Of a DNA stretch of 64,000 nt, positions 1 to 64,000 are shown one piece after another; the stretch's first letter is position 1, and the number at the start of each line of letters is the position of its first letter. The position numbers and the translations under genes are program-made. Under the pieces are notes generated by a model. The model was not told the origin of the DNA and did not search any database. It saw only the letters and a list, made by a program, of their open reading frames with translations. The DNA comes from Geitlerinema sp. BBD 1991-9. Lineage in GTDB: Bacteria; Cyanobacteriota; Cyanobacteriia; Cyanobacteriales; Geitlerinemataceae. The DNA lies in assembly GCA_001657325.1 (NCBI GenBank), contig LWRO01000002.1:222285-286284 (forward strand). The letters are read 5' to 3'.

Positions 1-705
1 GGTAAGGTTGCACGGATGGCAAGCTAGGGTAAGATTGGAGACGCGATCGCTCCCTCCCTTCGATTTGGGGTGGATGTGTTCGACTTCTAGCGGCACGTTC
101 TCAGCACCGCAATAGGCGCACTTGCGCCCCCACTTTTCCAACAAATATTGCCGCACTTCGTAGCCAAACCGTTCGCCCTGTTGGTACTCAACCCCACTCA
201 CTTCTGGGTTCTGGAGTTTCTGGGTGTCGAACCGCACGAGTTCTTGAGAAATCGAGAAAATCGGGCAAAGTTTTCGCAAACGGTTTACCCAGGTCATCGT
301 GGTTTCGACGCGATGACTTAAAGACGGTGGCAGCCAACCTTTCGGACGGGTGCGGTTGAGGAACCGAGGTTCGCGGTATCGCGTTTTGCGGCTCCGACGA
401 CTCCGACGGCAGGCGCGACGGGTTGCCAGGTCATTCTTGATAGCTTGTCCTCTGTGGGAGAGTTCACCCGCCCAGACGACGGCATTTCCCTTCAGCAAAG
501 CAAGCCCGGTCGTTTTAGATCCCGGATCGATCTTCAGTTCGCACGATTCGAGGTCGCTCTCGACTGCTTTCTTCAGAACGATCGTAAACGGGTATTGACG
601 GAATACGGCGGCTTTGCCTGCATTTAGCAACCGTCGTGCGGTTCCTGGGGAGCATGGCGTTAGCGGCTTTTGGTTCGTGTCGATAACTAGGACGTAATTG
701 GACAT
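1..705 (-). CDS. iscB: IscB RNA-guided endonuclease (RRXRR/HNH), 3' part beyond window edge
   Basis: This is a minus-strand reading frame that starts with ATG at 705 and runs stop-free through 235 codons to the window edge, so the C-terminus is missing. Visible in order: an N-terminal PLMP-like segment (residues 5-20, K-P-L-T-P), RuvC-I with D60 in KIDPGSKTTGLAL, an arginine-rich bridge helix (96-118), a RuvC-II candidate E155 in SISQELVRF, and an HNH domain with C196-x2-C199, E209-H210, N224 and C229-x2-C232. The catalytic positions seen are all intact. IscB proteins are IS200/605-associated nucleases guided by an omega RNA and are the ancestors of Cas9. RuvC-III lies outside the window. AGGGA about 10 nt upstream is a plausible ribosome binding site. 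A structured RNA region lies directly upstream, as is typical for iscB. Whether the full gene is intact cannot be seen. Confidence 0.93.
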   Translation of the reverse strand, partial: MSNYVLVIDTNQKPLTPCSPGTARRLLNAGKAAVFRQYPFTIVLKKAVESDLESCELKIDPGSKTTGLALLKGNAVVWAGELSHRGQAIKNDLATRRACRRSRRSRKTRYREPRFLNRTRPKGWLPPSLSHRVETTMTWVNRLRKLCPIFSISQELVRFDTQKLQNPEVSGVEYQQGERFGYEVRQYLLEKWGRKCAYCGAENVPLEVEHIHPKSKGGSDRVSNLTLACHPCNLT

Positions 706-895
706 GGTGTTTGTCCCTAACTGTTCAGTAACGTTCGCTTCGCCAAGGTTCGGAAAGTTGGTCGCGCCCAAAGCACTGCCTTAACTCCGATAGGGCTGTT
801 TAACTTTGAACCTCAGAGCCTAGAACTAGCGACGCATTCTAGGGTGAGATGGCTTTCCGAACGTAGCCCTCGAAGGGCTTAGGCTGGTCAGGTGT
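706..895 (-). ncRNA. Putative omega RNA (HEARO) of the IscB element
   Basis: The 190 nt upstream of iscB are G+C-rich and can fold extensively. A perfect 10-bp long-range helix pairs 853-862 (CTTTCCGAAC) with 748-757 (GTTCGGAAAG). Inside it is a 7-bp hairpin 819-825/837-843 (CCTAGAA/TTCTAGG). Just outside is a 6-bp hairpin at 865-879 (AGCCCT/AGGGCT). HEARO RNAs are structured RNAs immediately upstream of HNH-ORFs, later shown to be IscB omega RNAs carrying the guide at the 5' end. In this orientation the 5' end and guide would lie around 880-910. The exact ends are estimates; the pairing was read by eye and not folded by software. Confidence 0.75.
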
Positions 896-2492
896 CGGGA
901 CAGTCAAGCCCCGCGACTTTAGTCCGGGGTTTAGTTCCTATGGAGTTCCTGACCTCGACCCAAACGGGTTCGCTTTCGTTGGCCGTCGCATCCACCGTGC
1001 GGAGTGCGTAACGTCCCGGCTTCACCGTAACGTTCGTTTTCTCCCGTGGGAGGACTTGCTGCAACTCCCATCGATCGCCCTTCTGCACGTACAAAGCCAC
1101 CGACTCGACATCCTCCGAATAATCCCCCTGCCAGCGAATCGTCTCGGAGCTGGTTTCCACGTCACGGGGTGCGTCGGGGTTTTGCGCGTCTAACCACGGC
1201 ATCGACGGAACGAGGGCGGGAGTCGGGTACAACCGATTGCGGAACGCTTGGTTGACCCCAAATCGGTTTTCCATAAACACCTTCATACTAAAGAAGACAT
1301 TTCCCAACGAGCCGCGCAACGCCGATCGACGGGAAATATCGACTTGACGCAAATACTCGTCGACCCGCCAGTCTTGATTGTCGAGCTGGCTGAGGTAGTT
1401 TCCCGCATAAATGTGGCGGCCGTGGGGGTTGTGAGACAGCCACCAGTCCAACAGCACCGGATAACTTTGCGCCCGCTGGTCGATGCGCCAATACAGTTGA
1501 GGTGCCATATAATCCACCCATCCCTGTTCTAGCCACAGCTTCGGATCGGCGAAAATCGCATCGTACTGATCCATTCCCGTAATTCCCGACGGTTGACCGG
1601 GACGGTAGATGCCGAAGGGACTGATCCCGAACTTCACCTGGGGTTTAATCGCTTTAATCCCTTCGTATAACCGTCGAACGAGGGTGTTGACGTTTTGCCG
1701 TCGCCAGTCGTCGCGGCCGAGGGTTCCCCCATTTTTGCGATAAAGTCCGTAGGTGGCATCGTCGGGGAATTCAACCCCCGCCTCAGGATAAGGATAGAAA
1801 TAATCGTCGAGGTGAATGCCATCGACATCGTAGCGTCGTGCGACATCTGTAATGACCTCGTAAGTACGGTCTTGCACCTCGGGCGCACCGGGGTCCATCC
1901 ACAACAGATTGCCGTAGTGGTAGGCGTATTGTGGAAACTGTCGCGCCATGTTGTGGGGGGCTAAGTCGTAATTGCCGCCGAGTTTGGCACGATAGGGATT
2001 GAACCAGGCGTGCAGTTCGATGTTACGGGCGTGAGCTTCGTCGATCGCAAACTGCAAGGGATCGTAGAACGGCGAAGGGGGTTGACCCTGACGACCGGTG
2101 AGCCAGTAACTCCAAGGTTCGATACTGGAGTTGTACAGTGCGTCTCCGGCTGGACGAACCTGTAAAACCAAAACGTTGAGGTTGAGTTCCTGCATTCGAT
2201 CGAGAATGCGGATCAACTCACTTTGTTGCTGGTTCGTAGACAAACCAGGACGAGACGGCCAGTCGATATTGACGACAGAAGCCACCCAAACGCCGCGAAA
2301 TTCGCGATCTTGGAAGTTCATGGGTGCGGTGGCGACGTGGCTCACTTGGGGCGATCGTGCGTAGGCGTAAACCTGGGTGAGTAAGAGCGCAGCGATCGAC
2401 AAGCCAACCCAGAGCAATCGTTGGGGTCGAAGGCGAAGGCGCTCGAAAAAGCGAACGCATCGCGGCCAAATAGAGGAGCGATTGGGGTTCAT
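888..2492 (-). CDS. Family 10-like glycosylhydrolase (DUF187/GHL10)
   Basis: The 534-residue protein starts with a basic segment and one hydrophobic helix (residues about 25-45), giving a secreted or membrane-anchored protein. The DUF187 TIM-barrel begins at about residue 63 with FRGVWVASVVNIDWPS and continues through NVLVLQVRPAGDALY, HAWFNPYRA, GIHLDDYFYPYPE and GISPFGIYRPG. The family cleaves glycans, probably in the cell envelope; the substrate is not known here. A short C-terminal beta-domain (about 440-515) resembles a fibronectin/Big-type module. The last ~18 residues (T-K-P-R-T-K-V-A-G-L...) are encoded by the hairpin and border of the IscB element, so the native C-terminus seems to have been replaced. 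The ATG at 2492 lacks a clear ribosome binding site. Confidence 0.88.
   Translation of the reverse strand: MNPNRSSIWPRCVRFFERLRLRPQRLLWVGLSIAALLLTQVYAYARSPQVSHVATAPMNFQDREFRGVWVASVVNIDWPSRPGLSTNQQQSELIRILDRMQELNLNVLVLQVRPAGDALYNSSIEPWSYWLTGRQGQPPSPFYDPLQFAIDEAHARNIELHAWFNPYRAKLGGNYDLAPHNMARQFPQYAYHYGNLLWMDPGAPEVQDRTYEVITDVARRYDVDGIHLDDYFYPYPEAGVEFPDDATYGLYRKNGGTLGRDDWRRQNVNTLVRRLYEGIKAIKPQVKFGISPFGIYRPGQPSGITGMDQYDAIFADPKLWLEQGWVDYMAPQLYWRIDQRAQSYPVLLDWWLSHNPHGRHIYAGNYLSQLDNQDWRVDEYLRQVDISRRSALRGSLGNVFFSMKVFMENRFGVNQAFRNRLYPTPALVPSMPWLDAQNPDAPRDVETSSETIRWQGDYSEDVESVALYVQKGDRWELQQVLPREKTNVTVKPGRYALRTVDATANESEPVWVEVRNSIGTKPRTKVAGLDCPDT
909..929. repeat. Palindromic hairpin at the junction of the IscB element
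   Basis: CCCCGCGACTTTAGTC-CGGGG forms a near-perfect stem with an asymmetric extra base. Hairpins built on GACTTTAGTC are common at the ends of IS200/IS605-type elements, where the Y1 transposase recognises them. It lies inside the last codons of the neighbouring DUF187 gene, which suggests that the end of that gene is element-derived. No TnpA gene is visible in the window. Confidence 0.5.
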
Positions 2493-2585
2493 AAGTAACG
2501 TGAGAGAATCCGTTTGTAGATCGTGTGAGTTCGAGCTGTCATTTTAACGGCTTTGAGCAGTGTTCTTATCACAAAAAGGACAGCC

Positions 2586-2753
2586 ATGCAATTGCAACAG
2601 CCAAACAGCCCTCGATCGTTCGGAATTTCTCAGCAGTTCGAGGAGGCTGTCAAAATTCAGGCGGTAGGGGAAAGCGAGCCAGGAAATCGAAGGCGTTCGT
2701 TTGAACGGTTCAGTCTCGATCGAGGATCGGCACTAAAGCTTTACAAACCATAA
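2586..2753 (+). CDS. Possible small protein of 55 residues, unknown
   Basis: An ATG at 2586 preceded by AAAAAGGACAGCC (a good ribosome binding site) opens a 55-codon frame beginning MQLQQPNSPRSFGIS and ending at 2753. It overlaps the 3' end of the convergent SLC13 gene by 13 nt. The composition is polar and basic, with no membrane segment or motif recognised. It is the only candidate gene in the gap between the two minus-strand genes. It may be spurious. Confidence 0.25.
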   Translation: MQLQQPNSPRSFGISQQFEEAVKIQAVGESEPGNRRRSFERFSLDRGSALKLYKP

Positions 2754-4531
2754 ATCTGAACGATCGTCCAAGGGGCGAGAAACGTTAAAATCAAGTTCAA
2801 CAGAATACCAGCCCTCGCAAAATCTATAAATTTGTAGCCCCCCGGCCCGTAAACCATCGTGTTTGTTTGATATCCAATCGGCGTTAAATAGCTGTTCGAG
2901 GCCGCAAACGTTACCGCAAACATAAAGGCGATTGGATTGAGATTCAAGGATTGAGCGACACCAACCGCGACCGGAATCATCAAGACGACCGAGGCATTAT
3001 TTGACAAAATTTCAGTGAGGAGATTGGTGGCAATATAAAAAAGTGTCAAAATCCAATAACCCGATAAATTGCCGCACGCTTCCACTAATCGATCGGCCAG
3101 CCATTGCGTCGTTCCCGAGTTATTCATCGCAATGCCGAGGGGAATTAAACCCGCCAACAGAAAAATAATATCCCAGCGAATTGCACCGTAAATTTCGCCC
3201 GGCTTGAGACAGCCGGTTAAAACCATTAAAACAACCCCCAACAAACTACTCACCAAGATCGGCTGAATCTTAAAAGCTGCCAAGATCACCACACCCAAAA
3301 CAATCGCCAAAGCAATTCGTGCTTTATTTTGTCGGATGTTCTCGACGTTTCGTTCCTCTAAAACTAAAAGTTCCCGAGTTGTTTGCAACCCAATAAAACT
3401 ATCTTTTGGTCCTTGAACTAAAAGTAAATCTCCAAAGCGTAGTGGAACTTTCCCCAATCTATCTCGAATGAGTTCTTGCCCGCGACGAATGGCGAGAATT
3501 GTGGCATTATATCGCTGTCGAAATCGCAAATCTTTTAAGGTCGATCCGATAAGGCGAGAATTGGAAAGAATGAGAATTTCCGCTACTTTTTCCTCTCCAG
3601 AGCTAATCTCATCTTCAACTGATTGCTGATTGAATTTAATATCTGCTAAAATTTCGATACCGCGTTCGTCTTTGATATTGAGTAAATTTTCGCGACTCCC
3701 CCGAACGATTAAAATATCTCCTGCAGATAGCGTTTTATCGGCGAGTGGCTGAGAAAAATGAATGCCGTTGTGAATAATTTCTAACACCGACAAATCGAAC
3801 TTTCTTTGAATTTCACTTTCACGCAAAGTTTGACCGATTGCACTAGATCCCGGTGCGATAACCATTTCGCTGATGTAGTCTTGTAATCCGTAGTTTTGCT
3901 CGATCGAGTTACTATTGGAGAGTTTTCGTTCTGGCAAAAAATGAGGTGCCACGATCGACAAATACAACAACCCGATCGAAAACGTCGTCAAGCCCACCGG
4001 CGTAAACGCAAATAAGCTAAATTCTCCATAGCCCAACTGCTCCGACAATCCGCTGGCTAAAATATTCGTCGAAGTGCCAATAACCGTTAACATTCCACCG
4101 AGAATCGTACTGTAAGACAGGGGAATGAGCAGTTTAGAAACCGAAATTTGGCGTTGTTTGCACCAAGCCTCAACGATGGGTAAAAAGATCGCGACCACTG
4201 CCGTATTATTGATAAACGCAGTAATCGGGCCGACAATACCGCCCATGACAAAGATTTGCCGCGAAATATGTTTTCCACCCCACCTCAACAACCCATCTCG
4301 AACGATTTGAAGGACTCCTGTTCGCGTAATTCCCGCACTGAGAATAAACATTGCCATCACGGTAATGGTAGCTGAATTACCAAACCCCGAAATACCTTCT
4401 TCCGGGGTGACTAAGCCCAGAAGTACGAGGACGATCGCAACAAGCAGAGCTGTTAAATCGACGGGCAACCATTCCGCCACGAACGCAATTAAGGCTAATC
4501 CCAAAACCGCGAGCATCAAAACAATTTTCAT
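2741..4531 (-). CDS. SLC13-family permease with two RCK_C (TrkA-C) domains
   Basis: The 596-residue integral membrane protein has an N-terminal bundle of about six membrane segments (1-200) including FINNTAVVAIFLPIV, a cytosolic middle region with two tandem TrkA-C domains (about 215-300 and 310-390, each with LRE/LRF...GD.LLV), and a second bundle (400-596) with LLTEILSNNASVVLMIPVA. The NNTA and NNAS motifs are the ion- and substrate-coordinating signatures of the DASS/SLC13 and ArsB/NhaD superfamily. Members with TrkA-C domains include cyanobacterial sulfate/sodium transporters; the substrate here is not determined. The ATG at 4531 is the first in-frame ATG. It is monocistronic, with a 450-nt upstream gap. 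Confidence 0.9.
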   Translation of the reverse strand: MKIVLMLAVLGLALIAFVAEWLPVDLTALLVAIVLVLLGLVTPEEGISGFGNSATITVMAMFILSAGITRTGVLQIVRDGLLRWGGKHISRQIFVMGGIVGPITAFINNTAVVAIFLPIVEAWCKQRQISVSKLLIPLSYSTILGGMLTVIGTSTNILASGLSEQLGYGEFSLFAFTPVGLTTFSIGLLYLSIVAPHFLPERKLSNSNSIEQNYGLQDYISEMVIAPGSSAIGQTLRESEIQRKFDLSVLEIIHNGIHFSQPLADKTLSAGDILIVRGSRENLLNIKDERGIEILADIKFNQQSVEDEISSGEEKVAEILILSNSRLIGSTLKDLRFRQRYNATILAIRRGQELIRDRLGKVPLRFGDLLLVQGPKDSFIGLQTTRELLVLEERNVENIRQNKARIALAIVLGVVILAAFKIQPILVSSLLGVVLMVLTGCLKPGEIYGAIRWDIIFLLAGLIPLGIAMNNSGTTQWLADRLVEACGNLSGYWILTLFYIATNLLTEILSNNASVVLMIPVAVGVAQSLNLNPIAFMFAVTFAASNSYLTPIGYQTNTMVYGPGGYKFIDFARAGILLNLILTFLAPWTIVQIYGL

Positions 4532-4983
4532 AGGAGAAAGATTCGATCGAGGGGGTTAACAGAAATTCTTAAAACGGTCAGTCGGCCGTCTTGCTCAATG
4601 TCAATCGAGTATCGGGTTTTGACAAATCGATCGACGATCTCAGAGAACTCTCTCGAAGTCGCCGATCGTCGATCGTTCGTTCTCGATTGCAATTCGGAAG
4701 GAAAAGCGAAAAAAGCAATTGGGTTTTTGAATCGGCGGTTCGTTCCCTCGCGATGAGAACAGATTCCGTGAAATCGCTGGGTTTTGTCCTTCCTCGGGCA
4801 AAACTCAATACTGCCTACCGTTTTAACATTGCCAGAGCGAACTTTAAATCCAGATTATCGTCCGCGCGCTCGATCGAGATCGAAGCTGTTCGTCAAACCC
4901 GTTCGCGCCCCATCCCCTCGGAACCCCTCGATCTCGTTCGTCAGATCGGCGAGGGCGTCGGTGTTCCGCCCCCAGCTTGCCGA
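4532..4983. other. Intergenic region between SLC13 and Get3d genes, no gene seen
   Basis: These 452 nt separate two minus-strand genes and must contain the SLC13 promoter and the Get3d transcript end. The open plus-strand frame crossing it has arginine/serine-rich low-complexity content, overlaps the Get3d 3' end in antisense, and matches nothing known. Several CGATCG palindromes occur. No clear promoter or terminator was identified. Confidence 0.5.
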
Positions 4984-6072
4984 TTAAAACGAAATCGTCA
5001 GGTATCGATCCTGAAATTTAGCGCCTTTCACCGATTTACCGCTCAATTCAGGCGGGAGGAAAATATTGTGGCGCTGTTCGCCGGCTTCCACCGTCACTTC
5101 CGGGCCAGACTGAATCAGTTTGACCTGTTTTTTCTCGAAGCCCGGTAAAAATAACCGTACCGTTTGCGCCGCCAGATCGATTTCCATGGGCTTCGGTGCG
5201 TTCGCGACCTGCGAAAAATCCGGTAAATTCTCGATCGAGGATTGCCAATCGTCTCCCAACCTCGTCGGAACGGCGCTCACCGTTAGCGGTGCGAACTCTG
5301 CGGCCACACCTTCGTTAGAAGTTGCGCGATTGAGGACAACACCACCCACCGTTAACCCAATTTGCTGCGCCTCACCCCAACGGTATTTCGCCACAGCGAT
5401 CGAAACCGGATCGTTCGTCGTCACCAAATAAGCCGCCATGCGTTTCGGATCGAACAGCGTGCGTTTTCCTTCCCCAAACAAATCGTCCAGTTTGTCCGGT
5501 GTAAACTCCGTCTGCGACCAATCGACATTCAGCACAGCAGCACTCACCGGTTGTACGAACGGCGACAACGCACGAACGATATCCGATCCATCGAGAACTT
5601 GACGAAAGCGACGCAGATACCACCCAGCGATTTCAGCGATGCCGAGCATTCGTAGTGTTTCTCGATCGCTGGTACCGTCGAATACGATAACGTCGTACTC
5701 GTTGCTGGCGTCGTACTCCCGAATGGCATTGATGGCAAACGCGCCGTCCATTGCCGGAAGGACGGCGAGTTCTTGTCCGTAAACCTCTTTAAAAAACGGC
5801 GTTCGCAGGTATTTTGCCTCTAAGCTTTTAACCTGTTCCCACCCTTGCTCCAACATCGTTGGAGTATCGAACTGTATCGCGTGTAAATTCGGCTCGATTT
5901 CCGTCGGCTCAGACGTAACTGAGGTTCCGAGTAACAAGCCGAACTCCGGCCCCGAGCCTTGACTTGCCAATAGGACGCGCTTACCAAAACTCGCATAATA
6001 TTTCGCCGTCGCGATCGAAATCGTGGTGCGGCCCGTTCCACCTTTTCCGAGAAACGTCAGAATCTGTGCCAT
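4984..6072 (-). CDS. Get3/ArsA-family ATPase with C-terminal alpha-crystallin domain (Get3d type)
   Basis: The 362-residue protein begins with a deviant Walker A, GKGGTGRTT (residues 9-17), where the usual invariant lysine pair of GKGGVGKT is altered (R for the second K). Switch-like DGTSDRETLRMLG follows at about 131-143. The last ~55 residues (FLPGFEKKQVKL...FLPPELSG...RYLTISF) form an alpha-crystallin-like domain. This domain arrangement is the Get3d clade of plants and photosynthetic bacteria, whose role in tail-anchored protein targeting or another hydrophobic client is still unsettled. It stands alone between petP and SLC13, all on the minus strand, 166 nt from petP. The ATG at 6072 directly precedes MAQILTFLGKGG, the expected N-terminus. 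Confidence 0.88.
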   Translation of the reverse strand: MAQILTFLGKGGTGRTTISIATAKYYASFGKRVLLASQGSGPEFGLLLGTSVTSEPTEIEPNLHAIQFDTPTMLEQGWEQVKSLEAKYLRTPFFKEVYGQELAVLPAMDGAFAINAIREYDASNEYDVIVFDGTSDRETLRMLGIAEIAGWYLRRFRQVLDGSDIVRALSPFVQPVSAAVLNVDWSQTEFTPDKLDDLFGEGKRTLFDPKRMAAYLVTTNDPVSIAVAKYRWGEAQQIGLTVGGVVLNRATSNEGVAAEFAPLTVSAVPTRLGDDWQSSIENLPDFSQVANAPKPMEIDLAAQTVRLFLPGFEKKQVKLIQSGPEVTVEAGEQRHNIFLPPELSGKSVKGAKFQDRYLTISF

Positions 6073-6183
6073 AGCTCGATTTACGATTCAACCCATTTAC
6101 AACTTACAATTTACGATTTTTCATCTCTCCTTCGCCCTCCTAGTCCCCCGAACACTCTTCACGATTCACGCTTCACTGCAAAG

Positions 6184-6219
6184 GGGGTGACGGATATCCA
6201 TAGAAATCCGTCACCCCCA
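6184..6219. terminator. Perfect 13-bp stem hairpin downstream of petP
   Basis: GGGGGTGACGGAT (6184-6196) pairs perfectly with ATCCGTCACCCCC (6207-6219) around a 10-nt loop. It lies 19 nt after the petP stop codon. On the minus strand it is followed by only three Ts, so it could be a terminator or an mRNA-end stabiliser separating petP from Get3d. Confidence 0.65.
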
Positions 6220-6238
6220 TCGCCAGATTTGAGAGAGC

Positions 6239-6436
6239 TTAGGCAGGTTCGATTTCGTCCTCGAAGAACCAAGTCGCCAAACCTTGTTGGAACTCCACCA
6301 CAACACCGATGCCACTGCCATCAACCATTTTGTAGTCGGAAATCGTCCCGACGGGATTTTGTTTGATCCGATCGACGATTTCGCTCGGTACGCGATCGCG
6401 AATCCGACGAACTCTAACCTTTTGACCTACTTCCAT
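6239..6436 (-). CDS. petP: Cytochrome b6f subunit PetP
   Basis: The 65-residue protein starts MEVGQKVRVRRIRDRVP and contains a compact SH3-like beta-barrel (VGTISDYKMVDGSGIGVVVEF, ATWFFEDEIEPA). PetP is a small cytosolic-side subunit of the cyanobacterial cytochrome b6f complex that affects linear electron flow. The length and whole sequence fit the family. The ATG at 6436 was chosen over a longer in-frame start 12 codons upstream because the family begins at MEVGQ. Confidence 0.93.
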   Translation of the reverse strand: MEVGQKVRVRRIRDRVPSEIVDRIKQNPVGTISDYKMVDGSGIGVVVEFQQGLATWFFEDEIEPA

Positions 6437-6508
6437 TACAGCTCGACTAACGTGTGTTTTCGACAAAACCACCCCATAGTGTATCAGGGTTTCTTCCCCA
6501 GAGAGCGC

Positions 6509-6751
6509 TCAAGATTCCGAGTACTTTGCCAGTCCGAACACGTATACACCATGCACGAACAAGGCGACCGCCCACGCGACGCTCGCCCAAAGCGTCCAAG
6601 ACTCTTCAATGTGATAGAGGACATACAGAAACCACGCAAACGAATTGCTTGCTGCAAAAATCGCCACGTGCAGCGCGAAGTTAACTCGATCGCCCAAACG
6701 CCGGTACGCTGGGTCTTTAGGGTCGGGTTTTCCAGGCCATTTTAGAGGCAT
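6509..6751 (-). CDS. 2TM domain-containing protein
   Basis: The 80-residue protein starts MPLKWPGKPDPKDPAYRRL, followed by two membrane helices (about 23-43 and 48-70). This is the compact cyanobacterial 2TM family with a conserved P-x-x-P-x-D-P-A-Y-R-R-L lead. The function is unknown; it probably sits in the cytoplasmic or thylakoid membrane. A longer TTG-started reading to 6793 exists, but homologues as remembered begin at this methionine. It lies 72 nt upstream of petP on the same strand. Confidence 0.82.
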   Translation of the reverse strand: MPLKWPGKPDPKDPAYRRLGDRVNFALHVAIFAASNSFAWFLYVLYHIEESWTLWASVAWAVALFVHGVYVFGLAKYSES

Positions 6752-6925
6752 AAGCGTGTCATAAAACGATTGAATGGTATCGATTGTACGCAAACCGCCT
6801 CAGAATCGTTTGATAAAATAATGGCACGAGGGGTCTCACCCCTTAGACTGCAATCCTAATAAGACTTGAGATCGTCAAGGATCTCGCGCTCTACCCAGCG
6901 CGGATTCACTGCATCGGATACAGTT

Positions 6926-7507
6926 ATGGTTAACTCGTTGGTTTATCCGTGGGAGAGTTTCAAAGACTCACCGAGATCGCCCAGCCTCGATCGCACGAAC
7001 AATTGGGTTGAGGGGGTGGTTGCCCGCGTCGATCGAGATCGCGCTCCCTATGATACACAAACAACGTTGCCGGAGTTTCCCGACTGCGTGCGTCTCGACT
7101 TTGAAGACTTAGAACGCTTTGAAGTGGTACGAGATCAATTTCTACGCTGGGGAATCGAATTCGATAATGCCATTGCCGTTTGCCCGTCAAATCCCGCTTA
7201 TCCGACCCATTCAGGTGAAATCCTGCTTATGGGAGCGCCTCAAGGGGGGTTTCTCGAAATGAAATTCACTCGTGCCGTGGAGTTCGTCTCTGCCTTCGTC
7301 ACCAGTTGCCGCATTGTCGCTATGTCAGCCTATAACGACCTCGGGCAAACCCTAACGCGGGCTGAGTTACCGTCGGCCAACTTGGCCGGCTCTGACTCAG
7401 CAATCCCCCCAAACTATCAACTCATCGTCAAAGCACCCAACATTTACCGCGTTACCTTCTATGCCATCGACGCACAACTGACCGTGGACGATATCAGTTT
7501 TGGTTGA
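6926..7507 (+). CDS. Conserved hypothetical protein, beta-sandwich type
   Basis: The 193-residue frame from ATG 6926 (MVNSLVYPWESFKDS) has no signal peptide or membrane helix. From residue 45 the pattern (VRLDFEDL..., FDNAIAVCPSNPAYPTHSGEILLMGAP, MKFTRAVEFVSAFVTSCR, AYNDLGQTL, VTFYAIDAQLTVDDISFG) resembles the jelly-roll domain common in PEP-CTERM secreted proteins, ending with the typical DD-I-S-F. A cytosolic version without sorting signals is less usual. The function is unknown. It is divergent from the 2TM gene. Confidence 0.7.
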   Translation: MVNSLVYPWESFKDSPRSPSLDRTNNWVEGVVARVDRDRAPYDTQTTLPEFPDCVRLDFEDLERFEVVRDQFLRWGIEFDNAIAVCPSNPAYPTHSGEILLMGAPQGGFLEMKFTRAVEFVSAFVTSCRIVAMSAYNDLGQTLTRAELPSANLAGSDSAIPPNYQLIVKAPNIYRVTFYAIDAQLTVDDISFG

Positions 7508-7773
7508 AATTCGATCGAAATTTAGTTGAAACATCGCGTCCTCAAAAGACCCCGAACGGTACCGCGTCCTAGATTGTTCCCCGCATTGTGAGAAGAAGTC
7601 TGCTAACCTCAGACGGAACGCAGTGCCTTCTATCGTGCGTCTCGATGTCGCCAGTTTTCGATCGATCGCCGAAGGGTTCAACGTTCGAGAGGTGCAGAGA
7701 TCGCGTTTCCCTGCGTTTGCCCAGTTGACCCCATGGCTTCGATCGACGTTCGATCGAACAATATGATAGATTA

Positions 7774-8622
7774 ATGGACTATAGACGTAACCTCAAAGCG
7801 TCTGACTCTCGAATCTTTACAACTCGATCGACCTCGCCCACCGAAATCACCGTGACCCAAGCGTCCGATTCGCGACAACTGCGGGACGTTTTCCCGCCAC
7901 CGCCCAAACGCCGTTCGCCTCGATCGAACGTCGCGCCCTTTCTGCGGCAACGGGGAGGTTGGCTGTTAGCAGCGGTTTTAGCGGCAACGATGTTGCTGTG
8001 GAATTGGAAGCTGTTTCTCGCCACGAGCTTTGGCATGGGCGTAACGGTCGGCGCGTACTCGCTCTCGCTGTCACCTTGGACGATTCGCTGGATAGACCTG
8101 CGACGTTGGTTGTCTGACACACACCGCCCGGTGACGTTTGCCGTCGTCAGTGGAGGACTCGCGACGTTTTGCACCTACATGGCCACCTCGATTTGGGCGA
8201 GTGCAGAAAATCGTTGGATGGCCAGCGGGCTGATTTTACAGGGTTTTGCAACCTTGGGAATTTTACTATTGCTGGTCTGGCAAACCCTCGATCGTCTGTT
8301 AGGGCGAGAAGCCGTTAACTTAGATGCCGCACTGAAGCAGCTCACCGAAAACGACACGCTCAAACAAGTCGTCGCCCTGCGTCAAATTCAACGATGGACG
8401 ATGTCCGGCAGCGTGGATGATGTAGAACGCCAAACCATCTCGGATTGCTGCCGCGTTTTGCTGTCGCGAGAGCTGGAAACAGTCGTGCGGGATGCAGCCT
8501 TAGACACCCTGAAAGTCGCGCAAGCCCAAACCGCATCGCTACCGCCGGGGACGCAAGCCCCGATTCACTGGCGGCCGTCTGTGCGAAAGGTCGCGACACA
8601 CAAGCGAAAAGTTTGGCTGTAA
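7774..8622 (+). CDS. Conserved cyanobacterial membrane protein with armadillo-like C-terminus
   Basis: The 282-residue protein has a proline/arginine-rich N-terminus (1-65), then four hydrophobic segments (about 66-100, 117-140, 148-170), one containing LFLATSFGMGVTVGAYSLSLSPW. A helical C-terminal tail (190-282) contains LKQVVALRQIQRWTMS..., matching the cyanobacterial family annotated as armadillo-type-fold protein. The function is unknown. It is monocistronic, with the atpD cluster about 750 bp downstream. Confidence 0.75.
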   Translation: MDYRRNLKASDSRIFTTRSTSPTEITVTQASDSRQLRDVFPPPPKRRSPRSNVAPFLRQRGGWLLAAVLAATMLLWNWKLFLATSFGMGVTVGAYSLSLSPWTIRWIDLRRWLSDTHRPVTFAVVSGGLATFCTYMATSIWASAENRWMASGLILQGFATLGILLLLVWQTLDRLLGREAVNLDAALKQLTENDTLKQVVALRQIQRWTMSGSVDDVERQTISDCCRVLLSRELETVVRDAALDTLKVAQAQTASLPPGTQAPIHWRPSVRKVATHKRKVWL

Positions 8623-8677
8623 GATTTTGGCAGTAAGATATAGCGGTTTTCCCTCGTCCCCAGCTCTCAAACCCCTA

Positions 8678-9172
8678 TCACCTCACTACAATTTCAAACT
8701 CCAGACCGTCGCGATGGAAATCGTAGGTGAAGCGATCGACAAGGTTCGTATCGCTGAGTTCGAGATTGTAGAAATCGATCGAATCCGCTTCAAAATAGGG
8801 GCCGGCGTGCCACGTTCCCACCTCTAACTTAATAAAACAGTTGCCCGGAACCCAAAATGCAGCCAGCTTATCGAGATTCGGTCGATCGTCCTGGCTCGGA
8901 GGCGCAACCGCAATCGCCCAACCTCGACCGTCCAGAGATCCCAAACACTGCGTACATTTTACGTGGCGCGTAATTTCGTGAAAACAGCGGCCGCGATCGA
9001 ACAGTCGCATGATATAAAACCGAGGCGTTCCCCCACACAGATTTAACTGTGCATCTGTCTCGTCAAACAGCTTCCCATCCTCACCAGCAAAAATTACCTG
9101 GCCGTAGGGTCGAAAAGCTTCCGGGTTAACCCGCCGAACCGTCAACGGTCGTCGCCTTATCGCCTCGTTCAA
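8678..9172 (-). CDS. Ureidoglycolate lyase family protein (AllA-like)
   Basis: The 164-residue cupin contains PEAFRPYGQVI, FDRGRCFHEITRHVKCTQCLGSLDGRGWAIAVAPP, FWVPGNCFIKLEVGTWHAGPYF and DFYNLELSDTN, the full length of the AllA family. AllA splits ureidoglycolate to glyoxylate and urea in purine/allantoin degradation. No other allantoin gene is nearby, so the true substrate in this organism is uncertain. The start is a TTG at 9172 (MNEAIRRRPL), supported by GAGGAAGA 7-10 nt upstream; no ATG lies in the conserved N-terminal part. Confidence 0.85.
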   Translation of the reverse strand: MNEAIRRRPLTVRRVNPEAFRPYGQVIFAGEDGKLFDETDAQLNLCGGTPRFYIMRLFDRGRCFHEITRHVKCTQCLGSLDGRGWAIAVAPPSQDDRPNLDKLAAFWVPGNCFIKLEVGTWHAGPYFEADSIDFYNLELSDTNLVDRFTYDFHRDGLEFEIVVR

Positions 9173-9313
9173 GCCCGGTCTTCCTCAGTAACTCACCTGC
9201 CCCTATTCTATTCCCTAGGACTCCTTATCGCGTTCGAGCCGAGTTCGATCGAGGTCGATCGAGTTCGTTTCGCCCAAGCTCCCCGCAGGTGGTAGTCTTA
9301 AAGATGGCTTTAA

Positions 9314-10825
<1,512 letters not shown>

Positions 10826-10906
10826 GTTCGCCCTCCTCTCCCTAACTCCTCTCCCAGAGGGAGGGGGGTCTAGGGCGGTTCATTGTGTACCTCGCCGAAA
10901 AAATAT

Positions 10907-11314
10907 ATGACTTTACAAGTTCGCGTTGTCGCACCAGACAAAACGGTCTGGGATTCAGAAGCCCAAGAAGTAATTTTACCGAGTACGACCGGACAAATGG
11001 GAATTCTCAGCGGCCACGCACCGCTGTTGAGTGCCCTCGATACGGGTGTCATGCGCGTTCGCCCTCAAAAAGACTGGGTACCCATCGCACTGATGGGTGG
11101 CTTCGTCGAAGTCGATAACGATTTGGTGACGATCCTCGTCAACGGGGCAGAGCGAGGCGAAGATATCGATCTGGAAACGGCTCGTGCTGACTACCAAAAG
11201 GCTCAGGAGCGGTTGGAAAAATCCGTCACCGCCTCGAAGCAAGAACAAATTCAAGCTAAGCAAACATTGAAGCGAGCGCGGGCGCGGTTCCAAGCGTCTG
11301 GTGGCGAGCTTTAA
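10907..11314 (+). CDS. atpC: ATP synthase F1 subunit epsilon
   Basis: The 135-residue protein starts [20 protein letters not shown] and has the N-terminal beta-sandwich ([35 protein letters not shown]) and the C-terminal two-helix hairpin ([15 protein letters not shown]..., [10 protein letters not shown]). Epsilon couples the rotor to F1 and regulates ATP hydrolysis. The start at 10907 was chosen over a TTG eight codons upstream because the family begins with a short M-x-L-x-V-R-V. It is co-transcribed with atpD; a strong terminator follows. Confidence 0.97.
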
Positions 11315-11351
11315 GTTCGATCGATTCACAACTCGACAAAGCTTAGCCCAT

Positions 11352-11382
11352 AAAGGGGGTGCCTTTGAGTGCGCCCCCTTTT
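11352..11382 (+). terminator. Rho-independent terminator of atpD-atpC
   Basis: AAAGGGGGTGC and GCGCCCCCTTTTT form an 11-bp stem around CTTTGAGT and run directly into a T-tract, 37 nt after the atpC stop. This is the clearest intrinsic terminator in the window. Confidence 0.9.
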
Positions 11383-11499
11383 TCAGTAAAGCGTGAGAAG
11401 TAGAAGAGTCAAGAGTGGGGTTGAGATTGATTCTGACGGAATTTGGAAAACGCGGTAGAACTTGAGGAGAACGAAAAAAGATCGATCCTGTAAGACTCC

Positions 11500-12447
11500 A
11501 TGAAAAAACTGTTTCGCAAACCGAAACGCCAAGAATCCCGTCAAAGCGCGACACTCCGCCTCCAGAAACGCAAAACACGCATTCTCGTGAGTCGGATCGG
11601 GAAATATCGCCTCATCGAAATGGGGATTCCAGGATTTGATTGGAGCGATTTGTATCACTGGCTGCTGAGTTTGTCGTGGGGCGGCTTTTTAGGTCTCGTC
11701 GCTTTGACGTATTTGTTGGTCAATTTACTCTTTGCAGCGGCTTACGTGTCGATCGACGGAAACGGAATCGCCAATGCCGAGCCGGGTTCGTTTCTCGATG
11801 CGTTTTTCTTTAGCGTGCAGACGATGGCGACGATCGGCTACGGGGCGATGTATCCCCAAAGTCTTGCCACGCACTTAATCGTCTCGTTTGAAGTGTTGGT
11901 CGGGTTATTAGGTGTGGCGATGGCCACGGGGTTAATGTTCGCCCGATTTACCCTCCCGAGCGCTCGGGTGTTGTTCGGTCAATTTGCCGTCGTTTGTCCT
12001 TATAACGGTACGCCAACGTTAATGTTTCGTGCAGCGAACCGTCGGGGAAATTTTATCGTCGAGGCACAGTTTCGAGTGAGCGTGTTACTTCCCGAGCAAA
12101 CGTCAGAAGGACACGTCATGCGACGATTACACGATTTAGAGTTGGTTCGCTCGGAAACGCCATTTTTCTCTCTGTCGATGACGCTCATGCACCCGATCGA
12201 CGAGTCGAGTCCGCTATTTGGAAAGTCCGCTTCGTTCCTGTCAGAAGTCGATACGCAAATTGTCGTAATGATGACGGGATTGGACGAAACAGTATCGCAA
12301 ACCATTCACGCTAGTAAGTTTTACACGGCGGGTGATGTGTGTTGGAACACACGCTTCGTCGATATTATTTCGATACAGCCCAACGGCGATCGATATGTCG
12401 ATTACGACCGCTTCCACGACATCGAACCGATGATGGACGATTTGTAA
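11500..12447 (+). CDS. Inward-rectifier potassium channel (Kir/KirBac family)
   Basis: The 315-residue protein has a basic N-terminus with a slide-helix segment (41-60), outer helix M1 (about 60-83), pore helix and selectivity filter TIGYG (111-115) followed by AMYPQS, inner helix M2 (about 122-150), and a C-terminal immunoglobulin-like cytoplasmic domain starting FAVVCPYNGTPTLMFRAANRRGN. All of this matches bacterial Kir channels. It forms a tetrameric potassium channel in the cytoplasmic membrane. The C-terminal domain includes the DETVSQTIHASKFYTAGDVCWNTRFVD stretch of the family. The ATG at 11500 is preceded by GAGGAGAACG about 30 nt upstream, rather far for a ribosome binding site. Confidence 0.94.
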   Translation: MKKLFRKPKRQESRQSATLRLQKRKTRILVSRIGKYRLIEMGIPGFDWSDLYHWLLSLSWGGFLGLVALTYLLVNLLFAAAYVSIDGNGIANAEPGSFLDAFFFSVQTMATIGYGAMYPQSLATHLIVSFEVLVGLLGVAMATGLMFARFTLPSARVLFGQFAVVCPYNGTPTLMFRAANRRGNFIVEAQFRVSVLLPEQTSEGHVMRRLHDLELVRSETPFFSLSMTLMHPIDESSPLFGKSASFLSEVDTQIVVMMTGLDETVSQTIHASKFYTAGDVCWNTRFVDIISIQPNGDRYVDYDRFHDIEPMMDDL

Positions 12448-12484
12448 GCGAGCGCCTCTGGGTGCGTCTCCGGCGGTTGTCCCC

Positions 12485-12508
12485 TCGAACGATCGAGCGA
12501 TCGTTCGA
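12485..12508. terminator. Palindromic hairpin after the Kir channel gene
   Basis: TCGAACGATCG (12485-12495) is complementary to CGATCGTTCGA (12498-12508), giving an 11-bp stem around two bases. It lies 37 nt downstream of the Kir stop, without a T-tract. It may reflect overlapping HIP1-like palindromes and not a true terminator. Confidence 0.4.
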
Positions 12509-12579
12509 TCGACTTTCCGAATCCTAAATGCCAATACCCTGTAAGATGAATTTGCTTGAAGGTATACGATCGAAAGTCT

Positions 12580-13419
12580 ATGGAAGCGGCTGAACTCTTA
12601 CATCGCTACGCCGCAGGCGAACGGGATTTTAGCGGGGTCGATGTCCGACGCATTCGTTTGAGTCGGGCCGACCTCTATCAAATTTGTTTGAAAGATGCGT
12701 TATTGTCGGGTGCATCGCTGAGAGATGCTGATTTGCGAGGTGCCGATCTCGCCCGCACCGATCTCGTTGGGGCCTGTCTTAACGGTTCGTCCCTCGTCGG
12801 TGCGAGCCTGTATGCGGCAGATTTAACGCAAGTGGAAATGCGCTATGTCGATTTGTATCGGGCCGATTTACAAGAAGTCTCACTCAAGGGTGCAGATTTA
12901 TTTGAGGCGGACTTGCGCGAAACGAATTTAAGCGGTGCCAACTTGTGTGAGGTGAGCTTGCGGGGGGCCAATCTGCGTCAGGCGAAACTCGATGGCGTCA
13001 AACTTCACGATGCCGATTTGCGTGAGGCGGACTTACGGGGTGCGAGTTGGCAGGGGGTCGAGTTAGTTCGCGCCTGCTTCGAGGGGGCGAACCTCAGCTA
13101 TACGAACTTACCCCACGTGATGTTAAACGAGGCAAACTTGCAGAAAGCGAGCTTGAATTCCTCGATTTTAAGTCAAGCTAATTTAAACGAGGCTGACTTA
13201 AGTGGTGCTTCGCTAAAAGGGACTAAACTAGATGGAGCGAACCTGTTCGGAGCGAATTTGAGCGGTGCCGATTTGACGCAAGCTGATTTAAAGATGGCGG
13301 ACTTGACCCGTGCGGATTTGAGTTTTGCCAATTTGACGGGGGCGGATTTGTGGGGCGCTCATTTAACCGCTGCCAATTTACACGGCGCGATCGTTCCCGA
13401 TGGAACACGGCACAATTGA
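12580..13419 (+). CDS. Pentapeptide-repeat protein
   Basis: The 279-residue protein consists of A(D/N)LxX pentapeptide repeats from about residue 20 to the C-terminus (for example LRDADLRGADLARTDLVGA, ANLSGADLTQADLKMADLTRADL). Such proteins form right-handed quadrilateral beta-helices; the family is strongly expanded in cyanobacteria and mostly uncharacterised. The short N-terminus MEAAELLHRYAAGERDFSGVD is the usual cap. The ATG at 12580 was chosen over a TTG eight codons earlier. There is no signal peptide, so a cytosolic location is likely. Confidence 0.92.
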   Translation: MEAAELLHRYAAGERDFSGVDVRRIRLSRADLYQICLKDALLSGASLRDADLRGADLARTDLVGACLNGSSLVGASLYAADLTQVEMRYVDLYRADLQEVSLKGADLFEADLRETNLSGANLCEVSLRGANLRQAKLDGVKLHDADLREADLRGASWQGVELVRACFEGANLSYTNLPHVMLNEANLQKASLNSSILSQANLNEADLSGASLKGTKLDGANLFGANLSGADLTQADLKMADLTRADLSFANLTGADLWGAHLTAANLHGAIVPDGTRHN

Positions 13420-13485
13420 AGGTCAACCCCACATCGATCGACCGCTCTCGTATATCGATTATCGATAACCTTGGAACGCAACACC

Positions 13486-14487
13486 ATGACTGTAACGTCG
13501 AGCAATCTCGAAACGCAACTGACTGAACTTCAACAAACGGTTCAACAAGAGATCGCAGCCGCCGATCGTCTCGATCGAATCGAAGAGATTCGAGTGGGCT
13601 ATCTCGGCAAAAAGGGGCAACTGTCGAAAATTCTCGGCGGGATGGGAAAACTCGACGCGAGCGATCGACCTCGGATTGGCAAACTGGCCAATGAGGTCAA
13701 AGAAGCCGTGCAGACGGATTTAGATAACAAGCGAAACGACTTGCAATCGGCTGCCATTCAGGCGCAATTGGAGGCAGAAACCCTAGACGTGACAATGCCT
13801 GCGGTCGTGCGTTCCCAGGGTCGCCGCCATCCCCTCAACAGCACGATCGATCGAATTCTCGATATCTTCGTTGGCTTGGGATACACGGTTGCGACGGGCC
13901 CGGAAATCGAAACTGACTATTACAACTTCGAGGCCCTCAACACCCCACCCGATCATCCCGCGCGAGATATGCAGGACACGTTCTATCTCCCCGGAGATCG
14001 ACTGCTGCGGACTCACACGTCCTCAGTGCAAATCCGCTACATGGAACAGCACGAACCGCCAATCCGGATCGTCGCACCCGGCCAGGTGTACCGTCGCGAT
14101 ACCGTAGATTCGACGCACTCGGCGGTCTTCCATCAAATCGAACTGTTGGCGATCGATAAAGGATTGACCTTCACTGATTTGAAGGGAACGGTTCGGCAGT
14201 TCGTCCGCCAAATTTTCGGCGATGTTGAAGTTCGCTTCCGTCCCAGTTATTTCCCCTTCACGGAACCGAGTGCGGAAGTAGATGTGAAGTGGAAAGGAAA
14301 TTGGTTGGAAGTCCTCGGTTGTGGCACGGTCGATCCGAACGTGTTGAAAGCTGTGGGATACGATCCGGAAGTGTACACGGGTTTTGCCGCTGGACTCGGG
14401 GTCGAGCGGTTTGCCATGGTCTTGCACCAAATGGACGACATTCGCCGCCTTTACGCCAGCGATCTGCGATTCTTGCGTCAGTTTTAA
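13486..14487 (+). CDS. pheS: Phenylalanine-tRNA ligase subunit alpha
   Basis: The 333-residue protein starts with an N-terminal coiled-coil (residues 1-85, with [18 protein letters not shown]) and contains class II synthetase motif 2 region ([26 protein letters not shown]), [16 protein letters not shown], and motif 3 [25 protein letters not shown]. It charges tRNA-Phe together with PheT, whose gene is not in the window. The ATG at 13486 gives [16 protein letters not shown]; a TTG five codons upstream is the alternative. Confidence 0.97.
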
Positions 14488-14496
14488 GTTGGCGTT

Positions 14497-15423
14497 TTAA
14501 GTTGATGCCTTGGGCGAGCCAACGGACATCCAACGCTTTTTCCATTGAGAGGTCGGTTCGAGATCGCTGGCTTGCTGCTCGGCTTGGCGGCGTTGTCGAA
14601 TCACCTCGGCTGAATCCGATCTCGTCGGATCGCGGTAAGGAACAGCCGCCCGCGTTTGGAGGTGTTCCCGTTCTCGCGACGAAAGTGCGGGTAAGTCTCG
14701 ATCGATCCATCTGGCTACCGTTCCGGGGGCTTTTCGCCCCACGGGTTCGGTCGAACCGATCGGCAAACCCACTTCCAACAATGCCGATCGAACGGGAGCC
14801 GCACAGGAATATGTTGCGAGATATCCCGTTTCTGCAAGACAGTCAGCTACAGCCCCTAAAAACTCTACCGTCCACAGTTGCGGACAGGTGGGAGGTGAAA
14901 AGGGATCGAGAAAGATTGCATCCGCACAAAACTCGGTACGGCGAATTCGATCGATCGTTTGTCTTGCGTCTCCCAGCAACAATTTCGCCGTGAGGCGAGC
15001 GTCCTCAAACTCTTGGTATCGTGCCAATTCTGCCAAGCGCCACTGAACCTCGTTCGACCATTCATCGAGGAGTTGGTGCGTCATTGCTGCGTGAGGAACG
15101 GTCGCGTCGGATTCTAAACCCATCCAAACGACTCGACAGGAGGGATTGACACGCCAAATCGTATCGAGTGCGGCGGCGGTGTTATATCCCAATCCGTAAC
15201 AAACATCGAGGAGATAAAGAACGGGTTTTCTCGCTTGTTGCGCGAGTTGGGTCGGCTCGATAAATTTACATTCAGCTTCTTGTTTCGCACCGTGATGAGA
15301 GTGAAACAGCTCGCCAAATTCGTCAGAGTAAAAGGTATAGGAGCCGTCAGCCGTGGGTTCGGGAGTCAGCGGTTGCTGAGGTGGAACGCGGTCAATTCCC
15401 AATGGGTCGATCGAGTTGGGCAT
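14497..15423 (-). CDS. MnmC-like SAM-dependent methyltransferase (Methyltransf_30/DUF752)
   Basis: The 308-residue protein has the family pattern DGSYTFYSDEFGELFHSHHGA, LLDVCYGLGYNTAAAL (SAM motif I) and the hallmark IFLDPFSPPTCPQLWTVEFL. These are shared with the N-terminal half of MnmC, which methylates 5-aminomethyl-2-thiouridine at tRNA position 34. The oxidase half of MnmC is absent, as is normal in cyanobacteria. The ATG at 15423 (MPNSIDPLGID) was preferred over a TTG 14 codons upstream. It is convergent with pheS, 9 nt between stops. The target RNA here is inferred. Confidence 0.85.
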   Translation of the reverse strand: MPNSIDPLGIDRVPPQQPLTPEPTADGSYTFYSDEFGELFHSHHGAKQEAECKFIEPTQLAQQARKPVLYLLDVCYGLGYNTAAALDTIWRVNPSCRVVWMGLESDATVPHAAMTHQLLDEWSNEVQWRLAELARYQEFEDARLTAKLLLGDARQTIDRIRRTEFCADAIFLDPFSPPTCPQLWTVEFLGAVADCLAETGYLATYSCAAPVRSALLEVGLPIGSTEPVGRKAPGTVARWIDRDLPALSSREREHLQTRAAVPYRDPTRSDSAEVIRQRRQAEQQASDLEPTSQWKKRWMSVGSPKAST

Positions 15424-15711
15424 CTGAACTTGAATATCGCTATTGCGAAAAAAATGTGAAAACAAACCGTTGGGGTCGATCCCTTTTCGATCGGAGTTCT
15501 TTATTCTAGCTTTTTGTGGTTTTTAAAAATCGATCGAAATGAAAATTGATTGGAGAAATTCTACTTTACTCGAACGACCGAAAAAATAAATTTAAGGAGA
15601 TCTCGAGCTATGATTCGATATTATTTTGTGTTTTTGGAACTATCTGGCTCGATTTAAATAAAACGTAAAATAGTTTTTTCAATCGAACAAAATTAGATTT
15701 TGTAACAAACC

Positions 15712-16254
15712 TTATTTCAAGAACTCGTCAACGGCCAATTGAAACCCTGAAAGAACCATTTTCGTTGCAACCGTGTCGCCCGACACGAAAATTTGACGAG
15801 TCTCCTCCGTCATCACGACGACCCAACCCACTTCAGGATAAACCAACCAAACCTCGAGCGCTCCCGTCCGCAAATATTCTAGACCTTTCGCAATAACGTC
15901 TTCCGCATAGTCTGTCGGCGAGATAATTTCAGCCGTTAGCGGAAAACTTTGAGGAAGAACCGTTTCGTTTCCGTATCGATCGACCAACTCCGGTGTTAAA
16001 TACGCCACATCTGGAGATCGGCCTCGTCCTTCCGTGCAACAGGGGACTTCCGTATAAACTTCCCCAGCAACTTGTTGGGTGCTGAGAAAATTACGCCAGT
16101 ACGTTGCGAGCTTTGCTTGAATTCGACTGTGTTTGAGCGTCATACCATTTTTTTCGACTAATTGCCCCGCGATCCATTCCGTTCGATCGGGGGGATGTTG
16201 CATCCAATCGTCGAGAGACTGAATGGTAGGAAAACTCGTTGTGATGGCGACCAT
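15712..16254 (-). CDS. Uma2 family (DUF820) putative restriction-like endonuclease
   Basis: The 180-residue protein has the DUF820 pattern: TIQSLDDWMQHPP, WIAGQLVEKNGMT, TEVPCCTEGRGRSPDVAYLTPE, LTAEIISPTDYAEDVIAKGLEYLRTGALEVWLVYPE and FVSGDTVAT. E..PD...E and the following K/YL motif form the PD-(D/E)XK-like core. The family is highly duplicated in cyanobacteria and its biological role is unclear. The ATG at 16254 (MVAITTSFPTIQSL) was chosen; a TTG nine codons upstream also fits. Confidence 0.9.
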   Translation of the reverse strand: MVAITTSFPTIQSLDDWMQHPPDRTEWIAGQLVEKNGMTLKHSRIQAKLATYWRNFLSTQQVAGEVYTEVPCCTEGRGRSPDVAYLTPELVDRYGNETVLPQSFPLTAEIISPTDYAEDVIAKGLEYLRTGALEVWLVYPEVGWVVVMTEETRQIFVSGDTVATKMVLSGFQLAVDEFLK

Positions 16255-16439
16255 AGACGATCTCTCGTTGCAACGAGGCAAACTTGACGGGCCATCTCGA
16301 TTTTAGCCCAACGCCTCAGTCGTCGAAAACCTGTAGAAAACAGCCATACCGACGATCGAACGCCCTCGATCGCAGAATTTGCAAATTTCTGGCAACACGC
16401 TTCCGGTATAGTAGTCTCTCAGTGTCGCTGTAAGACTGA

Positions 16440-18026
16440 ATGCTCCCACTGTCTCTGTTTGCTGCGAGTTATGCCAGTGCGTTTTGGATAGTACTGCCCG
16501 ACCCCCAGCTATCCGAGAACCGTCCGGTTTTAGAAACGTTGCAATCTTCCAAAAACGATTCTCCAACTGAAAGCGAGCCTGAAGACGCACCGTCATCGGG
16601 TTCGTCCGCAGGAGAGTCTGAATCGGAAGGGGAATCTGCATCGGAAGAAGAGGCGGAAGACGTACCGTTAAACGAAATTTTTTACCCGACCGAAATGCGC
16701 CCGCTTCCCGGTCGGCTAGACGACGTTCCCGTGTTTAACAGCAACAGCCCGGAAGTCGTCCTCGAAGAAGGCATTTTGCTATCGACGTTTCCCCCAGCAG
16801 ATAAAGCACATCCCGAGGCACATCTCGACTACGCCTTCGAGGGGCGTTTCGATATTTTTACCCATCACATCGCCCGGGCCCGCACCCGAGAGCAAACGAG
16901 AACGCTGTTTCAGGGCATCTTACTGCACAATTCCACCGCTCGAACCGTGCGTGTCGAAGTCTTGCACGGGGCGAGTTATTTGACTCGCCCCGATGCGCTC
17001 TTTGTCGAACTACCCGATTACGTCGACGATCGAATCGGAACGGTGTACTCGGGCCCCGGTAGCCGCGCGACCAACGATGTATTGCGAGGAAAACGCCAGG
17101 GAAACTGGCCGGCGGTTCTCGAACTCAAGCCAGGAGAATCCCGAATGTTGATGAACTTACCGATTCCCGTCGGTCGCGTGATTCCTTCCTCGAACGGTCG
17201 ATCGACCCTCATGCGTCTGTTTAGCGACGGCCCGGTTTACGTCGCTTGTCTGGCTATGTTTTCCCCTCAAAACAGCGACAACACCGAACGCATTCCCACC
17301 GAGGAAGAATGGCAACAATTGCTCCAAACCGCAGATCGCGCCGGGCCGAGGGATTTAGAGCCAACGCCTCTCGATCGAATTTACGACGTCGAGCGCGCGA
17401 TTTACAGTCGCGTGGCGGGAGTTGCTATCGGATCGCGATGGGAAGCACAACTGGTCGATCGCGGCAAAATTGAAGAAGAAGACCCCCCACAATTAACCGT
17501 TCCCGAACCCGGTCGATCGTTCTCCTACGGTTTGAGTACTCTTCATCGCGGCCGCTTGGGAACCGAGCAAATTCAAAGCGCTCAACTGGTGCGTCGCTAT
17601 CCCGATACGGCGTATTACGCGCATGGAAACTACGGCATCGAATACAACCTCACGCTTCCTCTGTTCAATCCCAGTAACAACTCGCGAAAAGTCTCGTTGT
17701 TGTTTCAAACTCCTGTCAAACAAGATCGCATCGATGGCGGTTTGACCTTTTTCGACCCCCCAGAAAACCGCGTTTTCTTTCGGGGACTCGTGCGTCTTCA
17801 GTACAACGACGACGCGAACGTTCCGCAAACTCGTTACGTTCATCTCGTTCAGCGTCGCGGTCAAGTGGGAAATTCCCTCGTAACGCTCGATATCGCACCG
17901 AGAGATCGACGGTTGGTTCGCGTCGATTTTATCTACCCGCCCGATTCGACCCCACCGCAGGTGTTAACGGTTCAGACGGAGCCTAGAGAGTCGGAAACCT
18001 GGCCGTCAAACGATCGAGAAGATTAA
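16440..18026 (+). CDS. DUF3370 domain-containing protein
   Basis: The 528-residue protein begins with a hydrophobic segment (MLPLSLFAASYASAFWIVLP), then an acidic serine/glutamate-rich linker (about 35-78). The DUF3370 domain follows, with MRPLPGRLDDVPVFNSNSPEVVLEEGILLSTFPP, EGRFDIFTHHIARA, EVLHGASYLTRPDAL, KPGESRMLMNLPIPVG and LFNPSNNSRKVSLLFQTP. The family is cyanobacterial, exported, and of unknown function. The acidic linker is unusual and may mark an envelope or salt-exposed location. Its stop overlaps the stop of the convergent RibD-C gene within TTAA (18023-18026). Confidence 0.9.
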   Translation: MLPLSLFAASYASAFWIVLPDPQLSENRPVLETLQSSKNDSPTESEPEDAPSSGSSAGESESEGESASEEEAEDVPLNEIFYPTEMRPLPGRLDDVPVFNSNSPEVVLEEGILLSTFPPADKAHPEAHLDYAFEGRFDIFTHHIARARTREQTRTLFQGILLHNSTARTVRVEVLHGASYLTRPDALFVELPDYVDDRIGTVYSGPGSRATNDVLRGKRQGNWPAVLELKPGESRMLMNLPIPVGRVIPSSNGRSTLMRLFSDGPVYVACLAMFSPQNSDNTERIPTEEEWQQLLQTADRAGPRDLEPTPLDRIYDVERAIYSRVAGVAIGSRWEAQLVDRGKIEEEDPPQLTVPEPGRSFSYGLSTLHRGRLGTEQIQSAQLVRRYPDTAYYAHGNYGIEYNLTLPLFNPSNNSRKVSLLFQTPVKQDRIDGGLTFFDPPENRVFFRGLVRLQYNDDANVPQTRYVHLVQRRGQVGNSLVTLDIAPRDRRLVRVDFIYPPDSTPPQVLTVQTEPRESETWPSNDRED

Positions 18027-18730
18027 CGGCGTTTAACGCGGTAGTGGAGAAATACTTCTTCGCCGACGGGATTCACGTCGAGCAATTCGAGTTGGGGAAA
18101 TTCACCGGGATGAAAGCCGTCGCCATCCACGGGTGTCGGGGCGTTTTTCCCGCCGAATACATACGGACAAACCGTCAGCGAGAGTTCGTCAACGGCCTGC
18201 TGTTGGAATAGCGACGCGATGAAATTTCCCCCTCCAAGAACGGCGAGGCGGTGAATGCCTCGATCGAAAAGTGCTTGAAATGCAGCGGACAAATCGACCG
18301 TTCCATCCGGTGCGTCGAACGTTAAAACGCGATCGAACCCCGGATCGTTTTGCCAAGATTTTCCGCCTTCCGTCGTCGTCAACAACCACCGAGGGATCGC
18401 TTGTTTGAAGAATTTAGCCGTTCGATCGAACTGTCCCGATCTCGTACAGACGATCTGCACGGGTTGCGGGGGTTTTCCATTCTGCTGGCGATCTGCAAGC
18501 CACTCGTCCGATATCACCCGCATCGCCGATTCGCCGTGACGCAGGGTTCCCCCACCGACGATAACACCATCCGCCAATGCCACCTGCTTTTCCAGGTGTG
18601 CGAAATCTGCCGCAGAACCGAATTTTTCACTCGATCGCAGGACATCGGAAATTTTACCGTCTGCACTCATGGCGAGGACAACGGTGGTATGGGGGCGTTG
18701 TTTCACAGATTCAGATATGGGAAGTGTCAA
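18023..18730 (-). CDS. RibD C-terminal domain family reductase
   Basis: The 235-residue dihydrofolate-reductase-fold protein shows TTVVLAMSADGKISDVLRS, DGVIVGGGTLRHGESAMRV, LAVLGGGNFIASLFQQQAVDELSLTVCPYVFGGKNAPTPVDG. This is the reductase half of RibD (NADPH-dependent reduction of the ribosylaminopyrimidine in riboflavin synthesis), without the deaminase half. Stand-alone versions may act in riboflavin synthesis or on other substrates. The TTG at 18730 is the longest start; a GTG eight codons later is an alternative, and no ribosome binding site decides between them. Confidence 0.87.
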   Translation of the reverse strand: MTLPISESVKQRPHTTVVLAMSADGKISDVLRSSEKFGSAADFAHLEKQVALADGVIVGGGTLRHGESAMRVISDEWLADRQQNGKPPQPVQIVCTRSGQFDRTAKFFKQAIPRWLLTTTEGGKSWQNDPGFDRVLTFDAPDGTVDLSAAFQALFDRGIHRLAVLGGGNFIASLFQQQAVDELSLTVCPYVFGGKNAPTPVDGDGFHPGEFPQLELLDVNPVGEEVFLHYRVKRR

Positions 18731-18839
18731 CGTTTTTGAAGATGTCGGGAGAACCCAGCCTTGCTCCGTAAACTGATGCTAACACTGAAGGATAGGGGAA
18801 CTCCTATCGAGCCACGAACTTCTATAAGTTTGCGATTAA

Positions 18840-18977
18840 ATTGGGTGCATCTCACTTTGGCGATCGCAACCCCACCCCTCCTCCCCTGGCTAAGGGGAGG
18901 TGCCGAAGATTGGGTGCATCTCACTTTGGCGATCGCAACCCCACCCCTCCTCCCCTGGCTAAGGGGAGGTGCCGAAG
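18840..18977 (+). repeat. Two tandem copies of a 69-bp repeat
   Basis: Copy 1 (18840-18908) and copy 2 (18909-18977) read identically by eye. Each starts ATTGGGTGCATCTCACTTTG, contains GCGATCGC and a hairpin CCTCCCC-TGGCTAA-GGGGAGG, and ends GGTGCCGAAG. It lies in the leader upstream of the VWA gene. A frame through it appears to extend the VWA gene upstream but is an accident of the repeat length (69 = 23 codons). Confidence 0.9.
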
Positions 18978-19014
18978 GCGGAGGGGTCATTCTACGAAAT
19001 TGAGATGCACCCGA
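18841..19014. repeat. Element bounded by inverted GGGTGCATCTCA motifs
   Basis: TTGGGTGCATCTCA opens the region and TGAGATGCACCCGA closes it (19001-19014), giving a 12-bp inverted repeat around the tandem copies and about 170 bp in total. The same 12-mer also occurs at 42389-42403, at the breakpoint of a transposase fragment. It could be a non-autonomous miniature element; no target-site duplication is obvious. Confidence 0.5.
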
Positions 19015-19047
19015 TTAAATTTGCAATCGATTGTGAGGGGAGAAATC

Positions 19048-21036
19048 ATGCATATGACATCGTTCAAACGACTTTTCGTAATTGCACTGGCTAGCTCGGC
19101 GGTTATCGTTGGCACTACAATTTTCACGAGATCGATGCCCTCGATCGCTCAGAACGATCCGCCGCTATCCCAAATGTCAGAATTGCCCCTCACCCATCCC
19201 GATGTTTGGGCGTTTGTCGAACTCGCAAATCGATATGGTTGCGCCGCTCGTTACAGCGACGGATCGCTCGTCGTTCGCAGCGGCCGTCCCTTTCAACAAC
19301 AAGAGTTTATCGACGCTTTCGCGCGCTGTGGCGATCGCATCTTTCGCCTCAACCTCGATCGATTGTTAACTGACGACGAAATCGCGTTACTCCAACGCCT
19401 CGATCGCGAATTTCAAGTATTTACTATCATTGGTTCAGATTCGATCGATGCCGAAGATATCAGTACCCTCCAGCGAATTGAAAGCCCTCAGTCTGGTATG
19501 CCACAGACGACAGCTGTAGGCGCGAGTCGAGGAACCACGAGATTCTCAGCTCCTGCGCCTTATCCAGGTGGCGCTCTGGTTCTCAATGGCGAAACCGGGG
19601 AATATAACCGCGAAGAATACAATCCCATCGACGAAAATCGCTTTCTACAAGCGAGGACTCATCCGCTTTCAACGTTTTCGATCGACGTAGACGGAGCCTC
19701 CTACAGCAACGTGCGCCGCTTTCTCAATAGCGGACAACTACCTCCTATCGATGCTGTACGAATCGAAGAACTGATTAATTATTTCAACTACGACGATCCC
19801 GAACCCGAGGGCGATTTGCCCTTCTCTCTCACCACCGAACTCTCGGAAGCTCCTTGGAATCGCAACCATCAACTCGTTCGCATCGGTTTGAAGGGGAAAT
19901 CCATTCCCACGGAGAACCTCCCGCCGAGTAACCTCGTCTTTCTCCTCGACGTGTCCGGTTCCATGAACGCACCTGATAAACTACCGTTACTCAAATCGGC
20001 GTTTCGGCTGCTAGTCAACGAACTCGATGAAGACGACACGGTCAGTATAGTCGTGTATGCCGGGGCGGCAGGAATCGTTCTCGAACCGACACCGGGAGAC
20101 CAAAAGGATGCGATTCTCGACGCGATCGAGCAACTTCAAGCAGGCGGATCGACTGCTGGGGGTGAAGGGATTCAACTCGCTTACGAATTGGCTCGGGAGA
20201 ACTTGGTCCGAAACGGAAATAATCGCGTTATCCTCGCCACCGATGGCGATTTCAACGTGGGAATTTCCAGCGAAGCCGAGTTAATTCGACTGATCGAAAA
20301 CCGACGGGACGACGATATTTTCTTGACCGTTTTGGGTTTTGGCACTGGCAATTTGCAAGATGCCAAAATGGAGCAGTTGGCAAATCATGGAAACGGTCAA
20401 TACGCCTACATCGATAACATTTTGGAAGCGAAAAAAGTCCTCGTTAACGAGTTGGGCGCGACGTTGCTTACGATTGCTAAAGACGTAAAAATTCAAGTGG
20501 AATTCAATCCAGCGCGAGTGCGAGCTTACCGACTCGTCGGGTACGAAAACCGCCTGCTGCAAGCAGAAGAATTTAACGACGACACGCGCGATGCGGGGGA
20601 ATTAGGGGCGGGACATTCCGTAACAGCTCTGTACGAAGTTTTACCCGTCGGGGCAGAAGTCGATGTCGAACTGCCAGAGGTTGACGAGTTGCGCTACCAA
20701 CAGCCGACAGAAACGACGGATTTCGCCGAACGCAGCGACGAATTAATGTTAGTCAAACTGCGCTATAAAGAACCGACAGCGGACGAATCACAGCTTATCG
20801 AGCGTCCGGTCGTCGATCGATCGATCGCCCTCAACGCCACATCAGATGATTTCCGGTTTGCATCGGCAGTCGCTACATTCGGAATGTTGTTGCGCGATTC
20901 CGAACACAAGGGCAACGCGACAGCTGTAACAGTCCGGGATCTCGCCGAAAACGCCCTCGGACGAGATCGAGAAGGCTATCGTGCCGAATTCCTGCGACTG
21001 CTCGACACTTACAGCTTGTTAGTGACTGAAGAGTAG
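19048..21036 (+). CDS. von Willebrand factor A domain protein (YfbK type), exported
   Basis: The 662-residue protein starts with a signal segment (MHMTSFKRLFVIALASSAVIVG). An SLH-like stretch as in cyanobacterial porins follows (about 50-125: HPDVWAFVELANRYGCAARYSDG). Then come the YfbK N-terminal region (YNPIDENRFLQARTHPLSTFSIDVDGASYSNVRR), the VWA domain with MIDAS motif DVSGSMN, and a DUF3520-like C-terminus (SDELMLVKLRYKEPT, FRFASAVATFGMLLRDSEHKG). It probably binds proteins at the cell surface or in the periplasm. The ATG at 19048 sits 7 nt after GAGGGGAG. The upstream-extended frame runs only through repeats. Confidence 0.92.
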   Translation: MHMTSFKRLFVIALASSAVIVGTTIFTRSMPSIAQNDPPLSQMSELPLTHPDVWAFVELANRYGCAARYSDGSLVVRSGRPFQQQEFIDAFARCGDRIFRLNLDRLLTDDEIALLQRLDREFQVFTIIGSDSIDAEDISTLQRIESPQSGMPQTTAVGASRGTTRFSAPAPYPGGALVLNGETGEYNREEYNPIDENRFLQARTHPLSTFSIDVDGASYSNVRRFLNSGQLPPIDAVRIEELINYFNYDDPEPEGDLPFSLTTELSEAPWNRNHQLVRIGLKGKSIPTENLPPSNLVFLLDVSGSMNAPDKLPLLKSAFRLLVNELDEDDTVSIVVYAGAAGIVLEPTPGDQKDAILDAIEQLQAGGSTAGGEGIQLAYELARENLVRNGNNRVILATDGDFNVGISSEAELIRLIENRRDDDIFLTVLGFGTGNLQDAKMEQLANHGNGQYAYIDNILEAKKVLVNELGATLLTIAKDVKIQVEFNPARVRAYRLVGYENRLLQAEEFNDDTRDAGELGAGHSVTALYEVLPVGAEVDVELPEVDELRYQQPTETTDFAERSDELMLVKLRYKEPTADESQLIERPVVDRSIALNATSDDFRFASAVATFGMLLRDSEHKGNATAVTVRDLAENALGRDREGYRAEFLRLLDTYSLLVTEE

Positions 21037-21157
21037 CCGGGAGACTGGAGAGACCGGGGAGACTGGGGAGGAAAATTTACCAATACGATCGGAGTTTTCG
21101 ATCGAGTACTTCCTCCTTGTCCCCTTTTACAGTGAACAGTGAGCAGTGAGCAGTGAG

Positions 21158-21183
21158 CAGTGAGCAGTTACCACTGCTCACTG
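21158..21183. terminator. Hairpin of GTGAGCA repeats between convergent genes
   Basis: CAGTGAGCAGT (21158-21168) and ACTGCTCACTG (21173-21183) form a perfect 11-bp stem around TACC. It is preceded by four imperfect GTGAGCA units from 21131. It lies between the stops of the VWA gene and gap1 and could terminate both transcripts. The repeat type is common in cyanobacterial spacers. Confidence 0.6.
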
Positions 21184-21192
21184 TAAAGTTCT

Positions 21193-22275
<1,083 letters not shown>

Positions 22276-22277
22276 TT

Positions 22278-22283
22278 AGTATA
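22278..22283 (-). promoter_or_regulatory. Possible -10 element for gap1
   Basis: On the minus strand TATACT occurs about 70 nt upstream of the gap1 start, with no good -35 hexamer at 17 nt. The rest of the 351-nt divergent spacer (22210-22560) shows no other clear signal. Confidence 0.3.
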
Positions 22284-22560
22284 CCGTCAGGATCGCACGG
22301 AGTCGGAAGCGTAGAAGCACTGATAGATAGAGAGATCGACCACCCCGGCAAGATATTCTAGAATGAGTCAGCTTTAGAAAGGTTTTAACAAGTTTGTCCC
22401 TCACGGGCTTTGCTGATAGCGTCTGATTTGACCTACTATCGAAATCGAGAGAATTGTCGAGACGGGGGTTTCGTCCAAACTCACCCGTATGCCCTCAAAC
22501 CTGAGATCGACGATCGACCGTTTCTGATATATCCTCTACTGTGCCAATCGATGAAGTCCT

Positions 22561-22881
22561 ATGAACCCTGATGAGATCAAAATCGTTCGACCTGACGGTC
22601 TGCTTGACGGTGTCAAGGCAAGTCAAGTACGTCGCGAGATTAGCGAGTGCCTGGAAGCTGGCGCAAAAATCGTTTTACTAGACTTAAAGGACGTGACGTT
22701 CATCGACAGTTCGGGGCTAGGCGCGCTCGTATCGGCACTCAAGACGGTGCGAGCGGCGGACGCGAAGATGTTCGTTTGCTCGATTAGCGATCAAGTCAAA
22801 ATTCTCTTCGAACTCACGAGCATGAACCGAGTCTTTAAAGTATTTGCCGATCGAGAGGAGTTCGAGCGCCACATCCTCTAG
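22561..22881 (+). CDS. STAS-domain anti-sigma factor antagonist
   Basis: The 106-residue single-domain STAS protein contains DVTFIDSSGLGALVSALKTV, with the phosphorylatable serine at 50/51, and ILFELTSMNRVFKVF. Such proteins switch between binding an RsbW-like kinase and being released, under control of an RsbU-like phosphatase. The matching phosphatase and an RsbW-like ATPase are encoded just downstream on the two strands, so the three probably form one partner-switching module. The ATG at 22561 gives the usual short N-terminus. Confidence 0.93.
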   Translation: MNPDEIKIVRPDGLLDGVKASQVRREISECLEAGAKIVLLDLKDVTFIDSSGLGALVSALKTVRAADAKMFVCSISDQVKILFELTSMNRVFKVFADREEFERHIL

Positions 22882-22926
22882 TCCTTCCAGGGTGTCAATA
22901 TTCGTTCGCCGTCTGAATTAACCGTC

Positions 22927-24078
22927 TTAGTTAAACGTCAGCTGTAGCAGCGATAAATCGTCATCGAGAATGCGATTGGGGGCCAGTTGCTTGATATGTT
23001 CGAGGATCGAATCGAGATGGCTTGAGTTGCGTTCGCGAGCGCAAGCCAGCCAATTGGCAAAGGCATCAAGCCCCCAGACGGTATCGTTGGGTTGCGGAAT
23101 TTCGTAAACCCCATCGCTAAAGACGTAAAGCTGGCTCGATGGTTCGATAAAACAGCGCTTGCTTTCGTACTCTATATCGGGAAACATTCCGATCGGCAAA
23201 CTCGGGGTGTTGAGTTGTTGTACGTTCGGGATTGTATTCGGAGTTCCGGAAATGAGTAAGGCAGGAGGATGACCGGCGCTTGCGTAGACGAGTTCGCGGT
23301 TTTTCGTATCGTAAACCCCATACCAAATCGTGAAATACTTCTCTTCGTAGAAATGACTGGACGGAATCGTCTGAAATGCTTGGTTGAGGGCGCCGAGAAC
23401 TTCCTTCGGATGGTAGAAATTGGTATGAGGCAACGATCGAGATCGCAAGACGTTGAGAACCGACACGGATAGCAGTGCCGCACCGACGCCGTGACCGGAC
23501 ACATCGACTAAATAAATTGCCAAATGGCTTTCGTCGAGCCACTGAAAATCGTAGCAGTCGCCCCCGAGTTGTTGCGAGGGGATAAATCGCGCGTCGATGC
23601 GAACCGGAGCGTCAAAGGTTGAAGAGGGGAGGAGCGATCGAACGTATCCTGCGGCCTCGAGCAACTCCGTTTCGAGCATCTGCTTTTGTTTTTGTAAGTC
23701 TTGACTGAGCTGGTGAATCCTTAGCCCCGCACGAACGCGAGCTTGCAACTCATCAATCTCGATCGGTTTGGCTAAAAACTCGTCTGCTCCCGTATCGAGA
23801 CCTGTTACCCGATCCTCGACGGCACCCCGTGCCGTCAGTAAAATAAAAAACGTCGTTGAAAGGGTCGGGTTCGCTTTGACTTGACGGCAAACCTCCAAGC
23901 CGTCCATCACGGGCATCATCCAATCGCAGACGATCAAGCCGGGTTGAAGTTCCCGTGCCAGCCGAACGCCGTCTTCCCCATTGTCGGCTGCTGTCACTTC
24001 ATACCCTTGACGCTGAAGGGCGCGCTTGAGCACCAATCGCGTTGTCGGATCGTCATCAATGAGTAGAATTGGAGTCAT
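22927..24078 (-). CDS. Response regulator with PP2C (RsbU/SpoIIE-type) phosphatase
   Basis: The 383-residue protein starts with a receiver domain (1-118: ILLIDDDPTT, phosphoacceptor D in VCDWMMPVMDG, LTARG, FLAKPIEIDEL). A coiled linker (about 120-150) and a PPM-type phosphatase domain follow, with LGGDCYDFQWLDESHLAIYLVDVSGHGVGAALLS (metal-binding aspartates), YASAGHPPALLI and YVFSDGVYE. It would dephosphorylate a STAS partner under control of a histidine kinase. It is divergent from the RsbW-like gene (49 nt) and convergent with the STAS gene. Confidence 0.94.
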   Translation of the reverse strand: MTPILLIDDDPTTRLVLKRALQRQGYEVTAADNGEDGVRLARELQPGLIVCDWMMPVMDGLEVCRQVKANPTLSTTFFILLTARGAVEDRVTGLDTGADEFLAKPIEIDELQARVRAGLRIHQLSQDLQKQKQMLETELLEAAGYVRSLLPSSTFDAPVRIDARFIPSQQLGGDCYDFQWLDESHLAIYLVDVSGHGVGAALLSVSVLNVLRSRSLPHTNFYHPKEVLGALNQAFQTIPSSHFYEEKYFTIWYGVYDTKNRELVYASAGHPPALLISGTPNTIPNVQQLNTPSLPIGMFPDIEYESKRCFIEPSSQLYVFSDGVYEIPQPNDTVWGLDAFANWLACARERNSSHLDSILEHIKQLAPNRILDDDLSLLQLTFN

Positions 24079-24127
24079 AGCCTAAAAACATAGCACAAGT
24101 CATATCGCGAACGAGGATGTCATTGCG

Positions 24128-24583
24128 TTGGAAGAGTCGAGCAAGTTTCCCCCACCTCAGTACTCATCACTTCGGGTCTCTACGGATCGGAATTCCTTAA
24201 TTCGAGTTTTGGAATGGTTCGACTGCTTGGAATCGGACATCGTTCCTCAACTGGTCTGGTTACAGTTTAAAACAGCCCTTGCTGAAGGATTTATGAATGC
24301 GGTTCTACACGCTCACGGAGATCGCAAAGACGCACCTGAAATCGAGATCGAGTTCGAGCAAACTCCGACTTACTTAAAACTGAGAATTATCGATTGTGGA
24401 TCGCCGTTCGATCTCGACGATAAACTCACTACCCTTCACGAAGCCGACGATCTGCACGCTACGAGCGGACGGGGACTGAAGCTCATGCAATGTATTGCCG
24501 ATCGACTGACTTACGAGCGTCTCGACAGCGATCGAAACTGTTTGTCGATTCTCAAGTATTACGAGCGCGAACCGTTAGTATAG
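24128..24583 (+). CDS. RsbW-like ATP-binding protein (HATPase_c)
   Basis: The 151-residue protein has the GHKL N-box ALAEGFMNAVLHAHGD, G1 motif IIDCGSPFD and G2 SGRGLKLMQCIADRL. It resembles anti-sigma factor serine kinases of the RsbW/SpoIIAB type and would phosphorylate the STAS protein at 22561. Whether it binds a sigma factor is not known for the cyanobacterial branch. The start is TTG at 24128 (MEESSKFPPPQYSS), with ACGAGGA about 10 nt upstream; the nearby ATG at 24117 is out of frame. Confidence 0.87.
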   Translation: MEESSKFPPPQYSSLRVSTDRNSLIRVLEWFDCLESDIVPQLVWLQFKTALAEGFMNAVLHAHGDRKDAPEIEIEFEQTPTYLKLRIIDCGSPFDLDDKLTTLHEADDLHATSGRGLKLMQCIADRLTYERLDSDRNCLSILKYYEREPLV

Positions 24584-24588
24584 ACCCT

Positions 24589-24747
24589 TCATTCTCCAAA
24601 GCACCACGACAAGATAGCGACGATCGCGCTGAGGGTTAACCATTGTGGGACGCTCGCACTATCTAAAATGGCAATTGGCAGATCGACGAAGATTTCGGTC
24701 AACACCCAGCCGATGAGGGTAAAAACCATTACCAAAACGAGCGGCAT
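24589..24747 (-). CDS. Small membrane protein of 52 residues
   Basis: The frame starts MPLVLVMVFTLIGWVLTEIF and ends LSAIVAILSWCFGE; it contains two hydrophobic helices. GGGGAGGACG about 7 nt before the ATG at 24747 is a strong ribosome binding site, which supports a real gene. A second ATG at 24780 would add 11 residues. The family is not recognised. It is convergent with the RsbW-like gene, 5 nt apart. Confidence 0.65.
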   Translation of the reverse strand: MPLVLVMVFTLIGWVLTEIFVDLPIAILDSASVPQWLTLSAIVAILSWCFGE

Positions 24748-24913
24748 CGATCGTCCTCCCCACAAAATGCTGCTATTCATTGTATGTGGCGGCTTGGAAA
24801 TCGTCACCGCCTCCCTTCGATCGTGCGATTTTTTCAAATATGCTGAAGGCAAACCGTTGAAAGTTCGCTTTCCAGACCGGCCGACGGTTTGTCGAGTGTC
24901 GCAATACTCAATC

Positions 24914-25396
24914 ATGTCACTGGGGCTTCCGAAATTTCTCCAACGCATTTCGATCGCGGTTTTGTCGATCTCGATTGCACCACTCGTGACATCGGCCAAC
25001 GAAACCTCCCACTTTGGGACGCTGCGCGTGACGGCTGACGAGCCTGCGATTGCAGCAGGATATACGGGGGGATCGCTATCGTTACCGTTAGCCATCGCCA
25101 ACCGAGACCGCGAGGGAAACTTGTGTTTGGGATTTGGCGATCCGCTTCCTGACTACCAACTCGTCCTCGATCGATCGTTTGCGAATTTGTCGCTCGTCGT
25201 CGATAGTGGCGGACGGGATACAACGCTCGTCGTGCGAGGACCTCGGGACGCGATCGTTCGCTGTGCTGACGACTCGGAAGACGGAACAGATGCCGTTCTC
25301 GTCGCTTCAGATTGGGAACCGGGAACTTACGACATTTGGGTGGGTGCGATCGAGCCAGGCGTACAGTGGAGTTACACGCTTTCGATCGTGCCGTAG
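24914..25396 (+). CDS. Exported hypothetical protein
   Basis: The 160-residue protein begins with a signal peptide (MSLGLPKFLQRISIAVLSISIAPLVTSANE). A mature beta-rich domain follows: LCLGFGDPLPDYQLVLDRSFANLSLVVDSGGRDTTLVVRGPRDAIVRCADDSED, then SDWEPGTYDIWVGAIEPGVQWSYTLSI. The pattern (D-T-L-V-V-x-G-P and W-x-x-G-x-Y-D-I-W-V-G) resembles bacterial pre-peptidase-like or secreted beta-sandwich domains. The function is unknown. The ATG at 24914 was chosen because it opens the signal peptide; the longer frame overlaps the small membrane gene in antisense. Confidence 0.75.
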   Translation: MSLGLPKFLQRISIAVLSISIAPLVTSANETSHFGTLRVTADEPAIAAGYTGGSLSLPLAIANRDREGNLCLGFGDPLPDYQLVLDRSFANLSLVVDSGGRDTTLVVRGPRDAIVRCADDSEDGTDAVLVASDWEPGTYDIWVGAIEPGVQWSYTLSIVP

Positions 25397-25434
25397 CGGT
25401 CAGACCGAACTCCGTACAAAACTCCATCTCGCAC

Positions 25435-25466
25435 CGAAGTGGCGATCGATATCGATCGCCACTTCG
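25435..25466. terminator. 32-bp perfect palindrome between convergent genes
   Basis: The left half CGAAGTGGCGATCGAT (25435-25450) is the exact reverse complement of 25451-25466. It lies between two convergent stops (25396 and 25468) and contains two GGCGATCG/CGATCGCC HIP1-like cores. It may act as a bidirectional terminator through a cruciform-prone hairpin. No long T-tract follows on either side. Confidence 0.6.
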
Positions 25467-25467
25467 A

Positions 25468-25698
25468 TTATCGCAAGATAGAAATCTCATCCCGGACTTC
25501 CACTTTTCCTTTCACGATCGCCCGTAATAGTCGATCGACAGCCCGTCGTTCGTCTTCACTGAGTGAATCGTCCAAAACTGCAGCATGCAAGCCATATCGA
25601 TCGGCGATGGCAATATGTCCAGTCGTGCGAGCTGAAACGAGCATTTCACCGATCGCTCCGGGGATGAGCATCATTCGATCGAACGTGGTCGTATACAT
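25468..25698 (-). CDS. Conserved small hypothetical protein
   Basis: The 76-residue soluble protein starts MYTTTFDRMMLIPGAIGEML and contains RTTGHIAIADRYGLHAAVLDDSLSEDERRAVDRLLRAIVKG. The central part looks like a short helix-turn-helix followed by an amphipathic helix. It resembles small conserved cyanobacterial proteins, but no function can be given. The ATG at 25698 was preferred over a TTG two codons earlier. Confidence 0.65.
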   Translation of the reverse strand: MYTTTFDRMMLIPGAIGEMLVSARTTGHIAIADRYGLHAAVLDDSLSEDERRAVDRLLRAIVKGKVEVRDEISILR

Positions 25699-25911
25699 TA
25701 TCAAACCGTTCCCCCGGACGTAACACTTTATATTGTCATCACTGAAACCGAGAACCTCAGTGATTTCTCGCGAGCGCTCGATGTGACCTCGATCGAAGAT
25801 CTACGAGACTGAAGTCACAAGAGTGTTGCGATCGCGATCGCGGCACTCGACGGTAAATCCTTTCAAATTTCAACCCTCAGATTCAACACAATCTATCTTG
25901 TCTAGAGCTTT

Positions 25912-26868
25912 TCAAGGCTGCTTAACCTTGTCGGAAACGAGGGGATATTCCCCATTCGGCAAGGCCGACCACTCCCACATCGACCCCGCATAATTACGGA
26001 CGTTATACCCCAAATCGACCCAAACGGCAGTTAACCACCCCGACCGTACACCACCCGTACAGTATGCGACCACCTCTGTCTCAGAGGTCACGCCCATCTC
26101 GGTTAAAATCGACCGAATTTCCGTTCGATCGCGCAAACTTCCCTGGCCGTTTAACAGCGTGCGATAGTGTAAATGCTTAGCGCCAGGCACGTGTCCGCCC
26201 CGTACCTCTCCGTAAGGCGTTTCGCCAAAGTACTCCCGACGTTCCCGCGCATCCACGACAACGATCGAAGGCTCGATCGATCTCAAACGCGCTTGCAACG
26301 TTTCTCGATCGATCGACCATCGCTCCGTTCTGCGTACCTCAAAATCCCCCACTGCCGAAACGGGAGACGGAACGGTTACGTCCAAAGCTTCAAGCGCGCG
26401 AGCGCCACCATCGACCATCACAGCGAGATCGTGTCCCAACACGCGCAACATCCACACGATGCGGCCCTCTTCGCCCCAACCGTCAATCGGATCGCCCATC
26501 ACGACCACCGCTCGATCGTTGAAAATCCCCAATTGACGGAGCTTGGCTTGCAGCTGCGCGTCGTCGTCGAGCAGTTTTCCGCGATCGAGCGCCCTCAATT
26601 GTGAAAAATCCTGCCAACGGATCGCAACCGCGCCTCGCAGGCGGCGGTAACGAAGCAGTCGGGACGGTCGAGCATCGAGCCATGTCGCCCCATTTTCGAC
26701 GAGAAACTTGGCTCGAGCGGGCGTGACGACCCACTGCTTGCTGAGATCGGGCTGCGCAATCGGTTCCGTTCCCTCGGGTGTTGGGGTTGGCGTTCGCCCA
26801 ATTACCCATCCGACAGCGACGAGACCGCCGATCGTCAAAACAGCCGCGAGGGTTTTCAAAATACTCAT
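25912..26868 (-). CDS. Membrane-anchored two-domain rhodanese (sulfurtransferase)
   Basis: The 318-residue protein has an N-terminal membrane helix (5-25, LAAVLTIGGLVAVGWVIG) and a proline-rich linker. The first rhodanese domain (about 50-150) lacks a catalytic cysteine, and the second carries the active loop YCTGGVRSGW. It transfers sulfur from a donor such as thiosulfate or mercaptopyruvate; the helix places it in the periplasm or lumen. The ATG overlaps the stop of the preceding DUF6816 gene (ATGA at 26865-26868), so the two are co-translated. Confidence 0.9.
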   Translation of the reverse strand: MSILKTLAAVLTIGGLVAVGWVIGRTPTPTPEGTEPIAQPDLSKQWVVTPARAKFLVENGATWLDARPSRLLRYRRLRGAVAIRWQDFSQLRALDRGKLLDDDAQLQAKLRQLGIFNDRAVVVMGDPIDGWGEEGRIVWMLRVLGHDLAVMVDGGARALEALDVTVPSPVSAVGDFEVRRTERWSIDRETLQARLRSIEPSIVVVDARERREYFGETPYGEVRGGHVPGAKHLHYRTLLNGQGSLRDRTEIRSILTEMGVTSETEVVAYCTGGVRSGWLTAVWVDLGYNVRNYAGSMWEWSALPNGEYPLVSDKVKQP

Positions 26869-27659
26869 GTTGAAGGTTGCAACGACATCGGATCTCGATC
26901 GAGTTGCAAGTGATAGCGATACAACGCCACCGGGCGGCCGTTGGCCTGAAAATAGTTCGGATCTTGGGGCGACAAATAAACGGCCGTCATTTGTTCCGCC
27001 TCGACCCGCATCGGCGATCGACGTTCGTAAGCCGTTGTCGTTTCGACCTCGTTGAAATAGATCTGCGGTCGCGTGCGAAAGATTTGATAGGCGATTTCCG
27101 TCGCCACGAATCGATCGACGTTGGGACGTTCGCTACCGCGTCCTTTCACCACCGACACTAGCTGACGGTTAGGTGGGAGTGTCGTGACTTGACGGTTGGG
27201 ATTTGTCGGATCGATCGACACCGAAATCCCCTTGTTTTCTCCCAAATACGCTTTCGCGATTTCCAAACCGTTATACACGCGATCGGCAACCACCTCAGAC
27301 GGAGCCTCGACGGGTGCGTCAAACCGAACCCGAAAATGCAGCGCTCGATCGAGATAGCGACGGTTGCTTTCAAACCCTGGCGTTACCAAGGTGGGCGCTA
27401 AAGGGGCGATGGCTTCCACCAGCGTACTCGTGACCTCCCAATGTCCCGCCATCCACTGAGGATATGCCAGATCGCCACGCGCCACGCGCACCGGGGGTTT
27501 TGCCTGCCAGTTCGGAAAACGAGCCGCCCGATCGCCGAGAGTTCCCGCCGTTGCCATTGGCGTCCACAGACACCAAATCCAACTCATCCAGAGAATTCCC
27601 AGGAGTGCGGTGGCGGGCCAACGAACATCGATCGTCAGTAATTGGGATTTCAGACGCAT
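26865..27659 (-). CDS. DUF6816 family exported protein
   Basis: The 264-residue protein starts MRLKSQLLTIDVRWPATALL and has one hydrophobic segment (about 15-40) as a signal peptide. The family pattern is PPVRVARGDLAYPQWMAGHWEVTSTLVEAIAPLAPTLVTPGFESNRRYLDRALHFRVRF. The family is found in cyanobacteria and plastid-bearing eukaryotes and may be lumenal; the function is unknown. The ATG at 27659 lies 9 nt after the dacB stop, and its stop overlaps the rhodanese start, giving a three-gene operon dacB-DUF6816-rhodanese. Confidence 0.78.
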   Translation of the reverse strand: MRLKSQLLTIDVRWPATALLGILWMSWIWCLWTPMATAGTLGDRAARFPNWQAKPPVRVARGDLAYPQWMAGHWEVTSTLVEAIAPLAPTLVTPGFESNRRYLDRALHFRVRFDAPVEAPSEVVADRVYNGLEIAKAYLGENKGISVSIDPTNPNRQVTTLPPNRQLVSVVKGRGSERPNVDRFVATEIAYQIFRTRPQIYFNEVETTTAYERRSPMRVEAEQMTAVYLSPQDPNYFQANGRPVALYRYHLQLDRDPMSLQPST

Positions 27660-27667
27660 CAGACTTC

Positions 27668-28966
27668 TCAACTCTCCATCAAAATGTCGTTACGGTCGAG
27701 TTCCCCGAGTCGGCCCTCGGGAAAAGACGGACTCAGCGAAGGTGGCGGGTCGATCGTCCCCCACTGCTGCACGATCTTCTCCAAGAACGCATCCTGCCCT
27801 CGACGGAACGGTAACACGTAATCCCCACCGCCATTGAGAATTGCAAACCACACGATCCCTCGATCTCGCGTGGGAATGGCCCCGGCCAAAGCGCTGACGT
27901 TCCACAGCGTACCGGTTTTCACCGTTGCACCTTTCGGCATCGTGCGATCTTCGAGGGTTCCACCGTCCCGTCCGAAGATGGGAAACACGTCAGCGACGTT
28001 GAGGTGACGGGCCGTTAAGTGACGTTGAATCGCAGCAAACAAGGCACAGACTGCACGAGGAGAAATACGATTGTTGGGATTCAACCCCGACCCATCGACG
28101 AGTTGAATTTCTTCCGGAGGAACCCCTGCCAAACGTGCCGCCCGTTCGGCCACCACCACGCCACCGCCCATCTCGTCCGCCAATTGTTGCGCCATGACGT
28201 TATTACTGTGAACGTTCATCTGCTTGAGTAGCGAGACTAACGGCAGCGATCGATGTCGCACCAACCCCCACCGCCCCGTCGTTGGCGGATTGGCGTTGCC
28301 ATTGCGAACTTCACCGAGAACGTCCACTTGTGGTTTCGGCGATCGGGTCGGAAGCCGAGTGTACGCCGCTTCGATTTCAGGTGTCCACTGTCGCGCGTCG
28401 AAGGCCTGCTTGAGAAAGCGGCCGGCCAACGCGAGATCGGTTTCAAAATTCATCGCAAACCGACCTTCGACAATTAAATCGCCCGTTACGCGACGAACGC
28501 CCATTCGATCGAGAGTCACGGCCAGTCCGATCGCTTCTTCCCACACGAACAGTGGATCTCCCCCACCCGTCACGATTAAATCGCCTTCGAGAACCCCGTT
28601 GCGAATCGACCCCGTCGCACTGAGCATCGTTTCAAACTGGCGATCGAGCGCCCAAGTTTGAAGCGCCACTAACGAGGTCGCCACTTTCGTAATCGAGGCG
28701 GCCGAACGGGGAACGGTTCCGCGACGAGACACCAGGATTTGCGTCCCGGCTTGTAGCCAAATTCCTTGGTCGGCAGGCTCGATTCCGCCGGCGGCCAAAC
28801 CTTGGAGATAGGTATCGACGAGCGTTTCTGTAGCCCGATCGATCCCGCTGTCGAAGGCCAGACCCGACACCTCCGACAGCGGCCAAAATTCTGGCGGGGG
28901 CGGAAGTGTCGTTCCCGTCACCTCCAACCATAGCGCCAGCGCTCCCGAACTGATTAAATTCAGCAC
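27668..28966 (-). CDS. dacB: D-alanyl-D-alanine carboxypeptidase/endopeptidase (PBP4, peptidase S13)
   Basis: The 432-residue protein contains the three penicillin-binding motifs in order: S-I-T-K in SAASITKVATSLVALQ, S-N-N in VHSNNVMAQQLADEMGG, and K-T-G in ATVKTGTLWNVSALAG. It trims peptidoglycan cross-links in the periplasm. A GTG at 28966 starts a short hydrophobic leader (MLNLISSGALALWLEV). It is the first gene of the operon leading into DUF6816 and the rhodanese, and is divergent from plsX. Confidence 0.9.
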   Translation of the reverse strand: MLNLISSGALALWLEVTGTTLPPPPEFWPLSEVSGLAFDSGIDRATETLVDTYLQGLAAGGIEPADQGIWLQAGTQILVSRRGTVPRSAASITKVATSLVALQTWALDRQFETMLSATGSIRNGVLEGDLIVTGGGDPLFVWEEAIGLAVTLDRMGVRRVTGDLIVEGRFAMNFETDLALAGRFLKQAFDARQWTPEIEAAYTRLPTRSPKPQVDVLGEVRNGNANPPTTGRWGLVRHRSLPLVSLLKQMNVHSNNVMAQQLADEMGGGVVVAERAARLAGVPPEEIQLVDGSGLNPNNRISPRAVCALFAAIQRHLTARHLNVADVFPIFGRDGGTLEDRTMPKGATVKTGTLWNVSALAGAIPTRDRGIVWFAILNGGGDYVLPFRRGQDAFLEKIVQQWGTIDPPPSLSPSFPEGRLGELDRNDILMES

Positions 28967-29095
28967 GATCGTCGCATCCTCCCGATCGAACCGTTCGAGC
29001 GATCGAACGGATGTCTTTCAGCATTTTCAAAGCAGTTTCTCATGGCCGTCGAAGTCGTCTGGTAAAATTTGGGAGGCTTATACAACATTCGATCG

Positions 29096-30106
29096 ATGGC
29101 ATTGAAAAGGGCAAGGATTGCAGTAGATGCGATGGGTGGCGACTATGCCCCAGACGAAATCGTTGCAGGTGCGTTGAGAGCGCACGACGAACTCGACGTA
29201 GATGTCTTACTCGTCGGCGACCCAGCAGCGATCGAAGCGTCTCTGAAAAAACAGGGGCTGACCTCCGATATTCAGATTATCCCCTCAGAAGGGGTTGTCG
29301 AAATGCACGAAGAGGCTCTTACAGGTATCAAACGCAAGCCAAAAGCCTCGATTAACGTTGCGATGGGACTGGTTAAAGAAGGCCAAGCCGATGCTGTCGT
29401 TTCTGCCGGTCATTCCGGTGCGTCCATGGCTGCTGCACTCCTGCGCCTCGGACGACTCAGTGGGATCGATCGTCCCGCAATTGGGGCCGTTTTCCCCACC
29501 ATGGACCCCAATAAATCCGTCCTCATTCTCGATGTCGGTGCGATTGTCGACTGTCGCCCCAAATATCTCGAACAGTTTGCCCTACTCGGCACTATCTACA
29601 GCCAATACGTTCTCGGACGTTCCGAACCGAAAGTTGGATTGCTCAATATCGGGGAAGAAGCCTGCAAAGGCAACGACCTCACGATCCGAACCTATCAAAT
29701 GCTACAGGACAACCCTCGTATCCCCTTTGTCGGAAACGCCGAAGGTCGCGACGTGTTGTCGGGAGATTTCGATGTAATCGTCTGCGACGGCTTTGTGGGC
29801 AACGTGCTGTTAAAGTTTGCCGAAGCCATCGGTGAAGTAATGTTGAAACTGTGCCAAGAAGAAATTTTGCGAGGTCTCGACTCGAGCGATCTCGCCCATA
29901 TTAAACCGAACCTCAAACAACTCAAACAACGTATCGATTACGTCGAACACGGAGGAGGATTACTATTAGGCGTTGATGGAATTTGCGTGATCGGACATGG
30001 CAGTTCCCATGCAATGACCATTTTTAACGCTGTTCGCCTTGCTCGGGATGCTGTCGACAATCGTGTCATCGAACGCATCCAGGAAAAGCATCTCGTCGAA
30101 CAGTAA
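29096..30106 (+). CDS. plsX: Phosphate acyltransferase PlsX
   Basis: The 336-residue protein starts MALKRARIAVDAMGGDYAPDEIVAGAL and contains AVVSAGHSGASMAAALL, GLLNIGEEACKGN, VGNAEGRDVLSGDFDVIVCDGFVGNVLLK and GGGLLLGVDGICVIGHGSS. It makes acyl-phosphate from acyl-ACP for phospholipid synthesis. It is first in the plsX-fabH-fabD-plsC operon typical of cyanobacteria. The ATG at 29096 was chosen over a TTG nine codons earlier. Confidence 0.96.
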   Translation: MALKRARIAVDAMGGDYAPDEIVAGALRAHDELDVDVLLVGDPAAIEASLKKQGLTSDIQIIPSEGVVEMHEEALTGIKRKPKASINVAMGLVKEGQADAVVSAGHSGASMAAALLRLGRLSGIDRPAIGAVFPTMDPNKSVLILDVGAIVDCRPKYLEQFALLGTIYSQYVLGRSEPKVGLLNIGEEACKGNDLTIRTYQMLQDNPRIPFVGNAEGRDVLSGDFDVIVCDGFVGNVLLKFAEAIGEVMLKLCQEEILRGLDSSDLAHIKPNLKQLKQRIDYVEHGGGLLLGVDGICVIGHGSSHAMTIFNAVRLARDAVDNRVIERIQEKHLVEQ

Positions 30107-30166
30107 GATCGCGAGTTGCATCTCCGTTGCTATCTCGCGACGGACAACCTCAACGGCAAGGAACAC

Positions 30167-31177
30167 ATGACGACATTGGGTATTGCAATTACGGGCAGTG
30201 GTGGGGCAACCCCGGACACGGCTTTAGACAACGACACGCTCAGTCAAATCGTAGAAACCTCAGACGAGTGGATTTCCTCGCGCACGGGGATTCGAGAACG
30301 CCGCCTCGCACGGCCGGAAACCCAGCTTTGCGATCTCGCTGTCGCTGCATCGCAACAAGCGCTGGAGATGGCCGGCCTCGCACCGTCCGAGTTGGATTTA
30401 GTGATTCTCGCAACTTCGACGGCCGAAGATCTGTTTGGCAGTGCGAGTAACGTTCAGCATCGCCTCGGTGCTTCTCAGGCTGTTGCCTTTGATTTAACGG
30501 CGGCTTGTTCGGGTTTCGTTTTCGGTCTCGTGACGGCCGCACAATTTTTGCGAACGGGCGTCTATCGCAACGCCTTGCTCGTCGGTGCTGATATTTTGTC
30601 GCGTTGGGTTGATTGGTCCGATCGCCGCACTTGTGTTCTCTTTGGAGACGGTGCGGGTGCAGTGGTCTTGCAGCGCGTTGAAGAGGCTGACGGATTGTTG
30701 GGTTTCGAGCTTCGCAGCAACGGCGCTCAAAACGATTGTCTGATGTTGAACTATCAACCTGAAGCCCAATCTCTGGTTGAGGGGGTGACGGTCAGTCAGG
30801 GCCGGTACGGCCGCATCGCGATGAACGGACAAGAGGTCTATAAGTTTGCCGTGAAGAAAGTTCCCGAAGCGATCGAGAAGGCTTTGTTTCGTGCGAACTT
30901 AAGCACTGACGATATCGATTGGTTGGTTCTACACCAGGCAAACCAACGGATTTTAGATGCAGTTGCCAAGCGGCTGAACGTTCCCGGTGAAAAAGTGATT
31001 AGTAACCTCGCCCGTTACGGTAATACTTCAGCTGCTTCGATTCCTTTAGCCCTCGACGAAGCCGTTCGATCGAATCGAATTCGCCCTGGCGATACGATCG
31101 CCGCTTCGGGGTTCGGCGCGGGTTTGACTTGGGGCGCGGCAATTTTTAAGTGGGGCGATTTTTACCGTGAAGCGTGA
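30167..31177 (+). CDS. fabH: Beta-ketoacyl-ACP synthase III
   Basis: The 336-residue condensing enzyme has the catalytic triad C114 in TAACSGFVFGL, H in VLHQANQRI and N in GNTSAASIPLAL, plus the WISSRTGIRERR acyl-CoA region. It starts fatty-acid synthesis by condensing acetyl-CoA with malonyl-ACP. The ATG at 30167 follows AAGGAA by 3-4 nt; a TTG at 30116 is rejected. It lies 60 nt after plsX. Confidence 0.96.
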   Translation: MTTLGIAITGSGGATPDTALDNDTLSQIVETSDEWISSRTGIRERRLARPETQLCDLAVAASQQALEMAGLAPSELDLVILATSTAEDLFGSASNVQHRLGASQAVAFDLTAACSGFVFGLVTAAQFLRTGVYRNALLVGADILSRWVDWSDRRTCVLFGDGAGAVVLQRVEEADGLLGFELRSNGAQNDCLMLNYQPEAQSLVEGVTVSQGRYGRIAMNGQEVYKFAVKKVPEAIEKALFRANLSTDDIDWLVLHQANQRILDAVAKRLNVPGEKVISNLARYGNTSAASIPLALDEAVRSNRIRPGDTIAASGFGAGLTWGAAIFKWGDFYREA

Positions 31178-31267
31178 AGCGTGAAAAGTGCAGATTGAAA
31201 AGAGTTTTCAGTTCTTCACACGAACGCTATCTAGCATACAACAGGAAGAAAGTCAAGAGTTAGGCGT

Positions 31268-32167
31268 ATGAAAACAGCTTGGGTATTTCCAGGACAAGGT
31301 TCGCAAACGGCCGGCATGGGTGTCGATTTAGCCGAACTTACCGTTGCGGCTGAGAAATTCGATCGAGCCGAATCTATTTTAGGTTGGTCAGTTCTCGAAA
31401 ACTGTCGCACGGGCGACAATCTTTCGCGCACGTTGTACACGCAACCGTGTCTGTACGTTGTCGAATGTATTTTGGTCGATTTGTTGCAAGCGCGCGGACA
31501 ACAGCCCGACGCGGTCGCCGGCCACAGTTTGGGGGAATACGTCGCACTTTACGCGGCGGGCGTTTTCGACTTCGACACGGGCTTGAAACTGGTCAAACGC
31601 CGTTCCGAACTGATGGACGCAGCGGCTGGGGGACAAATGGCGGCTTTGATGAAATTCGATCGATCCCAACTCGAAGCAGCCGTGGCTGAAACCGAAGGGG
31701 TTGTCCTTGCCAACGATAACAGCCCCGCGCAAGTGGTCGTTTCTGGAACCGAAGAGGGCATTCAAACCCTCCTCGGGAAAGTCAAAGTGCGTCGCACCGT
31801 CACCCTCGACGTATCGGGTGCTTTCCACTCTCCGTTCATGAACGAAGCCGCGCAGTCGTTTCAAAGCGTCCTCGACCCTGTAACCTTTGCCTCAGCCCGC
31901 GTTCCGGTGCTGTCGAACGTCGATCCCACCCCGGAAACCCAGGCTGAGGCCCTGAAAAAACGGTTAGAACGGCAAATTACCGGATCGGTACGCTGGCGAG
32001 AAATTTCCTTGACGTTACCCGAAATTGGGATCGAGCGCGTAGTGGAAGTCGGGCCGGGTAAAGTTCTCTCCGGTTTGATCGGACGGACGAGCGACCGTGT
32101 AAGCCTAACGAACGTCGGGACGCTGGACGATTTAAACAATATCGCGACTGCAATATCAGCAAGATAA
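31268..32167 (+). CDS. fabD: Malonyl-CoA-ACP transacylase
   Basis: The 299-residue protein starts MKTAWVFPGQGSQTAGMG and contains the nucleophile S87 in AGHSLGEYVALYAAG and the histidine in DVSGAFHSPFM. It loads malonyl groups onto acyl carrier protein. CAGGAAG lies about 26 nt upstream. It follows fabH by 90 nt and precedes plsC by 7 nt. Confidence 0.96.
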   Translation: MKTAWVFPGQGSQTAGMGVDLAELTVAAEKFDRAESILGWSVLENCRTGDNLSRTLYTQPCLYVVECILVDLLQARGQQPDAVAGHSLGEYVALYAAGVFDFDTGLKLVKRRSELMDAAAGGQMAALMKFDRSQLEAAVAETEGVVLANDNSPAQVVVSGTEEGIQTLLGKVKVRRTVTLDVSGAFHSPFMNEAAQSFQSVLDPVTFASARVPVLSNVDPTPETQAEALKKRLERQITGSVRWREISLTLPEIGIERVVEVGPGKVLSGLIGRTSDRVSLTNVGTLDDLNNIATAISAR

Positions 32168-32174
32168 CGTCGAG

Positions 32175-32813
32175 ATGGGTCAAAGCCGCGAACCAAAAAT
32201 CAGCCTAGCACTCTACCACCTGTTTAAGTGGTCGGTGGTCAGTCCGATGTTGCACGGCTACCTGCGAGGGCGCGTGTACGGTGTCGAAAACGTTCCGCAA
32301 AGCGGGCCAGTGGTGGTAGCGAGTAACCACGGAAGTTTCTTCGACCCGCCGATCGTGGCCTGTGCCGTGCGTCGTCCCGTAGCCTTTATGGCGAAAGAAG
32401 AACTTTTTCGCATCCCGGTGTTTAACCGGGCGATCGAGTTATACGGTGCCTATCCAGTCAAACGACAAGCCGTCGATCGAAGTGCCATTCGCGCCGCTTT
32501 ACAATATCTCGAAGACGGTTGGGCAACTGGGGTATTTCTGTCCGGGACGCGCACGGAAGACGGACGCATTCGCAACCCGAAATTGGGGGCAGCTCTGATC
32601 GCAGCGAAAGCTCAGGCCCCCGTGTTACCCGTTTCCTTGTGGGGAACCCATCGAATTTTTGAAAACAGCTCTTCGTTGCCAAAACCCGTTCCCGTCTCCG
32701 TGAGAATTGGCGAACCTATAGCCCCTCCAGCGAGTACCGATCGAGCAGATTTACAGGCGTTAACGCAACAATGTGTCGATCGCCTCGAGCAGCTACAGGA
32801 TCTCGGACGATGA
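32175..32813 (+). CDS. plsC: 1-acyl-sn-glycerol-3-phosphate acyltransferase
   Basis: The 212-residue protein has the H-x4-D motif in VVASNHGSFFDPPIV, FMAKEELFRIPVFNRAIELYGAYPVKR, the glycerol-phosphate binding GVFLSGTRTEDG and PVLPVSLWGTHRIF. It adds the second acyl chain in phosphatidic acid synthesis. The E of the usual F-P-E-G-T-R motif is replaced by L-S-G-T-R, a variant seen in cyanobacterial members. It is last in the lipid operon. Confidence 0.92.
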   Translation: MGQSREPKISLALYHLFKWSVVSPMLHGYLRGRVYGVENVPQSGPVVVASNHGSFFDPPIVACAVRRPVAFMAKEELFRIPVFNRAIELYGAYPVKRQAVDRSAIRAALQYLEDGWATGVFLSGTRTEDGRIRNPKLGAALIAAKAQAPVLPVSLWGTHRIFENSSSLPKPVPVSVRIGEPIAPPASTDRADLQALTQQCVDRLEQLQDLGR

Positions 32814-32894
32814 TTCCTTATCGGTTTCACGATCGATCTCGATTCCTTTAAGATAGGTCAGTGGGTGACGATCTTCAAAGAGGCGAGAACGGCT

Positions 32895-33626
32895 ATGGCG
32901 AAGCACGTTGAAATTTGTCCCGACCTCGCTGCGGTGGTCGATCGAAGTCGCGAACTCGTTCTCGAGGCAATCCGAGCGGCGATCGAACAGCGGGGTCGTT
33001 GTACCCTAGTCTTAGCTGGAGGCAACACTCCCAAACCACTTTACGAATACCTGGCAACTGAAGACCTTCCTTGGGAGCGCCTCCATATCTTTTGGGGAGA
33101 CGAGCGATACGTCAGTGCCGACCACCCCGACAGCAACCAGCGTATGGCACGGGAAGCTTGGCTCGATCGCGTTCCCATCCCTCCCGACAACGTTCGTCCC
33201 ATGAACACTGACGGTTCGAGTCCCGAAGACGATGCTCGGCGTTACAACAGCCAATTGCAAGAATTTTTTCAACTCGAACCCGAAAACTTTCCCGTCTTCG
33301 ATCTCGTGCTGTTGGGCATGGGCGCAGACGGACATACCGCGTCCCTATTTCCCCATACCGATGCCCTAAAAGTTTGCGATCGAGCGGTCACCGTTGGCAA
33401 CAAAGACGGACAGCCGCGCCTCACCCTGACGATTCCCGTTTTGAACGTCGCCCGCTGCGTTATCTTTATGGTAGTTGGTGCGAACAAACAAGCGGCACTT
33501 TCTGAGATTTTTGCTCCCGAAGGGAACAATAATGCTTATCCCGCTCGCACAGTCTGTCCCGTTAACGGAGAACTGTGGTGGCTGCTCGATACAGCAGCCG
33601 GCGGAAATCTTGTCGATCGCGTGTAA
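32895..33626 (+). CDS. pgl: 6-phosphogluconolactonase
   Basis: The 243-residue protein starts MAKHVEICPDLAAVVDRS and has CTLVLAGGNTPKPLYEYLA, HIFWGDERYVSADHPDSNQRMAREAWL and FDLVLLGMGADGHTASLFPHT, the three Pgl/DevB signatures. It hydrolyses 6-phosphogluconolactone in the oxidative pentose-phosphate pathway. The ATG at 32895 was chosen over a GTG ten codons upstream. Confidence 0.95.
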   Translation: MAKHVEICPDLAAVVDRSRELVLEAIRAAIEQRGRCTLVLAGGNTPKPLYEYLATEDLPWERLHIFWGDERYVSADHPDSNQRMAREAWLDRVPIPPDNVRPMNTDGSSPEDDARRYNSQLQEFFQLEPENFPVFDLVLLGMGADGHTASLFPHTDALKVCDRAVTVGNKDGQPRLTLTIPVLNVARCVIFMVVGANKQAALSEIFAPEGNNNAYPARTVCPVNGELWWLLDTAAGGNLVDRV

Positions 33627-33694
33627 TTTCGGTCAGCCATCTCGACGGCCGACGCACCTCGATCGTTTGTCCGAACTGCCATGCCCGATCCATC

Positions 33695-34297
33695 ATGGTT
33701 GTCTGCCCGAACTGCAACTATCAAAACCCCGAAAACGCGACTCAGTGTGAAGCCTGTTTTACACCGCTCCCGCCGTCGGCCGCTTGTCCCCAATGTGGTG
33801 CGTCTGTTCCCGTCGGGGCGAGTTTCTGCGGCCAGTGTGGTTTCGCACTGCCCTCAGCGCTCTCTTCCCCTTCTGAACCTCCAGCACCCGTCACGAATGG
33901 AGATCGTGCGACAACACCCACTTCAGAATCGCCTCAAACGGTTATCTGCGCCGAGACACAACTCCAAGCTCCCGTTGCCCGGCTCGTCCATAGCGACACC
34001 CAGGCGATCCTCGAAATCCCCGCGAACCTGAGTGTTGTCAACCTCGGCAAGCCCAACGATCGCGTTCCTCCCGATCTCGACTTATCGGGTTTTCCCCATT
34101 CTCAATTCGTCTCCCGAATCCACGCCCAGATTCGCGTCCAAGGCATAACCTACTATATTGAAGATGTCGGGAGTGCGAACGGCACTTATATCAACCATAA
34201 TCCCTTAGCTCGAGGCCAGCGTCACTGCTTGCAAGCTGGAGATCGCATCGCGTTTGGCAAAGGCGATTTAGTCACGTTCGTGTTTCAAGTGGTTTGA
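33695..34297 (+). CDS. Zinc-ribbon and FHA domain protein
   Basis: The 200-residue protein begins with two zinc ribbons (CPNCNYQNPENATQCEAC at 4-21 and CPQCGASVPVGASFCGQCG at about 30-48). A linker leads to a C-terminal FHA domain (about 105-195) with the conserved SRIHAQIRVQG, EDVGSANGTYINHNPL core. FHA domains bind phosphothreonine. The start MVVCPNCNYQNPE at 33695 matches the expected family start. A partial duplication of the ribbon-coding sequence (IVCPNCHARS) sits just upstream in the same frame. It is followed by a second FHA gene. Confidence 0.88.
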   Translation: MVVCPNCNYQNPENATQCEACFTPLPPSAACPQCGASVPVGASFCGQCGFALPSALSSPSEPPAPVTNGDRATTPTSESPQTVICAETQLQAPVARLVHSDTQAILEIPANLSVVNLGKPNDRVPPDLDLSGFPHSQFVSRIHAQIRVQGITYYIEDVGSANGTYINHNPLARGQRHCLQAGDRIAFGKGDLVTFVFQVV

Positions 34298-34355
34298 GCC
34301 GTTGCATTTGCTCTCTTCTCAGGTTGCATCTATCACTTTATCTTTCAAGAGCCGC

Positions 34356-34817
34356 GTGATTACCTTAACTCTACTTCATCCTCATCAATCGATCGCGCTT
34401 AAACGCTGGACGTTCGAGCATGAAACTCTCGTGCGTGTCGGTCGCGCCCCCGACAACGATGTCATCCTCTACAGTGCTGTGGTTTCGCGTCACCATCTCG
34501 AGCTGCGATACGATAACCAGCAATGGACGATGGTGAACCTCGGCACGAACGGCACTTATTCGGACGACAAACCCATTACAGCTGCTTCGATCGTAGACGG
34601 TGCGATCGTTCGGTTGGCCCGCACCGGGCCGCAAATTCAGCTTCACGTGACGACGCCGCCTCCCCTTTCTCCGGCTCAACAACTTCTCCACAAGCTTCTC
34701 GACAAACCGACGATCGAGGACGAAGAAACCACCAACGACTTGCCTTTACCGGGAAAAACCCGCGTTATCCAAGATCCTCCGGCAACGAAAGTCCCTCCAG
34801 AAAACCTTTCCGAATGA
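34356..34817 (+). CDS. FHA domain-containing protein
   Basis: The 153-residue protein has one FHA domain (about 1-95: ITLTLLHPHQSIALKRWTFEHETLVRVGRAPDNDVILYSAVVSRHHLEL, VNLGTNGTYSDDKPI), then a charged proline-rich tail. The G-R, S-R-H-H and N-G-T-Y residues for phosphothreonine binding are present. A GTG at 34356 is taken as start because the domain begins there; a TTG 18 codons upstream is the alternative. Its stop overlaps the next ATG (ATGA at 34814). Confidence 0.83.
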   Translation: MITLTLLHPHQSIALKRWTFEHETLVRVGRAPDNDVILYSAVVSRHHLELRYDNQQWTMVNLGTNGTYSDDKPITAASIVDGAIVRLARTGPQIQLHVTTPPPLSPAQQLLHKLLDKPTIEDEETTNDLPLPGKTRVIQDPPATKVPPENLSE

Positions 34818-35704
34818 ATCGAACTCTCCTGCAACTCTGGAACCCCGTGCGCGATATCGCTCGCTTCGCTGCCGTTGTCAGTCTGTTCGGCGTATCGCTT
34901 TGGGGATATCCGGCTCGATCGTATCCCCGATCGAGCGTTCCTCAGCGATCGCCTCTCGTACAAGCGCCCTTTGAAACTCGTCTTCTCGGCCAGTGGTCGT
35001 CTCCCGATGCACTTGGGGGCGAGCCTCTGACGTTTGTCTTTACGCCTGAGAATACTCTATACTTCATCGTTACCTTACCGCGCGGCCGGATGGCAGCTGA
35101 AGAATTCGGCTATCGCGTAACGGCCGGTTCTCCCCTCGCCTTAGATGTGATCCTCCCAGATGGTTCAGTCGTCGCCACTATTGCTGAATTGACTCCCGAT
35201 GGAAAGCTGCGGGTTCAACTCGAAGGAACGAACCCTGGAGAACCTCGCCCAACGGCGTTTAGCGACACGGCAGTGCTGTTCGATCGGGTTTCTGAGGACA
35301 CGACTTTACCCGCAGCACTCGTCGAAGCCAACGCGATCGATATCTTATTAGACCTCAGCCGCGCTCAACGCACCTATTACCTCGAATTTCGGACTTTTGC
35401 CAGTTCCGCCGAACCGCTCAACTCTGACGTTCCGTTAGAAACAGACGACTATTCCTTCGAGATCGATTTTCCGATCGATCCAACGGATAGCGTTCGCATT
35501 ATCGCAACGCCCAAGCGTGACGATCTCCACAGTTTTAGCAGCGGCGTGTTTATGGTTCCCAACGAACGCGGGTTTGAAATTTCGATGGTGGCGGTCTGTC
35601 GCAGCGACACCCCCTCGATCGTTGCCCCTGAAATGCCCGTTCCGCCTCCCGATAGTTCCGGTGAGATCGCCTGTGCGCCTGAATCGCACCTCATCGAGCG
35701 CTGA
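34814..35704 (+). CDS. Exported protein with type IV pilin-like G/H domain
   Basis: The 296-residue protein begins MNRTLLQLWNPVRDIARFAAVVSLFGVSLWGYPARS, a signal or anchor helix. The first half (45-150) is a beta-rich domain (LLGQWSSPDALGGEPLTFVFTPENTLYFIV). The second (about 165-265) has IDILLDLSRAQRTYYLEFRTFASS... and SGVFMVP, as in cyanobacterial pilin-like G/H proteins. The usual prepilin cleavage motif is not seen. It is translationally coupled to the FHA gene, which suggests a signalling-to-envelope link. Confidence 0.75.
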   Translation: MNRTLLQLWNPVRDIARFAAVVSLFGVSLWGYPARSYPRSSVPQRSPLVQAPFETRLLGQWSSPDALGGEPLTFVFTPENTLYFIVTLPRGRMAAEEFGYRVTAGSPLALDVILPDGSVVATIAELTPDGKLRVQLEGTNPGEPRPTAFSDTAVLFDRVSEDTTLPAALVEANAIDILLDLSRAQRTYYLEFRTFASSAEPLNSDVPLETDDYSFEIDFPIDPTDSVRIIATPKRDDLHSFSSGVFMVPNERGFEISMVAVCRSDTPSIVAPEMPVPPPDSSGEIACAPESHLIER

Positions 35705-35814
35705 CCCGATCGGACGACGATTGCTTTGCTCGATCGAGGTGCGAGAATTGCATGGGTTCAGCCATTTCGAGCTATCGTGGATAAGGTTTGAATTACGGGA
35801 GACAGTCAAGGACG

Positions 35815-36888
35815 ATGACGAACGAAGAGCGCCGCCCCCATCGCTTACTCGTCACGGGTGGAGCGGGATTTATCGGTTCGAACTTTACGCGCTATTGGTG
35901 CGATCGATATCCTGAAGATCGCGTCGTCGTTCTGGATGCGCTGACCTATGCTGGAAACCGTGACAATCTCAGCGGTTTGGAAGATCGATCGAATTTCCGC
36001 TTCGTTCGAGGTGATATTTGCGATCGCGCTTTAGTCGACTCTCTCCTCGCTGAAGAACAAATCGATACGGTTGCTCACTTCGCCGCCGAGTCTCACGTCG
36101 ATCGATCGATCCTCGGCCCCGGTGCTTTCATTCAAACCAACGTAGTCGGTACGTTTACCCTCCTCGAAGCGTTTCGCCACCACTACAACACGCTCGAAAC
36201 TGGACGGTTTCTTCACGTTTCCACGGATGAAGTTTACGGCAGTCTCGAACCGAACGATCCCGCTTTCAGCGAAACGACACCCTACGCCCCCAACAGTCCC
36301 TATTCCGCCTCGAAAGCTGGAAGCGATCACCTAGCACGGGCGTACTACCATACGTACCAACTACCGACTCTCATCACTAACTGTTCTAATAATTACGGTG
36401 CCTACCACTTTCCTGAAAAGTTGATTCCCCTGATGTGTATCAACATTTTGTTGGGGAAACCTCTTCCCGTGTACGGTGACGGGCAAAACGTGCGCGATTG
36501 GCTGTACGTCGTGGATCACTGTAGCGCCCTCGACACCGTGATTCATCGCGGCAAACCGGGAGAAACTTACAACGTCGGCGGAAATAACGAGGTCAAAAAT
36601 ATCGATCTCGTTCGGATGTTGTGTGGGTTGATGGACGAAATGGCATCCGATCTGCCCGTGCGTCCGAGTGAAAGTTTAATTACTTTTGTTAAAGATCGTC
36701 CCGGTCACGATCGACGGTATGCGATCGATGCAACGAAAATCAAAACGGAGCTAGGTTGGCAGCCTTCGGTTACGGTGGAAGAAGGATTGCGAAAAACTGT
36801 GGAATGGTATTTAACCCATCAAGATTGGTGGAAGCCGCTCTTGTCTGACGAATATCAGGCGTATTATGCCAAGGTTTATGGGGGATAA
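35815..36888 (+). CDS. rfbB: dTDP-glucose 4,6-dehydratase
   Basis: The 357-residue extended SDR has the NAD-binding [23 protein letters not shown], catalytic T-D-E in [21 protein letters not shown] (Y-x3-K), [15 protein letters not shown] and the C-terminal [18 protein letters not shown]. It makes dTDP-4-keto-6-deoxyglucose for rhamnose and other sugars of surface polysaccharides. The other rfb genes are not in the window. The ATG at 35815 is preceded by CAAGGAC. Confidence 0.96.
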
Positions 36889-37068
36889 TTTTTCTGTTTT
36901 TCGATCGAGACGTATTCTGAAAAGATCGATCGTTTTTTTGAGGTTTATGTCGGTTTAAAAATCGGTATTTTCGATTTTTGAATCGGCGGAATTCGATGTT
37001 TAAAATTGAAGAATAGCGTTGACTCACAATCGAGTTTTGCTTCTCAAAAAACAGAAGATCTTAAGATT

Positions 37069-37098
37069 GTGTGGGTTGAGCGAAGCCGAAACCCACAC
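37069..37098. terminator. Hairpin between rfbB and uvrA
   Basis: GTGTGGGTT (37069-37077) and AACCCACAC (37090-37098) pair perfectly around GAGCGAAGCCGA. GTGGGTTGAGCGAAGCC...ACCCAC is a repeat-type hairpin widespread in cyanobacterial spacers. Here it sits between two convergent genes. Confidence 0.55.
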
Positions 37099-37143
37099 GT
37101 CCAATTTTTGCACGATCTCCTCACTCCTCACCCCATCATTCCC

Positions 37144-40080
37144 TTACTTCAAAACGGGAGGATATTGTTGCAACACCTCTCGCAAATACTGTCCTGTGTA
37201 CGATTCTTTCACTTGTGCGACTTCTTCAGGCGTTCCCCTGGCGACAATTTCACCCCCTTTGTCACCGCCTTCCGGCCCGAGATCGATGACCCAGTCTGCA
37301 CAGCGAATGACATCTAAATTATGTTCGATGACGAGAATCGAGTTCCCTTTATCGACCAAGCGCTGCATCACGTTCAATAATTGGTGAACGTCGTAAAACG
37401 ATAGTCCCGTCGTCGGTTCGTCAATTAAATATAAGGTTTTCCCGGTGGCACGGCGAGATAACTCAGAAGCGAGTTTTACCCGTTGTGCTTCGCCGCCAGA
37501 TAGGGTGGGGGCGGGTTGTCCGAGGTGGATGTACCCCAACCCAACATCGACGAGGGTTTGTAAGCGACTGGCAGCGCGAGGGATGTTCTCAAAAACGCCT
37601 AACGCTTCCTCAACTGTCATATTCAAGACATCGGCAATCGAGTGACCTTTGTATTTCACTTGTAAGGTTTCTCGGTTGTAACGCGCCCCTTTGCACACGT
37701 CGCACTGTACGTAAACGTCGGGGAGGAAGTTCATTGAAATGACGTTGACGCCCTGTCCGCTACAGGCTTCGCAGCGTCCTCCTTTGACGTTGAAGGAAAA
37801 ACGCCCCGGTTTGTACCCCCGTGCTTTCGCCTCGACGGTTTCGGCGAAGACTTGGCGGATGCTGTCGAAAATTCCGGTGTAGGTGGCGGGGTTGGAACGA
37901 GGGGTGCGTCCGATGGGAGATTGGTCGATGACGATGACTTTATCGATAACTTCTTTGAGGGGTTGTTTTTTGCCGGCTTTGACTTCTAGGGCTTCTACGC
38001 CTTTAGGTTGCGGAATCCGACGGGTGAGGTGGTGCTGTAGGAACGGATAAAACAGTTCGTTAACGAGGGTCGATTTCCCCGAACCAGAAACCCCCGTAAC
38101 ACAGACGAGTTTGCCAAGGGGAATTTCAACGTCGATGTGTTTGAGGTTGTTGCGGTGGGCGTTTTTGAGGACGATCGATCGACTGTTTCCCGGCCGCCGT
38201 TCGGCTGGGGTTTCGATAACGCGCTGTCGGGACAGATACGCCCCCGTCATGGAACTGCTTGCATCGAGCAGGTCTTGTAAAGTCCCTTGGGCGATAATTT
38301 CGCCACCGTGTACTCCGGCTCCCGGGCCGATATCAATGAGGTGATCGGCGCTGCGAATTGTTTCTTCGTCGTGTTCGACAACAATGAGGGTATTACCGAG
38401 ATCGCGCAATTTCGTCAGCGTTCGCAACAGGCGACCGTTATCGCGTTGGTGGAGTCCGATGCTGGGTTCGTCGAGGACGTAGAGAACCCCCGTCAAGCCA
38501 GAGCCGATTTGGGTGGCGAGGCGAATACGTTGGGCTTCTCCACCAGATAGGCTGGTGGCCGATCGATCGAGCGTTAGATAATCTAGCCCGACGTCGAGCA
38601 GAAACTGCAAGCGGGCGCGGATTTCTCGTAGGACTAATTCGCCGATTTGCGCCTGTCGGGGACTCAGTTGTAATTCGTTGAGACGGTGCAAGCATCGATC
38701 GATCGAAACCCCTGTCAAATCAGTAATGTTGTACTGTCCGACTCGCACGGCCAGGGATTCGGGTTTGAGTCGCTGTCCGCCGCAGGTCTCGCACCTTTTA
38801 TCGACGAGATATTGTTCGAGCTTGTCTTTGATTCGATCGGAAGCGGTTTCTTCGTACTGGCGTTGCAACATGGCTAAGACGCCGGGAAAATGGCGGTAGT
38901 AGCCGCGCCCTTTTCGATAGCGGGAGTCGGCTTCGATCCAAATCGGCTCGGGTGCGCCGTAAAGCAAGACGTTTTGCTGTTCGTCGGTCAGTTGCTTCCA
39001 GGGCGTACCGATCTCGAAGTCGAAGGCCTGGGCAACGCTGTATAACACGGAGAGGTAGTAGGTGTTGTCTTCTTCCGACCAAGGGGCAATGGCACTGTAA
39101 ACGGGGGCGTTGAGGTCGGGAACGACGCGATCGGGGGAAAAGGTGCGAGAACTTCCTAAGCCGTGACAGTCGGGACAAGCACCGTAAGGGGAGTTGAACG
39201 AAAACAGGCGCGGTGAGAGTTCTTCCATCACCGCCCCGTGTTCGGGACAGGCGAAGTTTTCGGAAAAGACGATTTCTCGGGGGCGATCTTCGTCAGAAAG
39301 TTGGGCTGAAATGATGGCGACGCCTTCAGCGTGTTGGAGAGCGGTTGATAGGGAGTCAGCGAGGCGTTCTTCGACTCCGTCTTTGCGAACGAGTCGATCG
39401 ACGACGATCTCGATCGAGTGGTTGTAGTTTTTGTCGAGTTCGATGTTGTCGGATAAGTCCCGAATTTCTCCATCAACGCGCACGCGCACGAAGCCTTGAG
39501 ATACTAAGCTCGACAGTAATTTTTTATGGGTTCCTTTTTTGCCCCGAACCACAGGGGCGAGGATTTGAAATTTGGTGCGTTCGGGTAGTTCGAGGACGAT
39601 GTCGCACATTCGATCGATCGTCTGAGGTGTAATGGATCGATCGCAGTGGGGACAGTGAGGTTCTCCAGCGCGTCCGAATAGCAAACGTAGATAGTCGTAA
39701 ATCTCTGTAACCGTTCCCACCGTCGATCTCGGGTTGTGGGAGGTAGATTTTTGATCGATCGAAATTGCCGGACTCAGCCCCTCGATCGATTCGACATCTG
39801 GTTTGTCGAGTTGTCCGAGAAATTGACGGGCGTACGCGCTGAGCGATTCGACGTAACGGCGTTGCCCCTCGGCAAAAATGGTATCGAAGGCGAGAGAGGA
39901 TTTGCCGGAACCGGAAACCCCTGTAAAAACGATCAGTCGATCTCGAGGTAAATCGACATCGATATTTTTGAGGTTATGTTGGCGCGCACCCCGAATGCGA
40001 ATCGCATTGTGGAGGTTGGGAGACTGTCCGTTTCGAGCCAAGTTGTTCAGAGGTTCGGTGGTTTTCGATCGCCTTGCCAT
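37144..40080 (-). CDS. uvrA: Excinuclease ABC subunit A
   Basis: The 978-residue protein has two ABC modules with Walker [16 protein letters not shown] and [15 protein letters not shown], signatures [15 protein letters not shown] and [16 protein letters not shown], zinc fingers CPHCDRS... and CEACSGQG...CDVCKG, and an insertion carrying the UvrB-binding region. It recognises bulky DNA damage and loads UvrB. The full length is normal. The ATG at 40080 begins [19 protein letters not shown], a slightly extended N-terminus before [16 protein letters not shown]. Confidence 0.98.
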
Positions 40081-40403
40081 ATCGACCTTTGATACAATCC
40101 TTTACATTTTACGGCCGATCGAGACCGAGGTGAGGGGATGAAGGGGTGAGGTCTGGGTCGTGGTATTCGCCACATCCGGCTCCTAATACTCAAACGCTAC
40201 ACTTGAGTGTCCCGTACCGTACACTGGTCTTAACGCGTGACGAGTGACGGGTGACGGGTGACAGATAACTGGTGACAGTGAGAAGCAAGAGAGTTGGGAA
40301 ATCTCGCATAAAATCTTAAAAACTAACTTTTCCGGCTTGTCTGTTGGTACACCGAACGTTAGAGATTGTATAGACTCAGTTTCTTCGGTGAGCGACGACG
40401 CGA
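40081..40403. other. Divergent spacer between uvrA and the TpsB gene
   Basis: These 323 nt hold the promoters of both genes. An AT-poor stretch of GTGACGGGTGACG repeats lies at about 40225-40275; it is not regular enough for CRISPR. A CTACACTTGAGTG segment near 40196 recurs imperfectly near 42756. No gene is seen. Confidence 0.5.
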
Positions 40404-42098
40404 ATGAAAGCTTCGGTGGTGGTGTGGGCGTGTATGGGTATGTTATGGGGGGCAAAGCCCCTACCGTCGATACATCTGTTTCCACAGACGCTTGCCCAAT
40501 CTGTTCCGCCAGTGTCTCCCGATCTTTCACCACTCCCCGATCGATTGCCCCAGGACGAACCCGTGTTAGATCCGCCGTCGTTGGAGTTACCCGAACGCTC
40601 ACAACCGAGTTCGACGGGATCGATCGAGGTGCGGGACGTTCGCGTTTTGGGTAATACTGTATTCTCCGACGCGGATATTGCGGCAATTGTTGCACCTTAT
40701 CTCGGCCGTTCCGTGACATTTGAGGAACTGATCGCCTTGAGAACGGCAATTACCGATCTCTACGTCAGCAACGGTTACATTACCTCGGGCGCGTTTCTAC
40801 CACCGCAAGACGTGACGGATGGAATCATCCTCGTACAAGTGGTAGAAGGTCAGTTAGAATCGATCGAACTAGAGGGCTTAAAACGGCTCTCCGAAGGCTA
40901 CGTGCGAAATCGCATTCTCCGCGTCAGCGATCCGCCGTTGAATTTAGCGGAGTTGGAAGCCGCGTTACAACTGCTCCAAAACGATCCGGCGATCGAAACC
41001 ATTCGCGCGGAACTGACGGCGGGAAGTGCGCCAGGACTGAGTGTTTTGCGGTTGTCCCTCGAAGAAGTATTTCCGGTCAACGTTTCCCTGTGGGTGGAAA
41101 ATCGAGACGCACCCAGTGTGGGATCGATTCGGGGTTCTGTGGGGGTACAGGTTAACAGTCCCCTGGGAATCGGAGATCGACTCTTGGGAGAGTTGGGAAT
41201 TACATCGGGGGTGACAGAAGTATTTTTCGATTACACGGTTCCCCTAAATGCCAACAATACGAAACTGCGGGCATTTTACGAACGGGCGGGAAGTCGCATT
41301 GTCGAGGAACCCTTCGATCGACTAGATATTCGATCGACGGAAGAACACATTTCTTTCGGTATTTTGCATCCGGTGGTGGAAACGTCCCAGGAAGAATTCA
41401 CGTTAGGCGCATCGTTGGATTTGTTGAGATCGAGAACATTTATTTTTGACGACGAGCCGTTTTCGTTTTCAGAAGGCCCGGAAGACGGTCGATCGAGCGT
41501 GACGGCACTGCGGTTGATGCAGGAATGGACGAGGCGATCGCAACGGGATGTTTTGGCGGCTCGATCGCAGGTATCTTTCGGGTTAGATCTTTTCAATGCA
41601 ACCTCAAATGACGACGCACCCGATGGGGCGTTTTTAACCTGGCTGGGACAGTTTCAATGGGTGAGAGCGCTCTCTCCCGAGACGCTGTTAATCGCCCGTA
41701 TCGCCACACAACTTTCGACGGATGAATTATTGCCGATCGAGCAATTTAGCATCGGTGGAATCGATACGGTTCGGGGTTATCTTCAAAACCAACGGGTCGG
41801 CGATAGTGGAATTGTGGGATCTCTGGAGTTGCGTTTTCCTGTCGTTCGCGATCCGGGGGGATGGGGAACGATTCAACTGACCCCCTTTTTCGATGTCGGA
41901 ACAGTCTGGAGTTTGGGAGATCGAGAGATTCCGAGTCCCAGTACGCTCGTGGGAACGGGACTCGGGCTGAGATGGGAATTGTCTGAGGACTTTTCAGCCG
42001 CAGTGACTTGGGGAATTCCGTTAGTTTCGATCGACGATCGTGGAGATTCTCTACAGGGAGACGGAATTTATTTTTTGATTCGATACAATCCGTTTTAG
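40404..42098 (+). CDS. ShlB/FhaC-type two-partner secretion transporter (TpsB)
   Basis: The 564-residue outer-membrane protein has a signal segment (1-32), a proline-rich N-terminal linker (33-75), POTRA domains (about 78-230: IEVRDVRVLGNTVFSDADIAAIV, DGIILVQVVEGQLESIELEG) and a 16-strand beta-barrel ending in F (YFLIRYNPF). The conserved VRGY motif is seen in SIGGIDTVRGYLQNQ. It would secrete a TpsA exoprotein; the likely partner is at 57485, 15 kb away. The ATG at 40404 is supported by the position of the signal segment. Confidence 0.93.
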   Translation: MKASVVVWACMGMLWGAKPLPSIHLFPQTLAQSVPPVSPDLSPLPDRLPQDEPVLDPPSLELPERSQPSSTGSIEVRDVRVLGNTVFSDADIAAIVAPYLGRSVTFEELIALRTAITDLYVSNGYITSGAFLPPQDVTDGIILVQVVEGQLESIELEGLKRLSEGYVRNRILRVSDPPLNLAELEAALQLLQNDPAIETIRAELTAGSAPGLSVLRLSLEEVFPVNVSLWVENRDAPSVGSIRGSVGVQVNSPLGIGDRLLGELGITSGVTEVFFDYTVPLNANNTKLRAFYERAGSRIVEEPFDRLDIRSTEEHISFGILHPVVETSQEEFTLGASLDLLRSRTFIFDDEPFSFSEGPEDGRSSVTALRLMQEWTRRSQRDVLAARSQVSFGLDLFNATSNDDAPDGAFLTWLGQFQWVRALSPETLLIARIATQLSTDELLPIEQFSIGGIDTVRGYLQNQRVGDSGIVGSLELRFPVVRDPGGWGTIQLTPFFDVGTVWSLGDREIPSPSTLVGTGLGLRWELSEDFSAAVTWGIPLVSIDDRGDSLQGDGIYFLIRYNPF

Positions 42099-42293
42099 GC
42101 AGAAATATTGAACAAAAAAATAGTTCTCGCATTGTACGTAAGCTCTGGTCAAGACTAAAGCTCAACCAGCCAGAGACAAACGTAAAGGTGTCTAGAGCTG
42201 GGTCAGCATTTTGCGGGAGATCGCCGAGATACTGCTTAACAATTTTAGTAAAGTTTGATACGATTATTAGTCTTAGATATTTTAATTTGGCCT

Positions 42294-42319
42294 GCCAAAA
42301 AAATATACATTTTTTTGGC
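42294..42319. terminator. Perfect 11-bp hairpin downstream of TpsB
   Basis: GCCAAAAAAAT (42294-42304) pairs with ATTTTTTTGGC (42309-42319) around ATAC, followed by GATTTTTTTG. It is about 195 nt after the tpsB stop, in AT-rich DNA between the stop and a transposase fragment. It could be an intrinsic terminator. Confidence 0.6.
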
Positions 42320-42403
42320 GATTTTTTTGTTTTCTATCAATCAACACTTCTGAATTCGAGCGTTGATGGCGCATTCAATTTACAGTTTTGAGATGCACCC
42401 GAT

Positions 42404-42573
42404 GAAACTAATCCCATCCCGTTTAAACTCATGGCTTTAACGACGATGCCCGCGCTAACTTTCTCCGTCTTTTTTTCACCGAGCAAGTCGTTGATGATTC
42501 CGACGATTCCGAGGTCATCAATGATTCCAGCCACTAACCCCAAGTGGTCTAAATTTTTGATCTCTGCTGACAT
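42404..42573 (-). pseudogene. N-terminal fragment of a DUF4277 (IS1634/IS4-like) transposase
   Basis: The frame from ATG 42573 reads MSAEIKNLDHLGLVAGIIDD and continues with ...INDLLGE, EKVSAGIVVKAMSLNGMGLVSS, the N-terminal DUF4277 domain of IS1634-type transposases. Homology stops abruptly at TCGGGTGCATCTCA. The remaining residues to 42337 are unrelated, and the DDE catalytic part is missing. The fragment keeps its ribosome binding site (AAGGAAG). The broken end coincides with a 12-mer that also bounds the repeat element at 18.8 kb. Confidence 0.85.
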
Positions 42574-42883
42574 TTTTCTTCCTTTTACTGATGCCCACAT
42601 TTTGGGATGATGACAGAAAATCTCTTCGAGAGCTTACTTCACGCTCAAGCTTTTTTGTCAAGTTTTTTCTTTTGAATGTTATTTCCAAGTCAAAGAGTCA
42701 GTTGGCTGAGTCGAAATACTTAATCTCTTCAATCGCCCAGCTACACTACTTAAATGCTACACTTGGAGTGCGGAATGTGGGCTACAACCTCACTTTTGTC
42801 CGTCAACTAGGGTGTACGATCGCGAGCAGTATATGGAAGCTTCGTACACCCCGCTTTCATCTGAGTTATCACGAGTCTAATCT
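42574..42883. other. Spacer upstream of the methyltransferase gene, no gene seen
   Basis: The 310 nt between the transposase fragment and the methyltransferase contain no coding frame and no sure promoter. An AT-rich stretch with T-runs (about 42645-42680) and a GTACACCCC-like segment just before the gene are the only notable features. The methyltransferase promoter should lie here. Confidence 0.4.
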
Positions 42884-43708
42884 ATGTCACAACGTTCGGA
42901 GACTGTCGATCGCGCCCGTGAATACTACGACAGTGAAAACATGCTCAATTTTCACGATCTGATTTACGGTGAACACATCCATATCGGTATCTATCAAACT
43001 GGATGCGAATCAATTTCCGAAGCGAACCTTCAGACGCTTGAGACGATCGAAGGGTTACTCAAATTACACCCCGAACATAAGCTGGTAGATCTGGGTTCTG
43101 GTTATGGAGGAGCAGCACGCTACATCGTGAAAAGGGCGGGCTGTCATGTTGATTGCTTGAATCTAAGTACAGCCCAGAACAAAATCAACCGCCAGCTCAA
43201 CCAAGCGCAAGGCTTGGATACATTTATCCAAGTTTTTGATGGAAGCTTTCAAAACATTCCGTTTCCCGATCGAACCTACGACATAGCCCTATCTCAAGAT
43301 GCTCTGCTTTACAGCGACGATCGAGTTCGAGTATTCCAGGAAGTCTTCAGAGTATTACAGCCAAGCGGTCAATTTCTCTTGACTGACGTGATGCTCAAAA
43401 ATGACTGCCCTCTCAAGCTTCAAGCAAAGACTCAAGAAATCGTAGGGTTAAAGCTCGCTTCGGTTGAGAGCTATCGGGAAGTCGCTCGGGAAGTTGGTTT
43501 TAACACTCTCCAGATCGTCGAGATGCCACAGCAGGTTACTCGTCAATATCAGAAGACTCTCGACTCGCTAGAGTCGAATTTTGATAAGCTTTTGCAGTGT
43601 TGCAAGCGAGACTTCCTAGAGTATCAACGACGAAGACTCACTAACTGGATTGAAATCGGCAAACTAGATTACTTGAATTGGGGCATCTTACACTTCCAAA
43701 AGCTTTAG
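42884..43708 (+). CDS. SAM-dependent methyltransferase, sarcosine/dimethylglycine N-methyltransferase-like
   Basis: The 274-residue protein has the family lead YYDSENMLNFHDLIYGEHIHIGIYQ, SAM motif I LVDLGSGYGGAARYI (67-81), LNLSTAQNKINRQLNQAQGLD and QDALLYSDDRVRVFQEVFRVLQPSGQFLLTD. This resembles the SDMT enzymes that methylate sarcosine and dimethylglycine to betaine in halophilic cyanobacteria. The W-G-G-E-D stretch of true SDMTs is YGEHI here, so the substrate may differ. It is followed 4 nt later by an SDR and then an overlapping PLP gene, so a small biosynthetic operon is likely, with another amine as a possible substrate. Confidence 0.8.
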   Translation: MSQRSETVDRAREYYDSENMLNFHDLIYGEHIHIGIYQTGCESISEANLQTLETIEGLLKLHPEHKLVDLGSGYGGAARYIVKRAGCHVDCLNLSTAQNKINRQLNQAQGLDTFIQVFDGSFQNIPFPDRTYDIALSQDALLYSDDRVRVFQEVFRVLQPSGQFLLTDVMLKNDCPLKLQAKTQEIVGLKLASVESYREVAREVGFNTLQIVEMPQQVTRQYQKTLDSLESNFDKLLQCCKRDFLEYQRRRLTNWIEIGKLDYLNWGILHFQKL

Positions 43709-43712
43709 TTTT

Positions 43713-44501
43713 ATGGATTTAGCAATTGAGAAACGTACAGCACTTGTGTGTGCTTCCAGTAGCGGAATCGGTCGTGCCATCGCTCATTCTCTGGCTAGGG
43801 AAGGTGCAAAAGTTGCAATCTGCGCTCGAAGCGAGAAAAAACTAAGAGAAGCTCAAGTATCGCTACAGTCTGAAACGGGATCGGAGGTGATTGGTGTTAT
43901 CGCCGATCTGCGCTCTAAGGATGATATTCAACGGCTAATTGAGTCAGTTAACGAACAGCTTGGCTCGATCGATATTTTGGTGAATAATGTCGCGGGGCCA
44001 GCTCCTGGCGGACTGATGGAGCTGAGTGACGAGCAATGGCAAGCTGGATTCGAGCAAAGCTTGATGAGTGTCGTACGACTCACGAAAGCTGTCATACCGG
44101 AAATGCAAAGGCAAAAATGGGGACGAATTATCGCGATTGCTTCCAATACGGCCAAGGAACCAAGGGAAGGCATCCTCTTATCTTCTACACTCCGTGCTGC
44201 CGTTGCGGCCTTTAATAAAGGAATTTCACAGCGATTAGCCGCCCAAAATATTTTGGTGCATACAGTATGTCCGGGTCCGATCGGCACCGATCGGGTCTTA
44301 CAATTTACCCAAGACATAGCTCAATCTCGAGGTATTACTTTCGAACAAGCTCAAACTGTTCTGGTAGGCAATCTGCCGATGGAGAGAATGGGCAAACCGG
44401 AAGAGGTTGCCAGCTTGGTTTCCTATCTAGCTTCCGAACAGTCAAGTTTCATGACCGGAAATACAATTGTGATTGATGGGGGTCAGACGTCTACATGGTG
44501 A
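43713..44501 (+). CDS. Short-chain dehydrogenase/reductase with altered active site
   Basis: The 262-residue Rossmann protein has CASSSGIGRAIAHSLAREG instead of the usual T-G-x3-G-x-G, NNVAGPAPGG, RIIAIASNTAKEPREG, and PGPIGTDRVLQF. At the Y-x3-K position it reads S-S-T-L-R, so Tyr is replaced by Ser and Lys by Arg. A subfamily annotated as SDR/FabG-like oxidoreductase shares this S-x3-R pattern. It may be a poor oxidoreductase or use another mechanism. ATG 43713 follows the methyltransferase stop by 4 nt, and its stop overlaps the next gene by 7 nt. Confidence 0.85.
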   Translation: MDLAIEKRTALVCASSSGIGRAIAHSLAREGAKVAICARSEKKLREAQVSLQSETGSEVIGVIADLRSKDDIQRLIESVNEQLGSIDILVNNVAGPAPGGLMELSDEQWQAGFEQSLMSVVRLTKAVIPEMQRQKWGRIIAIASNTAKEPREGILLSSTLRAAVAAFNKGISQRLAAQNILVHTVCPGPIGTDRVLQFTQDIAQSRGITFEQAQTVLVGNLPMERMGKPEEVASLVSYLASEQSSFMTGNTIVIDGGQTSTW

Positions 44502-46015
44502 ATTTAATTAGTGCGGACAATCGAAGGGTATATGAGGACAATCAAGAGCAAGATGTCCTAGACGATCGTCTACTTCTTGAATTCAGGGTAAAAGATATAA
44601 AAAAGCGCATGAACTCTCTAGAGTTGATGCATCGAGAGTATCTTCTATTTTGTGAGACAGATCGTTCTACGCCTGACCTTGTTGGGGAAGAGGTCTCGCT
44701 TGCTGTCAAAGCAATTGCAGTCAAGATACTCGCAGAGTTGGAGTCGGACATTCCCGACTCTTCAGATATAACTTCTTACAGCGAATATATTACTCGTCAA
44801 AATTTTCGCATTCGCAATTTATTACTTCTCCTGAGGCAGTTTTGGAATCACCTAGAGTGGTCTTCTGCTTCCTACAGTCAGTCGGTCGTTCCTCACTTTT
44901 TTGATGTGAGGAAGCAGGAAGGAAGTATCGTCAATTACGATCGCTGGGAGAGTTTTGCCATTGCAAATCTCGAAGAGGAATTATCAGAACTATACCAACT
45001 GAACGAGCGGTGGAGTCTCATCTTGACGTCATCGGGAATGGCGGCCTATGCAACCATTCATAATTACCTCACTCGATATTTATCTTACGGCGATGAGGTT
45101 CTGATTCCAGTCCCTATCTATCATGAAGCTGAATCTCTTTTGGCGGCGGTTTCAGGAATTCAGATCGTTACCCCAGGCACCGTTAATGTTGAGGAGATTT
45201 TGACGTCGATTCGTTCGACAACGAAAGTCATCTGTCTCACTCCGATAACCAACGATGAGTCTCTCCGATTCATAGATGTCAATGCTTTGATGGAGAAACT
45301 CAACTCGATCGATCGGGAGATTTTGGTTGTTTTTGACGGTACGATGAGTGGTGGGTTAATCCGACCCGAACAGTTTGTCGATCTTAACAGCCACGTAAAA
45401 CTCCTCTATTTTGAAAGTGGGAACAAGTATCAACAGTTTGAAGATACGGCAATGAAAGGAATTATCATTGTTCCCCAAGCTTTGAAACAGGAATTTACTT
45501 CCATTCGGCGAGAAATCGGGACGATCTTGTACGATTGGGCAGCTTGCTGCCTACCGCAGTCAATTTCGATTGAAGAGCTAAAGCTCAAGATGGGACGTTT
45601 TGCTCGTAATGCTTTGACGATCGGCAATCGGGTAAACAACGACGTGGATCTACAGAATTTTTGTACGGTCAACTATCCACTCGATCCTTCACATCCAGAT
45701 TTCACAACAGCCCGTAAATATTTCTCCGCTCAGCTGGGTGGAGTCGTGACGTTGTCCTTCACCAGTCAAGAATTTTACGATCGAGAAAAACTAGATCGCC
45801 TTATTAACAGATTAATCGATCGATGTCAATCTCGTCGCATCCCTTTTTGTAAAGGCGATAGCTACGGATTTTCAATCCCCCGAATTCACATAGGCGGTTC
45901 TAAAACCGACAAGCCATTTCTGCGACTTTGTGTCGGCAGTCGATCGTTCGACGAAACAGATGCCTTTTTAGAATGCTTGCTCGACTGCCTTAAATCCGAA
46001 GTTGCAACTGTATAG
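44495..46015 (+). CDS. PLP-dependent enzyme of uncertain type (Cys/Met metabolism-like fold)
   Basis: The 506-residue protein has an unusual 150-residue N-terminal region with no recognised motif, then a fold-type I PLP domain: LILTSSGMAAYATIHNYLTRYLSYGDEVLIP (cofactor phosphate loop 178-182), VVFDGTMSGGLI (D281, pyridine contact) and YFESGNKYQQF (K311, Schiff-base lysine). The order S-S-G-M-A-A, D, S-x-x-K resembles cystathionine gamma-synthase/Cys-Met enzymes, but the overall similarity is weak. It is translationally coupled to the SDR. The reaction is unknown; amine or sulfur amino-acid chemistry is possible. Confidence 0.7.
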   Translation: MVNLISADNRRVYEDNQEQDVLDDRLLLEFRVKDIKKRMNSLELMHREYLLFCETDRSTPDLVGEEVSLAVKAIAVKILAELESDIPDSSDITSYSEYITRQNFRIRNLLLLLRQFWNHLEWSSASYSQSVVPHFFDVRKQEGSIVNYDRWESFAIANLEEELSELYQLNERWSLILTSSGMAAYATIHNYLTRYLSYGDEVLIPVPIYHEAESLLAAVSGIQIVTPGTVNVEEILTSIRSTTKVICLTPITNDESLRFIDVNALMEKLNSIDREILVVFDGTMSGGLIRPEQFVDLNSHVKLLYFESGNKYQQFEDTAMKGIIIVPQALKQEFTSIRREIGTILYDWAACCLPQSISIEELKLKMGRFARNALTIGNRVNNDVDLQNFCTVNYPLDPSHPDFTTARKYFSAQLGGVVTLSFTSQEFYDREKLDRLINRLIDRCQSRRIPFCKGDSYGFSIPRIHIGGSKTDKPFLRLCVGSRSFDETDAFLECLLDCLKSEVATV

Positions 46016-46130
46016 ACGCGAGAGTTTTGGAGGAACGGTGGACGTTACCTTAAATGTCGAAAGAAGGCTGCCGCTAGACCGGGATGGTTAGCGGGGAGAT
46101 GAATTTCGACCCAAAAAGGAAACTGAGCGC
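46016..46130 (+). ncRNA. Possible remnant of a TnpB-type omega RNA or right end
   Basis: CCGCTA (46071-46076) and TAGCGG (46089-46094) enclose GACCGGGATGGT, followed by GGAGATGAATTTCGAC. G-C-T-G-C-C-G-C-T-A...A-G-C-G-G-x-G-A-G is reminiscent of the 3' omega RNA of IS605-type tnpB genes. The matching upstream tnpB is absent, because the PLP gene ends at 46015. This is a weak identification made by memory of the motif. Confidence 0.3.
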
Positions 46131-46180
46131 CGCGAATCCTTATAGAGTCCCCAACGATGGGTAAAGTCGGTTAAGATGGC

Positions 46181-46595
46181 ATGATGTTAGTCATCGAAGC
46201 CAAACTGAAGGGAACGGCATCCCAGTACGCCAAATTAGACAAAGCTATCCGAACAGCGCAGTTCGTTCGGAACAAGTGTCTTCGTCACTGGATGGACAAT
46301 AAAAGGGGTCACGCGCAATGACCTCCAAAAGCTCTGTTCCCAACTGGCTAAAAATCCCGAAACCCCTTGGGCAAAAAAGCTCAACTCCCAAGCTCGAAAG
46401 AGTTCTGCTGACCGTGCGTGGGCTGCAATTTCTCGGTTTTATACCAACTGTAAACAGAACGTCAAAGGCAAGAAAGGTTATCCCAAAGATCAAAAATTTA
46501 ACCGTTCGGTTGAATACAAAAAGACAGGATGGCGTTTATCTCCCGACCGAAAAGAAATCGAGTTTATTGACGAATTCAAAGCCGGTAAATTTTAA
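46181..46595 (+). pseudogene. Frameshifted and truncated TnpB (IS605 OrfB) gene
   Basis: The start MLVIEAKLKGTASQYAKLDKAIRTAQFVRNKCLRHWMDN (from 46184, or 46181 with two methionines) is the typical TnpB N-terminus. At about 46312 the frame breaks (AAAAGGGG, one extra base) and continues in another frame as TRNDLQKLCSQLAKNPETPWAKKLNSQARKSS...GWRLSPDRKEIEFIDEFKAGKF, ending at a stop at 46595. The RuvC catalytic part is missing, so it is inactive. It marks the right border of the methyltransferase/SDR/PLP set. Confidence 0.85.
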
Positions 46596-47055
46596 CTTTG
46601 GACGAGCCAAGATGTTTTTTTCTGGGATGTCATTTTTACACAAATTTCTCTTTTTTCTCTGTCTTAATCCCTAACCGATTCCAGACTAATGTCATCGCCA
46701 CGTCGTGCTACTTGATATGCTACAAATTGAAGTAAGGTTTTAATTCTTATAGAATTTTACGAATCAGTTAGACCTGCTATACAATATCTTTTTTTAATTT
46801 GGAATATTGATAAATTAAAAAATAAATATACAACTAAACTCGTATAAAGTGAAATAGTGAAATTAGGTGCGAGATCGTGCCAAAAATAAGGACTCTTGCG
46901 TCCGTTCACAGCGCAAGGATAGTCGATCGAAGCGTCCCGATCTGGGTGTCCTGGCATCTGAGCGCCACGATTGTAAATTTGCTGCCACTGATTCCCTAAA
47001 AAACCCAAATGCCTCCACAATCGTAAACATCAATAGATTGTGGGTAGAACGTTTC
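46596..47055. other. AT-rich spacer, no gene seen
   Basis: These 460 nt between the TnpB remnant and the DUF4079 gene are AT-rich (about 46600-46860, with poly-T and poly-A runs) and then return to normal composition. The open frame leading into the DUF4079 gene from 46867 does not look like coding sequence. The DUF4079 promoter should lie in the last 150 nt. Confidence 0.5.
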
Positions 47056-47793
47056 ATGAATGCCAAAGACATTCTCAGCTTAATTCATCCAGCCATCGCC
47101 GTTGCATTCGTCTTCCCCATCGTGGGAATCGTGGTGAACTTCGCACTGCAAACGCGCCAACGGCGATTACATCCGAATGAAAGTAAAAAAATTCCACCCG
47201 TGGTGGGACGCGAACATCTCAAATACGGACGTTGGCTGACGGGTTCTGTCGTCGGCGTGACGTTAATCGCCCTAGCGTATTCAATTTTTATCAAACAACC
47301 GTTTTTTACGGGAAAACCGCCGTTTCAAATGGGTTTTATCATTGCCATGTTCGTTTTCACCATTGCAGCGTTAGTGCTGCTGTATCGAACGCGGCCGAAT
47401 CAACCTCTGTGGCGGGCGGTTTTTGCCACGCTTTCGAGTGCAGGATTAATCGTGCTAGGTTGCCAAGACGGCGTGTTTCGTCGCACGAGCGAATGGTACC
47501 TTTCCCATTACTACTTCGGTATTGTCGTCTCGATTCTAATGGTAGTTTCGCTGACCATCGTTCCCGAAATCTACAAACACCAACGTTGGCGCGTCACCCA
47601 CACGGTTCTCAATACCTTAGCAGCGTTACTGTTTCTCGGACAGGCGATGACTGGAGCGCGAGATTTATTGGAAATTCCCCTCAGTTGGCAAGCACCTTTT
47701 TTATATCAGTGCGATTGGCAAAATCGCGTGTGTCCCGAACCACAGTCTTCTCAACCCGTTGAGGGACACGTCGCCAAAGCACCGAGGTTTTAG
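47056..47793 (+). CDS. DUF4079 family membrane protein
   Basis: The 245-residue protein starts MNAKDILSLIHPAIAVAFVFPIVG and has about six membrane helices (10-30, 60-80, 88-105, 115-135, 145-165, 178-195). Histidines in LIHPAIAV and SHYYFGIV could bind haem, as in the related cytochrome b561/DUF4079 group. The C-terminal tail (CDWQNRVCPEPQSSQP) is soluble. The function is not established. The ATG at 47056 was chosen because the first helix begins there. Confidence 0.85.
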   Translation: MNAKDILSLIHPAIAVAFVFPIVGIVVNFALQTRQRRLHPNESKKIPPVVGREHLKYGRWLTGSVVGVTLIALAYSIFIKQPFFTGKPPFQMGFIIAMFVFTIAALVLLYRTRPNQPLWRAVFATLSSAGLIVLGCQDGVFRRTSEWYLSHYYFGIVVSILMVVSLTIVPEIYKHQRWRVTHTVLNTLAALLFLGQAMTGARDLLEIPLSWQAPFLYQCDWQNRVCPEPQSSQPVEGHVAKAPRF

Positions 47794-47799
47794 CGGGTG

Positions 47800-49836
47800 A
47801 TGGTTTCTCTCGATCGAGTACTCGTCGTCGTTCCCGTTCTCAACGAGGAAAACACCATTGCTTCCGTCGTCGAAACCCTGAATGCCATGGGATTGAAACG
47901 GGTTCGAGTGGTGGATAACGGGAGTACGGATAACAGCGTTGCCGTAGCACGGGCGGCAGGAGCGCAAGTGCTGCGCGAACCCGTTCCCGGTTACGGACGC
48001 GCCTGTTGGCGTGGCATTGAAGACCTCATTGAAGGCCTTGAATCGAATGTCGAGTGGGTGCTGTTTTGCGATGGCGACGGGAGCGACGATCTGACGGAAT
48101 TGCCCATGTTTTTTGAGTGGATCGACGATCGAGCCGATCTGGTTTTAGGCAACCGTCGCGCCACTTCATCGGGACGACAGGCGATGACAGCGGTTCAGAA
48201 TTTCGGAAACGCCCTCGCCACGACGTTAATTGCGTGGGGATGGGGACATCGTTACCGCGATTTGGGGCCGCTGCGCCTGATTCGTCGATCGAGCCTGGAA
48301 CAGTTACAAATGCACGATCGAGGCTTCGGTTGGACGGTGGAAATGCAAGTCAAAGCCGTCGAGTGTGGGTTGCGAGTCGTGGAGATTCCGGTGGGATATC
48401 GTCGCCGTCAAGGAGGTCGATCGAAAATTTCGGGAACGATCGCGGGGAGTTTGCAGGCGGGAAGTGTCATCCTCAGCACCTTGGGAGGGTTGTTCCTGCG
48501 CCGTTTGTGGCACTCATTTCGATCGCAACCCAATTTAGCGCTCTCAATCGTCAGTGCGGCATTGGTGCTAATCGGTTGTGCGGCAATCGCACCCAACGGC
48601 GACTTCCGACAAGCCGAGGCGGTGGTGGGTTTTGGGTGGGGAATTGCCGTGATGAGTGCGGGATTTTTCCTCAGTTTAGCGCTGCCGCACGTCAAAGGAC
48701 TTTGGTTTTGGGGAGTTGCCGTTCTCGCGCGGTTTTTGTTACTTCCCATGTACCCCGGCAACGATGTTTGGCGCTATCTCTGGGAAGGATACATTCAAAA
48801 TTTGGGGTTTAGTCCCTATCATTTTCCACCGAATGCTGAAGTTTTAATCCCCTATCGAACGGAATGGTGGGAACTGATTAATCGAGCCGATACTTCAGCG
48901 ATTTATCCACCCATTACACAGATGGGATTTCGAGTTTTGGCGGCGATCGAACCTTCGGTTTTACTGTTCAAACTGGCGTTTATCGCCGCTGATTTAGCAG
49001 TTTGCTGGTTGTTGGCGCGGCGGTTCGGCAATCGTAAAGCCCTCAGCTATGCCTGGAATCCTTTGATTCTCTATGCCTTTGCTGGGGGCGCACATTACGA
49101 CAGTTGGTTTATTTTGCCGTTGGTGGTGTCGTGGTTGCTGTTCGATCGTGAAACGTCTCGAAACACACCTCGAGTGCGCTGGGTTTGGAGTGCGCTGAGT
49201 TTGGGGATCAGTATTGCAGTGAAGTGGATTTCGCTACCCATTTTGGCGTTTCTGATGCTATCGGTTCGTCTGCGTCAGTCGATCGCTGTTGTCCTGTTGG
49301 GGATTACGCCGTTTGTCTTAGCTGCAATTCCATTTTGCAACCTCAATTCTTGTCCGTTAATTCCCGTGAATTCGAGTTTTGTGGTTTATCACCGAACTGC
49401 TGATTTCATTCCGTATTGGGTCGGACAGATCGTTCCCGAATCGCTGCATCGAAACTGGTATTTTGGTATTCCTCTCGCTTTTGTGGTGTTAGGGCTTCTC
49501 GCGGCTTCTAGACAATCGAAAAGCACTCACAAATTCTTGGATTTTTCTGAATCTTATTTATTGGGTTTGCTCGTTTTTTCTCCCATAATTCACGCCTGGT
49601 ACTTAACCTGGATCGTTCCGTTTTCCGTTGCAAGTCGGAATTTGGGAACTCATCTCGTCAGCGTTTCAGTCTTTGTCTACTTTTCGATTCTCTACGCCTA
49701 TGCTTTGGGAAATTTTTATGATGCTTGGAATTTGTCTGCTTCCGAACGGAGTTTGATGTGGATTCCGTTTGTTTTAGGGTTTTTCTGGACAAAATTGAAG
49801 CCGCAAACTTTTAAATTCTTGGAGAAACAAAAATGA
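47800..49836 (+). CDS. Fused GT2 glycosyltransferase and GT-C-like membrane glycosyltransferase
   Basis: The 678-residue protein combines a GT2 domain (1-220: VVVPVLNEENTIASVVETL, VVDNGSTD, WVLFCDGDGSDD with D-x-D, GWTVEMQVKAVECGLRVVEIPVGYRRR) of the DPM1/polyprenyl-phosphate type with a C-terminal region of about 12 membrane helices (240-670), including PGNDVWRYLWEGYIQN and HYDSWFILPLV as in GT-C mannosyltransferases. One domain would charge a lipid carrier and the other transfer the sugar. It starts at ATG 47800 (GTG at 47797 is possible), 6 nt after DUF4079, and overlaps DUF547 by four bases. Confidence 0.86.
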   Translation: MVSLDRVLVVVPVLNEENTIASVVETLNAMGLKRVRVVDNGSTDNSVAVARAAGAQVLREPVPGYGRACWRGIEDLIEGLESNVEWVLFCDGDGSDDLTELPMFFEWIDDRADLVLGNRRATSSGRQAMTAVQNFGNALATTLIAWGWGHRYRDLGPLRLIRRSSLEQLQMHDRGFGWTVEMQVKAVECGLRVVEIPVGYRRRQGGRSKISGTIAGSLQAGSVILSTLGGLFLRRLWHSFRSQPNLALSIVSAALVLIGCAAIAPNGDFRQAEAVVGFGWGIAVMSAGFFLSLALPHVKGLWFWGVAVLARFLLLPMYPGNDVWRYLWEGYIQNLGFSPYHFPPNAEVLIPYRTEWWELINRADTSAIYPPITQMGFRVLAAIEPSVLLFKLAFIAADLAVCWLLARRFGNRKALSYAWNPLILYAFAGGAHYDSWFILPLVVSWLLFDRETSRNTPRVRWVWSALSLGISIAVKWISLPILAFLMLSVRLRQSIAVVLLGITPFVLAAIPFCNLNSCPLIPVNSSFVVYHRTADFIPYWVGQIVPESLHRNWYFGIPLAFVVLGLLAASRQSKSTHKFLDFSESYLLGLLVFSPIIHAWYLTWIVPFSVASRNLGTHLVSVSVFVYFSILYAYALGNFYDAWNLSASERSLMWIPFVLGFFWTKLKPQTFKFLEKQK

Positions 49837-50696
49837 GACGAGAATACTACTCAATTTTACTGGCATCGACATTACTATTCGCATCTGGATGTGCGATCGA
49901 GGCGCAAGTTCCCTATGGTGAAGACGTTTCGATTGAGGAAGTATCTAAAGTCGCACGAGGCGAACCGTTTACCTACGAGGACTATGAAACTGTCTTGTCG
50001 GCTTACGTCACAGAAGATGGATTGGTCGATTACGCCAGTTTGAAAGCTAATCGAGAAATTTTAGACCGGTTTCATGCCGATCTCGCGGCACTTCCGAAAG
50101 AGGTTTACGAGGGTTGGACGGAGTCCGAAAAAATTGCATTTTGGGTCAATATTTATAACTCGCTTACCCTACAAGCCATCATCGACAACTATCCTGTAGA
50201 TAGTATTCGGGATATTCCGGGGGTTTGGAAACGGTTACAATTTACCGTGATGGGAGAAGGAATGACGCTCGATACGATCGAACATGGAATTTTACGCCGA
50301 GAATTTAACGAACCCCGCATTCATATGGCGTTAGTTTGTGCGTCGATCGGCTGTCCGTTGCTACGAACAGAACCTTTCACCGGAGATCGATTAGACGAAC
50401 AACTCGACGAGCAAACCCGCGTGTTTTTAGGATTCGATCGAAACTTTCAAATCGATCTCGATCGAAACGAAGTTTTACTGTCGTCAATTTTTCAATGGTT
50501 TGGAGAAGATTTTGAAGCGACTTACGGAACTTCGGACAAATTTGAGGGACACAACGATAAAGCGCGTGCGGTTTTGAACTTTGTCAGTCAGTACGTCAAT
50601 GATGACGATCTCAGCTATTTAAAGCAAGTCGAGTATCGCCTTAAGTATCTCGATTACGATTGGGGTTTAAACGCACTCACCCATCGCCAATCGTAA
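49833..50696 (+). CDS. DUF547 domain lipoprotein
   Basis: The 287-residue protein has a lipoprotein signal (MRREYYSILLASTLLFASGCAIEA; lipobox A-S-G-C) and the DUF547 core: FTYEDYETVLSAYVTEDGLVDYASLKANREILDRF, AFWVNIYNSLTLQAIIDNYPV, FNEPRIHMALVCASIGCPLLRTEPFTGDRLDEQLDE and FLSSIFQWFGEDF-like end. The family is cysteine-peptidase-like and of unknown function. ATGA overlaps the glycosyltransferase stop, so the two are co-translated, which hints at an envelope glycan context. Confidence 0.9.
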   Translation: MRREYYSILLASTLLFASGCAIEAQVPYGEDVSIEEVSKVARGEPFTYEDYETVLSAYVTEDGLVDYASLKANREILDRFHADLAALPKEVYEGWTESEKIAFWVNIYNSLTLQAIIDNYPVDSIRDIPGVWKRLQFTVMGEGMTLDTIEHGILRREFNEPRIHMALVCASIGCPLLRTEPFTGDRLDEQLDEQTRVFLGFDRNFQIDLDRNEVLLSSIFQWFGEDFEATYGTSDKFEGHNDKARAVLNFVSQYVNDDDLSYLKQVEYRLKYLDYDWGLNALTHRQS

Positions 50697-50761
50697 ATCC
50701 CCTGATTTCCAATCGTAACTTGCATGGCGTGGTATTTTGAGGATCGAGCCTCTAAATTACG

Positions 50762-51358
50762 ATGCTGATGCAAAAGTGGAAACTGCTCGACTCCGAATTT
50801 GTCGTTAACCATCGCTGGTGTCGCGTTCGCCGAGATCGCGTCGAGTTACCCAGCGGTGAGGTGGTTGACGATTTTTTCTTGAACGTCCGGCCGGATATTG
50901 CACTGGTTTTAGCGATCACCCCAGACGGAGAAATTATCTTCGTCCGTCAGTACCGCCACGGGGTTGGTGAAATTCTGTTAGAGTTACCCGCAGGTGCGTT
51001 CGAGCCGGAAGTCGAAGAAGCAGAAGCAGCGGCGAAGCGGGAGTTTGAGGAAGAAACCGGATATTGTGTCGATCGATTGAATAAAATCGCCACGCTGTAC
51101 GACAATCCGGTGAAAGATACCAATCGGGTTCACTTGTTTCTCGCGGAAGACGTGACGTATTCGGGGGAGCGCCAACTCGATCGTACGGAAGAAATTGAAG
51201 TGGTACTCGTACCGATTTCAGAGGTTCCCGGTAAGCTTCGATCGGGAGAGATTTGTGTAGCGGGAACTATTGCAGCTTTACTGTTGGTGTTGTCGGCTCG
51301 TTTTTCGACACCGTTACTCGATCGAGAGATGGAACACTTTAAATTTGCAATGGATTAA
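50762..51358 (+). CDS. Nudix hydrolase, ADP-ribose pyrophosphatase type
   Basis: The 198-residue protein has the Nudix box G-x5-E-x7-R-E-F-x-E-E in GAFEPEVEEAEAAAKREFEEETGYC and the ADPRase lead KWKLLDSEFVVNHRWCRVRRDRVELPSGEVVDDFFLN, with VRQYRHGVGEILLELPAGA. It hydrolyses nucleoside diphosphate-X compounds, probably ADP-ribose. The ATG at 50762 is followed by a second ATG at 50768. Its end overlaps the convergent GDSL gene by 20 nt. Confidence 0.93.
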   Translation: MLMQKWKLLDSEFVVNHRWCRVRRDRVELPSGEVVDDFFLNVRPDIALVLAITPDGEIIFVRQYRHGVGEILLELPAGAFEPEVEEAEAAAKREFEEETGYCVDRLNKIATLYDNPVKDTNRVHLFLAEDVTYSGERQLDRTEEIEVVLVPISEVPGKLRSGEICVAGTIAALLLVLSARFSTPLLDREMEHFKFAMD

Positions 51359-51959
51359 ACGACAACGGATTAAACCACCAGTTTGGTGAACTTAAAATAA
51401 TTCTTGCTATTTTACGATACCCCTTTTGACGAGGGTGGCTTCCATCGTTCTCGGCAACTTCTCGGTAATAGTCTCGATCGAGTACCAGTGGATTGTATAG
51501 ATCGATAAACGGAACGTTTAACGTCGAACAGACACTTGAAATGCGATCGGATAACTCGAGAATACGGTAGTTTTGTTCGGGATCTTCAACCGGTGGCGAA
51601 CTAACGAAAAGGACGGGATACCGAGTTGTTGCATCTGTTAAAATTGAGGTTGCATTCTCGATCGATTCCGAGATCGAAACTCGCTGTTGTCCGTTTTCGA
51701 TCGAGGTGTCGTTCGCACCAAAAGAAAAGACAATCCGTGCGTCACAACCTGAAGGAAACCTTCGATCGCATTCCGCGTTCCAACGGTGAAGAATATCGAG
51801 ACTCGTTTCACGACGAATTCCAAGATTGTATCCCGTTACATCGTATCCCTCCTGGCGTGCGTGAGAACAAACACTTCCCACCCATCCCAAACTCGTTTCA
51901 TCGCCAGTACCTTGAGTAAAAGAATCTCCAACAAAGCAAACTCGGATATCGGATTTCAT
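51339..51959 (-). CDS. SGNH/GDSL-type esterase
   Basis: The 206-residue protein has the SGNH blocks: I, VCFVGDSFTQGTGD (nucleophile S in G-D-S); II, G in YNLGIRRETS; III, FSFGANDT; V, D-G-S-H in NDGSHPRQKGYRKIA. It hydrolyses esters or thioesters; the substrate is unknown. There is no signal peptide. ATG 51959 is the natural start (MKSDIRVCFVGDS). Confidence 0.92.
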   Translation of the reverse strand: MKSDIRVCFVGDSFTQGTGDETSLGWVGSVCSHARQEGYDVTGYNLGIRRETSLDILHRWNAECDRRFPSGCDARIVFSFGANDTSIENGQQRVSISESIENATSILTDATTRYPVLFVSSPPVEDPEQNYRILELSDRISSVCSTLNVPFIDLYNPLVLDRDYYREVAENDGSHPRQKGYRKIARIILSSPNWWFNPLSFNPLQI

Positions 51960-52200
51960 CGAACTTCATCTAACGTCGAACAATATTCGATCGATGGGTA
52001 GAGACGTGATTCTGATGTTTCATCTATTGGGTATCTTGTTTTGTTGAATTTGTCAATCCTTTAAAGATTTAAAATTGTCGATCGAACCTCTCAAAAAACT
52101 CGATCGGCATCGGTATAAACGCTGACAGTAGATATTTTACGTTTATTTTATATTAGGTTTATAAAATAGCATAGATTCGGCCGTTAGCAGAGTCCCCAAG

Positions 52201-53466
52201 ATGGATTACAAACAAGAGATCATCACGACGATTCACGATTTTGGCTGTGACCTGAACTTTCTCGAAACGCGAACGATTCAACTCAGCGAGCAATTCCGCA
52301 CCGCGATTCTGATTCCTGCCTTATACGACGAACTCGAAAGACCTGCCTTAAGTGGAATTCGAGACCACCTCAGCCAGTGTCGCTTCGTCAAAACAGTGGT
52401 TGTCTCCCTATACGCTCAAACGATCGAGCAATACGCTAAAGCCATCGAATTCTTTAGTGTCTTACCCCAAAAAACCTTTGTCATTTGGGAAAACGGATCG
52501 CGGGTAACGGGAATTCTCGAACGACTGCGAGATCGAGGACTCGATTTACTGCGATTCAGAGGCAAAGGTCAAGCCGTGTGGCTCGGACTCGGTGTCGCCA
52601 CCCTCGAAGCTGAAGCCATCGCGCTCCACGACGCCGACATTCTCACCTACGATCGATCCTATCCCCTCAAGCTCCTGTTCCCACTCCTCGAAAAAGAATT
52701 TGGCTTAGCCTTCAACAAAGCCTATTACGCGCGTCTCGGAAATGAAACCCGCAACCTGAACGGACGAGTGGCGCGGCTGTTTGTCACCCCCTTGTTAACT
52801 GCACTCACCGAACTATTCGGCTATCGCGATTACCTACGCTACCTCAACGCATTCCGCTACCCCCTTTCCGGCGAATTCGCACTCAACAGCGATTTGGCCT
52901 TAACGACACGCATCCCCGGAAATTGGGGACTCGAAATCGGTATGTTAGCTGAAGTTTATCGCAGTGTCGCCCAAAAACGCATCGCACAAGTCGATCTGGG
53001 AATTTTCGACCACAAACATCAAGACTTGGGTCAATCGAGCCAACACGGCTTGCAAAAAATGTGTCGCGATATCCTGCACTCTGTGTTGCGAACCCTCACT
53101 GAAACCGAACAAGTTGCGATCTCGATGGATCACATCCACGCTTTGCGGGTAAAATTCCGTCGCGAAGCACAAGACTTTACCCGTCAGTACTTCGTCGATG
53201 CCGTTTTCAACCAACTCCCCTACGATCGACATCAAGAAGAAGTCATCGTCGAAGTGTTCGAGCAGGTTATCCTCGAAGCCGGAGAGCAGTACTTTATCAA
53301 TCCCGCCGGCGCGCAAATTCCCGATTGGACGCGAGCTTTGGCGGTCATGCCAGACTTGCGCGAACAACTGCAAGCAGCGGCCATGGCTGACGCACAAGAC
53401 GTTTTAGCGATGTCGGCTTCCGAAGCCAACGTTTCGATTTCCAACGATCTCGTCGCAGCCGGGTGA
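52201..53466 (+). CDS. gpgS: Glucosyl-3-phosphoglycerate synthase-like glycosyltransferase
   Basis: The 421-residue GT81-like protein has ILIPALYDELERPALSGIRDHL, FRGKGQAVWLGLGVATLEAEAIALHDADI (D-A-D metal and donor site), NKAYYARLGNETRNLNGRVARLFVTPLL, PLSGEFALNSDLALTTRIPGNWGLEIGMLAEVY and DHKHQDLGQSS. It matches GpgS, which transfers glucose (or mannose) to 3-phosphoglycerate on the way to the compatible solute glucosylglycerate. The phosphatase gene GpgP is not next door. The ATG at 52201 follows AGAGTCCCCAAG. Confidence 0.88.
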   Translation: MDYKQEIITTIHDFGCDLNFLETRTIQLSEQFRTAILIPALYDELERPALSGIRDHLSQCRFVKTVVVSLYAQTIEQYAKAIEFFSVLPQKTFVIWENGSRVTGILERLRDRGLDLLRFRGKGQAVWLGLGVATLEAEAIALHDADILTYDRSYPLKLLFPLLEKEFGLAFNKAYYARLGNETRNLNGRVARLFVTPLLTALTELFGYRDYLRYLNAFRYPLSGEFALNSDLALTTRIPGNWGLEIGMLAEVYRSVAQKRIAQVDLGIFDHKHQDLGQSSQHGLQKMCRDILHSVLRTLTETEQVAISMDHIHALRVKFRREAQDFTRQYFVDAVFNQLPYDRHQEEVIVEVFEQVILEAGEQYFINPAGAQIPDWTRALAVMPDLREQLQAAAMADAQDVLAMSASEANVSISNDLVAAG

Positions 53467-53614
53467 GACAAATCGGGAGGCGGGGAGGCGAAGAGAAGGC
53501 TAGGGGTTGAAAACTCTACGCTCTCGGTCTCCCTATCTCTCGCTCTCCCCATCCCGAAATCGATCTCGTTGTACAAAAAAACGTCACGCTGTCAGCGTCA
53601 GCTCGAGTTCCCAG

Positions 53615-54232
53615 CTAATTGGTCTTGACCTTATAGCTCCCTACGATAATATTGGCATCCTCGAGATAGACATCGTAAGCTTCGTTAATACCGTAAATAT
53701 TGAGGATATAAATTGTTTGGCCGTGTTGCTCGATGTAGCTAACGGCATCGAGATCTTCTCCCTCAACGTTGCGTCCGCGCCAATCAATACGAACGCTACC
53801 GTCCGGTTGCAACTCAGAATTCTGCCAGGTGACCTCATCGAGAGCGCTGTTGTATCGATCTTTAAAAAGTTCTTCTAGCTCGTTCTCGCTCAGCTCTTCT
53901 TCAGCTTCAAAATAAATAACCTCGCCACCAAACCCGCTATCAGAGGAAACAAAAGTCAGTCCGTTTGCACGAGGTTGTTTGGCATAACCCTCTGGAAACG
54001 AAATTTCAAACGCATCATCGGGAGCTTTGTAGGTGTTTCCCGCTGTTGCCTCGTCGTCCTCTGTTGAAGCCTCTGGAGTAGGAGACGGACTCGGTGTTGT
54101 GGGAGGTGTTGTTTCCGCAGGGGTTGGTGCTTCGCCGTTTTCTGAAGGTTCCGTATCTGTACCACCACCGCAGGCTGTGAGGAGTAGGAGACTCATCACA
54201 AGCGGGACAAACAGGTGTCGGTAATTTTTCAT
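53615..54232 (-). CDS. Hypothetical lipoprotein
   Basis: The 205-residue protein starts MKNYRHLFVPLVMSLLLLTAC (lipobox L-L-T-A-C). A disordered threonine/proline/glutamate-rich linker (24-62) leads to a globular domain YKAPDDAFEISFPEGYAKQPRANGLTFVSS...GEVIYFEAEEELSENELEELFKDRYNSALD. The beta-helix pattern resembles PsbP-like/DUF1795 folds, but this is uncertain. ATG 54232 was chosen for the signal peptide; the earlier in-frame codon at 54331 is not supported. Confidence 0.8.
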   Translation of the reverse strand: MKNYRHLFVPLVMSLLLLTACGGGTDTEPSENGEAPTPAETTPPTTPSPSPTPEASTEDDEATAGNTYKAPDDAFEISFPEGYAKQPRANGLTFVSSDSGFGGEVIYFEAEEELSENELEELFKDRYNSALDEVTWQNSELQPDGSVRIDWRGRNVEGEDLDAVSYIEQHGQTIYILNIYGINEAYDVYLEDANIIVGSYKVKTN

Positions 54233-55902
54233 AACTGTTCGGCTGAAGTCGAACAATGTCAACTTACACTCGATCGTACAGACTTGATTGTACTTGACCT
54301 TGGCAACTGTAACGGACACTAGCCAATACACTCGGAGCTTCAGAGTGAAGGTTAGAAAGTGTCAGACGTGCGATGCACTGTTGGAGAGGGACGAAACGCG
54401 ATCGCACTGCTGGTGAGATGCTATCTGCGATGCAGAGGATCGTTCGGCTGTTTTGAGAAAATCTCGATCGATCCGAACGATAGTACCATCGATGGAGAAA
54501 GACAGGGTTCAAACTCACCTATTGGCATCGATGGAACCGTTGTAAGAACGAGATAACGATTCGAGATCGATCGAAACGAGGTCGCGATAGGATTGCCTTC
54601 TGGCGTAGTCGTGAATTGGCGAGAGATTGTCGAGGGAGGATGGAGAATTTCATCTTGAAGCTCGAGAACGCATCAGATTTTGTGGATATATCGATCGACG
54701 ATCGTTGAGTCGATTTTATAGTCAGTTTTATAGATAAATGTCTAGTTGCTTTCCACATAGTGAACATCCTGAAATACAATTTAAATTTTTTATCACGTTG
54801 GTCAAGCCTCAACTTTAAGCATAGAACAATAGTTATGTCGTACAAGCTTTAGTTTACTCAAGCTCTAAAACAACGATTCGAGCAAATTTTCAAATTGGCT
54901 GATGGCCATACCAAATTTTATGGTATTTTTAATGCTTTTTTATTTAAAAATACCTCAAGAAATTACAATCAAAAGGCGTTGTTTACCTTGCGTACTAGAT
55001 TATTGTTGAGATCGAAAGAATAAAGTAAAAAAGTAATATGCACCTTGAATTTTGATTTTAAGAAAGACAATTTTTATTTTTATAGGATTTTTGATTCTTA
55101 AAATATACCATGCCTGAATGTAAAAAAAATTGCTGTTTCTTGATTTTTGCTAAATTTCAATCCTGAATTAAGATTCAGAATATAATTTTTTATAGCTCGA
55201 TCGTATTTGTGAATATGATTTACACAAAACTCTAAGATTTTAGAGTTTTAAGATTTTACAATGCAATTTAAGTAGTCGCATTATATTTTGCAAAAATGCA
55301 AGATATGCAAAGATTTAAAATTTTAGAAGATTTAAAATTTGTTCGATGTTGTGCAAAGTTGAAAGATACAAAAAATTTTTGTTCTATCGTTTTATCCGTA
55401 AAATTACTGATTTTTTATAAGTACGAATACGCATACTACATTAAGTATTAATAATTAAGTAATTTTGAATTATAGCACGGATATTTTTTACGTGTGAATA
55501 ATGAATAAATTTCCGTAAAAACAAGGGGTTTAACAAGTTCTTTAATTTCAAGAAAGCTGGCATCACAAAATTCACTAAAACTTCAAACAAAAGCACCTAA
55601 GAACGATATATGGTTGAAGGTAGTATCAGGGGCAATCTGTAAGTAATTCAAAAAACTAAAGAATTTGATTGGCAATACTTAAGATCGATAAAATCGAAAA
55701 TTCACCTTTCCAGAAAACCCTAGAAAGGCGCATTTAGTATGCATTAATTCAACAGAAATCGAGCTTTAGCTCGAAATTTGAAGTGCTGGCTTAAATGGAA
55801 ATTCGTAGTTTTTTGAATTCGAGCAAATTTTAGAGTATTGCGACGATAACTCTCTCAAAGACTCTCAATCTTGTTTTCTCGAACTCATAATTGGCTCGAA
55901 CC
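54233..55902. other. Long AT-rich spacer of 1.67 kb without genes
   Basis: About 54840-55860 is strikingly AT-rich (many A/T runs, only rare CGATCG sites) compared with the rest of the window. No frame over about 65 codons except one antisense to normal-composition sequence at 54519-54845, which lacks any recognisable motif. Short direct repeats such as GATTTAAAATTT (about 55313-55340) occur. No tRNA, repeat element or terminator was recognised. It precedes a secreted PEP-CTERM protein gene. Confidence 0.7.
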
Positions 55903-57372
55903 ATGAACAGCAAAATCGACCCTCACCGATATGAAACTCATTTTGTTGAGTGTGATTCCCTCGATCGACAACTCGCACGACGGAGCTTACCACTCGTCTG
56001 TGCCGTCCTTTCAATTTTCTGCATTCAAAAGCCAGCTCGATCGATCTCGTTCCATTTCGACTATGCCCCAAACACGACTCTCGACCAAGTCCTCGGCTTT
56101 GAAATGGCTGCGGCGGTCTGGTCAGATTATTTAAGCGATGACGTGACCGTCAATCTGTATGTCAATATTGTCGATGACTTACCAGAAGGTGTAATTGGGG
56201 GAGCGCTACCGGGAATCCTGTCCAACCAGCGCTACGAAGCCTGGCGAGAACAGCTAGAAGAGGATATCACCACAGCAGACGACCAATTGGCTCTGAGTCA
56301 TCTGCTAAACGATGGGAATAAATTTACAGCCTTCATTGACGGTCACAAAATCGATGAAAACGAATATCTCAAAATGACCCGTGCCAACGCCAAAGCACTG
56401 GGAATGCTCGATGGTAATGCAACCGATCTAGATGGCTATATCTTAATGAGCGACTTAACCAACGAGAAGAAGTATGAGTGGAATTACGACTACTTTGGCG
56501 ACATCATTCCCAAAAAGACGCTCGATTTTGTGAGTGTGGCAATTCACGAAATCGGTCACGCTTTGGGCTTTCTCAGTGGCGTTGACAAACCCGGATGGTT
56601 AACTCAAGCAACTTCTCACAATGATAATGACTACTACGATAGTTTAATCGGCAACCTCAACCACGCCACGCCATTAGATATGTTCCGCTACTCCGACGAG
56701 AGTCTGATTGAGAGTGGAAGTAGTGATGTCTGGATCGATATGTCAGTTGGTTCCAAGAGTTTCTTCTCCGTAGAAGGCAACGACGCACTGAACATAGGGA
56801 ATCAGGATCGAAATTACTTTTCTACGGGAAAAAACAGTGAATTAGGGGGAGATGGCGCTCAAGCGAGTCACTGGAAATCCCATCCCACAAAGCCTCTGGG
56901 CATTATGGACCCGTATCTCAAAGCCGGACAGCGACGGGAAATCTCAGATATCGATTTGCTTGCTTTCGATGCCATCGGTTGGGATCGAACGTCTGGCGGC
57001 ACCGATTTGGCAACCCTGTACGCCCTTGCCGAACAGCAACTTGCCGATCGACTGGGAATCTCTGTAGGCGATTTGTCCGACGAACTCGTTGAGACACTGA
57101 CGACTTTTGAAGATGCAAATGGCAACGGCATCGACGATCGAGTCGAGCAAATGCTAACAGACAGCGAAGTTTACGAATGGGGAGGTGGAGGCAGTGGAGG
57201 ATCTTGGCAAGAATTGCTCGATCGAGAATTATCCACACAAACCTCTCGCGCCTCTACTCGTTCGACCTCTGTCCCCGAGCCGAATTCGATCGTTGGCTTG
57301 TGGAGTCTCGGAGTGCTTGGAATAGGTTCGATCCTGAAACGACACGATCGAAGAGGAGGTGACGACATCTAA
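55903..57372 (+). CDS. PEP-CTERM-anchored metalloprotease (NF038122 family)
   Basis: The 489-residue protein starts MNSKIDPHRYETHF with a hydrophobic segment (about 30-50). It has the zinc site H-E-x2-H in VSVAIHEIGHALGFLSG and a downstream MDPYLKAGQRREISDIDLLAFDAIGWD (methionine turn). The C-terminus carries the PEP-CTERM sorting signal SVPEPNSIVGLWSLGVLGIGSILKRHDRR. Such proteins are cleaved and anchored by exosortase, whose gene is not in the window. The start at 55903 was preferred over TTG 55891. Confidence 0.87.
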   Translation: MNSKIDPHRYETHFVECDSLDRQLARRSLPLVCAVLSIFCIQKPARSISFHFDYAPNTTLDQVLGFEMAAAVWSDYLSDDVTVNLYVNIVDDLPEGVIGGALPGILSNQRYEAWREQLEEDITTADDQLALSHLLNDGNKFTAFIDGHKIDENEYLKMTRANAKALGMLDGNATDLDGYILMSDLTNEKKYEWNYDYFGDIIPKKTLDFVSVAIHEIGHALGFLSGVDKPGWLTQATSHNDNDYYDSLIGNLNHATPLDMFRYSDESLIESGSSDVWIDMSVGSKSFFSVEGNDALNIGNQDRNYFSTGKNSELGGDGAQASHWKSHPTKPLGIMDPYLKAGQRREISDIDLLAFDAIGWDRTSGGTDLATLYALAEQQLADRLGISVGDLSDELVETLTTFEDANGNGIDDRVEQMLTDSEVYEWGGGGSGGSWQELLDRELSTQTSRASTRSTSVPEPNSIVGLWSLGVLGIGSILKRHDRRGGDDI

Positions 57373-57460
57373 AGCAACCGAGTACAATCGACCCATCGTC
57401 TGTCGCACTCAAAACGATAGGAACGGCCGTCTTTTATCCGTTTGGATAACTTACCCCTTA

Positions 57461-57477
57461 CTTCCTCGGAGGAAGTT
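57461..57477 (+). promoter_or_regulatory. Hairpin covering the ribosome binding site of tpsA
   Basis: ACTTCC-TCGGA-GGAAGT can fold into a six-base stem that includes the GGAGGAAG ribosome binding site, 8-12 nt before ATG 57485. It could limit translation. Short palindromes of this sort also occur by chance. Confidence 0.35.
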
Positions 57478-57484
57478 AGGTTAC

Positions 57485-60247
57485 ATGAAAACCCAGATTA
57501 CTAATTTCCCAGTCCGGCAAAACTTACATCAGATCCTTGCCATCGCAGCCTTCAATCTACTCACGAATATCTCTGTTCCCGTTTTAGCCCAAATTGTTCC
57601 CGATCGAACCTTACCCGAGCGCTCGATCGTGACACCAGACGGCACCTCGATCGAAATTCAAGGCGGGACGAGAGCCGGCGACAACCTCTTTCATAGCTTC
57701 GAGCAGTTTTCCGTTCCAACTGGCTCAGAAGCCTTCTTTAACAACACCCTCTCCGTTGAAAACATCATCAGTCGCGTCACCGGCGGTCAGGTTTCCAACA
57801 TCGATGGTTTAATTCGAGCTAACGGAAGCGCCAATCTTTTCTTACTCAATCCAAACGGCATTCTTTTCGGGCCAAATGCCGCCTTGAACATCGGCGGATC
57901 GTTTGTTGGGAGTACCGCAGACAGCCTTCGCTTCAACGACGCCCGCGAGTTTAGCGCAGCCGAACCGCAAACGTCCTTACTAACCATCAGCGTCCCCATG
58001 GGTTTGCAGTACGGTACGAACCCAGGAGATATCAACGTACAGGGCAATGGTAATAACGTCTTTTTAGACGGCCCTTTCGTGATTCGAGTGTTCAGACCGG
58101 ACGGACTTCGCGTTGCTGACGGCCAAACCCTCGCGCTTATCGGAGGTAACGTTGCCCTAGACGGCGGGAATCTAACCGCTTTCGACGGACGCATCGAATT
58201 GGGGAGCGTCGGATCGGATGCATTCGTCCAGCTCGCCGCTACCGATCCCGGTTTTCGCTTAAACTACGGCGATGTCAGCCAATTTCAAGACATTGCCTTG
58301 TCCCGCGCCGCTTCCGTTGAAGCCAGCGGTAATAGTGGCGGATCGATCGAAGTGCAGGGTCGCCGCGTCACCCTAACCGAAGGATCGACTCTCTTCGCCG
58401 ATACCTTAGGCAATGGCACGGGTGGAACGTTACGGATTACCGCTTCAGAGTTCGTCGGACTGGCCGGCACATCGAGCTTCACGCCACCCCCGACTGAAAC
58501 TGAGACGTTTCCCGAATTCCCCTTTTCAAGCCGTTTGTCTACCGATGTGGGGCGCTTTCCAGGCTCGACCGGAAAGGGGGGAACCTTAGAAATTGAAACC
58601 GATCGCCTAGTCGTCACGGATGGCGCGCAAATTTCCAGCGGAACCTTTAGCACGGGAAATTCCGGCACGTTAAGGATCGTGGCGCGAGAGATCGTTCTGA
58701 ACGGTGGCGCAGCGGGCATCGGCCCGAGCGGTTTGTTTGTCCCCGTCGCGCCTGACGCACGGGGCAACGGCGGCGTTTTAATCGTCGAGGCGGGACAGTT
58801 ACAGGTAACCAACGGCGCGCGGATTCTCGGGAGTACCTTCGGCCTCGGAGATGCAGGGACGTTAAACGTGCGAGCCGAAGCGATCGATCTCGACGGAACG
58901 TCTCCCGGTGGGAGTTCTAGCGGCTTGTTCGTGAACGTAGAACTCGGCGCAGAAGGGAATGGCGGACGGCTTTTCGTGGATGCCGAGCGCGTGCAAGTCA
59001 CAAATGGCGCTCAGATCGCCAGTTTGACGTTCGGTGCGGGCAATGCTGGAGAACTCGCGGTTCGGGCAACGGATATCGAACTGATTGGAGCGTCTCCCAA
59101 TGGATTGCCGAGCAGCTTTTTGGCTGCCGTCGAGCGAGGAGCGACGGGCAACGCAGGGAATCTTTCGATCGATACCGCTCGATTGCGATTGACTGATGGC
59201 GCTCAAATCGCTGTCAGTACGGAAGATGTTGGAAATTCGGGCACCTTGACCGTTCGAGCAGACAAAATCGAAATCATCGGTACCTCAGAATTCGGACGGA
59301 GTGGTTTGTTTGCCAGTGCCATCGCCGGAACGGGCAACGGTGGAGACGTTAACATTAACGCCAACTCGCTACACCTTGAAAATGGCGCGACGATTAGCAC
59401 CAGTAACTTTCAAAGTCAAAATCTCGCTCCCCCAGGACGAGGCGCAGCGGGAGACGTGCGCCTCGACGCGCCCGACCTGCGCTTAGAAGATAGGGCGATC
59501 GTTTCCGCCGAAGTCAATGCTGGAGATCGCGGTAACGTTCTCATCCAATCAGAAGACCTGCGGATGGGCGGGAACAGTCAAATTACGACGAACGCTCGAG
59601 GAACTGCGACGGGGGGCAATATTGAAATCGACACGAACACCCTCGTCGCGCTAGACAACAGCGACATCACGGCGAACTCAATTTCCAGCTTTGGCGGTCG
59701 CGTCGAGATCGATGCGGATTCCCTTTTCGGCATTGAATTTCGAGACGCTCAAACCGCCAACAGCGACATCACGGCCACCTCGGAACTCGGCCCGGCATTT
59801 AGCGGTGTAGTCGAGATCGACACGCCCGATGTCGAGACGACAGTGAGACTCGTATCGTTACCCGAAAACGTCATCAACATCGAGCGTTTAATCGCTCAAC
59901 GCTGTCCGATCGATCGAGATAGCGAATTCTACATCACAGGACGCGGGGGTTTACCACCCAATCCGCGAGAACCGCTTCCCTCAGGTCTCGGTTGGCAAGA
60001 TTGGCGGAATCTAGAAGAACTCAGCCGTCAGTTGTCTGAGGAAACAGCTCGCTCCTCAGAGGTGGGGACTCGACAGAGCCATCCCCAACCTCCCAACACA
60101 CCTCCCCTCATCGAGAGCGCAGCAACTCTTATCGAAGCAACGGGAAGCATCACCATGGCTGACGGAACCGTCATGCTCGTTGCAGACACGCCTCGCCCCT
60201 TATTTCAGCGTTTCTGGTCGATTCCAGCATCTTGCTATGTTCGTTAA
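57485..60247 (+). CDS. TpsA-type filamentous haemagglutinin/S-layer family exoprotein
   Basis: The 920-residue protein starts with a signal peptide (MKTQITNFPVRQNLHQILAIAAF..VLAQ), then the TPS secretion domain (about 40-200: GGTRAGDNLFHSFEQFSVPTG, ANLFLLNPNGILFGPNAALNIGGSFVGSTADS). Long G-rich beta-helix repeats follow (about 200-760: GNAGNLSIDTARLRLTDGAQI), and a C-terminal segment FYITGRGGLPPNPREPLPSGLGWQDWRN common to cyanobacterial TpsA proteins. It is exported by TpsB, probably the one at 40404. The ATG at 57485 opens the signal peptide and follows GGAGGAAG. Confidence 0.92.
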   Translation: MKTQITNFPVRQNLHQILAIAAFNLLTNISVPVLAQIVPDRTLPERSIVTPDGTSIEIQGGTRAGDNLFHSFEQFSVPTGSEAFFNNTLSVENIISRVTGGQVSNIDGLIRANGSANLFLLNPNGILFGPNAALNIGGSFVGSTADSLRFNDAREFSAAEPQTSLLTISVPMGLQYGTNPGDINVQGNGNNVFLDGPFVIRVFRPDGLRVADGQTLALIGGNVALDGGNLTAFDGRIELGSVGSDAFVQLAATDPGFRLNYGDVSQFQDIALSRAASVEASGNSGGSIEVQGRRVTLTEGSTLFADTLGNGTGGTLRITASEFVGLAGTSSFTPPPTETETFPEFPFSSRLSTDVGRFPGSTGKGGTLEIETDRLVVTDGAQISSGTFSTGNSGTLRIVAREIVLNGGAAGIGPSGLFVPVAPDARGNGGVLIVEAGQLQVTNGARILGSTFGLGDAGTLNVRAEAIDLDGTSPGGSSSGLFVNVELGAEGNGGRLFVDAERVQVTNGAQIASLTFGAGNAGELAVRATDIELIGASPNGLPSSFLAAVERGATGNAGNLSIDTARLRLTDGAQIAVSTEDVGNSGTLTVRADKIEIIGTSEFGRSGLFASAIAGTGNGGDVNINANSLHLENGATISTSNFQSQNLAPPGRGAAGDVRLDAPDLRLEDRAIVSAEVNAGDRGNVLIQSEDLRMGGNSQITTNARGTATGGNIEIDTNTLVALDNSDITANSISSFGGRVEIDADSLFGIEFRDAQTANSDITATSELGPAFSGVVEIDTPDVETTVRLVSLPENVINIERLIAQRCPIDRDSEFYITGRGGLPPNPREPLPSGLGWQDWRNLEELSRQLSEETARSSEVGTRQSHPQPPNTPPLIESAATLIEATGSITMADGTVMLVADTPRPLFQRFWSIPASCYVR

Positions 60248-62945
60248 AACTCCGCCACCCCAAAACTTTTGGGGTGGGTACGCTTCGATCGAGTCTTTGC
60301 CGATCGCCCACTGGCGAGGACGTTTGGTCTGCCCTCTCGCGCTTGTCGTCGCGCTCGCTCTGGGGGTTCGCAACCCCGCAACGGCGATCGAGTCTCGTCA
60401 GGGGGACACAGGCAATCCAACAGCTCCCGACTCCCTCGCGGTTCGTCCTGCAACCGGCACCGATCCGATCGCTCGATCGGCGGGCGATCTCGTGCAACAG
60501 GGTCGAGATTTCTATCGAGCCGGGCAGTTTGCCGACGCGATCGAAATTTGGCAAGCGGCGGCTCTGGACTTAGGACGTTCGGGAAACGACAGCTTGCCAA
60601 ACGTCCTCGATCGCGTGTTAGTTTTTAGCTATCTGGCCTCGGCCTTCCAGCAACTCGGACAGTGGCCGCCAGCCGACCGCGCGATGCAAGATGCGTTCGC
60701 CCTCATTTCGACCGTTGCTATCGACGGCGATCTCCAGCAAGTAACCCATTACCACTTGGTCTTAGCGCAAGCATTCAACACCCGAGGTCACTTGCAACTG
60801 GCCAGAGGACGAGCCGTCGAAGCTTTGAAAAGCTGGCAGCAAGCTGAAGCGAACTACCGTCGAGCGGGTGACGAGGAAGGTGTTATCGGCAGTCAGATCG
60901 ATCGAACCCAAGCATTACAAGCCTTGGGACAGTATCAGCGAGCCAGAGAAACCTTGGAGAACGTCGATCGATCGCTGCAAGCGTCCCCCGATTCGCCCCT
61001 CAAAGCGACTGGACTGCTGAACCTCGGTAATACGCTGCGTGCAGTTGGCGACTTCGATCGATCTCAGCAGGTCTTACAACAAAGTCTAGAGGTTGCCGAA
61101 CGCTTACCTTCGTCCCTTCACGTTCACGCCGCACTGCTCGGCTTAGCCCAAACTTCGCGGTTTCAAGGCAATCTCGATCGAGCGTTGGCCTTTTACGAAC
61201 GAGCAGCGACGATCGCCCCCTCACCCCTCGCTCGCGTTCGCACCCAAATCGATCGACTGAGTCTCGCCGTCGAAACCGAGCAATGGGAAAACGCACGCAC
61301 CCTATGGCAATCCCTCCAGTCCCAACTCTTCGAGCTGCCCCCCCATCGCACCACGGTTGATTTACGGGTGAACGCCGCTCGCAGCTTGATAAAATGGCAG
61401 ACCGTTGCGGTTGGAGAAATGCCCAACGTCCGAGATGTTGCCGAACTCTTAGCCACAGCGATTCGAGATGCCCGCAGTCTGCAAGATCGACGTGCCGAAG
61501 CCTACGCCGTCGGCGAGTTAGCTGACCTGTACGAACGCACGAATCGCGAAGTAGAGGCTTTGGACTTAGCGCAGCAAGCGTTGGTACTGGCTGAGACTGC
61601 CGACGCCCCCGATATTGCCTATCAGTTGCAATGGCAAACCGGACGACTCTTCAACGCTCGAGGCGATCGCGCCAGTGCTATTGATGCTTACGGGGAAGCC
61701 GTCAACACCTTAAACGCCATTCGCAAAGATTTAGTCGTCACGCCCGAATTGCAATTTTCATTTCGAGAGCGCGTCGAACCCGTGTATCGGGAGTTTGTGG
61801 GTTTGCTGCTCGCACCGGAAGCCAGCCAAAGCGATCTCGAGCGAGCGCGTCAAACCATCGAAGCGCTGCAACTGGCCGAATTGGAAAACTTCTTTCGAGA
61901 GGCTTGTTTAGACGCTCGCCCCCAGCAGATCGACGAGATCGATAGCACTGCTGCCGCAATCTACCCGATTATTTTGCTCGATCGACTCGCCGTCGTGCTG
62001 TCCGTTCCCGGACAACCGTTGCGTTATTACGACACCCGTCTTCCTCAAAGTGAAGTCGAGCGCATCCTCCGCGAAATGCAAGCGTCTCTCAATCCCTCTT
62101 ATCCCAACCAATGGCGCTTGCAACTGTCCGAACAGGTTTACGACTGGTTAATTCGACCCGCTGAAGGCGATCTCGCCAGCCACGAGATCGAAACGTTGGT
62201 ATTTGTCCTCGACGGACTGCTGCGAAATCTGCCGATGGCAGCCCTCTACGATGGAGATCGATACCTGATCGAGCAGTACGGCATTGCGTTAGCACCCGGT
62301 TTGCAACTCATTCCATCTGACCCTATTGACTCGCAGCGGTTACAGGTTTTAATTGGAGGATTGACCGAGGCCCGTCAGGGATTTTCTGCCTTACCGGGCG
62401 TTAGCGTTGAATTGGAACAAATTGGCTCGGAAGGCATTGATACCTCGGTTCCCATCCTCAACGAACAGTTTACAGAAAATAACCTCGAAAATCAGATCGG
62501 TTCTACCGTATTTCCTATCGTTCATTTGGCAACACACGGTCAGTTGAGTTCCGATCCCGCAAAAACTTTCGTACTAACTTGGGATGATAAAATAGATGTT
62601 AAAGAATTGGGGCGTTTACTCAGAGCGAGATCGTTTGAAGTTTCGCTCCCCATTGAATTACTCGTCCTCAGTGCTTGTCAAACGGCATCGGGTGACGATC
62701 GAGCAGCTTTGGGATTAGCAGGATTAGCTGTTCGATCGGGAGTTCGCAGCACATTGGCGACACTCTGGTCGGTTAACGATCGATCGACTGCCCTGATGAT
62801 GGGTCACTTTTATCGAGAATTAGCTCGGTCTGGAATGAGTAAAGCTGAAGCACTTCGTCAGTCACAACTGATGTTGTTGCAAAACTCTCAATACGATCAT
62901 CCGTTCTTTTGGTCTCCATTTGTTATGGTCGGAAACTGGTTTTAA
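60237..62945 (+). CDS. CHAT domain and TPR-repeat protein
   Basis: The 902-residue protein starts with a signal-like segment (MFVKTPPPQNFWGG..LVCPLALVVALALGV), then TPR repeats (about 75-540: RDFYRAGQFADAIEIW, AEANYRRAGDEEGVIG). A C-terminal CHAT domain follows, with catalytic histidine in IVHLATHGQL and cysteine in LLVLSACQTASGDDRAAL. CHAT proteins are caspase-like cysteine peptidases or scaffolds. It overlaps the end of tpsA by 11 nt, so it is coupled to it. CHAT/TPR proteins sit beside TpsA genes in many cyanobacteria, but the substrate is unknown. Confidence 0.9.
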   Translation: MFVKTPPPQNFWGGYASIESLPIAHWRGRLVCPLALVVALALGVRNPATAIESRQGDTGNPTAPDSLAVRPATGTDPIARSAGDLVQQGRDFYRAGQFADAIEIWQAAALDLGRSGNDSLPNVLDRVLVFSYLASAFQQLGQWPPADRAMQDAFALISTVAIDGDLQQVTHYHLVLAQAFNTRGHLQLARGRAVEALKSWQQAEANYRRAGDEEGVIGSQIDRTQALQALGQYQRARETLENVDRSLQASPDSPLKATGLLNLGNTLRAVGDFDRSQQVLQQSLEVAERLPSSLHVHAALLGLAQTSRFQGNLDRALAFYERAATIAPSPLARVRTQIDRLSLAVETEQWENARTLWQSLQSQLFELPPHRTTVDLRVNAARSLIKWQTVAVGEMPNVRDVAELLATAIRDARSLQDRRAEAYAVGELADLYERTNREVEALDLAQQALVLAETADAPDIAYQLQWQTGRLFNARGDRASAIDAYGEAVNTLNAIRKDLVVTPELQFSFRERVEPVYREFVGLLLAPEASQSDLERARQTIEALQLAELENFFREACLDARPQQIDEIDSTAAAIYPIILLDRLAVVLSVPGQPLRYYDTRLPQSEVERILREMQASLNPSYPNQWRLQLSEQVYDWLIRPAEGDLASHEIETLVFVLDGLLRNLPMAALYDGDRYLIEQYGIALAPGLQLIPSDPIDSQRLQVLIGGLTEARQGFSALPGVSVELEQIGSEGIDTSVPILNEQFTENNLENQIGSTVFPIVHLATHGQLSSDPAKTFVLTWDDKIDVKELGRLLRARSFEVSLPIELLVLSACQTASGDDRAALGLAGLAVRSGVRSTLATLWSVNDRSTALMMGHFYRELARSGMSKAEALRQSQLMLLQNSQYDHPFFWSPFVMVGNWF

Positions 62946-63164
62946 GCATTTATATATCGACACTTTAAGACATTTAAAGTTTTCGATTATCCTCAAAAAA
63001 TATCGATCTGGAAAATGAAATATGAAAATTTCAAATATCCTCCCCAAAAATCACAATCGTGACGTTCAAAAAAGCTTGTTAGATGTCACAACGCTTCAAG
63101 GCGTGCAAGCGATTTAGACGATTCACTTGAATTTCAATTTTAGATAAAATAAGAGGAATTCATT

Positions 63165-63944
63165 ATGACTTGGTTCAATCGTCTTCACTTGCCAGCGATC
63201 GGTACGATCTCCGTGTCCCTGGAAATCGTTCTCGCCGCTAGTTGTTGCGCCCCAGTCCGAGCTCAACTCGCACCCGAAGCTCACAGCGCAGCCGTTCGTC
63301 TAAATCCCATCATCCACTTCGAGCCGCCTCCAGGGGAAGGACAACCGACCGGCAATCGCAGCGGCGGCAACCGAGACTGTTTCTCAGCAACAACATCAGA
63401 CAACGCAGTCGATCGTGCGTTTCTAACGTTACTGATTCCCGAAACCCTTCAAGGGTTCACGATTGACGAACGCCCCACGGTCTTTGTTTACATCCCACAA
63501 ACATCGGCTCGTTCGGTGAGAGCGAAACTCGAAGACGAAGCGGGGAACCTCTACTATTACAACGAAAACCTACCGATCTCTGAAACGCCTGGGATTTATG
63601 CATTTCGCTTTCCCAGCAGCACTCCTTCCCTCGAAGCCGGTCAGCGATATCAGTGGACGATGGCCGTCACCTGTCGCGAAGCATCCCGCTACGACGATCC
63701 CTCAGTGTCCGGTTGGATCGAACGTATCGAACCCGATTTAGCGCTCGATCGATCCGATCGAGAACCGTCCCTCGAACTCGCCGCGTCCTATGCCGCTGAT
63801 GGATTGTGGTTCGATGCCCTAACAACCCTGGCTGAACTTCGGCAATCTCAACCCAACAATCCAACCGTCACTCGAGAGTGGGAAACGCTTCTGGATTCGA
63901 TCGGATTGGCAGGTATCGCCACACAGCCCCTCAGATCCAACTAA
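63165..63944 (+). CDS. DUF928 domain exported protein
   Basis: The 259-residue protein has a signal peptide (1-33, ISVSLEIVLAASCCAPVRA) and the DUF928 pattern: FEPPPGEGQPTGNRSGGNRDCF, LIPETLQGFTIDERPTVFVYIPQTSARS, GIYAFRFPSSTPSLEAGQRYQWTMAVTCREASR and DGLWFDALTTLAELRQSQPN. The family is cyanobacterial, periplasmic or outer-membrane associated, and usually near CHAT and CHASE2 genes, as here. AAGAGGA about 8 nt before ATG 63165 is the ribosome binding site. Confidence 0.9.
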   Translation: MTWFNRLHLPAIGTISVSLEIVLAASCCAPVRAQLAPEAHSAAVRLNPIIHFEPPPGEGQPTGNRSGGNRDCFSATTSDNAVDRAFLTLLIPETLQGFTIDERPTVFVYIPQTSARSVRAKLEDEAGNLYYYNENLPISETPGIYAFRFPSSTPSLEAGQRYQWTMAVTCREASRYDDPSVSGWIERIEPDLALDRSDREPSLELAASYAADGLWFDALTTLAELRQSQPNNPTVTREWETLLDSIGLAGIATQPLRSN

Positions 63945-63956
63945 ACCAACACACAA

Positions 63957-64000
63957 ATGTGGCAAACGTTCAAGCTGGCCGTTCGACAATGGAGTGACAT
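63957..64000 (+). CDS. Start of a further gene, cut by the window edge (possibly CHASE2-domain)
   Basis: An ATG at 63957, 12 nt after the DUF928 stop, opens MWQTFKLAVRQWSD and reaches the window end. CHASE2-domain proteins of cyanobacteria often begin with similar M-W-x-x-x-K/R-x-x-x-R-Q-W sequences and often follow DUF928. Only 14 codons are visible. Confidence 0.35.
   Translation, partial: MWQTFKLAVRQWSD

Follow-up and report, generated by a model that had tools for sequence, protein, structure and literature searches.

Gene content and surroundings of the locus

Three adjacent genes on the forward strand of the window (the whole 64,000-nt stretch of DNA analysed here, to which all coordinates refer unless another locus is named) encode a class I methyltransferase of the SDMT clade (MT; 42884-43708, 274 aa; assigned by NF041675, the structure 2o57 and a tree), an SDR without Tyr-x3-Lys that resembles PRK08339 and AerF (43713-44501, 262 aa; NF006212, 6jh7) and a PLP-dependent fold type I enzyme of Cys/Met metabolism (44495-46015, 506 aa; PF01053). 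According to the ORF list, MT and SDR are separated by 4 nt and the SDR and PLP genes overlap by 7 nt, in agreement with the tight packing described in the original prediction, and this packing together with the gene order kept in other cyanobacteria supports its view that the three genes apparently form one operon. A literature search found no paper on this MT-SDR-PLP trio.

Upstream of the trio lies the gene of a ShlB-type outer-membrane transporter (40404-42098) and downstream a DUF4079 gene (46867-47793). Beside the trio, the stretches read contain no small-molecule transporter, ligase, NRPS or regulator, and therefore the three enzymes may be just part of a pathway. A perfect 10-nt inverted repeat without strand assignment (42810-42851), which occurs only once in the genome, is located 32 nt 5' of the MT start and is absent upstream of the trio copy in Okeania. 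An Rfam search around the operon gave no match, and the leader RNA in front of MT folds no better than shuffled sequences. Further upstream, at 42293-42320, we noticed a terminator-like palindrome (GCCAAAAAAAT...ATTTTTTTGGC) with ten further matches across the genome.

On both sides, the trio is accompanied by remains of insertion sequences (IS). The reverse strand upstream carries a truncated IS transposase (5' end; 42108-42352), which is IS4-like by reading and has 82-84% DNA identity to copies elsewhere in the genome, and a truncated DUF4277 transposase of the IS1634 type (42337-42600; E 5.9e-16, profile positions 2-55 of 109), for which the DNA match to another genomic copy covers 42401-42790. 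Downstream, a broken TnpB remnant of the IS200/IS605 type (46043-46613, forward strand) is split over two frames; its other copies in the genome share 89-91% identity with it, and a longer one of them shows a weak OrfB_IS605 match. Each of the three IS remains has further copies in this genome, at identities within 82-91%. Since the short IS fragments alone have no match in Pfam, they were identified by reading and by DNA matches to these copies. The truncated DUF4277 gene and the broken TnpB had both been predicted and are real; the IS fragment at 42108-42352 is an addition to the prediction.

The predicted AT-richness was also found when G+C was computed per gene. The values are 0.456 for MT, 0.483 for SDR and 0.440 for the PLP gene compared with 0.513 for the window overall, and the respective third-position values are 0.487, 0.422 and 0.446, with most window ORFs at 0.50-0.65. 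The shift is moderate, and a few other window ORFs are equally low in G+C.

Family membership and changed features of the three enzymes

The PLP protein matches PF01053 from residue 124 (84.9 bits versus a gathering cut-off of 27; E 5.5e-24) and does not reach the NCBIfam equivalog cut-off of any PF01053 enzyme type (CGS, CGL, MGL, sulfhydrylase), with 74.6 versus 477 bits in the best case. Its motifs are NYDR (147-150), SSGM (179-182), Asp281, Lys311 and Arg477. Lys311 and Asp281 align to PLP-binding residues of 7bqw, namely the PLP lysine and the aspartate at the PLP ring, and Y148-x-R150 (phosphate-binding) and Arg477 (carboxylate arginine) are assigned by motif only and are invariant in the alignment of relatives. 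By profile and motifs, the protein is a divergent fold type I enzyme of Cys/Met metabolism with its catalytic motifs kept. The assumption of an unfamiliar PLP class did therefore not hold, as the core is a PF01053 enzyme and only the N-terminus is unmatched. Core fold and PLP motifs are common to methionine gamma-lyase, cystathionine gamma-synthase and Fub7, from which the trio protein differs by an extra N-terminus of ~120 residues; in addition, it has 'SGNKY' and 'DGT' where 7bqw has 'SATKY' and 'DNT', and its identity to solved Cys/Met enzymes is low (16-21% in the Foldseek rows). Methionine gamma-lyases are the top solved structures by sequence and, using a low-confidence model, also by fold. 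The PF01053 fold alone is compatible with elimination, replacement, racemisation and C-S lysis alike.

The N-terminal extension of this protein (44495-44854, forward strand) found no family match in profile searches, as predicted, but comprises about 90-120 residues instead of 150, since Pfam aligns only from residue 124 onwards and N-Y-x-R occupies 147-150. It is 47.5% identical to the Symploca counterpart. The AlphaFold model has a mean pLDDT of 59, with the N-terminal part mostly at 50-63, so that the predicted helical character is of low confidence, a helical bundle is only suggested and the N-terminal fold is unsettled; we thus used only the match of the Cys/Met core.

Outside the three cyanobacteria with the trio, the nearest PLP relative found is WP_005730260.1 (L003:4612-7170) on plasmid pCOR1804 of Pseudomonas amygdali pv. 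aesculi. In this protein, a fold type II Ser/Thr dehydratase (PALP) domain is fused ahead of a fold type I Cys/Met PLP domain. The C-terminal part is 31% identical to the trio PLP core over about 400 aa, with the PLP motifs kept even at this distance, and the region before the core shows a weak likeness (23%) to the trio N-terminus. A GNAT gene follows the fusion gene, IS elements lie around it, and no MT or SDR is annotated beside it.

For the MT, homology to the SDMT structure 2o57 is full-length (E 8e-48), and the score against NF041675 (SDMT) is 214.5 bits, below the curated cut-off of 550. In a tree that also includes 17 further SDMT-family members from the order, the MTs of the window genome, Okeania, Symploca and genome G118 form a clade of four (support 100/100), which is, on this tree, the sister of SDMT. 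The G118 gene (G118:C373:114611-115420, L010), 55% identical, stands alone, as no SDR or PLP gene is present in the 3.8 kb read. Eight alignment columns set the clade apart from the 17 others, including His to Tyr143 and Pro to Val169. According to a published study, D158/H162 of GsSDMT and P171/M172 of the A. halophytica DMT contact or affect the methyl acceptor (PMC3176816). At the equivalent positions, all four clade members have both replacements and keep Asp139 and Met170, so that the acceptor Asp and Met occur in SDMT and the trio MT alike; besides, W-G-G of SDMT corresponds to Y-G. Hence, the predicted SDMT-like MT is correct with respect to the family (NF041675, 2o57) but not with respect to these two acceptor positions. 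A changed methyl acceptor is therefore likely, and the enzyme is unlikely to act on sarcosine or dimethylglycine.

The SDR matches NF006212 (PRK08339-like; 4e-59), and its closest solved relative by sequence is AerF (6jh7; E 1.4e-52; Z 26.4), a C=C reductase of aeruginosin biosynthesis. Its active site contains Ser157-x3-Arg161, and the classical Tyr-x3-Lys is not present. The predicted S-x3-R is therefore real, but it is not odd: 2z1n and 1o5i also have it and represent a known SDR subgroup, and the AerF/PRK08339 group is known as well. AerF likewise lacks Tyr-x3-Lys, whereas in the alignment it has S-x3-N in place of S-x3-R, and for this reason carrying its reaction over to the trio SDR is an analogy. 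By this analogy, we propose an NAD(P)H-dependent double-bond reduction; aeruginosin genes are absent from the stretches read around the trio. The nearest SDRs outside the trio (47-50%) are encoded at two loci in two genomes (L088, L089). Neighbouring genes at both encode a TenA-like protein and an MBL hydrolase; one locus additionally has an asparagine synthetase-like gene, and the other one a gene resembling phytanoyl-CoA dioxygenase. By reading, these loci look biosynthetic.

Occurrence and probable mobility of the trio

When 84,980 species genomes were screened for close relatives of the PLP protein with exact peptide patterns followed by tblastn, two loci were recovered, one in Okeania sp. 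SIO3B5 and the other in Symploca sp. SIO2C1. Since such a pattern-based scan catches only close relatives, more distant copies may exist. Okeania has MT, SDR and PLP genes in identical order and with an identical 7-nt SDR-PLP overlap; its PLP gene contains an in-frame stop at residue 115, which may reflect decay or an error in sequencing. The Symploca copy is divided between two contigs, with MT and the beginning of the SDR at the end of one and the remaining SDR and the PLP gene at the start of the other; these ends have 129 nt in common at 99% (BLAST), with no exact end overlap. The search for the gene order suggested with the original prediction thus recovered it in Okeania and, on two contig ends, in Symploca. 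Identities to the relatives in the other trio genomes are 56% (MT), 67% (SDR) and ~60% (PLP). In protein searches, the trio is present in 2 of the 196 genomes of the order (window genome included), in one of 22 genomes of the Symploca family and in one of 14 of the window's own family, and a class sample of 390 genomes contained no further trio.

The trio is rare and patchy, with three cyanobacterial genomes among those searched, which is the pattern expected for a transferred cassette. Together with the IS remains on both sides and the lower G+C, this favours the transferred island of the original prediction, and we regard the trio as a mobile-looking, IS-flanked cassette that was probably moved horizontally. 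In the nearest available relative (G131), the genes flanking the trio lie ~2.6 Mb apart, and for this reason no empty site could be demonstrated. The Okeania copy is followed after ~1 kb by a TnpB fragment (L005:10448-10801; OrfB_IS605, E 7.1e-12).

Proposed pathway and alternatives

From these data we infer the reactions, their order and the product class of a putative pathway. The Cys/Met-type PLP enzyme would activate an amino acid whose C-beta or C-gamma carries a leaving group and eliminate or replace this group; the resulting amino-acid intermediate would be unsaturated or altered in its chain. In an AerF-like manner, the SDR would then reduce a conjugated C=C (or imine) of this intermediate at the expense of NAD(P)H, and the MT would finally methylate the amino nitrogen. 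A small amine or amino-acid product, as originally predicted, is supported as probable, and for the full reading, a horizontally moved three-gene operon that makes a small N-methylated non-protein amino acid (or amine), we see roughly an even chance.

The best-surviving alternative, still unlikely, is a variant sulfur pathway, in which the PLP enzyme would act as C-S lyase or in gamma-replacement on sulfur amino acids and the MT would methylate a thiol or thioether sulfur instead of nitrogen. The methionine gamma-lyases as nearest solved relatives and the altered MT acceptor site would fit, but Cys/Met PLP enzymes resemble each other at such distance regardless of substrate, a normal PF01053 enzyme (475.8 bits) is already encoded in the genome, and the MT adjoins N-methyltransferases in the tree, from whose family we infer methylation on N and not on S or O. 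A betaine-type osmolyte route with glycine betaine or a close homologue as MT product is suggested by the relationship to the SDMT family, yet very improbable: the NF041675 score is far below its cut-off (214.5 versus 550), the trio has no adjoining GSMT gene, in contrast to locus L011, and the replacements Tyr143 for His and Val169 for Pro, at acceptor positions named in the published study, imply that the MT is probably no betaine enzyme. That the trio consists of decaying, non-working genes carried as IS debris, to which the stop in the Okeania PLP gene and the breakage of every flanking IS would point, is highly unlikely, given that all three window ORFs are intact and retain their motifs, with relatives at 56-67% identity, and that the SDR-PLP overlap is preserved in Okeania.

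The families of the trio are known, and judged from their sequences they form a rare cassette in which each family has a changed specificity feature. More tentatively, and with somewhat less than even probability, the pathway itself may be new, with a new N-methylated amino acid as product and a new Cys/Met PLP subfamily with a helical N-terminal domain of its own, to which the Ser/Thr dehydratase fusion of Pseudomonas would be a counterpart. This Pseudomonas relative offers a second, independent system for reading the chemistry. As a compact three-enzyme unit, the trio could lead to a new cyanobacterial amino acid and add a new branch to the Cys/Met PLP enzymes.
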